Shown here: positions 1-39,205 of the stretch, one piece after another
Layout: each line of letters starts with the position of its first letter
Numbering within the stretch: position 1 is the stretch's first letter
Assembly: GCA_021734595.1 (NCBI GenBank)
Contig: JAIPIO010000003.1
Location: 1-39,205 of the forward strand
Direction: 5' to 3'
Length of the DNA stretch: 39,205 nt
Origin: Kiritimatiellales bacterium
GTDB taxonomy: Bacteria; Verrucomicrobiota; Kiritimatiellia; Kiritimatiellales; Pontiellaceae
The notes under the pieces: model-generated
Told to the model about the DNA's origin: nothing
The model's input: only the letters and a program-made list of their open reading frames with translations
The model's database searches: none
Made by a program: the position numbers and the translations under genes

Positions 1-150
1 GTCCAGATGCGCCTCAAGGGTTGGCCGGAAAAGCTCCCAATCCACGGCCTTGTCCAGCCGGTCGAGCGCCGTTGCGCGTTGCTTCAACTCTTCCACCCGC
101 TGCTGGTAATCGAACAGCCCCGCATCCTGGTTGTGTTTTCTGTAATTCAT
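1..150 (-). mobile_element. IS5-family-like transposase, N-terminal 50 codons (truncated by window edge)
   Basis: Reverse-strand reading from ATG at 150: MNYRKHNQDAGLFDYQQRVEELKQRATALDRLDKAVDWELFRPTLEAHLD, typical of IS5-type transposase N-termini (LDRLxxxVDWExFRPxLE). Absent from the ORF track because it is open at the edge. Confidence 0.72.
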
Positions 151-229
151 AAGTGCAGGCTATACTTTTCCTGTCTTGAATGCAATCACTGTGTCGGGGT
201 TTTTAGACGCGCCCCTAGGAGAAAACATC

Positions 230-1075
230 ATGCAATTCCTCAAACTTTTCTCTATATTATTAATCCTTCTGGGAACGGTGCCGCTATTTAGTTTGGGGGA
301 GGAAGTTAAAAAGAGCCCGGCTCAGGCGGCCACCGCTTGCAGTACGTGTGAGGCGTCGGCCAAGTCCGATGGGTTCACGCCGCTCTACAAGGGCACGCTG
401 GACGACTTTCGGATCTACTTCCGGGGCCAGGGCTACATCAAGGATGTGAACAAGCAGGACGTGTTTGTCGCGAAGAAGGAACACATCCACGTCCGCAAGG
501 GCACCAACGGCGTCATCGTCACCGAGGTTCCCTACAGCTACTACCACGTGAAAGTGGACTACCGCTGGGGCGAACAGAAGGCCTCCATGAACGCGGGGCT
601 GATGACCCACGTCAACCTGAACTCGGACCGGGTCAAGGACAACCGACCGCAGTCGATCGAGATCAACATGCGGCATAACTGCCCGGGCAGTTTCTGGATG
701 GCCAGCAAGCTTGGCCCGTTCGGCACGACCTTCGCCGCCAAGGATGGAAAGACCTACCTGCCCGAAGAGAAGGGCGGCGTGGCGCACAACATTTCGCCTT
801 TCAAGAACCGAACGCTCTATGCCATGTACCCGGATGGCAAGATGAACTCCCGCCCGCACGGCGAGTGGAACACATTGGAAGCCGTTGTCCGCGGGGCTGA
901 ATCCGTGGAGATCATCTACAACGGGGTGGTGGTCAATCGCGTGTACAACCTTAAAGCCCCCAAACCCGGGACGAGCGAACCGGGCCCGCCGCTGGTCACC
1001 GGCGGCATCGGCCTGCAGAGCGAGGGGCAGGAGATCTTCTACCGCAATTTCGTGATCAAGAAGTTGGAGCCGTAA
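230..1075 (+). CDS. Secreted DUF1080 / 3-keto-disaccharide hydrolase-like (LamG-fold) protein
   Basis: ORF 176..1075; probable start ATG 230 after AGGAG, signal peptide MQFLKLFSILLILLGTVPLFSLG; motif FTPLYKGTLDDFRIYFRGQGY and C-terminal GGIGLQSEGQEIFYRNFVIKKL typical of DUF1080. Confidence 0.82.
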   Translation: MQFLKLFSILLILLGTVPLFSLGEEVKKSPAQAATACSTCEASAKSDGFTPLYKGTLDDFRIYFRGQGYIKDVNKQDVFVAKKEHIHVRKGTNGVIVTEVPYSYYHVKVDYRWGEQKASMNAGLMTHVNLNSDRVKDNRPQSIEINMRHNCPGSFWMASKLGPFGTTFAAKDGKTYLPEEKGGVAHNISPFKNRTLYAMYPDGKMNSRPHGEWNTLEAVVRGAESVEIIYNGVVVNRVYNLKAPKPGTSEPGPPLVTGGIGLQSEGQEIFYRNFVIKKLEP

Positions 1076-1177
1076 GACGCCGAGCGGTCAGGGACCGAGC
1101 GCCCTGTCTTTCCAACAATCCATTCTTACTGTCCGGTTTTGGATACGACGGGCGTCACTTATAAACAGGAGGAATTT

Positions 1178-2464
1178 ATGAAGAAAAACAAAACATCACG
1201 TCGCACAGTTCTTAAGCAAACGGCCCTGGCAGCGGGGGCACCGATGATTATCCCGGCCTCTGTACTTGGCCTGAACGGGAAGGTGGCACCTTCCAACCGG
1301 ATCGTGCTGGGCGGCATCGGGGTAGGAAATCGCGGCCGCAAAGACCTGACCGCCTTCCTGAAGCAGCCGGATTGCCAGTTTGTTGCATCTGCGGATCCCC
1401 AAAAAGAACGGCGAGAAATCCTCGTGCGGCTCTCCCGCCACTACGACAACATGGAATGCAAGCCCTACGACAACATGGGCGACCTGTTGGCCCGGGATGA
1501 CATCGATGCCGTCCTCATCACCACCGGTGACCGCTGGCACACGACCGCGTCCATCTATGCCGCACGCGCCGGCAAGGACATCTATTGCGAAAAGCCGTGC
1601 TGCATGAACATGCAGGAGTGCCGCGAACTGGATGAGGAAATCCTGAAGCACAAACGGGTTTTCCAAGCGGGCACCCAGCGGCGCAGTGTCAGCAATTTCC
1701 AACTCGCGAAGGAACTTGCGGACAGCGGCAAGCTCGGTAATCTCAAGAAGGTGCATGCGGGCATCCTCCAGCTTCAGGATTACCTGCCCCCGTTGCCGGC
1801 CGAACCCGAACCCGACCCGTCGGTCATCAATTGGGACCGCTGGGTGGGGCCCGCCCCGATGAAACCGTACAACAGCGAATACTGCAAGAAGGGGCGCTGG
1901 CGCAACCATTCCGGGTTTTATGCCGCCTACCGCCTGCCCGAATGGGGCGCGCATACGATCGACCTCTGCCAATGGGCGGCCAAAGCCGACGGCACAACGC
2001 CGATCGAATTCGAGAGCGAAGGCACTACCATCCGCGGCAAATATGCCAACGGCATCGAACTGGTCATGCGCCTCTCCGGTTTTAAGAACGAAGGGGACTG
2101 GATCGAAGGGATCGGTTCCTGCCCCGTCAAATTCGAAGGAGATGAAGGCTGGGTTGAAGCCGGGGATTTCGAGCGCATCGAAGCCAGCGATCCCAAAATC
2201 CTGAAGGGAAAGACCTTTGAGCCGGTCGCAGGCGTAGACCCGATCCACCACGCGCGCAATTTCCTCGACTGCGTTAAGAGTCGCGAAAAACCGGTCTGCA
2301 ACTCAACCGTCGCCCGCTATGGCCACCTCGCCTGCTTTGCCGCAGCGCTGAGCTGGAAACTCGGGCGCAAACTGACGTTCGATCCGGTTACTGAAACCTT
2401 CCCGAACGATGCGGAAGCCAACGGAATGCTGGGCTACACCCGTCGCAAACCATACACCATCTAA
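1178..2464 (+). CDS. Gfo/Idh/MocA family oxidoreductase with Tat signal
   Basis: ATG 1178 preceded by AGGAGG; twin-arginine SRRTVLK; IVLGGIGVGNRGRKD nucleotide-binding region; DIYCEKPCC motif typical of the family. Confidence 0.9.
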   Translation: MKKNKTSRRTVLKQTALAAGAPMIIPASVLGLNGKVAPSNRIVLGGIGVGNRGRKDLTAFLKQPDCQFVASADPQKERREILVRLSRHYDNMECKPYDNMGDLLARDDIDAVLITTGDRWHTTASIYAARAGKDIYCEKPCCMNMQECRELDEEILKHKRVFQAGTQRRSVSNFQLAKELADSGKLGNLKKVHAGILQLQDYLPPLPAEPEPDPSVINWDRWVGPAPMKPYNSEYCKKGRWRNHSGFYAAYRLPEWGAHTIDLCQWAAKADGTTPIEFESEGTTIRGKYANGIELVMRLSGFKNEGDWIEGIGSCPVKFEGDEGWVEAGDFERIEASDPKILKGKTFEPVAGVDPIHHARNFLDCVKSREKPVCNSTVARYGHLACFAAALSWKLGRKLTFDPVTETFPNDAEANGMLGYTRRKPYTI

Positions 2465-2487
2465 GGGCTCCACAGGCACTAGTGGAG

Positions 2488-2514
2488 GGCGGCTCGGCAA
2501 CGGGTCGCCTTTTT
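2488..2514 (+). terminator. Candidate intrinsic terminator after Gfo/Idh gene
   Basis: GGCGGC...GTCGCC stem (one G-U) followed by TTTTT. Confidence 0.5.
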
Positions 2515-2630
2515 CATGTTGCCGGGTGTAGCAACGCTTCACCCCGAAGGGGAAAGCGTTCATTTTCCAACGTGAATCAACGAACCGTTTTCCGCCTTTG
2601 GCGGTGAAACGGCACTACACCTATGGTACT

Positions 2631-2668
2631 TTTCCAATGGCCGGGAAAATATTTCCAAAGACTGGAAA
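2631..2668. repeat. Two TTTCCA-N5-TGGAAA palindromes, centres 2639 and 2660 (21 bp apart)
   Basis: TTTCCAATGGCCGGGAAA and TTTCCAAAGACTGGAAA. Confidence 0.75.
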
Positions 2669-2722
2669 ATGCAGACCGCCTAAAGGCGGGACTACATACC
2701 TGTTCAGGCATGGCAGCCAACA

Positions 2723-2751
2723 TTGACAAACCCGCTGTCTTCCTCTACACC
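2723..2751 (+). promoter_or_regulatory. Promoter TTGACA-17-TACACC, 7 nt before ATG 2759
   Basis: TTGACA 2723-2728, TACACC 2746-2751; same architecture repeated upstream of other loci. Confidence 0.65.
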
Positions 2752-2758
2752 TTTTTTT

Positions 2759-4066
2759 ATGAAATGTATCTTCAGAATGATCGCGTCGGATATGCACCCC
2801 AATCTTACATCAATTCTTGTTTTAGCAGGTTGCATGGCCTCTGCCTCCCTATCCGCATCGGCGGGCGAGTGGACCCGGTTCCGGGGACCGAATGGGCAAG
2901 GCATCAGCGCCGCAGAAAATCTCCCGGCCAAGTGGACGGAAAAAGATTATAACTGGAAAGTCAGCCTGCCGGGGACGGGGCATTCCTCTCCTGTGATATG
3001 GGGAGGCAAAATATTCCTTACGTGCGCCGACCCCGAAGCGAACACAACATCGCTTGTGGCTCTAAGCACAAAAGACGGCAAGGAGCTCTGGCGAAAAATA
3101 TACAAGCTGGAGGCCTATCACCTGCAGAAGGATAACAGTTACGCCTCCAGCAATCCCGCGCTGGATAAAAAGGCCGTTTACGTCATGTGGCACAGTGAAA
3201 CGGAAACCGTGCTGTCCGCATTCACTCACAACGGAGAGGCGTTGTGGCAGTCCAAATTTCCTCCTGTGAGCAGCCAGCACGGCCCGTCTGTCACTCCCGT
3301 CGTCGTGGATGACATCATTTTGTTTGCATTGGAGCAGCGCACCAACGACAACGGCGCGAAAAGCGCCTGGATTGCCGTCAGCAAAAAAACCGGGGAAGAA
3401 ACATGGAGAGTCGAGCGCCCATGCGCGGACAAGGTAGGCTACTCAACTCCCTGCCTGTACCCCCGCGAAAACAAATCGCCTCTTATCCTGTTCCTGTCAA
3501 AACCCCAGGGCATCATGGCGGTCGAGCCGGCTACCGGAGAAATGGTTTGGCAAATGGATACCGTGTTCACAAAACGCCCGGTCGCTTCGCCAGTGATTGC
3601 GGATGGTCTGATCGTAGTGTCAAGTGGTTCCGGGTCTGGAGGAGTACGTCTTGTGGCCGTGCGTCCTGTCAACGAGAAGGGTACCGAAACGCTTAAAGAG
3701 GTGTATGAAAAGGCTGATAAAAAGGCCAAGACCATGGCGCCGTATGTTCCTACTTCGCTGGCAAAGGATGGGCTGCTTTATATATTTCACGATCGTGGGT
3801 ATATCAGCTGCATCGATTCCAAAACAGGAAAGGAACATTGGACCGAGAAACCCGGCGGAGCATTCTACAGTTCGCCTGTCTGGGCCGATGGAAAACTGTA
3901 CTGCACGACCAAGGCCGGTGATGTGGTTGTGCTGCGCGCTTCGGACAAATACGAACTTTTGGCGGTCAATCCCCTCGGCGAGAAGAGTTACGCCACCGCG
4001 GCCATAGCCGACGACACGATCTATTTCAGGACGGTCTCACACCTGATTTCCGTCGGCGGAAAGTAA
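2759..4066 (+). CDS. PQQ-binding-like beta-propeller repeat secreted protein
   Basis: ORF 2723..4066; EWTRFRGPNGQGISAAENLPAKWTEKDYNWKVSLPGTGHSSPVIWGGKIFLT and repeated WADGKLYCTTKAGDVVVL propeller repeats. Start could be 2759 or 2792. Confidence 0.88.
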   Translation: MKCIFRMIASDMHPNLTSILVLAGCMASASLSASAGEWTRFRGPNGQGISAAENLPAKWTEKDYNWKVSLPGTGHSSPVIWGGKIFLTCADPEANTTSLVALSTKDGKELWRKIYKLEAYHLQKDNSYASSNPALDKKAVYVMWHSETETVLSAFTHNGEALWQSKFPPVSSQHGPSVTPVVVDDIILFALEQRTNDNGAKSAWIAVSKKTGEETWRVERPCADKVGYSTPCLYPRENKSPLILFLSKPQGIMAVEPATGEMVWQMDTVFTKRPVASPVIADGLIVVSSGSGSGGVRLVAVRPVNEKGTETLKEVYEKADKKAKTMAPYVPTSLAKDGLLYIFHDRGYISCIDSKTGKEHWTEKPGGAFYSSPVWADGKLYCTTKAGDVVVLRASDKYELLAVNPLGEKSYATAAIADDTIYFRTVSHLISVGGK

Positions 4067-4253
4067 TGCAGAAATCTTCCAGGCGTTGGAAGAGTGTTTC
4101 TAATGATAAGGAGCTGGAATAAACGTCTTAAAACCTAAATGCACCATCCCCCCTCCGGGTGACCGCCGCCATTACGCAGACCGAACGTGCGCCCGGTTTC
4201 TGAAGGCAGTAAGGACGACCGAGAACGGCGGGCGCCAAAAGGCTCATGTTCTT

Positions 4254-6212
4254 TTATTCATAACGCAACGCCTCGATCGGCTGCAGGAGGGAGGCCTGGC
4301 GCGCGGGCCAAAGGCCAAAGACCACACCGATGAATACGGAAAAAGTAAGAGCGACGACCAGCGTGATCGGCTGCACCGCCACGGCCCATCCGGCTAATTG
4401 CCTCATGCCTAGACAGAACCCGCCGCCCAATGCAATCCCGAGCGCACCGCCGCAGAGACTCACGGCCACCGCTTCCACCAGAAACTGCATCAGGATATCG
4501 CTCCGGCGCGCCCCGATGGCTTTGCGGATGCCGATCTCGCGGGTGCGCTCCGTCACGCTCACCAGCATAATGTTCATGATCCCGATGCCCCCCACCAACA
4601 GGGAAATCCCGCCAACGCTCGTCAGCAGCATCGCGAGGGTGTTGCTGGTGGCGGCCATAGTACTTTGGAGCTCGGCCATATTACGGGTTTCATAGCCGTT
4701 GTTCTCGGGGTCGGTGACCCGATGCCGCTCGTTCATCAAATCCACGACCGCGGTTTCGACGGAGTCGATATAATCCGCCGACTCGACCTGGATTTCGATT
4801 TCCCGCACATAGTCTTCGCCGAAAACGCGCCGCATGGCCGTGCTGAGCGGAATAAGGACCTGGTCGTTTTCGTCTTCGGATGCGCTGCTTCCTTTGTCGG
4901 GCAGCAGGCCGACCACCTCGAAGGTATTGCGATTGATGCGAATGGTCTGCCCCACCGGATCCTGCCCGTCGAACAACGCCTCGTATACCGTCGTTCCGAT
5001 CACCGCCACGCGGGCCCGCGACGAACATTCCTCCTCGGAAAAGAATCGTCCCGTCTGCGGCGTCATGGAATGGATGGTTTCATAGGCGAGTTCCACGCCG
5101 CGCGCTTCGGTACTGCAGTTATTTCCGTCGAACGTGACCTGCACGTTGCCGTTTACCGAACCGCAGGCATATTGCACGCCCTCGATGGAATCCTGAATCA
5201 CTCCGGCATCGGATGCGGAAAGCCGCGATACGATGCCGGCGCCCAAGGAAACCCCGCGACTCTTCGGGCGCGGCGGCTGCACCACGAGTAGATTGGCACC
5301 CATGGCCGAAATTTGTGCTTCTACGGCCACCTTGGCACCCGCACCAAGCGCCATAACCGCAATAACCGCCGCCACGCCAATCAACACCCCCAGCATGGAA
5401 AGCGCGGTCCGCACCTTGTTGGCCGAAAGCGATCGGGAGGCCTGCGCCAGCAATGCCGCGAATTCACGGAACGGTTTACGGCGCAAGGAGGAGGATCCAT
5501 CCCTTCGAGATTCGACATTCCCTTTTCGACATGCTGCGGTTCTCTCGGTTCCCTTGGTATCGGACAGCACCTGCCCGTCTTTCATGGTAATGATTCGCTC
5601 CGCGGCCGCAGCCACTTCCGGATCATGGGTCACCATAATCACGGTGAGGCCGGAACGATGAAGATCCTGAAGCACCTGCAGGATATCGGCCGCACTCTCG
5701 GAATCGAGGTTGCCCGTCGGCTCGTCGGCCATAATGACCGGCGGATTGTTCACCAGCGCACGGGCAATGGCAACCCGCTGCTGCTGTCCACCGGAAAGTT
5801 CATTCGGAGCGTGCGATTTCCGATCACCCAGCCCGACCCGTTCGAGAAGCTGGTCGGGGGTTTTGTCGCCCGGCGCGTTCCCGTAGATGAGCGGTAGCGC
5901 CACGTTATCGCGCGCGGATATCCGTGCTAGCAGGTTGAATTGCTGGAAGATGAATCCGATCTCCCGGGCGCGCAACCCGGCGCGGGCGTCTTCGCTAAGT
6001 CCCCGCACCTCCTGACCGTTAATTTGATAGTGACCACTGTCCGGCACATCGAGCAAACCCAGAATATGCATCAGTGTCGATTTGCCGGAACCGGACGAGC
6101 CCATGATGGCTACGAATTCCCCTTTCTTGATTTGAAGGCTCACCCCGCGCAGGGCATGAACCTGAACCGCGCCCATCTGGTAAACCTTGGTAATGTCGGA
6201 GACCTTGATCAT
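4254..6212 (-). CDS. MacB-like ABC transporter, fused ATPase and permease
   Basis: Walker A GSSGSGKS, signature [15 protein letters not shown], Walker [14 protein letters not shown]-terminal FtsX-like domain with [28 protein letters not shown]. Confidence 0.95.
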
Positions 6213-7174
6213 GGCCTTTTCCCGGGCGGCGGCGCCTGCACGAAGGGCGACGATCCACCACCTTTCCCGTGCTTGACGGCAAATTCCGTTTTAACCACCA
6301 CCTCATCGCCCTGCAGGCCGGATCGGATTTCCACCCGCCCGCCGGACGAGAGCCCGATCTGCACCGGAAGGCGTTCTGGCGGGTCGTCGGTTCCGGTGTG
6401 CTCCACAAGCACGAACCGTCGATCCCCATCCCCGCCCACCGCGCCGACCGGCAGGGTGAGCACGTCGTCGGCCTCGGCCAGGATGAAGGCCACTGTGGCC
6501 GTCATGCCGCTCTTCATACAATCCGGAATCGCATCCGGCTCCAACTGGACTTCATAGATCGTGACGTTGTTCACCGTCGAGGCTTCGTAGGCAATGCGGC
6601 TTACCGCTCCGCTAATCTCCTGGTCCCTGTAGGCATCGAGCGTAATGCGGACCTTCTGGCCAACCTTCACGTTTCCAATGTCCGTTTCATCCACCTGGGT
6701 CGAAACCACCAGCCGGTCGGAAAGCACCAGAACGGAATCCTGCGTGGTGACCGTCTGGCCCGGCTCGGTATCGCGGGAAATAATGGTCCCATCGAGCGGC
6801 GCGATCAGCGAGGTCGCCTTATAGGCATCTTCCCACTTTTTGAGCATCTCCGCGCCCCGGGCCCGCGCGGCATCCAGCAGTGACGAGCGTTCGGTGGAAC
6901 TCATCCACGCAACGATTTCCCCTTTTTTCACCACCTGGCCTTCATCGACCAGCACCTCGTCAATGTGACCGTCGAGTGGCGGCATAATTTCGATGCGGTT
7001 GCGCGGTTCGACCACCGCCGTGGCCTCGATCGTCTTTTCCATGTGGCCACGCTCAAGGGCCACCCGTTCATACGCGCGGGCGGGTTCTCCATGCTGGGCG
7101 CGAAGCACCCACGCGGAGCCGCCTGCTCCGCCGACCAACACCACAATCACTAACTTTATCCATTTGCGTTTCAT
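6209..7174 (-). CDS. Periplasmic adaptor subunit (MacA/HlyD-like)
   Basis: Single N-terminal [34 protein letters not shown] biotinyl/lipoyl-like; 4-nt overlap with macB-like gene. Confidence 0.9.
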
Positions 7175-8451
7175 TGTTTATCTCCTAAACGGGGGTTGGT
7201 CTGAGAAAAGGCTTCGTAGCCGGTTGCCTGCCACCATGCGGCTTCCGCCATCAGGGCACTCCTGCGCGCATTGAGCAGTTGTTCATTTTTGGAAATCAAA
7301 TCATCCTCGATCAAAATCCAGTTTTCGAAGGAGAGCAGTCCGCCTTCATACTGCTGGCGCGAGATCTCGGCGCGAATCTCGGCGGCCTCGGCATACTTCG
7401 TCTGTACTTCGACATCATCAACCGCGTCGAGAAACGTTTGCTTTGCCGAAACCAACAGCCGGACGCGCTCGTCGAGAACACGGGCCGCATCCGCATCCGC
7501 AGCGCGAAGGAAAGCCTTCGCCTTGCTGACCTCATGCCGCGTCTGCCCGCCGGACCAGATGGGAATGGAAAGCTTTACTCCGGTGGACCAGTAATCCTCA
7601 GCGAAGGAATCCTCGTCGCCAAAATGCCCCACCGAACCGACCAGACTAACCTCGGGCCAATAGCCGCTCCGGGCTTCGGAAAACTGGGCTTCGGCGCGGG
7701 CGAGGGAAGCCTGCGATTCAAGATAGGTCGGGGCTTCGCGTGCAATCGTTTCAAAATCGGTCTCCTCCGGAGGAGACACCTGCGTTAACGTTCCCTCTAC
7801 AATAGATTCAGCCGGAAGTGATGCCAGTCCCATTCGCCGCGCGAGGATCTGCCGGTTGACGGATACGGAGCGCGTGGACTGCACCCCCTGAACCTGGGCA
7901 TCGAACAGAGACGCCTTGCTTGATGCCACAGACCCCTTGTGCTCTCGGCCACTTTCATAGCGCAGTTCGACGAGCTCCAGATTATCCGCACGCCGGGCCT
8001 CGATTGTTGCAAGAAGCTCAACCCGCTCCTTGGCGTAGAGGAGGTCGACAAACGCGCTTCGCAAGGCATAGGTCACGTCGGATCGCGATCCGCTCAACAC
8101 CGCGAGTTGAGATTCCAGCCCGGCCATGGCCGAGCGAACCGCGGCCTGTTTGCCTCCGCCGCTGAACAGGAGCTGTTCCACGCCGAGCGCGGCGCCGTAT
8201 CGCGTAGTCTCATCTCCCGGCCCGGATAGCATGCTGGAAGCATTGGCCGAAAGTTGGGGTAACAGGACCGACCGCTCAATGGAGATGGCAGAAGTTGCCG
8301 CCTCCACATTCGCGGAAGCTGCCGCCAGCGACGGATTGTTTTTCGCCGTTAACCGGACGCACTCCTCCCACGTCAGCGGTGGCTCCGCAGCATTCGCGGA
8401 CAGCGCAACAAGTGCGACGACGATCAGTTCAACAGCAAGCGGTTTCATCAT
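7171..8451 (-). CDS. TolC-family outer membrane efflux protein
   Basis: Signal peptide, LTWEECVRLTAKNNPSLAAASANVEAATSAI, coiled-coil helices; 4-nt overlap with adaptor gene. Confidence 0.9.
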   Translation of the reverse strand: MMKPLAVELIVVALVALSANAAEPPLTWEECVRLTAKNNPSLAAASANVEAATSAISIERSVLLPQLSANASSMLSGPGDETTRYGAALGVEQLLFSGGGKQAAVRSAMAGLESQLAVLSGSRSDVTYALRSAFVDLLYAKERVELLATIEARRADNLELVELRYESGREHKGSVASSKASLFDAQVQGVQSTRSVSVNRQILARRMGLASLPAESIVEGTLTQVSPPEETDFETIAREAPTYLESQASLARAEAQFSEARSGYWPEVSLVGSVGHFGDEDSFAEDYWSTGVKLSIPIWSGGQTRHEVSKAKAFLRAADADAARVLDERVRLLVSAKQTFLDAVDDVEVQTKYAEAAEIRAEISRQQYEGGLLSFENWILIEDDLISKNEQLLNARRSALMAEAAWWQATGYEAFSQTNPRLGDKQ

Positions 8452-10484
8452 TTTTCAGCCCGAGGTTCCCGGTTGTTGCCTACATTTCGCTCATACACGG
8501 TTTCAAGCTCCGCGGTAGCGAGAATCTTTCCCTTCATCGCGGTCATAAGCACATCGCGGTTGACCTTTTCCGGTGCAACAGACACGGAAACCGGTGCCGA
8601 CAGCGCATAAACCGTATAGATGTATGTTTTCCTGCCGGGCCCTTTTGAATGCGGCGGAGCATACTCCGTCCGGCCGTTGACACTGTTGTTGCCCAACGTG
8701 CCGACGTCGCCCGGAACATTGCGGGACAAGGCCGTGGTGGTTGCGGGAATGTTGTAGAGAATCCAGTACCACTTGGTTTGGTCCGGAGCAATGTGATGCA
8801 TAATCATGGCGAAGCTTTTCGTTCCCTCCGGCGTTCCGCTCCAACTCAGGGGCAACGTAGCCGCCTCTCCATCACCGGTAAAATCGACCGGCAGCATGCC
8901 GCCGTCTTCAACGGCAGGGCTGGCCAATTTGAATGAACTGACCGTCTTTGCCAGCGGCGTTTTAACCTGTTTCGCCGTTGCTGTTGAAACGAAGAGAAAA
9001 TCGGTGTCCGGAATCTTCGGCATATCGATCGGTTCAGAATAGAGAAAGGCGCCATTGGGCGTATATTTGGGATCCAGATTCCGCAATTTCATCAACGTCT
9101 CTTTCTGATCAGCCGAAAGGCTCCCGGCAACCTCAGCGAAGGCTTTGGCATAGAAACAGGAAATTTCACCGTCCAATTCGCCATACCGCCGCGACAGCGC
9201 CATGACCTTTTCTTCGTCCACCTTCCCGCTCGTCTGGAATCCCCGCAGTAATATGGAAATCTCACGGCGGATCTTCACAATTTCATTCAAATCCGCATGC
9301 TGTTGTTCAACCAGCCCCGTCACTAACTTGCGCTGGCCGTCCGTCAGCAGATTCAGGAAGGCCTCACCGCTATCCCCGGTGAGCGAGGTGCTGATGGTGT
9401 AGTTATCGTCGCCCATCGCCGGAATATCCTTCATGAAGAAAGAACCGAAATAGGTCGCGTGTCGTTCCGGGCAGAAGTACACATCCGCCTCCACACTGCC
9501 AGCGTACCAACTGAACATTTCACTGGCATAGGTCATCACCGCCACATGAGCAGCGTGCGACATGCTTCTCTTGTCCACCTGATCCTCCAGTTCCGGCCAG
9601 GTTGAAGAATCATTAAAAGCCATCTTACCGAGGTATTCCTTCTGCCGGTTGCTCAGCGATCGAATAATGCTTCCCAGCACTTCCGCGCGACGATAACTCA
9701 GCAACCCGTCCACTTCATAAAAACCGGCGGTGTAATCCATTACCGCTGCCCGATTGAGACCGGTGCTTCCCTCGGGGAAATCTCCGGTGAGCTGACGGTA
9801 AAACGCCTGAACCAAGGGGAATCGCTGACAGCCAAAATCGGCCAGCACAGGTTCCTGCTCTTTGGCGAGGGCAATCAGCTGATCCTTCTGCTTGTCGGTC
9901 AGCACCGAGAGCACACTGTTTGCTACCAGAGGAACAAACGAGGTATTGTGTCCCAGCTCATTGGTATCCACGTCGCGCATGTATTGGAACCCGCAAAAGT
10001 CGGCCACTTTCCCCGGAGGAAGAAAGGTATTGCAGGCCATATCGCCGGTGAGGAATGCCACGCCGTCAAATGCAATTGTATTGAGCTGCGCCCGGTCGCT
10101 GATCGCCTGATCCACCGAATAACGGCTGCTCTGGCCTTGCGGTTGCGGTCCACCTCTTTTGGTGTCGTTCCCCTGCTGCGCATCCGGCGGCGGAGCAAGA
10201 TCCCTGAGTTTATCCGGATCAAATCCGGCCGCTTTTACCGCCTCATTCATGGACGGCCCGCCGCGCAGACCGGCCTCGCGAAAGGCCTCGTGAATAGCGA
10301 TCGCATCTTTCGCGGTGAGCGATGCGGCGTCATAGCGGGAAAGAATATCCTTCACCTTTTCAGTCTGTTCAGCAGAGATGGTCTCACCCTGCTCCTGACG
10401 GGACGCATTATTATCCGCCTGGGCCAACACGTGCATAGTTGAGGCCATGCACATTGCCATTATTACTGCTCCATATTTCTTCAT
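8448..10484 (-). CDS. Secreted protein: large N-terminal region with L[TS]xxQ motifs plus C-terminal YbhB/YbcL (PEBP/Raf-kinase-inhibitor-like) domain
   Basis: C-terminus FKLASPAVEDGGMLPVDFTGDGEAATLPLSWSGTPEGTKSFAMIMHH...WYWILYNIPATTTALSRNVP is PEBP-like; 4-nt overlap with tolC-like gene. Confidence 0.85.
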   Translation of the reverse strand: MKKYGAVIMAMCMASTMHVLAQADNNASRQEQGETISAEQTEKVKDILSRYDAASLTAKDAIAIHEAFREAGLRGGPSMNEAVKAAGFDPDKLRDLAPPPDAQQGNDTKRGGPQPQGQSSRYSVDQAISDRAQLNTIAFDGVAFLTGDMACNTFLPPGKVADFCGFQYMRDVDTNELGHNTSFVPLVANSVLSVLTDKQKDQLIALAKEQEPVLADFGCQRFPLVQAFYRQLTGDFPEGSTGLNRAAVMDYTAGFYEVDGLLSYRRAEVLGSIIRSLSNRQKEYLGKMAFNDSSTWPELEDQVDKRSMSHAAHVAVMTYASEMFSWYAGSVEADVYFCPERHATYFGSFFMKDIPAMGDDNYTISTSLTGDSGEAFLNLLTDGQRKLVTGLVEQQHADLNEIVKIRREISILLRGFQTSGKVDEEKVMALSRRYGELDGEISCFYAKAFAEVAGSLSADQKETLMKLRNLDPKYTPNGAFLYSEPIDMPKIPDTDFLFVSTATAKQVKTPLAKTVSSFKLASPAVEDGGMLPVDFTGDGEAATLPLSWSGTPEGTKSFAMIMHHIAPDQTKWYWILYNIPATTTALSRNVPGDVGTLGNNSVNGRTEYAPPHSKGPGRKTYIYTVYALSAPVSVSVAPEKVNRDVLMTAMKGKILATAELETVYERNVGNNREPRAEK

Positions 10485-10581
10485 TACAGTCTCCTGTTAC
10501 TTCATATTTTTTACAGACCCACGGCCTGCTTCTGGAGACATACAACACCCCGTCAATTACCGATCGAACACGGGAAAATTA

Positions 10582-10597
10582 CAGAATGGTAATTCTG
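10582..10597. promoter_or_regulatory. Candidate response-regulator operator in divergent intergenic region
   Basis: Perfect inverted repeat CAGAAT-GGTA-ATTCTG, overlapping a second ATTAC-N6-GTAAT (10578-10593), 43 bp before the regulator start. Confidence 0.4.
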
Positions 10598-10639
10598 CAT
10601 TTCTTGAAAGTTCGGCGGGAAGGCGGTAGATTTCAACGC

Positions 10640-11320
10640 ATGAATATCCTAGTCGTCGAAGACGAGAAAAAGCTGGCCCAATTTATTGGCAAAGGCCTCG
10701 AGGAACATGGGTTTGCCGTGACCATTGTTCATCATGGCGATGATGCCTATGCCTTGGCCTGCGTCGAACCGTTTGACCTGATCGTACTCGACATCATGTT
10801 GCCTGGCCGCGATGGACTCAGCATTCTCAGGAATCTCCGGGACCAAAAAAACACGGTTCCGGTGATCCTGGTTACCGCGCGTTCCGAGGCGACCGAGCGC
10901 GTGGAGGGATTGCGGCTGGGCGCGGACGACTATATTGCGAAACCGTTCTACATGGATGAACTGATCGCGCGGGTTCAGACCGTTCTGCGGCGAACCTCGG
11001 GAGAGCAACTCAATATCCTGCGTGCGGAAGACCTGAGTGTGAACCTGATGACACGGGAAGTCGCGCGCGACGGGAAACCGCTGACACTGGCTCCTCGGGA
11101 ATTTGCGCTGCTGGAATATCTTATCCGTTCCCCCGGCCGCGTCTTTACGCGCTCGCAGATACTCGAACACGTTTGGGGCTGCAGTTTCGATCCGGGCACC
11201 AACGTGGTGGATGTCTGCGTGCAGCGCTTGCGCTCCAAGATCGATGCGGGAAAATCCGAATCGTTTATCGGGGCGGTGCGAGGTGTTGGCTATCGATTCC
11301 GGAAAATGGAGATCGGCTGA
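10640..11320 (+). CDS. OmpR-family response regulator
   Basis: ATG 10640: MNILVVEDEKKLAQFIGKGLEEHGF...DLIVLDIMLPGRDG...LGADDYIAKPF; winged helix DVCVQRLRSKID...VRGVGYRF. Confidence 0.95.
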   Translation: MNILVVEDEKKLAQFIGKGLEEHGFAVTIVHHGDDAYALACVEPFDLIVLDIMLPGRDGLSILRNLRDQKNTVPVILVTARSEATERVEGLRLGADDYIAKPFYMDELIARVQTVLRRTSGEQLNILRAEDLSVNLMTREVARDGKPLTLAPREFALLEYLIRSPGRVFTRSQILEHVWGCSFDPGTNVVDVCVQRLRSKIDAGKSESFIGAVRGVGYRFRKMEIG

Positions 11321-12783
11321 TGCTGCGCTCCTTCCGTCTCAAAATTGCTTTTATGACGCTCTGCCTCTCGGGGCTGATGCTGTTGGCGTTTGGTTTCTTC
11401 GCCGTATCGGCCTTGAACCGGGTGGCCATCGAACGCATTGACCGCGAATTAATCGCGCTGGCCGACACCCAGGTCCGGAGAGAACAACCACGGGATCATT
11501 GGCACAGGTTCGATGCATCGTTCCGTTCCATGTACGGCATGGATGAATCCAAACAGTTCATTGTCAAAGCGACGCTGCATCAAGGCGAAGTATTACACAC
11601 CACAGCGGACTGGCCGGCGGGGCTCTCACAAAATGCCTTGCCTCTTCCGATCGACGCGGTTCCGTTCACTTCGCGCGAGAAAGCTTCGCCGGCCAGGCAA
11701 GAGGCATTCAACAGCAACCGAATACCCGCTCCTCGGGAAATGACGGTTCGCGGACCGGTTTTTGCAACCTTGATCGGGGCCGGCAACAGCTGGCGTGCCA
11801 TTACCATGGCCAACGAAGAGGTGTCGCTCAGTATCGCGATCAACCTAGCGGGACTCCATGTCGAAACCAGCCGGTTCAGAAACACGTTGTTCATTGGCGC
11901 TCCGCTGGGACTGCTGTTGCTGGCAACCGGCGGATGGCTGATCGGACACCTCGCGCTCCGCCCGATCGATCGAATAGCAAAGACCGCCGAGCAGATGACG
12001 GCGCAGCAGTTGGATGCACGGATACATGACAAAAATGCCGACAAGGAACTTCAACGGCTAATCGATGTGATCAACGGTATGCTGGAACGGCTGGATATGA
12101 GTTTTCATCAGGCCACCCGTTTCAGCGCGGATGCCGCCCACGAACTAAAAACACCACTTGCCATCCTGCAGGCCCAGCTTGAACGCTCGCTACAGCGGGC
12201 CGACGACGAAAGCCTCGAACAACGTGAATATGCCGAACAGTTGGATGAGGTGCAACGGCTCAAAATCATTCTACAAAAACTGCTACTGCTCTCCCGGGCC
12301 GATGCAGGGCAACTGCCGCTTAGCGCCGACGACCTCAATCTTGCAGAGCTGGCCCGCGGTGCCGCCACTGATATCGAGATTCTTGCTCCAGACAGAACCG
12401 TAACCGTTGATGCACCGACCGAACTGATGGCGCGCGGTGACGCTCATCTAATTAATCAGATCCTTGAAAACCTGATCTCTAACACGATCAAATTCGGAGA
12501 AGAAAACGGATGGATCACAATCAAAGTCACGGAACAGAAAGGGAGTGCCATCGTAACCGTCGCCAACAACGGCACCGCTATTCCAGAACAGGATCAGGAA
12601 AAAATCTTTGAACGCTTCTATCGCGGCGACCCCTCCCGCAGTCGCCAGACCGAAGGTGCGGGGCTGGGGTTGAGCCTGGCGCGCGAACTTGCCCGAGCGC
12701 ACGGCGGAGATATAACCCTGGAACAAAGCAATGGAAACCTGACCTGCTTTGCGCTGGCATTGCCCCGACATGGACGATCATGA
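11320..12783 (+). CDS. Sensor histidine kinase
   Basis: ATG 11320 overlaps regulator stop (ATGA); HAMP, H-box FSADAAHELKTPLAILQAQLE, N-box LENLISNTIKFG, G-box GAGLGLSLAR. Confidence 0.95.
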   Translation: MLRSFRLKIAFMTLCLSGLMLLAFGFFAVSALNRVAIERIDRELIALADTQVRREQPRDHWHRFDASFRSMYGMDESKQFIVKATLHQGEVLHTTADWPAGLSQNALPLPIDAVPFTSREKASPARQEAFNSNRIPAPREMTVRGPVFATLIGAGNSWRAITMANEEVSLSIAINLAGLHVETSRFRNTLFIGAPLGLLLLATGGWLIGHLALRPIDRIAKTAEQMTAQQLDARIHDKNADKELQRLIDVINGMLERLDMSFHQATRFSADAAHELKTPLAILQAQLERSLQRADDESLEQREYAEQLDEVQRLKIILQKLLLLSRADAGQLPLSADDLNLAELARGAATDIEILAPDRTVTVDAPTELMARGDAHLINQILENLISNTIKFGEENGWITIKVTEQKGSAIVTVANNGTAIPEQDQEKIFERFYRGDPSRSRQTEGAGLGLSLARELARAHGGDITLEQSNGNLTCFALALPRHGRS

Positions 12784-12858
12784 CGGTAGTTTGCAATGCC
12801 TACCAACCCAAATGCTTGGGGTTAGGCAAATTCTGTGTTTAGGGACGCAGGGGTTCAA

Positions 12859-13087
12859 CTACCGGATAAAATGGGTCCAGATTTTGGCCGCCGGTTCGGG
12901 GGCGGGAACCGCTTCTTTTCCGTGCTCGATCAGCTTCAGGAGCCAGGCCATGTTTTGATCCAGCACCTCCATGATCTGCTTGCCTTCATCATCCTGCTCC
13001 ATCTCCCCGGGCGCGAGGCCGTGGACCACATTCCAGTAGTTGGAAGCGGGCATGATCATTTCGGAATAGCTGATGAATTTATCCAGA
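12859..13087 (-). pseudogene. 3' fragment of a flavodoxin/NAD(P)H-dependent FMN reductase-like gene
   Basis: GLDKFISYSEMIMPASNYWNVVHGLAPGEMEQDDEGKQIMEVLDQNMAWLLKLIEHG, resembling C-termini of flavodoxin-family reductases; no N-terminus before the junction at about 13088. Confidence 0.6.
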
Positions 13088-13247
13088 CCGGTGATGTGGT
13101 TGTGCTGCGCGCTTCGGACAAATACGAACTTTTGGCGATCAAACCCCTCGGCGAGAAGAGTTATGCCACCGCGGCCATAGCCGATGATACGATCTATTTC
13201 AGGACTGTTTCACATTTGATTTCCGTCGGCGGAAAGTAATGCAGAAA
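13088..13247 (+). pseudogene. Duplicated 3' end of the PQQ-propeller gene
   Basis: Gapless near-identical copy of 3915..4074 (constant offset 9173) including stop and AATGCAGAAA downstream. Confidence 0.92.
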
Positions 13248-13284
13248 CCCTGAACCGGCGGTTGTTGCGCTAAAAGGCGAAACC

Positions 13285-13322
13285 TTTCCAACCTCCGGAA
13301 CATTTTTTTCAACCGTCGGAAC
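13285..13322. repeat. Two degenerate TTTCCA-N5-TGGAAA palindromes, centres 13293 and 13314 (21 bp apart)
   Basis: TTTCCAACCTCCGGAAC and TTTTCAACCGTCGGAAC. Confidence 0.6.
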
Positions 13323-13337
13323 CCGATGGTGCCAAAA

Positions 13338-13366
13338 TTGACATAATCTCCGCCTTCCACTAAAAC
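13338..13366 (+). promoter_or_regulatory. Promoter TTGACA-17-TAAAAC, 8 nt before ATG 13375
   Basis: TTGACA 13338-13343, TAAAAC 13361-13366; proximal palindrome centre 24 bp upstream of the -35. Confidence 0.65.
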
Positions 13367-13374
13367 TCTTCGTT

Positions 13375-13512
13375 ATGAAATCGTTCTTCAAAACGACTTC
13401 TCTGTGCGCGTACCCGAATTGCCTTAAAAGTGATTTACTATGGATCTATGAAGCTGTTCGTGGAGAGTTCGGATTGCCCGAACCGGGAATCAAGAGGTGG
13501 GAGTGTTTATGA
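13375..13512 (+). CDS. Short leader ORF (45 codons) overlapping the ankyrin gene start
   Basis: MKSFFKTTSLCAYPNCLKSDLLWIYEAVRGEFGLPEPGIKRWECL*; TGA 13510 overlaps ATG 13509. Paralogous to leader ORFs at 22490 and 34052. Confidence 0.5.
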   Translation: MKSFFKTTSLCAYPNCLKSDLLWIYEAVRGEFGLPEPGIKRWECL

Positions 13513-14306
13513 GAAATATTACGGTAGGTTTGGTCGCTCTTTTCCTTGTGACGGTTTGCCTGAATGCCTCTGCCGGGTTTTGGCGCGACTGGTATGGCGA
13601 CTGGCATGAGGGATACACCAAATTTCATGATGCCGCAAAAGTCGGAGATGTGGAAAAACTGGCATACTATCTCAAAAAAGGGACGGATATAAACCAGAAG
13701 AGCCGTTCGGCTCAATGCACTGCGTTGGGGTGCGCGGTCCGCTGGCGGCAATACAATGCCGCGAAGTTTCTTTTGGAGCAGGGTGCCAATCCGTCCATTC
13801 CGTTCCGGTTTGCCGGTGTGTACAGAACGCCCTTGCAGGTTGCTGCTGCGTCCGGACGCATGAGCTTTGTTCAGCTGCTTGTATCGCATGTGGACTCTCC
13901 GGATGAAGGAATGGATGTGCCTTATCCGCAGTGGTGCCGCAGTTCGGCATTCACATGGGCCTGTTCGCTAGGGCATTTGGATATTGCCCAATATTTATTG
14001 GGGCAGGGTGCCAATGTGAACATTCGAAACGGACACAATTCAGGAACGCCCCTTGTTGAATCGGTTAAAAAGTTGCGGATAGACAGTGTCCGGTTCCTGC
14101 TTGAAAACGGCGCGGATGTTGCGGTTACAGATAAGTCTCGCAATCTAACCCCGATGGGATGGTGCGAGGCGATACTGGATGCGAAATTCATCTCCGTTTC
14201 TGGAATTGTGCGTTTAGAAAAAAGGGGCAATCCCACTGAAAGCGAGCTTCGGGCGGGAACGAATGCCTGCCACGAAATCATGGCATTGCTGAAAGGGAAA
14301 AGGTGA
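13509..14306 (+). CDS. Secreted ankyrin-repeat protein
   Basis: Signal peptide MRNITVGLVALFLVTVCLNASA; ankyrin repeats such as TPLQVAAASGRMSFVQLLVSHV and TALGCAVRWRQYNAAKFLLEQGANPSIP. Confidence 0.88.
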   Translation: MRNITVGLVALFLVTVCLNASAGFWRDWYGDWHEGYTKFHDAAKVGDVEKLAYYLKKGTDINQKSRSAQCTALGCAVRWRQYNAAKFLLEQGANPSIPFRFAGVYRTPLQVAAASGRMSFVQLLVSHVDSPDEGMDVPYPQWCRSSAFTWACSLGHLDIAQYLLGQGANVNIRNGHNSGTPLVESVKKLRIDSVRFLLENGADVAVTDKSRNLTPMGWCEAILDAKFISVSGIVRLEKRGNPTESELRAGTNACHEIMALLKGKR

Positions 14307-14406
14307 GGGATAGAGTGAAGCAATCCCTGGTGCTGACCGTTGGTACATTCGGTCGCGTGCGACAGACGGAACCGACAACAGCTGACAATAATGGAAACGG
14401 GGCAAG

Positions 14407-15087
14407 ATGAAGAAATCATTTGTAATCTGGGCGTTTGTTGCGGGGGCGGTTGCCGCATTCGGGGAGGGGGCGACCTCGGCTGCCTTGGAGCGGATCAACG
14501 AATTCCTGAAGGACAATCCCGGGAACAGCAAAGCCTATCAGGCGCGCGGCGAGGAATATTTCCGATTAGGGAACTTCAAGGCGTCGGTCGCCGACTTCAA
14601 CCGGGTCATCGCGGCCAATCCGGCCTCGGAGCCCCATCACTGGCAGCGGGGGATCAGCTTCTTCTACGCAGGCCAATTCCAGGAAGGGGTCGATCAGTTC
14701 GAGAAACACCGGGCGGTGAACGGGAACGATGTCGAGAACTCGGTTTGGCATTACCTGTGTCTGGCCAAGGCCAAAGGGCACGAAGAGGCGAAGAAACAGT
14801 TCATCCCCACCGGTGGCGATAGCCGGGTTCCCATGATGGAAGTGCATGGCCTGTTCGCCGGCAAACTGACGCCGGAAGATGTCCTGGCCGCCGCAAAAAA
14901 GGAGAACAGTACCCGTGCGTACTTCTATGCGCACCTGTACCTTGGACTCTACTATCATATCCTGGACAGGCCGGATGAAGAGAAGATGCACATCCAGCTG
15001 GCCGTCACAGACTATTCCTTGCCCGGATATATGGGCGATGTGGCCCGTTCCCACGCGAGACTCCTTGGCGTACAGGCAAGGCAATAG
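14407..15087 (+). CDS. Secreted tetratricopeptide-repeat protein
   Basis: Signal peptide; NPGNSKAYQARGEEYFRLGNFKASVADFNRVIAANPASEPHHWQRGISFFYAGQFQEGVDQFEKH. Confidence 0.85.
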   Translation: MKKSFVIWAFVAGAVAAFGEGATSAALERINEFLKDNPGNSKAYQARGEEYFRLGNFKASVADFNRVIAANPASEPHHWQRGISFFYAGQFQEGVDQFEKHRAVNGNDVENSVWHYLCLAKAKGHEEAKKQFIPTGGDSRVPMMEVHGLFAGKLTPEDVLAAAKKENSTRAYFYAHLYLGLYYHILDRPDEEKMHIQLAVTDYSLPGYMGDVARSHARLLGVQARQ

Positions 15088-15141
15088 GGATAGGGCATTA
15101 GGCATCCGCCGTTGCGGCGGTCAGGGATTGACCACCCTACC

Positions 15142-15158
15142 TTTCCAGCCATTGGAAA
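15142..15158. repeat. Single TTTCCA-N5-TGGAAA palindrome
   Basis: TTTCCAGCCATTGGAAA. Confidence 0.65.
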
Positions 15159-15262
15159 ACAAAGGGCACTGCTCCAGTGAAAATGCCTACCTGTGCATTG
15201 ATAACCCGCCCGAGATCGAATACATTGTAGGCAAAGCAGGAAAACGACTTCCCGAGGTGAAT

Positions 15263-17308
15263 ATGAAAAGAGCGATTGTTTGCATTGCACTACTTGCGGC
15301 AGGATTTATCCATGCAGAGTCCTACACACCCGGAGTGCCGGACTGGTTTCTTGAAAACCGGGTGCAGGCCCACATGGAGCATGGCATTGACTGCTGGGAG
15401 ATTGCCCCCGCGATTCATCAGCGCATTGCCGGTGCCGGTTCGCAGGTGCTTACCCGGATCATTCTTAACCGGGACGAAGGCGCCTGGTACCCCAGCGCGG
15501 TGGGGGAGACCCACGAGCTGGCGCAGGACCGGGATATCCTGCAGTTCCTGGTGGATGATGTTCATGGCAACAACATGAAGTGCATCGGCTATTTCCGCCT
15601 GATGTCCGATGCCTGGGCGCAGACCAACCACTTCGACTGGGTCTGCCGCGACCACGAGGGCCAGCCGGTGAAGGAGCCGCGGGGTAAGAATGTTAAGAAT
15701 TTTATTGGGGTCATTTGTCTGAACTCCCCCTACCGGGACTACATCAAGACGCGGTTGATCGAACACGCGAAACGCGGTGTGGACATCATCTATTTCGATT
15801 CCTGGCACATGCCGCCGGTGTGTACCTGCGAGTACTGCAAAAAGGCGTTTGAAAAGAAAAAGGGGAAACCGTTCCCGCTTGAAGTCCAAGAAGGCGCCGA
15901 GGAAATTACGGAAATCATCGACGGTTTCGAGGATTATCCCGTGGGCAAACCGCCGTTGGGGAAACTGTCCGCATCTGCCGACACAGCGAATCAGCTGTAT
16001 GACCAGTTTGGCGATCCCATTCTGGGGGAAGGCATTTTCACGCCGGAATATCTCGAAGTAGCTGAATTCGTGGGCGAAACCCTGGTTGAAGTGTTTACCG
16101 ATTGGATACTGGCTTGCCGCAAGGTGAATCCCGACCTGCGCTTTGCCATCGGTTCATCCCTCTATCCCGGATTTGTATCCCAACCCCAGCTCACGGATGA
16201 TTTTCTGGCCTTGGCCGACACCTCCAAGACGGAATTCCACAAACCCTTCGGTGGAAATCCTGAACAGTATGCCAAGGATCTGATCGTGGCCGGCGGCTTT
16301 GCCGAGCCGGCCCTCGACCTGCAGTGCGCGGTGGGTTGGTCGCACGTCCGGGATTCCTCCGGTTTCCGGCCACCGCTCATGTGGATTCCCGCCATCCGTA
16401 TGGAGCAGGAGGCGCGCTATTCCAGCGCGGCGGCGGTCACCTACGGCTGCATCGCGTCCATGGCTTTTCACGGCAAGGCTTACAAGCGGGTTGGCGGAAA
16501 GCGGGTGACGGATATGCCGGAGGATGATGCCCCGCTTTTCACATCCTCGTATGAGATGGGGGAAAAGGTGTCGCCCCACCTCGCCCATGCCATCCCGTAC
16601 GGCTGGGCGGCCGTTCACATCAGCGATGCCGCGCGCAACCGCAGGCTCAACAGCCGGGAGATCATGTGGAAGGATATCTTCAGCCCGGTGCTGGGAACGG
16701 TCCGCGCCCTCAAAGAGGAGCATATTCCCTGGATCACGCTGAACGACAAATGCCTTGCGGAAGGAAAGCTCCCGGAGGAATTGAAGGTGCTGGTGTTGCC
16801 GTGGGCGGAGGAGCTCACCGACGCCCAAAAGAAAAACGTGGAAGCCTTGGCGGGAAAAGGGGTGGCCATCATCAAGCTCGACAGCAAGGCGGGGTGGCAT
16901 CTGGAAAGCATGTTGCCGAAACTCATGGACTCCTTCCTGAAGGATGTCAGGAAGCAGGCGGGATCCCCGCCGGTCCGGGTGCGCGGCCCCAAACACATGC
17001 ACGCGGTATACTACCGCAATCCAATGGACGGCACCTTTGTCGTCGCCTTGTGCAACGACTGGGGCTGGTTCCATTCGATACGGGCCAGGAAAGGAACGAG
17101 GCCCGAGGATGATCCGCGATTTTTCGGCAACGCGCCGGAAATTGCTCCCTGCACGAATGTGAGCATGGAGATTGATAAGGCATTCAAGAAATCCCCGGTT
17201 GTGATTGAGGCGTTTAGCGGTGCAACACTGACGGCCGCAAACCGAAAGGGTGTGGCAACGGTAACGGTGCCGGATTTCCAAATACAAAGCCTGGTGGTGG
17301 TAAAATGA
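15263..17308 (+). CDS. Secreted glycoside-hydrolase-like protein (TIM-barrel, possibly GHL6-type, with a beta-galactosidase trimerisation-like region)
   Basis: Probable start ATG 15263, signal peptide MKRAIVCIALLAAGFIHA; GVDIIYFDSWHMPPVCTCEYCKKAF resembles hypothetical glycosyl hydrolase families. Family assignment tentative. Confidence 0.6.
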   Translation: MKRAIVCIALLAAGFIHAESYTPGVPDWFLENRVQAHMEHGIDCWEIAPAIHQRIAGAGSQVLTRIILNRDEGAWYPSAVGETHELAQDRDILQFLVDDVHGNNMKCIGYFRLMSDAWAQTNHFDWVCRDHEGQPVKEPRGKNVKNFIGVICLNSPYRDYIKTRLIEHAKRGVDIIYFDSWHMPPVCTCEYCKKAFEKKKGKPFPLEVQEGAEEITEIIDGFEDYPVGKPPLGKLSASADTANQLYDQFGDPILGEGIFTPEYLEVAEFVGETLVEVFTDWILACRKVNPDLRFAIGSSLYPGFVSQPQLTDDFLALADTSKTEFHKPFGGNPEQYAKDLIVAGGFAEPALDLQCAVGWSHVRDSSGFRPPLMWIPAIRMEQEARYSSAAAVTYGCIASMAFHGKAYKRVGGKRVTDMPEDDAPLFTSSYEMGEKVSPHLAHAIPYGWAAVHISDAARNRRLNSREIMWKDIFSPVLGTVRALKEEHIPWITLNDKCLAEGKLPEELKVLVLPWAEELTDAQKKNVEALAGKGVAIIKLDSKAGWHLESMLPKLMDSFLKDVRKQAGSPPVRVRGPKHMHAVYYRNPMDGTFVVALCNDWGWFHSIRARKGTRPEDDPRFFGNAPEIAPCTNVSMEIDKAFKKSPVVIEAFSGATLTAANRKGVATVTVPDFQIQSLVVVK

Positions 17309-17889
17309 AAAAACTCATGATCTGTCTATTGCTGTCGATTGTGCAACATGCGGCGGCCGGTCCGTACAAGCTATCCACCTGCGAAAAAACCAGCATCACG
17401 GTTTCGGATGAACAGGCGGCATCGGGCAAGCAATCCTTGAAGTTCATCGACCATCCCGAGGCCAAGAAGAACGGTTACCCGCACCTTTGTTTGACGCCGG
17501 CTTTCATGGACAACAATACCGTCCAGTTTGCCTGCGACCTGCTGCTGGATGAAAAAGCGACTGTATCCATCCAGTTCCGCAAGACCCCCAGCGGCAAAGG
17601 GGTGCTGGGACCCCAGTTAAAAATTGCCGCCGGTAAAATCGCCTGCTCCGGGGAATCCCTCGGCAGCTACAGTCCGGGCGAATGGGTGCACCTTGAACTG
17701 GAGCTCCGGTTGGCCGACGGCAACTACACGGTATGGGCCAAATCTTCTCCCGACAGCAAAGCCCAACAAAAAAAAATGGCATTCAAGGATCCCGCATTCA
17801 GCAGCTGCACCTGGGTTGGAATCATCAGCAGCGGCAACACGGACTCGACATTCTATCTTGATAATCTTGTCCTGAAGCCGGTGGAGTAG
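17305..17889 (+). CDS. Secreted hypothetical protein, concanavalin/LamG-like beta-sandwich
   Basis: ATG overlaps upstream stop (ATGA); signal peptide MKKLMICLLLSIVQHAAA; C-terminal TFYLDNLVLKPVE typical of carbohydrate-binding-like modules. Confidence 0.6.
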   Translation: MKKLMICLLLSIVQHAAAGPYKLSTCEKTSITVSDEQAASGKQSLKFIDHPEAKKNGYPHLCLTPAFMDNNTVQFACDLLLDEKATVSIQFRKTPSGKGVLGPQLKIAAGKIACSGESLGSYSPGEWVHLELELRLADGNYTVWAKSSPDSKAQQKKMAFKDPAFSSCTWVGIISSGNTDSTFYLDNLVLKPVE

Positions 17890-17959
17890 CAATAGCGCCG
17901 CTGATCAGTAAGATCTGCAAAGATAGCCATGACTATTCCGTTGATTTGTCTGAACAGAC

Positions 17960-18083
17960 CAGGCAAAGGCCAAAGCAGGTCAGGCCGCTGACCAGCAGAA
18001 TGGCGAGGCCGAGGTTGATGTTTTTGTAGGCCAAAATGCATTGAGGGAGTAGGCAGGCACGGGGCCGGCGATGGCGGTCCCCC
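17960..18083 (-). pseudogene. Frameshifted 3' fragment of the sodium:solute symporter gene
   Basis: Near-identical to about 19024-19140; LAYKNINLGLAILLVSGLTCFGLC; one A missing in CCAAAATGCATTG vs CCAAAAATGCATTG splits the frame. Confidence 0.85.
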
Positions 18084-18320
18084 GCCAAACCCCTGGCCGG
18101 TGGAATCCTGCCCCGCCGGGCCACCCGTCCATTGCGCATTCTCCACACAACACCCGAGCCCTACGGGCAACCCCGTGGTTCCCCAGGCATGACCCGCCTT
18201 TGCCATAGGCTGCGGCATGGTTCACCTGCTCGCTGTGAAGGGGACATCGCGCCGCCGCATATGTTGTTCGCATTCTCCCTGCTGCATGCAGGGTTTCCTG
18301 CGTAGGCGGATGGGTGGCCG

Positions 18321-18341
18321 ATATATCATATAATGATATAT
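18321..18341. promoter_or_regulatory. PadR operator-like palindrome, copy 1
   Basis: ATATATCAT-ATA-ATGATATAT (perfect 9-3-9 palindrome) just 3' of padR. Confidence 0.55.
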
Positions 18342-18345
18342 CTCC

Positions 18346-18687
18346 CTATTTGCAGTTCGTGAGAAGGCGGTTGATGCCGGCGGAGAAGAGTTCCCATTTT
18401 TTGGCGCGGACCTTGAGTTCGGCAAGGCCGCGGGACGTAATCCAATAGGTATTGCGCACCCGTTTCTCGCAAACGGTTTCCTGCCGGCTTTTGAGCCAGC
18501 CTTTTTTCTCCATCTGCCGGAGCAGCGGATAGATCCGCCCCAGCGACGGATGAACCACCTCATGTGAGATATCGCCCAGCTCCTGCCGAATGAGGTAGCC
18601 GTGCATGGAGGCCCCGCCGTTCAGCAGCGCCAGAATGAGCATCTCGGTGTGCCCCTTTACCATTTCCCCTTCTACCGGCCGTTTCAT
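18346..18687 (-). CDS. PadR-family transcriptional regulator
   Basis: MVKGHTEMLILALLNGGASMHGYLIRQELGDISHEVVHPSLGRIYPLLRQMEKKGWLKS; RBS GGAAGGAG upstream. Confidence 0.9.
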   Translation of the reverse strand: MKRPVEGEMVKGHTEMLILALLNGGASMHGYLIRQELGDISHEVVHPSLGRIYPLLRQMEKKGWLKSRQETVCEKRVRNTYWITSRGLAELKVRAKKWELFSAGINRLLTNCK

Positions 18688-18821
18688 ACGCTCCTTCCTC
18701 TACTTGCAGGCTGGTCGCTCCGAAGGATCGCGAGTCTCCGACCTGCGGTGCGCACCGCCACCATTCAGGTGGTTCCACCTCCACCGAGACGGCAATTGGC
18801 ATCGCCTGAACATCTGCGATA

Positions 18822-18850
18822 CATATATCATTATATGATATATCTGCCAA
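18822..18850 (-). promoter_or_regulatory. padR promoter with operator copy 2 between -35 and -10
   Basis: Minus strand: TTGGCA (18850-18845), 17 bp, TATATG (18827-18822); ATATATCAT-TAT-ATGATATAT palindrome at 18823-18843 fills the spacer. Confidence 0.5.
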
Positions 18851-18866
18851 GACGGCCGTTGCGTGG

Positions 18867-18945
18867 TTTCCAATGTTTGGAAATGGGGCATTCTCTTTTT
18901 CCAGACCTTGGAAAAACGACGGATCATTTTTCCAATGTTTGGAAA
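18867..18945. repeat. Three TTTCCA-N5-TGGAAA palindromes, centres 18875, 18906, 18937 (31 bp spacing)
   Basis: TTTCCAATGTTTGGAAA, TTTCCAGACCTTGGAAA, TTTCCAATGTTTGGAAA. Confidence 0.85.
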
Positions 18946-18970
18946 TATCGGCGCGCTCGGCGCGTACGCC

Positions 18971-20428
18971 CTACCTGCCTCTCTTGTTCTCTAGCAAAGC
19001 GGGTGGTGAAGAAAATATATAACAGAGACCAAAGCAGATCAGGCCGTTGACCAGTAGAATGGCGAGGCCGAGGTTGATGTTTTTGTAGGCCAAAAATGCA
19101 TTGAGGGCGTAGGAACACAAGGGGCCGGCGATGGCGATCCAGGGCACCCTCTTGTCGTTGACTTGACGCTTCAACAGAATGCCGAAGGCGAAGAGGCCCA
19201 GCAAGGGACCGTAGGTGTAGCCCATGGCTTTGAAGAGCGTCCAGACCACATCGTTGTTACCGAGTTGATGAAACCCGCAGACCACCAGAAACAAAACAAC
19301 GGAAAAGGCGATGTGGACCTTGCGGCGATAGCTCACCTGCCGGTTGGGGGACTTTGATTCGATGTCGGCAAAATCGACGCAGAACGAGGTGGTGAGCGAC
19401 GCCAAGGCCGAATCGGCACTGGAGTAGGCGGCGGCCACCACACCAAGTATGAAAACGATGAAGGCCCCCGGCGTGGCCAAATGCTCAATCACCCCCGGGA
19501 ACACCTTGTCGCCGTCCAGCTGGGGCAGGAATTTCTGGACATAGAGTGTCAGGAAGGCGCCCAGTACCAGAAAAGCAAAGCTGCTCAGGACAAACAGGAT
19601 GCTGAAGCTGAAAATGTTTTTCTGGGACGAGCGCAGGCTGCTGCAGGTGAGATTTTTCTGCATCATATCTTGGTCCAGGCCATTCATGACAATGGTGAGG
19701 AAAATGCCGGAGACAAAGCTTTTCAGGAACGTCGCCCAGCCCGAAGAAATCTGAGTCAACCCGCTTTGCCGAGCCGTGTTGAGGCATTCTGAAAAGCTGG
19801 AGCCCATGGTGCCGGGAAGCTTGATGATGAAGAATGCCAGGGCGAAGAGGAGGAAGAGGGTTTGCAGTGTGTCGGTCCAGACCACGGTTTTGATGCCGCC
19901 TTTGAAGGTATAGAGCCAGATCAACAGGATGGAAACAAAAGCGGTTGCGGCAAAAGGCAGTTCAAATGAGGTGAATAGAGGTTTGAAAACAATGTTGTGC
20001 AGAACAACAGCGACTAAAAACAGGCGCAGGGAAGCGCCGACTGTGCGCGACAATAAAAAGCAAAAGGCCCCCGTGCGGTAGCTGTGCCGTCCAAAGCGCT
20101 CATTGAGGTAGCCGTAGATCGATGTCAGGTTGAGCTTGTAGTAAAGAGGCAACAGCATCAGGGCCATCACCCAGTAGCCCACCATGTTGCCCAGTACAAG
20201 TTCCATGTAGGAAAAATGGTTTTTCACCACGGAACCGGAAACCGATAGGAATGTGACTCCCGACAGCGACACCCCGATCATACCGAATGCCACCACAAAC
20301 CACGGGGAGCGGCGACCGGCACGGAAAAAGTCATCGTTTGAATTTTTTTTACCCGTGAAAAAACCAATCAGGCAGAGAATGCCGAAATAAGCAAAGAGAA
20401 TGATGAGACCTGTAAGGGAGTTATTCAT
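18971..20428 (-). CDS. Sodium:solute symporter (SSS family)
   Basis: Multi-spanning membrane protein; FFRAGRRSPWFVVAFGMIGVSLSGVTFLSVSG typical of SSS family. Confidence 0.9.
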   Translation of the reverse strand: MNNSLTGLIILFAYFGILCLIGFFTGKKNSNDDFFRAGRRSPWFVVAFGMIGVSLSGVTFLSVSGSVVKNHFSYMELVLGNMVGYWVMALMLLPLYYKLNLTSIYGYLNERFGRHSYRTGAFCFLLSRTVGASLRLFLVAVVLHNIVFKPLFTSFELPFAATAFVSILLIWLYTFKGGIKTVVWTDTLQTLFLLFALAFFIIKLPGTMGSSFSECLNTARQSGLTQISSGWATFLKSFVSGIFLTIVMNGLDQDMMQKNLTCSSLRSSQKNIFSFSILFVLSSFAFLVLGAFLTLYVQKFLPQLDGDKVFPGVIEHLATPGAFIVFILGVVAAAYSSADSALASLTTSFCVDFADIESKSPNRQVSYRRKVHIAFSVVLFLVVCGFHQLGNNDVVWTLFKAMGYTYGPLLGLFAFGILLKRQVNDKRVPWIAIAGPLCSYALNAFLAYKNINLGLAILLVNGLICFGLCYIFSSPPALLENKRGR

Positions 20429-22280
20429 TATTCAGGCTCAGGAGTTTGCCGACCAGTTTGTTCAAGACGGGAAATTCTATTTTGAGGCATGACACCTCTT
20501 CGTTCAGTAATTCCAGGGCGGGAGGGATAAATTCCAGAAATTCTTCTTTACCGCGAATGGTGGAGAGAAAGCCGTAGGCTCCGAGAGCCTGCATATGACG
20601 CTGCATGCCGCACAGGACAAGGGCTTGTTGTGATTCGCCGAAAGTCATGTTGAGCCGGTCGCTGGCGATCGCCAGATAATGACGTTCCAATTCCTTGCGC
20701 AGATGGTGGGGGAGACAGAGATAGGGGTCGCCGATCATCGAGGCGGCATCATAGAAGCACGGCCCGTGACGGGCGGCCTGGAAATCGATGACCCAGGGTT
20801 TTCCCTGATGGATCATCACATTTGACGACTGGAAATCACGGTGCATCAAGTTGCGGGGGAAACCGGAAACGGTGTCGGCCAGCTGCCGGAATTCCCGCCC
20901 AAGAGCCTCTACACGCGGCTGGCAGAACTCTTTTAAGCCGAAAATTCGGTAAACACACCGTTCCATAAAATAGGAGCTTTCCCAGCGCAGGACGGTTTTG
21001 TCGAAAGGTTTGTCCCGGGGGTATGGGGAGTCGTCCGTGTCTGTCCATTGGAAATCAATCAAAAGGTCCAACACGGTTTTGAGCATGTGTGCGATTTCTT
21101 CAACCGAATGGGTTTGGCACCAGATCCGCAAGGATTCATCACCCAGATCTTCCAGCAGCATTTGCCTTTTCGCCGGGTTGTGCGAATAGATTTGCGGTAC
21201 GGGAAGATCATTCCGCCGCAGTATTTCGGTGAGTACAATCTGGCGTTCCACCATCGGTTCAACGGCGGTGTACTCCAACAGCAGGCCCTCCGCAACATGG
21301 CGGTAGACCCGATCCGAGCCGCCGAGTATCGTCCTGCCGTCTTTGGGGATATTCTCAGTGGCCGGCAACGAAAAGGATTCACGGAAATCCGGGCCGGCAA
21401 CAATCGAACTCAATGTTTCCCCGTTTTCGATATGGGTTCCCGGCAAAAGGATGGTATCGCAAAGTTCGACGTTTGAACCGATCACCACGTTTTTCTCAAC
21501 CACGCAGATTCCGCTGATCTGTGTGTCCCAGGGGATTCCCAACGGCTCGGCAAAGAAGCGCTCAGATCCTTTCAGGCAGGAGAAAGCCCCTTCGGCGAAA
21601 CTGGCCACATTCCCCAGATCGATCCAGGGGCTGGATCCGATGTCATATGTACCCACCCGTTTCGTTTGTTCAGCGGCCGCCACCCAATATGGAGGCACAT
21701 GGGATTCGCCTTTGGGCAGGGTTTCGAGAAACTCCGGTTCATAAATGGCCGCGCAGGCATAGCCCAGCCAACGATGCACGCCGGGGGTTTTCATCTCCTG
21801 GTCGATACAAAGCAATTTTCCTTCGGCATCCACACCCACCCGGCGTTCACGGGAACGGTCTTGCACCGCAAGCGTCACCATATTTCCGGAGCGCCGATGA
21901 TGCTCGGCGAATGCCTTCCAATCGATATCCGTCAAAATATCCCCGTTGATCAACAGGCAGGTGCCCTGCATGAAAAAATCGCGGGCATTGGCAATGGCTC
22001 CACCCGTTCCCAAAAGTTCCTCTTCGTAAAAAAACGTAGGACGAGGCAGCTCAGGCTGCAGTTCCCGGGCCCATTCCTGGAAGAGTTCCGGCTGGTAGTG
22101 CAGATTCATCGCTAAGTCGTGGATTTTTAAGGAAACCTGAACGGAATGAAGCAGCCGCTCAATCAGGACGACCCCCGCCAACGGCAGCAAAGGCTTCGGG
22201 AATCTGTTCGACACAGGTTGCAGCCGGGTTCCCCGTCCTGCCGAAGCAATAAAAAGATTAAGCGGCCATTCATGTTCCAT
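20421..22280 (-). CDS. Bifunctional sugar nucleotidyltransferase (MurU/RmlA-like) with hexapeptide region and C-terminal APH/AmgK-like kinase
   Basis: N-term LFIASAGRGTRLQPVSNRFPKPLLPLAGV; middle VVEKNVVIGSNVELCDTILLPG; C-term LMHRDFQSSNVMIHQGKPWVIDFQAARHGPCFYDAASMIGDPY (APH HxDxxxxN and DxD-like). Start probably 22280. Confidence 0.87.
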   Translation of the reverse strand: MEHEWPLNLFIASAGRGTRLQPVSNRFPKPLLPLAGVVLIERLLHSVQVSLKIHDLAMNLHYQPELFQEWARELQPELPRPTFFYEEELLGTGGAIANARDFFMQGTCLLINGDILTDIDWKAFAEHHRRSGNMVTLAVQDRSRERRVGVDAEGKLLCIDQEMKTPGVHRWLGYACAAIYEPEFLETLPKGESHVPPYWVAAAEQTKRVGTYDIGSSPWIDLGNVASFAEGAFSCLKGSERFFAEPLGIPWDTQISGICVVEKNVVIGSNVELCDTILLPGTHIENGETLSSIVAGPDFRESFSLPATENIPKDGRTILGGSDRVYRHVAEGLLLEYTAVEPMVERQIVLTEILRRNDLPVPQIYSHNPAKRQMLLEDLGDESLRIWCQTHSVEEIAHMLKTVLDLLIDFQWTDTDDSPYPRDKPFDKTVLRWESSYFMERCVYRIFGLKEFCQPRVEALGREFRQLADTVSGFPRNLMHRDFQSSNVMIHQGKPWVIDFQAARHGPCFYDAASMIGDPYLCLPHHLRKELERHYLAIASDRLNMTFGESQQALVLCGMQRHMQALGAYGFLSTIRGKEEFLEFIPPALELLNEEVSCLKIEFPVLNKLVGKLLSLNNE

Positions 22281-22378
22281 GCTCCAATGGTCTACCAAGA
22301 ATCAGTGGGGGTTCATAGCTTAAAGAAACATTTGCACCAGGACCGCCTTTTTTGCATCGCCGCCATCTGGGCGGCCTG

Positions 22379-22437
22379 TTCCCGAAGGCTGGAAAAATAT
22401 TTCCAGGCATTGGAAGAAACGCTCCAATGATTGGAAC
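22379..22437. repeat. Two to three TTTCCA-N5-TGGAAA palindromes, centres 22387 (degenerate), 22408, 22429 (21 bp spacing)
   Basis: TTCCCGAAGGCTGGAAA, TTTCCAGGCATTGGAAG, GCTCCAATGATTGGAAC. Confidence 0.75.
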
Positions 22438-22452
22438 CCGCCGTTGCCAGCC

Positions 22453-22481
22453 TTGACAGAGCACCCTCCCTCCACTACACC
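22453..22481 (+). promoter_or_regulatory. Promoter TTGACA-17-TACACC, 8 nt before GTG 22490
   Basis: TTGACA 22453-22458, TACACC 22476-22481; proximal palindrome centre 24 bp upstream of the -35. Confidence 0.65.
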
Positions 22482-22489
22482 TGTTAACC

Positions 22490-22564
22490 GTGAAACCGCT
22501 CTCCAGAACGACCGCGCCGGGCGCGTGCCCGTATCGCCTGAATAGCGATTTCCAATCAGTTTGA
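22490..22564 (+). CDS. Short leader ORF (24 codons, GTG start) before sulfatase
   Basis: (M)KPLSRTTAPGACPYRLNSDFQSV*, ends 14 nt before sulfatase ATG; paralogous to 13375 and 34052 leaders. Confidence 0.5.
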   Translation: MKPLSRTTAPGACPYRLNSDFQSV

Positions 22565-22578
22565 TATGGAGTTGCACG

Positions 22579-24027
22579 ATGAAACAGATCCTATTGCCTA
22601 CTATTTTGGGCCTTTGCCTCTCGGCCCTGCCCGCAGCAGCCAAGCCGAATATCCTGTTTGTGTACACCGATGACCAGGCGTCCTGGGCGATGGGCGTTTC
22701 CGGCGATCCGAACGCTCGCACGCCGAACATGGACCGGCTCGCCAGCGAAGGCGCACGCTTCACCAACGCATTCTGCACAACCCCGGTGTGTTCGCCCGCC
22801 CGCGCCAGTATCATGACAAGCCGCTACGCAATCGAATTTGGAATCCGCGACTTCATCCCCATGCCCGGGCACAAGTGCTACGATCCAGAGACGGTCAACG
22901 GACTTGACCCCAAGAGCACGACGTTTGCCGAGATTCTGCAATCCGCCGGCTACGCCACGGGCCTTGTCGGCAAGTGGCATCTCGGCAACTGGACCGAAGA
23001 CCCACGGCGCACATTCCATCCGACCCGCCACGGCTTCGACTATTTCATGGGCCTGCCCGAGGGTGGTTGCTCCCCTCAGGATCCCGAACTGGAAAAGGAT
23101 GGCAAGATACAGAAATTCAAGGGGCTCACAACCGATATTCTCACCGAGCATGCCATTGGCTACATCCGGGGAAACGGCGCGGAAAAACCGTTCCTCCTCT
23201 GTCTCAACTACCGCGCCCCCCATGGTGCCTGGCTGCCGGTGGCACCCGAAGATTGGGCCCCGTACAAGGACATGGATCCCACGCTCCCGCATCCCGACTA
23301 CCCCGGCCTGGACGTCAAGAAGGTCAAGCGCATGATGCGGGAGTACCTGGCCAGCACGAGCGGGGTGGACCGGAATCTCGGTCGGATCCTCGCCACCCTC
23401 GAAGATCTGGGAATTGCCGGCAACACCATTGTTATCTTCAGTTCGGATCATGGCTACAACATGGGCCACAACGGCATCTTCCACAAAGGCAACGGCAAGT
23501 GGGTCACCAAGACATTCCCCAAAAAGACGGAGACCATTGACCCCAAGTACCGGCCGAACATGTACGACAACTCCCTCAAGGTCCCATTGCTCGTCAAGTG
23601 GCCCGGCGTGACTAGGCCCGGCATGGTGATTGATCAGACGGTGTCCATGCTCGACATCCTGCCGACAGTGGCCGAGATGGCCGGCGCCACCATTCCGGGG
23701 GATGCGATGGTGCGCGGTCGAAGCATCGTACCGCTGCTCCGCGGCAAAATGCCCGCCGGCTGGAACGACGACTATTTCGGCGTGTACAGCATGATCAACT
23801 ACTGCACGTCCTATATGCGCTGCTACCGCACACCCGAGTGGAAGCTGATCCGCGACTTCAGGAATCCCGAGCGCGACGAACTCTACCACCTCGGCAAGGA
23901 TCCGGAAGAGCGCGTGAACCTCATCAGGAGCAAAGAGGTGCAAGTTATTGTCGAGAAACTGCACCGGAAGATTCTGGCGCACATGGAAACCATCGGAGAT
24001 CCCTTAATCAAAGATATGAACCAATAG
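22579..24027 (+). CDS. Secreted type I sulfatase
   Basis: PNILFVYTDDQASWAMG...FTNAFCTTPVCSPARASIMTSR contains CxPxR formylglycine motif; GKWHLG; signal peptide. Confidence 0.95.
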   Translation: MKQILLPTILGLCLSALPAAAKPNILFVYTDDQASWAMGVSGDPNARTPNMDRLASEGARFTNAFCTTPVCSPARASIMTSRYAIEFGIRDFIPMPGHKCYDPETVNGLDPKSTTFAEILQSAGYATGLVGKWHLGNWTEDPRRTFHPTRHGFDYFMGLPEGGCSPQDPELEKDGKIQKFKGLTTDILTEHAIGYIRGNGAEKPFLLCLNYRAPHGAWLPVAPEDWAPYKDMDPTLPHPDYPGLDVKKVKRMMREYLASTSGVDRNLGRILATLEDLGIAGNTIVIFSSDHGYNMGHNGIFHKGNGKWVTKTFPKKTETIDPKYRPNMYDNSLKVPLLVKWPGVTRPGMVIDQTVSMLDILPTVAEMAGATIPGDAMVRGRSIVPLLRGKMPAGWNDDYFGVYSMINYCTSYMRCYRTPEWKLIRDFRNPERDELYHLGKDPEERVNLIRSKEVQVIVEKLHRKILAHMETIGDPLIKDMNQ

Positions 24028-24171
24028 AAAACATGGTTTGGGGGGTTGACGTTCAACATTGGCAACCGGGGATTTGGTTCGCTTTTTTCATGGGAAGGCC
24101 TTGGGCGATAGGGAAGTCAGCTCCAAAAACGGACCCCCCTTTCCCGGCAAAGCCTCCGCCGTAGCCGCCGG

Positions 24172-24328
24172 ATTCCAAACCCTGCCGAGGCAATTAAAGG
24201 ATTAAGTGACCAACCCTGTTCCATATTCAGTCAGTTAACAAAGAATCAGTGATGGTTCATAGCTTATTGCACAAGGGCCGCCGTAAGGCGGTTCTCGGGA
24301 TGTTGATTTTCTCCGTAAAACCAACAGG
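24172..24328 (-). pseudogene. Remnant of the 5' end and upstream region of a third nucleotidyltransferase-kinase copy
   Basis: Minus-strand reading from ATG 24224: MEQGWSLNPLIASAGFG; flanking TTAACAAAGAATCAGTGATGGTTCATAGC and TGTTGATTTTCTCCGTAAAACCAACAGG match upstream regions at 22290 and 27700-27803. Confidence 0.75.
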
Positions 24329-24383
24329 ATTGGAAAATCCCCACCCTCTACTACAACTTTTTGTTATGAAAGCGCTCAACTAA
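24329..24383 (+). promoter_or_regulatory. Decayed copy of the leaderless promoter with a 5-codon ORF
   Basis: ATTGGA/TTGGAA, TACAAC 24352-24357, 8 nt, ATG 24366: MKALN*. Confidence 0.4.
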
Positions 24384-24396
24384 TCAGGTTAGCGTT

Positions 24397-24419
24397 AAGC
24401 AAGCGTCCCGCTTGCTTTT
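24397..24419 (+). terminator. Intrinsic terminator-like hairpin
   Basis: AAGCAAGCG-TCC-CGCTTGCTT perfect 9-bp stem, T tract. Confidence 0.6.
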
Positions 24420-24453
24420 CCAATGGCTGGAACTCATCTTCCAATGGTTGGAG
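24417..24453. repeat. Two TTTCCA-N5-TGGAAA palindromes, centres 24425 and 24446 (21 bp apart)
   Basis: TTTCCAATGGCTGGAAC and TTCCAATGGTTGGAG. Confidence 0.75.
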
Positions 24454-24469
24454 CCCGCCGTTGCCAACA

Positions 24470-24498
24470 TTGACAAAACCCTTGCCTTCTACTACAAC
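24470..24498 (+). promoter_or_regulatory. Promoter TTGACA-17-TACAAC, 8 nt before ATG 24507
   Basis: TTGACA 24470-24475, TACAAC 24493-24498; proximal palindrome centre 24 bp upstream of the -35. Confidence 0.7.
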
Positions 24499-24506
24499 GT
24501 TTCACT

Positions 24507-25991
24507 ATGAAAAAAACGATCCTCGCGATGCTTGCTGTGACCTTCACTGGTTGTTTGACCCCAACCGATATACAGGCCGATCCTAAAAAGGAACCCACTC
24601 CCGAGAAGCAAGCGAGGGAGGTGAGGCAAACAATAAAAAATGATTTTGGGATATCCGCGGGTGGTTTCATCTATCAATCCTCCCCGGTGGCGACACCCCA
24701 AATCATAGCGGAATTGGGAGCAACCTGTAATTACATACCCGTCATTTGGAAAAACATTGAGCCCGCCGACGATCAATGGAATTTCAAACTTATTGAGTTG
24801 CAGACTAAAACCCTAAAAAATCTCGGGATGGAAGCCGTTTATCGGATCAGCACCGGTAAAAATGATTGGGCCACCATTGAAACGGAAAAGGAAAAAGGCC
24901 AAGAAAAATTTGTCCCCATGTCGCTGATGCCTAAAGAGATGGCGGAATACAAAGAGTTTGTTGCCCAAGTCGTTGAAAAGGGGAAATCCTTCGGGGTGAA
25001 GTATTATGCCATTCAAAACGAAATCAACCAGGCTGACCACTGGGTCGGGAGTGCCGCTGATTATGCGGAGCTCTTAAAAGAAGCCTATGCCACGGTCAAA
25101 AAAGTTGATCCGGAGGCCATGGTTGTGGAAAACGGATTTGCCTCTCCGTGGTTGGGTACTATCATCACCCAGTGGTATTGCAACCAAGGTGAAGTACATA
25201 AAGCGATGGAGTTTTATAATACCTATTTTATTAGTCGCGGATACAACTGTAGGGATGAAGTGGAATTAAAAGCAGCGGTCTTTGACAAACGAATAAAAAG
25301 AGGGATTGGATTCTATCTGGAATATCTTGAATTGACCAAAGGGTGTTACGATGCGTATCAGCTTCACTTTTATGACCATTGGCAGGCAACTAAGGAATTT
25401 CTTGACTGGCACCGGGCTAGACTGGCGGATGTTGGAATCACGGACATGCCTTTGGTCGCATGGGAATTTGGCAATTATGTGGTCAAGGAAGGTTATAATC
25501 CCGAAGCGAATGCCGGTAATATTGTCAAAAAATATATTACTGCTCTGTCGGAAGGGGTCTATCAAATGATGTTCCAACCCGGGGCTTCGGTTGATCTTTC
25601 AAATGCAGGGGATGATCCGTTCAAAGAAAAACTCAAAAAACGAGACAAGCGAAGAACCTATAACTCCTATACCCTGCTCTTTGCCGATGCCAAGGACCAA
25701 TGGGGTCTCACCACTGAAGGAAAGGCCTATAGTGTGCTGGCAAAATACTGCAAAGACCACGAGACGGTAAAAGAAATAAAACTATCTGGCACCCCGGATC
25801 TGTACGGCTATCAAATCGAAAGCCCGCAGCGGAGAATTACCATGCTTTGGGCAATCCAAAATTGTACCATTGATGCCGCCGGACAATTTGGCGAAGCGGT
25901 TCCGGTTGATACCTTTGGAAACAAGGTCCGTGCCAATCTCAAAAAACTTGAAATTACCAATATGCCTATTTATTTAGTCGAAACGAAATAG
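24507..25991 (+). CDS. Clan GH-A glycoside-hydrolase-like lipoprotein
   Basis: Lipobox-like LAVTFTGC; YAIQNEINQADHW (acid/base NE) and MPLVAWEFGNY (candidate nucleophile E) fit a GH-A TIM barrel. Confidence 0.7.
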   Translation: MKKTILAMLAVTFTGCLTPTDIQADPKKEPTPEKQAREVRQTIKNDFGISAGGFIYQSSPVATPQIIAELGATCNYIPVIWKNIEPADDQWNFKLIELQTKTLKNLGMEAVYRISTGKNDWATIETEKEKGQEKFVPMSLMPKEMAEYKEFVAQVVEKGKSFGVKYYAIQNEINQADHWVGSAADYAELLKEAYATVKKVDPEAMVVENGFASPWLGTIITQWYCNQGEVHKAMEFYNTYFISRGYNCRDEVELKAAVFDKRIKRGIGFYLEYLELTKGCYDAYQLHFYDHWQATKEFLDWHRARLADVGITDMPLVAWEFGNYVVKEGYNPEANAGNIVKKYITALSEGVYQMMFQPGASVDLSNAGDDPFKEKLKKRDKRRTYNSYTLLFADAKDQWGLTTEGKAYSVLAKYCKDHETVKEIKLSGTPDLYGYQIESPQRRITMLWAIQNCTIDAAGQFGEAVPVDTFGNKVRANLKKLEITNMPIYLVETK

Positions 25992-26091
25992 AGTTTGCCG
26001 AGTAAGCATATAGAGCCAGAGAAGAATAAGCTGGGAGGGGGCCAGAAAGGCAATTTGGCAACGGGCCGCTTTTCGTGCGACTGCAACGTGT

Positions 26092-26108
26092 TTTCCAAAG
26101 GTTGGAAG
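26092..26108. repeat. Single TTTCCA-N5-TGGAAG palindrome
   Basis: TTTCCAAAGGTTGGAAG. Confidence 0.6.
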
Positions 26109-26180
26109 ATGATCGGAATTTTTATATACAGTGGTTCAGGTTGGAGCTATATAGCTTTTGATTTTTACCATTAGGAGTAT

Positions 26181-26885
26181 ATGAACCCAACCTTGTCCGC
26201 TGCCGTGGTGATCCGCCGCGTTGGCTTGAATCGAATTGACGACCTCCTTGCGCTGGAGGAATCTTGCTTCAGTTGCGACCGAAGCAATCGCCGCAATCTC
26301 CGGCATCTGTTGCTGTCCCCAAGCGCCTTTTGCCTTGGCGCCTACCATGGTGGCGAGCTGGTCGGCAGCATGGTTGTCTTGTTCAAAAGCAACTCCGGTG
26401 TGGCCCGGATATATTCATTGGCCGTTGCTGCTGCGGCGCGCGGACTGGGAGTTGGCCGGAGACTGTTGGCCAAGGCCGAGCAGAAGGCGAGGGAGCGTGG
26501 TTGCACGCAGATGCGGCTAGAGGTGCGCATGGACAATTTTCCAGCCATTCGGCTTTATGAACGCCATGGGTTTACCGATACCGAGGTCTTGTGCGGATAT
26601 TATGAGGACGGGAAGATTATTCCGGCGCAGTATTTCGGTGAGTACAATCTGGCGTTCGACCATTGGTTCAAAGGCGGTGTATTCCAACAGCAGGCCCTCC
26701 GCAACATGGCGGTAGACCCGATCCGAGCCGCTGAGTATCGTCCTGCCATCTTTAGGGATATTCTCAGTGGCCGGCAACGAAAAGGATTCACGGAAATCCG
26801 GGCCGGCAACAATCGAACTCAATGTTTCCCTGTCTTCAATACGGGCCCCCGGCAAAAGGATGGTATCGCAAAGTTCGACGTTTGA
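26181..26885 (+). pseudogene. GNAT acetyltransferase copy whose 3' end is replaced by antisense nucleotidyltransferase sequence
   Basis: Matches the GNAT at 30444..30911 up to GYYEDG, then reads antisense through the 26517..27689 gene; shares upstream GGAGCTATATAGCTTTTGATTTTTACCATTAGGAGTATATG with the second copy. Confidence 0.85.
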
Positions 26886-27689
26886 ACCGATCACCACATT
26901 TTTCTCAACCACGCAGATTCCGCTGATCTGTGTGTCCCAGGGGATTTCCAACGGCTCGGCAAAGAAGCGCTCAGATCCTTTCAGGCAGGTGAAAACCCCT
27001 TCGGCGTAACGATTCACATCCCCCACATCAATCCAGCGGCTGGATCCGATATCGTACGTGCCGATCCGGTAAGTTTTTTCAGCGGCCTCCACCCAGTATG
27101 GGGGCACATGGGATTCGCCTTCAGGCAGGGTTTCCAGAAACTCCGGTTCATAAATGGCCGCGCAGGCATAGCCCAGCCAGCGATGCACGCCGGGGGTTTT
27201 CATTTCCGGGTCGATACAAAGAAGATTCCCTTCAGCGTCCACACCTACACGGCGTTCACGGGAACGATCTTGCACCGCAAGTGTCACCATATTCCCGGAG
27301 TTCCGATGATGCATTGCAAATGCGTTCCAATCGATATCAGCCAAAATATCTCCGTTGATCAACAGGCAGGTGCCCTGCATGAAAAACTCATGGGCATGGG
27401 CAATGGCTCCACCCGTTCCCAAAAGTTCCTCTTCGTAAAAAAACGTTGGTCGAGGCAGCCCAGGCTGCAGTTCCCGGGCCCATTCCCGAAAGAGTTCCGG
27501 TTTGTAATGCAGATTTATCGCGAAATCGCGGATTTTCAAGGACGCCTGCACGGAATGCAGCAGGTGCTCAATCAGGGGGATCCCAGCCAGTGGCAGCAAA
27601 GGCTTCGGGAATGTATTCGTCACAGGTTGCAGCCGGGTTCCCAACCCTGCCGAGGCAAGGAAAAGATTAAGTGCTCCGGTCTGTTCCAT
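26517..27689 (-). pseudogene. Truncated copy of the nucleotidyltransferase-kinase gene, kinase domain lost
   Basis: Highly similar to 20421..22280 through MVERQIVLTEILRRNxLPV, then reads antisense through GNAT. Nucleotidyltransferase and hexapeptide regions remain open. Confidence 0.85.
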
Positions 27690-27849
27690 ATCCAGTCGGT
27701 AAACCAAGAATCAGTGGCAGTTCACAGCGGAAAGATAAATTTGAATAAGAGCCGCCACAAGACGGTTCCCGGGTTGTTGATTTTCTCCGTAAAACCAATC
27801 AGGGGGGTGGCACAGTTTCGGGTCTTCTTGGGGGTAGAGCGGGCAGGGC

Positions 27850-27942
27850 GGCGACACCACGCTCGAAATCGAGCACCTCAAGAACAGCGGCGTGCCGAAC
27901 TATGTGTTGCGGAATTTCATGAGCGTTTGGCTGAAAGGATAA
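27850..27942 (+). pseudogene. Unidentified coding remnant (C-terminal end)
   Basis: Open reading GDTTLEIEHLKNSGVPNYVLRNFMSVWLKG* with protein-like composition, no start or upstream body. Confidence 0.3.
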
Positions 27943-29032
27943 TGGCGCTACGGAGCCGGCTGGAGCCGAAGGAGGACATCGACTCGAAGTCCTCGATGGC
28001 AATCGGCACATATTGCAGATCAAGCATGGTCTGGGTTTTTTCGTCGAAATCTGGATCGTGGACATAGAAGCAATGTTCGTCGTAGCCGCTGAAGACCACC
28101 CAGTGCGGAACCTTCTTCCGGTCGAAGCGGTAGGTGCTGATCAGGACAATCGGAATGGCACCTCCGTCGCATGCCGAACGCAGTGTATTTTGATCGATGG
28201 CCTTGTAGTGGATTTTGATATCGGTGCCTTTGACTTGATTCACAAAGTCGTCGTGCACCGTTTGGACGATGTTCTTTTTTTCCTCACTGCGAACCCCTTC
28301 GATGAAAAGGGGCCCGCGTTTGTTGAGCCAGACCTCGGCATGAAAATTGCGGCGGCGGGCGGCGAGGGCGAGGCCGAGCGGATGGCAGCCGCCGTGGCCG
28401 GACGTCATGAAGATGGTGGTTGTTTCCCGCCAGAGCTGGAGCTCCTCGTTCAGGCTGGGGTTGTATCCAGCTGACAGGCCGGCCATGGCCATCATCATGG
28501 CGACCGGTCCACAGGTGAAGGGTGTGTGCTGCAGGAACCAGGGGATGTCGGCATGAACGGAATTTTGGGTGAGGTGGCGAATACGCTTCTGCATGCGCAA
28601 GGCATCGGAATGGTCGTCGTAGTAATCGCGCAACAGGCCGAATTCGCGAAACCCGAGTGCTTGGAAGAGAGCGATGGCGGATTGGTTGGTGTTGCCGACC
28701 TCCAGCCGGAAATGGATGGCGCCCCGCCGCAGGGCCTCCACCTCGCCAGCCTTCAGCAACGCCTTTGCCACGCCTCTTCCCCGCCATGCGGGTTCGGTGG
28801 CGAGCGAATAGAGTCGGGCCAGACGGGTGCCGCGGTGGAATACGATGATCAGATAGCCTATCGGCGCGCCTGTGTCATACGCTATGAGGAAAATGCTTTG
28901 GTCGTTGGAGATGAAACGGCGCATGCTGCGGCGGCTGAGTCGGTCCATGGGGAAACTTATCTCCTCGAGCTGAACCAGCCAGTCGATTTGGGCAATGGTG
29001 GCGGGAGCAATTTGAAATGTGCACTTATTCAT
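27917..29032 (-). CDS. GNAT acetyltransferase fused to C39-like (papain-like) peptidase domain
   Basis: N-term GNAT: SLATEPAWRGRGVAKALLKAGEVEALRRGAIHFRLEVGNTNQSAIALFQALGF; C-term IPWFLQHTPFTCGPVAMMMAMA (catalytic Cys) and PHWVVFSGYDEHCFYVHDPD (His/Asp). Confidence 0.88.
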   Translation of the reverse strand: MNKCTFQIAPATIAQIDWLVQLEEISFPMDRLSRRSMRRFISNDQSIFLIAYDTGAPIGYLIIVFHRGTRLARLYSLATEPAWRGRGVAKALLKAGEVEALRRGAIHFRLEVGNTNQSAIALFQALGFREFGLLRDYYDDHSDALRMQKRIRHLTQNSVHADIPWFLQHTPFTCGPVAMMMAMAGLSAGYNPSLNEELQLWRETTTIFMTSGHGGCHPLGLALAARRRNFHAEVWLNKRGPLFIEGVRSEEKKNIVQTVHDDFVNQVKGTDIKIHYKAIDQNTLRSACDGGAIPIVLISTYRFDRKKVPHWVVFSGYDEHCFYVHDPDFDEKTQTMLDLQYVPIAIEDFESMSSFGSSRLRSAIILSAKRS

Positions 29033-30101
29033 GATTCAATCCATTGAGGGCTTGGCGGATAACCTGCCGGGCCTTGAGCAACACCAGTTCGCGCCAGTAG
29101 CCGTCGGCCGGGCAGAAGTGTTCGCGCATGGCCGCAGCGCTTTTCCGGATGGCTTCGGGATCGCCGGTCTTCCAGATGCAGTGGTCGTTGAGAACCACGT
29201 CGAACAGGTTTTGAATGGGGTAGGTTCCGAATTCCAATGTAACGAAGCAACCGCGGTTCTGCATTAGGGTATGCCAGCGATAGTCCAGCAGGCCCTCTTT
29301 TCGGACCGAACTGGACTCGCCGGTTGCGGGCGCCGCGGCGCTGGGGCCGTACCACTGCATGGCAGTCTTGAATCCGGCGTCTTCCGGTAGATGGTCGCAG
29401 ATCAGTTCGCCGTGCCCATAGGGACCGAGGCCGGAATGGACGTCCACCACCGCGAGGTGGCGGCCTTCAAGGCGGTAGTGGTCGATAATCCGCTCAATGG
29501 TCCGGTTTCCGTGGCCGGGCCCGGTTCCGCCGAAAAAGGGACCATGCGGATCGGCATACTGCCCGCCGCTGATGGCAATTTCATAGGCCTCTTCGCCGTG
29601 TTCCCGGCGATATTCGTCTAACATCCGCCGTCGGCGCTCCGGATCGGGGCAATAGATGGCCTCCATCAACTGAAGATAACCGGGGTTCTCCGGTAACGGG
29701 ACCTTGAAGTCGACAAAGTTGCGGTTCAGGTCGATCCCGTCGCCATCGCAGCGGCGGCTCATCGCAAAGCCGTAGGGATTGAGAGCGAAAACCAACAGGA
29801 TGGCGGTGTGTGGCGGCAGACGTGGCCGGGTGCGGAGGTGTGCAAGAAAATCATGCTGAACAGCCGCGCCAACCGCGCCTTCCACGCCATGCGTTGCGGA
29901 AATTAGAACGAGCACCCGATCGGCTTCGGGCGGGCCGATCCAAACGGTCTCGGTTGATAGCGCCGCCGTCAATGGAAAGCTGTGCGATTCCCGCGGTAGC
30001 GCGATGGATGGGAGCAGGCGGATAAATTGCTCGTGGGCTTGTACATAGGAATTAGGGAAAGCATCCTGGACATCGGTTATCAGCGTGGTCGGCTTGTTCA
30101 T
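29025..30101 (-). CDS. DUF2817 / M14-like metallopeptidase
   Basis: ISATHGVEGAVGAAVQ, FALNPYGFAMSRRCDGDGIDLNRNFVDF, VVDVHSGLGPYGHGELICD; start probably ATG 30101. Confidence 0.88.
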   Translation of the reverse strand: MNKPTTLITDVQDAFPNSYVQAHEQFIRLLPSIALPRESHSFPLTAALSTETVWIGPPEADRVLVLISATHGVEGAVGAAVQHDFLAHLRTRPRLPPHTAILLVFALNPYGFAMSRRCDGDGIDLNRNFVDFKVPLPENPGYLQLMEAIYCPDPERRRRMLDEYRREHGEEAYEIAISGGQYADPHGPFFGGTGPGHGNRTIERIIDHYRLEGRHLAVVDVHSGLGPYGHGELICDHLPEDAGFKTAMQWYGPSAAAPATGESSSVRKEGLLDYRWHTLMQNRGCFVTLEFGTYPIQNLFDVVLNDHCIWKTGDPEAIRKSAAAMREHFCPADGYWRELVLLKARQVIRQALNGLNHE

Positions 30102-30207
30102 AGGCGTTCTACCTAACATCTTGAACCTTGGATTTCGATAAAAAACAGCGGAATGAAGTGAGGGCGGCAAGGAGCCTGTTGGATTTTTTTTAGTGGTTAT
30201 ACGCACT

Positions 30208-30231
30208 GCATAGGTTTGACCGCACCTATGC
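30208..30231. promoter_or_regulatory. Inverted repeat in divergent intergenic region
   Basis: GCATAGGT-TTGACCGC-ACCTATGC. Confidence 0.4.
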
Positions 30232-30443
30232 GCTCCCGCCATCGAGGCGATCCAATCCGTTGGCTGACTCGGCGCGTATTGGGTCTTTCATGCTAAGCAG
30301 GAAGCTCCATCGGCGCTGAAACCAACGGGTGGGCGGCAGTACGTCTCGGGGGGATTTTATGGGGGAGTCGAATTCACATAATTTGTGTATACAGCCATGA
30401 GGTTTGGAGCTATATAGCTTTTGATTTTTACCATTAGGAGTAT

Positions 30444-30911
30444 ATGAACCCAACCTTGTCCGCTGCCGTGGTGATCCGCCGCGTTGGCCTGAGTCGAATT
30501 GACGACCTCCTTGCGCTGGAGGAATCTTGCTTCAGTTGCGACCGAAGCAATCGCCGCAATCTCCGGCATCTGCTGCTGTCTCCAAGTGCCTATTGCCTTG
30601 GCGTCTATCATGGTGGCGAGCTGGTCGGCAGCATGGTTGTGCTCTTCAGAAGCAACTCCTGCGTGGCCCGGATATATTCATTGGCCGTTGCCCATGCGGC
30701 GCGCGGGCTGGGGGTTGGCCGGCGATTGGTGGCCAAGGCCGAGCAAAGGGCCAGGGCACGTGGTTGCACATGGATGCGGCTGGAGGTGCGTATGGACAAT
30801 TTTCCGGCCATTCGGCTCTATGAAAGCCAGGGATTTGCCGATACCGAGGTCTTGTGCGGGTACTATGAGGACGGAGCGCATGCCTTCGTTTTCCGGAAGG
30901 AGTTGAATTAG
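30444..30911 (+). CDS. GNAT-family N-acetyltransferase (RimI-like)
   Basis: IYSLAVAHAARGLGVGRRLVAKAEQRARARGCTWMRLEVRMDNFPAIRLYESQGF; AGGAG RBS. Confidence 0.92.
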   Translation: MNPTLSAAVVIRRVGLSRIDDLLALEESCFSCDRSNRRNLRHLLLSPSAYCLGVYHGGELVGSMVVLFRSNSCVARIYSLAVAHAARGLGVGRRLVAKAEQRARARGCTWMRLEVRMDNFPAIRLYESQGFADTEVLCGYYEDGAHAFVFRKELN

Positions 30912-30916
30912 CAGCC

Positions 30917-32401
30917 ATGTCGAAACTGTTTGTCGTGGTCGATAAGAAAGAGGACTGGGGGGCCTACTATCCCAGTGATGACGTAATATCGGTTGAGGAG
31001 TATTTGAACGAGGATCCGTCGCCGGAACTTCCGGCCCAGGTGATCAATCTGTGCCGCGATTACAAGTATCTCGGCCATGGATACTACTGTTCGCTGCTGG
31101 CCGAGGCACGCGGTGACAAAGTGATTCCCTCGGTCCGTACCATCAACGAACTGAGCAAACGGCAGATGTATGCCCTCGGGCTTGCATCGCTGGACAAGCT
31201 CCTGCAGAAAAACCGTCCCCTGCTGGAAAAGGATGAAACGAACCGCTATGTCCTGCATTCCTATTTTGGAACCACCGCCATCGAAGAACTCCAGGGGCTG
31301 GCGCGGCAGCTTTTTGATATGTTTCCGAGTCCGATTCTGGAGGGGAGCTTCAAGCGGGTGGGGGAAACCTGGGCGGTCGAAAGTGTAAAAACCCTTTCAA
31401 TCCATCAACTGGAGGGGAAACAGGAGGATGAATTTGCGGCTGCGCTGAGCGCCTTCAACCGCAAGGTTTGGCGCAAGTCGCGGACGCCAAAACGCTTTGC
31501 GTACAATCTGGCCATGCTCGTCAATCCCGACGAGCAGTTTCCGCCAAGCAACCGCAAGGCGCTGGAAAACTTTATGTCGGCGGGGAAGCAGGTTGGCATC
31601 GACGTGGAAGTGATCGGAAAAAAAGACTACACCCGGCTCACTGAATACGACGCGCTTTTCATTCGCGAGACCACCGCCGTGAACGACCATACCTATCGGT
31701 TTGCCCAGAAGGCGGAGTTTTCGTGCATGCCCGTGATTGATGCCCCGGACTCGATCCTGAAATGCGCGAACAAAGTCTATCTATCCGAGCTGATGCGGGA
31801 AAACGAAGTGCCGACCCCCGCAACAGCCATTCTCTATCGCGACAACCCCGAATCGCTCATAAATGCCGCGGACCAGCTCGGTTTTCCAATTGTCCTGAAG
31901 ATTCCCGACGGCTCGTTTTCACGTGGCGTCCACAAAGTGTCCACAATGGAGGGGCTAAAGGAACAGGCGAAGCAGCTCTTCCAATCGTCGGTGCTCGTGC
32001 TGGCGCAGGAGTTCATGTACACCGACTTCGACTGGCGCATCGGCGTACTGGGCGGACGGCCGCTCTTTGCCTGCAAATATTTCATGTCGAAGGGGCATTG
32101 GCAGATCTACAACCATGCGGCTAGAGGCTCTCGGCGGAGCGGCGGCTTTGCGACGATGGCGGTGGAACAGGCGCCGCATGAGGCGGTCAAGTTGGCCGTC
32201 AAGGCGTGCGGGTTGATTGGCAAGGGTCTGTACGGCGTCGATATCAAGCAGGGCGGCAACCGCTTTGCCGTAATCGAAGTGAACGACAATCCCAATATCG
32301 ATGCCGGGGTGGAGGACCTTCATCTTGGCAAGCTCTGCTATCTGCGCGTGATGGGACACTTCTTTAGCGAGATGGAACGCTATCGCTACGGCGCAAAGTA
32401 A
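30917..32401 (+). CDS. RimK-like ATP-grasp ligase with N-terminal RLAN domain
   Basis: MSKLFVVVDKKEDWGAYYPSDDVISVEEYLN...RDYKYLGHGYYCSLLAEARGDKVIPS N-terminal domain; ATP-grasp FPIVLKIPDGSFSRGVHKV...FAVIEVNDNPNIDAGVED. Confidence 0.93.
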   Translation: MSKLFVVVDKKEDWGAYYPSDDVISVEEYLNEDPSPELPAQVINLCRDYKYLGHGYYCSLLAEARGDKVIPSVRTINELSKRQMYALGLASLDKLLQKNRPLLEKDETNRYVLHSYFGTTAIEELQGLARQLFDMFPSPILEGSFKRVGETWAVESVKTLSIHQLEGKQEDEFAAALSAFNRKVWRKSRTPKRFAYNLAMLVNPDEQFPPSNRKALENFMSAGKQVGIDVEVIGKKDYTRLTEYDALFIRETTAVNDHTYRFAQKAEFSCMPVIDAPDSILKCANKVYLSELMRENEVPTPATAILYRDNPESLINAADQLGFPIVLKIPDGSFSRGVHKVSTMEGLKEQAKQLFQSSVLVLAQEFMYTDFDWRIGVLGGRPLFACKYFMSKGHWQIYNHAARGSRRSGGFATMAVEQAPHEAVKLAVKACGLIGKGLYGVDIKQGGNRFAVIEVNDNPNIDAGVEDLHLGKLCYLRVMGHFFSEMERYRYGAK

Positions 32402-32460
32402 GCTTGACCGCACATCCTCGTCTGGCAAAGCTACCACCTTTTTAACTTAAGGAGAAACAA

Positions 32461-32778
32461 ATGTCCGAATTCAACAATGTGACGGTGGTTCGCGAGGCCA
32501 ATGTCTATTTCGGCGGCAAAGTGACGAGCCGGACGGTGGTGTTCGAGGACGGAACGAAGAAGACGCTGGGCATCATGCTGGCGGGCGAATATTCGTTTGA
32601 TACCCGCGCGGCGGAGCTGATGGAAATCATGGGCGGCGAGCTGGATGTCCTGCTGCCAGGTTCCACCCATTGGAAAACCGTCAAGGCGGGCGGTTCATTC
32701 GAGGTGCCGGCCAATTCCAAATTCGACCTCGTGGTCAAGGAGATCGCGGACTACTGCTGCTCGTATATCGGGGGGTGA
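32461..32778 (+). CDS. ppnP: Pyrimidine/purine nucleoside phosphorylase (DUF1255 / YaiE)
   Basis: [65 protein letters not shown]...[20 protein letters not shown]. Confidence 0.95.
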
Positions 32779-33746
32779 GGCTTGGGGCCGTGAATTTCGA
32801 TGGAGAAGCTGTAGATTTTTGAGTTGCCCGGTGGGAGGGCGATCAGGTGTGCCTTCTTATCGATCTCGAAGGGGGCATCCGCCCGGTCGTGGTGCGACAC
32901 CATGGGCTCGATGCATACGAACGGCATGCCCGGCGGCGTCCAGATGTTGACATTGGGGAAATTGCCCAAGTCTACGGTGGTGTAGGGCGGCTGGTCCCTG
33001 CGGCCAATGCCAAAACGACGGATCCTTGAGTCCTTCAGGAACATGCCTCCGTCGGGGATGCGCTTATCGGCGAGGTTCAGGGCATCCTCGTCCTTCAGGT
33101 AGGGGGTCATGGTGTCGTAGAACAGGCTGTCATCGATCTTGTTGCGGCCGGTGGTGACGGATTCAAAGAAACTGATTTGATAATCTTTTCGCTCCGCTCC
33201 GGTAGTCAAGGGGCAGCGGATGCCGGGATGGGCCCCCAGCGCGAAATGCATGGTTTCGCTTCCTTCGTTCGTTACCGTGAATTCATTGATGAGTTTGCTT
33301 CCCTCGAGTGAATATTTGACCAGCAACCGGAACGGGAAGGGGTAGTTCTGTTTGAGGATTTCGGGTGTCGACCGGAATTCAAAAACCGCTTCATGGGGAA
33401 CAGCCGGGGTCGGCAGTTTAAAATCAGCGGTTACCGCCAGACCCATTCGGGGCATGTGGTAGATCCTGCCATTGTAGATAAAACGCTCGTTCTTAAAGCG
33501 CACATTGACCGGAAACATGATGGGTGCCTGTCCCGCCCAGTAGTCCGGGTCGCCCTGCCACAGGAATTCCTTCCCGTCCCTGCCTTGGATGCTCGTCAAC
33601 GCCGCCCCGACCGGATTGATGGCAACGCGTAGTTGATCGTTTTCAATCACGACGGGTTTTACCCGCGGCCCCATCGCATACAACGGAGAACACAGCGCGA
33701 ACAGAAACAATGCCGTTGCAGTTTTCAAAAATGTATTCTTTTTCAT
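32751..33746 (-). CDS. Aldose 1-epimerase-family secreted protein
   Basis: [71 protein letters not shown]; signal peptide from ATG 33746. Convergent 28-nt overlap with ppnP. Confidence 0.87.
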
Positions 33747-33807
33747 TCTATCCCATCCGGTCATAGGTGGATACTCAGCGATTTCGCAACAATACTACAT
33801 TCTCTCT

Positions 33808-33867
33808 TTTCCGACCATTGGAAAAGACAGCGGGAAAAGTTCCGGGAAAAGTTCCAAGCCCTGGAAC
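33808..33867. repeat. Two TTTCCA-N5-TGGAAA palindromes, centres 33816 and 33859 (43 bp apart)
   Basis: TTTCCGACCATTGGAAA and GTTCCAAGCCCTGGAAC. Confidence 0.65.
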
Positions 33868-34012
33868 TGAAGGGTGTCTCAACCCCGACAGGGCGCGATC
33901 CGCAACTGAGTTGTTCGTTGAACGGTTTCCGGGAAATCCGTTCCCCGACTGCGGTATCGAGCGGATTGCTGGTCCGCCGTAGCCCCTTGGCGAAGAAGGC
34001 GGAAAGACAATC

Positions 34013-34043
34013 TTGACAAAATCCCCCCCCCCTCCACTTCACT
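34013..34043 (+). promoter_or_regulatory. Promoter TTGACA-19-TTCACT with C10 tract, 8 nt before ATG 34052
   Basis: TTGACA 34013-34018; C tract 34023-34032; TTCACT 34038-34043. Confidence 0.5.
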
Positions 34044-34051
34044 CTTTAGAC

Positions 34052-34141
34052 ATGAAACCGCTTTTCAAAACGACTTCTCCGGTCGTGTGCCCGAATCGCC
34101 TGAAAAGCGATTTCCCATCGGTTGGGACTGCGCCATGCTGA
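34052..34141 (+). CDS. Short leader ORF (29 codons) upstream of CNNM gene
   Basis: MKPLFKTTSPVVCPNRLKSDFPSVGTAPC*; paralogous to 13375 and 22490 leaders. Confidence 0.5.
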   Translation: MKPLFKTTSPVVCPNRLKSDFPSVGTAPC

Positions 34142-34205
34142 CGTGGAGGACAGGCGGAGATCGCATATGGTCTGTAATGGGGACGGCTGATGCCGTCGCG
34201 GATCG

Positions 34206-35429
34206 ATGATTGTACTGACCTTAGCAGTGCTGGTCGTCCTCTTCTGCTGCTCGGCGTTTTTCTCGAGTTCGGAGTCGGCGCTTTTCTCGCTGGACCCCCT
34301 TCAGATTCACAAGATAAGAGAGAAGCACCCGCGAGCCGCCGATAGAATAGAGAAGTCCCTGTCGATGCCCACACGGCTGCTCTCCGCGATTCTGGTGGGC
34401 AACACGCTTGTCAATGTCGTGATTTCAGCCTTGGGGTACGCTTTAGTCGAAGACCTGTTGCCGGCGCGCGGGGTCGCGGTTGCCATTCCCACAATGACCA
34501 TCCTGCTGCTTATCTTCGGCGAAATATCTCCGAAACGCCTTGCGCTGCACCGGCCCGAAACGCTCGCTGTGCTCTACGCCACACCCCTCACGCTCTACAC
34601 CCGGCTTATGACGCCGGCCGTTTACGCGCTCGGTTGGATTGCGCACCTGCTGGATCGCTGGCTGACGCCCGCACCGCGGCTGACGGAGGACGAGTTTCTT
34701 ACCGCGCTGGACGAGAGCGAACAGCACGGGGTGCTGGACAAAGAGAAACGTGGCATCGTGGATGGTATTGTCCGCCTCGAGGGGCTTACTGCAGGCGATG
34801 TCATGACACCCCGGGTGGATCTCGTGGCCGTGGACGAGGACGATCCGATAGGAGAGATTGCGGCGGTTGCCCGCAAGGCCCGATTTAAGTTTGTTCCTGT
34901 CTACAAGGAGACACCGGATGGCATCCAGGGCTTTCTGGACGTCCGCCGCTTCCTGCTGGCGGGAGCGGAGGATCTGGAGGAAGCGCTGATTCCTCCCATG
35001 TTCGTGCCCCAGTCCACGCCGCTGAACAAGCTGATGGTTACACTGCAGACACGGAACAGACGAGCCGTGTGCGTTGTGGATGAGTTTGGCGGAACCGCCG
35101 GCATCGTTACCCAGGGCGATGTGATGGAGGAAATCATCAAAGAAGATCAGATCGGCGACGGCGCGGACCGCGTCAGCATAGACAATCTGGGCGAGGGGCG
35201 CTGGCGGGTGGGCGGAGACACGAGTATCGAGGAATTAAACGCCGAACTCGACTTTGAGCTGAAGGCGGAAAATGCGAGCCGGATTGGCGGGTGGGTTTCC
35301 GAGCGACTGGAACGAATCCCCCGCCGGGGAGACATAATCGCTATGCCGGACTGCCGGGTGACGGTCTGTGCTGTTCGGCACCGTCGCGTAACGAGCGTGA
35401 TCGTCGAATCCACCCTGGAGCGAACGTGA
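34206..35429 (+). CDS. CNNM/CorC (HlyC-like) family membrane protein with CBS and transporter-associated domains
   Basis: FFSSSESALFSLDPLQIHKIREKH; ILLLIFGEISPKRLAL; VMTPRVDLVAVD; VCVVDEFGGTAGIVTQGDVMEEI. Confidence 0.93.
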   Translation: MIVLTLAVLVVLFCCSAFFSSSESALFSLDPLQIHKIREKHPRAADRIEKSLSMPTRLLSAILVGNTLVNVVISALGYALVEDLLPARGVAVAIPTMTILLLIFGEISPKRLALHRPETLAVLYATPLTLYTRLMTPAVYALGWIAHLLDRWLTPAPRLTEDEFLTALDESEQHGVLDKEKRGIVDGIVRLEGLTAGDVMTPRVDLVAVDEDDPIGEIAAVARKARFKFVPVYKETPDGIQGFLDVRRFLLAGAEDLEEALIPPMFVPQSTPLNKLMVTLQTRNRRAVCVVDEFGGTAGIVTQGDVMEEIIKEDQIGDGADRVSIDNLGEGRWRVGGDTSIEELNAELDFELKAENASRIGGWVSERLERIPRRGDIIAMPDCRVTVCAVRHRRVTSVIVESTLERT

Positions 35430-35430
35430 T

Positions 35431-36402
35431 ATGACAACCGTACTTCAGCTTCTGGCAGTCTTTCTTTGCGTTACCGGTGAAGCGTTCTTTTCCGGCATGG
35501 AAACGGGGATCGTTTCCATTCGCCGCCTTCGTTTGAGACACCGCCTACGCCAGGGAGACCGCGCCGCACGTTCGCTTGCCTATTTCCGCGAGGAGCCCGA
35601 CCGACTTCTAGGCACCACATTGGTAGGCACCAACCTGTGCGTGGTGGTGGCCTCGGTGCTTTGGGCGAACATGGCCGGTCGCCTCTGGGGTGTGGGTGGC
35701 CAGGCCGCCGCGACAGTCGCCCTCACCGTCATTCTTCTCGTCTTCGGCGAGTTCATTCCCAAGGCTTGGTTTCGTGCAAGGCCATACGTCCGGTCCGCAC
35801 GTTTCGTTCGGCCCTTGCGTCTGGCTTGGATTGTGTTTCGTCCCTTCGGTCTCGCCATGACATGGCTGGCGGGCCTTGTTCTTCCCGGCGAAAGCAGCGG
35901 GAAGCAGGACCTCCGAACTCTTGCCAACAGGGACGAATTCAAACTCCTGGCCTCCGAAGGCGAGCAACACGGCATCCTGACCACGGAAGAACGCGAGATG
36001 ATCCACCGAACCGTCGAGCTCACCGATAGGACGGCGAGGGCCATCATGACGCCCCTGGATAGAATTGCGTCGGCATCTTCCAACGGCACGCTGCAGGCTT
36101 TTCTCGATATGGCGAGGGAAAAGGACTTCTCCAGATTTCCGGTGCGAGATCCCCAAACCGGTCGGTTTGTCGGCATCGTGGCTGTCCTGAACGTACTGGC
36201 TATCGCCGATCGCGACGAAAGGGCTCTCAACAAGGCCACGGTCACGCCGGTATTCATGCCGGCTGACACACCGGCCGACGAGATCATGCCGATCCTGCGC
36301 CTCGCACACCAGTCGATGGGCCTGGTGACCGACGCCGCAGACGATGTGATAGGACTGGTGACGACAGACGACGTTCTAAAGCAGATTGTGCACGATGCCT
36401 GA
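35431..36402 (+). CDS. CNNM/CorC family membrane protein (second, shorter)
   Basis: FFSGMETGIVSIRRLRLRHRLRQGDRAARSL; VILLVFGEFIPKAWF; AIMTPLDRIASA; lacks the terminal CorC_HlyC domain. Confidence 0.92.
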   Translation: MTTVLQLLAVFLCVTGEAFFSGMETGIVSIRRLRLRHRLRQGDRAARSLAYFREEPDRLLGTTLVGTNLCVVVASVLWANMAGRLWGVGGQAAATVALTVILLVFGEFIPKAWFRARPYVRSARFVRPLRLAWIVFRPFGLAMTWLAGLVLPGESSGKQDLRTLANRDEFKLLASEGEQHGILTTEEREMIHRTVELTDRTARAIMTPLDRIASASSNGTLQAFLDMAREKDFSRFPVRDPQTGRFVGIVAVLNVLAIADRDERALNKATVTPVFMPADTPADEIMPILRLAHQSMGLVTDAADDVIGLVTTDDVLKQIVHDA

Positions 36403-36566
36403 CGGCAGAGAAGCAGTATGATCCAGCGACGATGACGAATCAGCTCCTGACCGTGTTTGCAGTCGACGTCTTGGTGACGTTCACCCTTTTATCCACCAGG
36501 TTCAAGACTAAGCTGGAAAGCTGACGGGGTATGTGTAGAATGGCCTTTCAACCAAAGGAGTGCACC

Positions 36567-37460
36567 ATGCCTAGGAACATACCGGTAATCTGTGTCGAGG
36601 CAGAATCATTGGCGGTGGCCTATGAGAAGGCGCTCGCCGCCCTGTATGAGCGCGGAACACGCTTCGAGACACAGTATGACAAACCGGGCGATCCGCTCAG
36701 TCTGGATTGCACGATGAACATTACCGTGCTCGATCCCATGGCGGAACCGATGATCCACAAGGCCTTCCCCGGCGGCATAGAGGATTTGAAGGAATATGTG
36801 CTGGAACTGAAGGGTCTTAAGGATCATTGGGTGAAGAATATCAACGATCCCTCTGACACCCGCTGGGAATACACCTACCACGGGCGGTTGGCCAACTACG
36901 GCGTTTGGCAGGAACTCAGGGATGGCGAGTCGGTCGAGACCGGCCCGTTCAAGGTGAAGCAGATCGAGGGCGTGATCGACAAGCTTGCCAAGCAGCCGTT
37001 CACGCGCCAGGCGCAGATGATTACGTGGATGCCGAACCTGGATCTGGACTGCTACGACCCGCCCTGCCTGCAATCGATCTGGTACCGGATTCTGGAGGAC
37101 GATGACGGCATCTGGTGGCTGAACTCGAATATCCGCTTCCGCAGCAACGATGCGTGGGGCGCGAACTTCATGAACATGTTCGGCTTTGTGATGTTTTCCA
37201 AGGAGGTCATCGCCGACGGCGTGGCCGCAAATACCGGCAAGACGGTCAAGCTCGGCCGCATGAACTGGCAGGCCGATTCCTACCACATCTACGGCAAGGA
37301 CATCAGCGCGGCCCGGGAACGCCTGATCGACCGCATTGAAACCACGGACTTCGAGGATCGGGTGTATGAACTGTCCGACGAAATGATCCGCGAAATCTAC
37401 GACGAGGCCGAGGACGCCGTGCTTCGGAAAATCAAAGTCTACGACGAGGAGCATTCGTAG
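36567..37460 (+). CDS. Thymidylate synthase-like protein (divergent, resembling archaeal-type)
   Basis: RBS AAAGGAG; ITWMPNLDLDCYDPPCLQSIWYRI (active-site Cys region), IRFRSNDAWGANFMNMFGF, ADSYHIYGKD correspond in order to TS motifs PCH, RSxDxxxGxxxN and DxHIY. Confidence 0.75.
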   Translation: MPRNIPVICVEAESLAVAYEKALAALYERGTRFETQYDKPGDPLSLDCTMNITVLDPMAEPMIHKAFPGGIEDLKEYVLELKGLKDHWVKNINDPSDTRWEYTYHGRLANYGVWQELRDGESVETGPFKVKQIEGVIDKLAKQPFTRQAQMITWMPNLDLDCYDPPCLQSIWYRILEDDDGIWWLNSNIRFRSNDAWGANFMNMFGFVMFSKEVIADGVAANTGKTVKLGRMNWQADSYHIYGKDISAARERLIDRIETTDFEDRVYELSDEMIREIYDEAEDAVLRKIKVYDEEHS

Positions 37461-37463
37461 ATT

Positions 37464-37532
37464 TTTCCAGACCTTGGAAATAGTTTTCCAATCATTGGAA
37501 AAACATGGATGCAAAGTTCCAGCCCCTGGAAA
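37464..37532. repeat. Three TTTCCA-N5-TGGAAA palindromes, centres 37472, 37493, 37524 (21 and 31 bp spacing)
   Basis: TTTCCAGACCTTGGAAA, TTTCCAATCATTGGAAA, GTTCCAGCCCCTGGAAA. Confidence 0.85.
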
Positions 37533-37654
37533 GCGGCTTGGGATTATTGTGCTAATGTTTGGGACTATATTTATGGCGCGCTGTCGCAGGATGTAGGAAT
37601 ATGCGCCACTTGATTCTGGATTTTTTATCAACCCGCACCGGGAGGGAGAACAGC

Positions 37655-38929
37655 ATGAAAGAGAAACTGAACAAGACAACAAGGCGCGGTGCGCTGTTGG
37701 CCTCGGCCGCTTTTGCCGCGCCGATGGTGGTGCCTGCATCCGTTCTGGGGCGCGGCGGTTCCACGGCCCCGAGCAACAAGATTACCCTGGGCATGATCGG
37801 CCACGGCAAAATGATGAACGGCCATATGGGCCGGATGCTGAGCGACTCCAGCGTGCAGATCGTGGCCGTCTGCGATGTGGACAAAACCAAACGCGACGCC
37901 GTCCAGGCCCGGGTGGAGAAAGCCTATGGCCAGAAAGGTTGCGATTCCTACAACGAGCACGAGCGCGTAACCGACCGCTCGGATATCGATGCCTGTTTCG
38001 TGGTCACCCCCGACCATTGGCATGTGCCGATTTCGCTGGACGCCGTGCGCAGCGGCAAGGATGTCTATGTCGAAAAGCCGATGAGCCTGACGGTCAAAGA
38101 AGGCCGGATCCTGGCCGACGCGGTCCGCCGCTACGGCCGCGTGCTGCAGGTGGGCTCGCAGCAACGCTCGGAAAAGGCGTTCCGCAAGGCCGCGGAGATG
38201 GTCCGTAGCGGCTGGATCGGCAAGGTGACGGAAGTGCACACCCGTCTCGGACGTTTTCCCGAACCGGCGGCGCTGGAGGAACAACCGATTCCAGAAGGTT
38301 TTGATTACGACCGCTGGCTGGGTTCCACCCCGTGGTATCCCTACAACTTTAAGCGGGTGGAAGGCAACTATGGCGGCGGCTGGCGCTCGTTCTGGGAATA
38401 CGGTGCCCGCAAGAACGGCGATTGGGGCGCGCACCATTACGACATTATCCAGTGGGCGCTCGGCAAGCAGTACTCCGGCCCCGAATTTTTCTTCCCGATC
38501 GGATACAAGGGCCGCGAGCAGCAGGGCTTCGAATACAAGGACGGCCCCTTGGTGCTGCGCGACCACCCGGAAACCAACGGACAGATGATCCACTTTATCG
38601 GCGAAAAGGGTACGGTATCCGTCAGCCGCGGCAACAAGCTGGTCACCAGCCCCGGCCATCTGGCGGCAAAGCCGCTCAGCCCGTCGGATGTGCATCTCAT
38701 GGCTCCCAAGAGCCATCACCAGAACTTCCTGAATTCCATCCGCACCCGCGGCCGCACCATCGCCGATGTGGAAATCGGGCACCGGACCGCGACGGTCTGC
38801 CACCTGAGCGCCATCAGCGAGCGGCTGGGCCGCACCCTTCAGTGGGATCCCTCCACCGAGCAAATTGTCGGGGATGCGGAAGCATCCAAATGGCTGGACC
38901 GCCCGCGCCGCGCTCCGTACACCCTGTAA
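37655..38929 (+). CDS. Gfo/Idh/MocA family oxidoreductase with Tat signal
   Basis: ATG 37655; TTRRGALLASAAFAAPMVVPASVLG; ITLGMIGHGKMMNGH; DVYVEKPMSLTVKEG. Confidence 0.92.
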   Translation: MKEKLNKTTRRGALLASAAFAAPMVVPASVLGRGGSTAPSNKITLGMIGHGKMMNGHMGRMLSDSSVQIVAVCDVDKTKRDAVQARVEKAYGQKGCDSYNEHERVTDRSDIDACFVVTPDHWHVPISLDAVRSGKDVYVEKPMSLTVKEGRILADAVRRYGRVLQVGSQQRSEKAFRKAAEMVRSGWIGKVTEVHTRLGRFPEPAALEEQPIPEGFDYDRWLGSTPWYPYNFKRVEGNYGGGWRSFWEYGARKNGDWGAHHYDIIQWALGKQYSGPEFFFPIGYKGREQQGFEYKDGPLVLRDHPETNGQMIHFIGEKGTVSVSRGNKLVTSPGHLAAKPLSPSDVHLMAPKSHHQNFLNSIRTRGRTIADVEIGHRTATVCHLSAISERLGRTLQWDPSTEQIVGDAEASKWLDRPRRAPYTL

Positions 38930-38952
38930 CCGAATTGAAGAGAGGAAACGAC

Positions 38953-39205
38953 ATGAAACGGTTGTATAAATACATGATCATAATCTGCGCGGCGCTGGCC
39001 GTGATCACCGCGGCGGCCCGCGCCGGCGTTGCGGAACTGGTTCCGAAACTTTCGTCCGAAGACATGACCGTGCGCTATCAGGCGCAACTCGATCTGCTCA
39101 AGGCGGGATCGAATGCCGGCCGCCCGGGCGCGGACGCCGAACGCAAGGCGCTTTGCGAGGAAATGTGCAAACTGGTTTCGGGCGAATGCCCGTTGCCGGC
39201 CGCCT
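38953..39205 (+). CDS. Secreted hypothetical protein, possibly HEAT-repeat (truncated by window edge)
   Basis: MKRLYKYMIIICAALAVITAAARAGVAELVPKLSSEDMTVRYQAQLDLLKAGSNAG; signal peptide and helical-repeat-like start. Confidence 0.55.
   Translation, partial: MKRLYKYMIIICAALAVITAAARAGVAELVPKLSSEDMTVRYQAQLDLLKAGSNAGRPGADAERKALCEEMCKLVSGECPLPAA

Follow-up and report, generated by a model that had tools for sequence, protein, structure and literature searches.

The window analysed here, a stretch of 39,205 nucleotides from a Kiritimatiellales draft genome, encodes a small regulator of the PadR family between two exact copies of the palindrome ATATATCAT-N3-ATGATATAT, at 18321-18341 and 18823-18843. 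The features of the locus are the following.

17964-18080, minus strand: incomplete duplicate (90%) of the neighbouring sodium:solute symporter gene, limited to its 3' end and located beyond padR.
18321-18341, no strand: putative downstream operator, the same 21-mer inverted, 4 bp past the padR stop codon.
18346-18687, minus strand: padR, encoding a 113-aa PadR-family regulator (PF03551, E-value 1.1e-16), with an ATG start preceded by GGAAGGAG.
18688-18822, minus strand: operator-to-ATG stretch of 135 bp, containing a 36-codon frame.
18822-18850, minus strand: putative padR promoter as read from the sequence, with -35 TTGGCA (18845-18850), a 17-bp spacer and -10 TATATG (18822-18827).
18823-18843, minus strand: putative upstream operator, a 21-bp 9-3-9 palindrome between the -35 and the -10 of padR.
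18867-18945, no strand: three TTTCCAN5TGGAAA palindromes (starts 18867, 18898 and 18929, 31 bp apart), part of a genome-wide family of 573 copies.
19023-19140, minus strand: stretch inside the intact symporter gene (18971-20428) that forms a 118-bp direct repeat with 17964-18080.

The preliminary description of this DNA had placed the palindrome twice around padR, and this is borne out: both copies are exact, 100 dinucleotide shuffles of the window give none, and a third copy is absent from the window even with up to 3 mismatches. Compared as direct repeats, the 23-bp blocks are identical except for the central 3 bp, as had been described. In inverted orientation the two 21-mers show no difference at all, and with flanking bases included 26 of 27 nt agree (18315-18341 and 18823-18849). 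There is no Rfam match at the locus. The full assembly (G000; 283 contigs, 3.31 Mb, 79% complete) has one further exact copy, on contig 172 at 1732, between two convergent gene ends.

The padR product scores 61 bits against PF03551, for which the cut-off is 27, and is thus assigned to the PadR family; with TIGR03433 (padR_acidobact) it reaches 69.7 bits, below the curated cut-off of 101.8. Its relatives, 72-86% identical, come from two families of the order. The upstream palindrome fills the 17-bp spacer between TTGGCA and TATATG on the minus strand, as the earlier reading had it. This promoter is weak by consensus and is unlisted in a simple sigma-70 scan because its -10 lacks the final T. 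An inverted-repeat operator at the gene's own promoter, as expected of PadR regulators, is thus present, and it is kept in the relatives. Apart from the operators and the TTTCCA-type boxes, the 36-codon frame (18700-18813, minus strand) opens 9 bp past the upstream palindrome and stops just short of the ribosome-binding site of padR, and may be either a leader peptide or a chance frame.

Homologues of padR have been identified in six further genomes of the order, namely G014 (four and a remnant), G027 (an intact and a broken one), G031, G033, G034 and G037 (two, of which one has a displaced start), and a palindrome is present on both sides in all of them. The 11 intact loci, including that of the window, share the order TTGnnn, palindrome, gap, ATG, padR, stop, gap, palindrome. 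The TTG is kept in 10 of the 11 and lies 6 nt ahead of the upstream palindrome in 9 of the 10 relatives and 7 nt ahead in the window, with the palindrome at the same place in all 11. The gap from palindrome to ATG is 7-10 bp in ten cassettes, as against 135 bp in the window, and that from stop to palindrome is 3-8 bp in ten (nine of them relatives) and 32 bp in the remaining relative. Nine of the intact loci span 388-401 bp.

Class-wide, 18 of the 30 padR loci (profile matches reaching E 1e-12) are bracketed by the same 21-bp 9-3-9 palindrome and 12 are not. Of the PadR loci from beyond the class, 81 were compared and none is bracketed, which is no better than random positions; in other phyla a lone 21-bp 9-3-9 palindrome is often present upstream of PadR genes. 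The letters of the palindrome change with the lineage, giving ATATATCAT, -CAC, -CGT, -CGG, ATACATGGC and ATACCTAGT types; lineages other than the order have ATATATCGGAGTCCGATATAT (G071), ATACATGGC... (G069) and ATACCTAG... (G067 and G073). The arms of the upstream and downstream copies of a cassette agree at 16-18 of 18 bases while the lineages differ among themselves. This agreement is never reached in 100,000 random pairings of the 18 cassettes and, with one cassette per lineage, is reached by 2 of 5040 pairings. Next to padR in the G067 and G073 material (L280-L289, L285, L293) the arms are extended to about 31 bp (CCATGATACCTAG...CTAGGTATCATGG). In G027 a CGT-type padR at L052:2845-3231 is disrupted by one frameshift and one stop, and about a dozen intact CG-type sites remain in that genome. 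The genomes surveyed are mostly incomplete drafts and the site counts are therefore lower bounds.

These arrangements suggest that the locus is probably an orphan autoregulated PadR unit with an operator at each end, whose position has changed between genomes. A PadR dimer would bind the 21-bp palindrome and, at the upstream copy, cover the interval between -35 and -10 and so shut off its own gene. The autorepression proposed in the preliminary description is well supported by the kept TTG spacing and by the change of palindrome type with PadR type, features read from sequence comparison. The downstream copy would be a second site for the same PadR, held a few bases past the stop codon. Most likely it strengthens control by keeping PadR near, by pairing with the upstream site or by blocking incoming transcription, and it would also mark the end of the unit, the whole of which appears to have been relocated among intergenic places in related genomes.

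A genome-wide scan for the site had been proposed as a way to the regulon. No promoter target was found in G000: the sole palindrome away from padR is flanked by two convergent gene ends, and the 79%-complete genome thus yields no target gene. The padR-bearing relatives have about 2-21 palindromes per genome, solitary or paired. Some sites occur at the same codons of conserved genes in different genomes, namely tsaB, DUF2851 and a glycosyltransferase, and single cases of in-gene sites have been found in DUF1015, an MtaB-like gene, rsmA and metH. These genes are without obvious common function and a recognisable regulon is therefore not seen. At the tsaB loci (L183-L195) in-gene palindromes occur in 4 of 5 padR genomes and are absent from most genomes without padR. 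The tsaB palindrome has been created by point substitutions that change the protein slightly and leave its length unchanged: the TsaB segment reads GVSYSDIS or similar in genomes lacking padR and HISYNDIS, DISYYDIS or DISYSDIS in most padR genomes. Insertion of a palindrome into tsaB in the manner of the Rickettsia palindromic elements is rejected, as the orthologues are of equal length.

The genes neighbouring padR differ from locus to locus. The hom-rnhA interval has padR in G033, a different small gene in G037 and neither in G028. The two copies in G037 share 87% identity and differ at 23% of 4-fold sites (77% alike), and yet their similarity stops 16 bp ahead of the upstream palindrome and directly beyond the downstream one. 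Sharp ends in G014 had also been considered as proof of movement; these were withdrawn after the 4-fold site count, because such sites differ there by 37% and neutral flanks would have faded anyway. PadR identity reaches 72-73% between families, on a par with the 58-65% between copies within a genus, while G031 TsaB shares 40-46% identity with TsaB of the other-family padR carriers G000 and G014 and 66-79% with that of other members of its genus. Since hardly any branch of the padR tree is supported, horizontal transfer is argued from this comparison of identities alone. Among viral contigs none encoding a relative of this PadR was found, and plasmids gave distant PadR only (35% identity in the best listed matches).

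The possibility that the unit disperses itself in the manner of REP/RAYT, its palindromes being the ends of a mobile cassette and the dispersed copies its offspring, is a real but doubtful one. Under such a scheme the downstream copy would be there since two ends are required for movement. It is in keeping with the differing position in each genome, the sharp ends in G037 and the up to 21 copies in one relative, G067, where six palindrome loci of ATACCTAG type are pairs, 112-280 bp apart, in local tandem duplications. Long direct repeats enclose padR in the window (the symporter repeat), L044 and L045, which account for three of the only five repeats of this kind across 382 kb of comparable sequence; palindromes occur within a fourth. 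L042 has a truncated padR that retains the downstream palindrome. Against it, the unit lacks a transposase or recombinase, nearly identical copies are not found and the tsaB palindromes arose by substitution. Moreover, a palindrome-free duplication of a gene tail also occurs in the window, the 3' end of a PQQ-like protein gene at 3912-4074 being repeated 9 kb away at 13085-13247 (94% over 163 bp). A Y1 transposase as the mover has been rejected, for its genes show no association with padR and are present with and without it; none was detected in G067, the genome with the most palindromes. Other duplications in the window join 21178-22347 with 26589-27756 (88% over 1172 bp) and 26117-26611 with 30380-30874 (90% over 495 bp); they involve sugar-nucleotidyltransferase/kinase and acetyltransferase genes, and one yields a fused frame.

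The REP/RAYT systems and REPINs (PMC3116915, PMC2817692) are similar in that a gene is flanked by palindromes that are also dispersed elsewhere, single or paired, that tandem repeats carry flanking DNA and that the letters of the palindrome vary by lineage. They differ in that the flanked gene encodes a Y1 tyrosine transposase and here the repressor PadR, in being high-copy and mostly extragenic, with hundreds of copies as against 3 in G000 and at most 21 in a relative, and in that some of the padR-type sites are within genes, in tsaB by substitution. IS200/IS605 and palindrome-associated non-autonomous elements are short units with palindromic ends, a description that suits the padR unit as well. 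Unlike members of the IS200/IS605 superfamily (PMC6006769), the padR unit has no Y1 transposase, and the presence of Y1 genes does not follow that of the palindromes.

To return to the autoregulated unit, the 21-bp palindrome is very probably the operator of the window's own PadR, to judge from the co-occurrence of the two. In a set of 346 genomes of the class, 9 of the 10 with a close padR (E <= 1e-20) hold palindromes of ATATATCRYNNNRYGATATAT type, as against 5 of the 336 others; the tenth, G071, has the CGG variant, which falls outside the ATATATCRYNNNRYGATATAT pattern. The recognition helix starts with HPS in CAT-type, QPS in CAC-type and APV in CGT-type cassettes, and operator reading has been ascribed to helix alpha-3 of PadR (PMC3506622). 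That the palindromes belong to another DNA-binding protein, with PadR as a bystander, is accordingly improbable, since palindrome type tracks PadR type and presence tracks presence, even though G036, G038 and G029 hold sites (some imperfect) with no padR of this family detected. Overlapping palindromes (6 bp overlap, centres 15 bp apart), for example ATATATCGTAATACGATATATCACATAGTGATATAT, occur at L067, L063, L086 and L087 in two genomes and are possibly shared by two PadR types.

A palindrome 3-8 bp past a stop codon that can fold into an RNA hairpin might be an intrinsic terminator of padR, its likeness to the operator being due to chance or shared descent. We consider this slightly less probable still and have rejected it: the T run is absent, a terminator scan finds none, the hairpin of the window is unexceptional (z -1.5), and operator letters are not needed for a terminator, yet both copies change together across the lineages.

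The replication terminator protein RTP of Bacillus is a winged-helix dimer with a few dispersed sites, some of which fall within genes and one in the promoter of its own gene. A roadblock or fork-barrier system of this kind would accommodate the sites within tsaB, DUF2851, rsmA, metH and other genes that have no common theme. PadR and RTP have moreover been compared structurally, with RTP-DNA serving to model PadR-DNA (PMC3506622). It is nevertheless very improbable here, as polar arrest is not expected of symmetrical palindromes, and the five sites of G073, on four different large contigs, do not suggest a cluster at the terminus.

The preliminary description had taken the downstream palindrome for the promoter operator of a lost gene, which we regard as the least credible reading: a gene-tail remnant does lie in the region behind padR in the window, but the copy follows padR in each of the 11 intact cassettes of the order, irrespective of the next gene, and its persistence with changing neighbours and the absence of a conserved -35 on either strand in these cassettes argue against a lost promoter. 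As the two-ended layout is kept in the relatives, the downstream copy is therefore a conserved part of the unit. Within an autoregulated unit it may act by operator pairing, by blocking transcription or merely as the end of a moving unit.

The TTTCCA boxes upstream had been proposed to place padR under an additional activator, and this does not hold as stated. The motif TTTCCAN5TGGAAA is an order-wide repeat, with 573 copies in G000, 45-547 in seven relatives of the order and 0 in two members of the class outside it. Since the copies are so many and only about half of the order's padR promoters have a visible box nearby, the array is not a padR-specific activator site. The nearest box would lie at about -61, a usual activator position, and a role there that is not specific to padR is possible. 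Further copies occur in the window at 15142, 2652 and 37464-37501, and some fall within genes, where they encode FQTLE.

Small winged-helix PadR proteins with an inverted-repeat operator at their own promoter are likewise found in LmrR of Lactococcus lactis (PMC4534193) and bcPadR1 of Bacillus cereus (PMC3506622); autoregulation has been reported for the former (PMC4534193) and proposed for the latter (PMC3506622). Operators of the LmrR type have ATGT and ACAT spaced by 8-10 nt (PMC3506622), and LmrR controls the transporter genes lmrCD (PMC4534193). The window differs in its operator, ATATATCAT-N3-ATGATATAT, which does not conform to ATGT-N8-10-ACAT, in the second copy behind the gene and in that a target gene was not found in G000. 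A separate parallel comes from phage lambda. There the left and right operators lie around the autoregulated cI gene, so that, as in the padR unit, an autoregulated repressor gene stands between operators for its own product and their pairing could tighten control; the separation is about 0.4 kb in the padR unit and about 2.4 kb in lambda.

Autorepression by PadR is familiar; a layout with operators at the two ends of the gene, kept class-wide while the letters change, is not described in the open-licence literature on PadR and mobile elements, on such palindromes or on palindromes of Kiritimatiellales. A more far-reaching reading, less likely than not, is that this is a dispersing unit whose sole gene is a repressor and whose ends are its operators, which seeds genomes of one class of bacteria with sites while operator letters and recognition helix change together; it would be a counterpart of REP/RAYT in which a repressor replaces the transposase. 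Whether a repressor gene free of any transposase can spread along with its binding sites, and what role is played by sites inside genes such as tsaB, are testable questions. In the cassettes nature also provides a set of paired proteins and operators from which the recognition code of PadR could be read.
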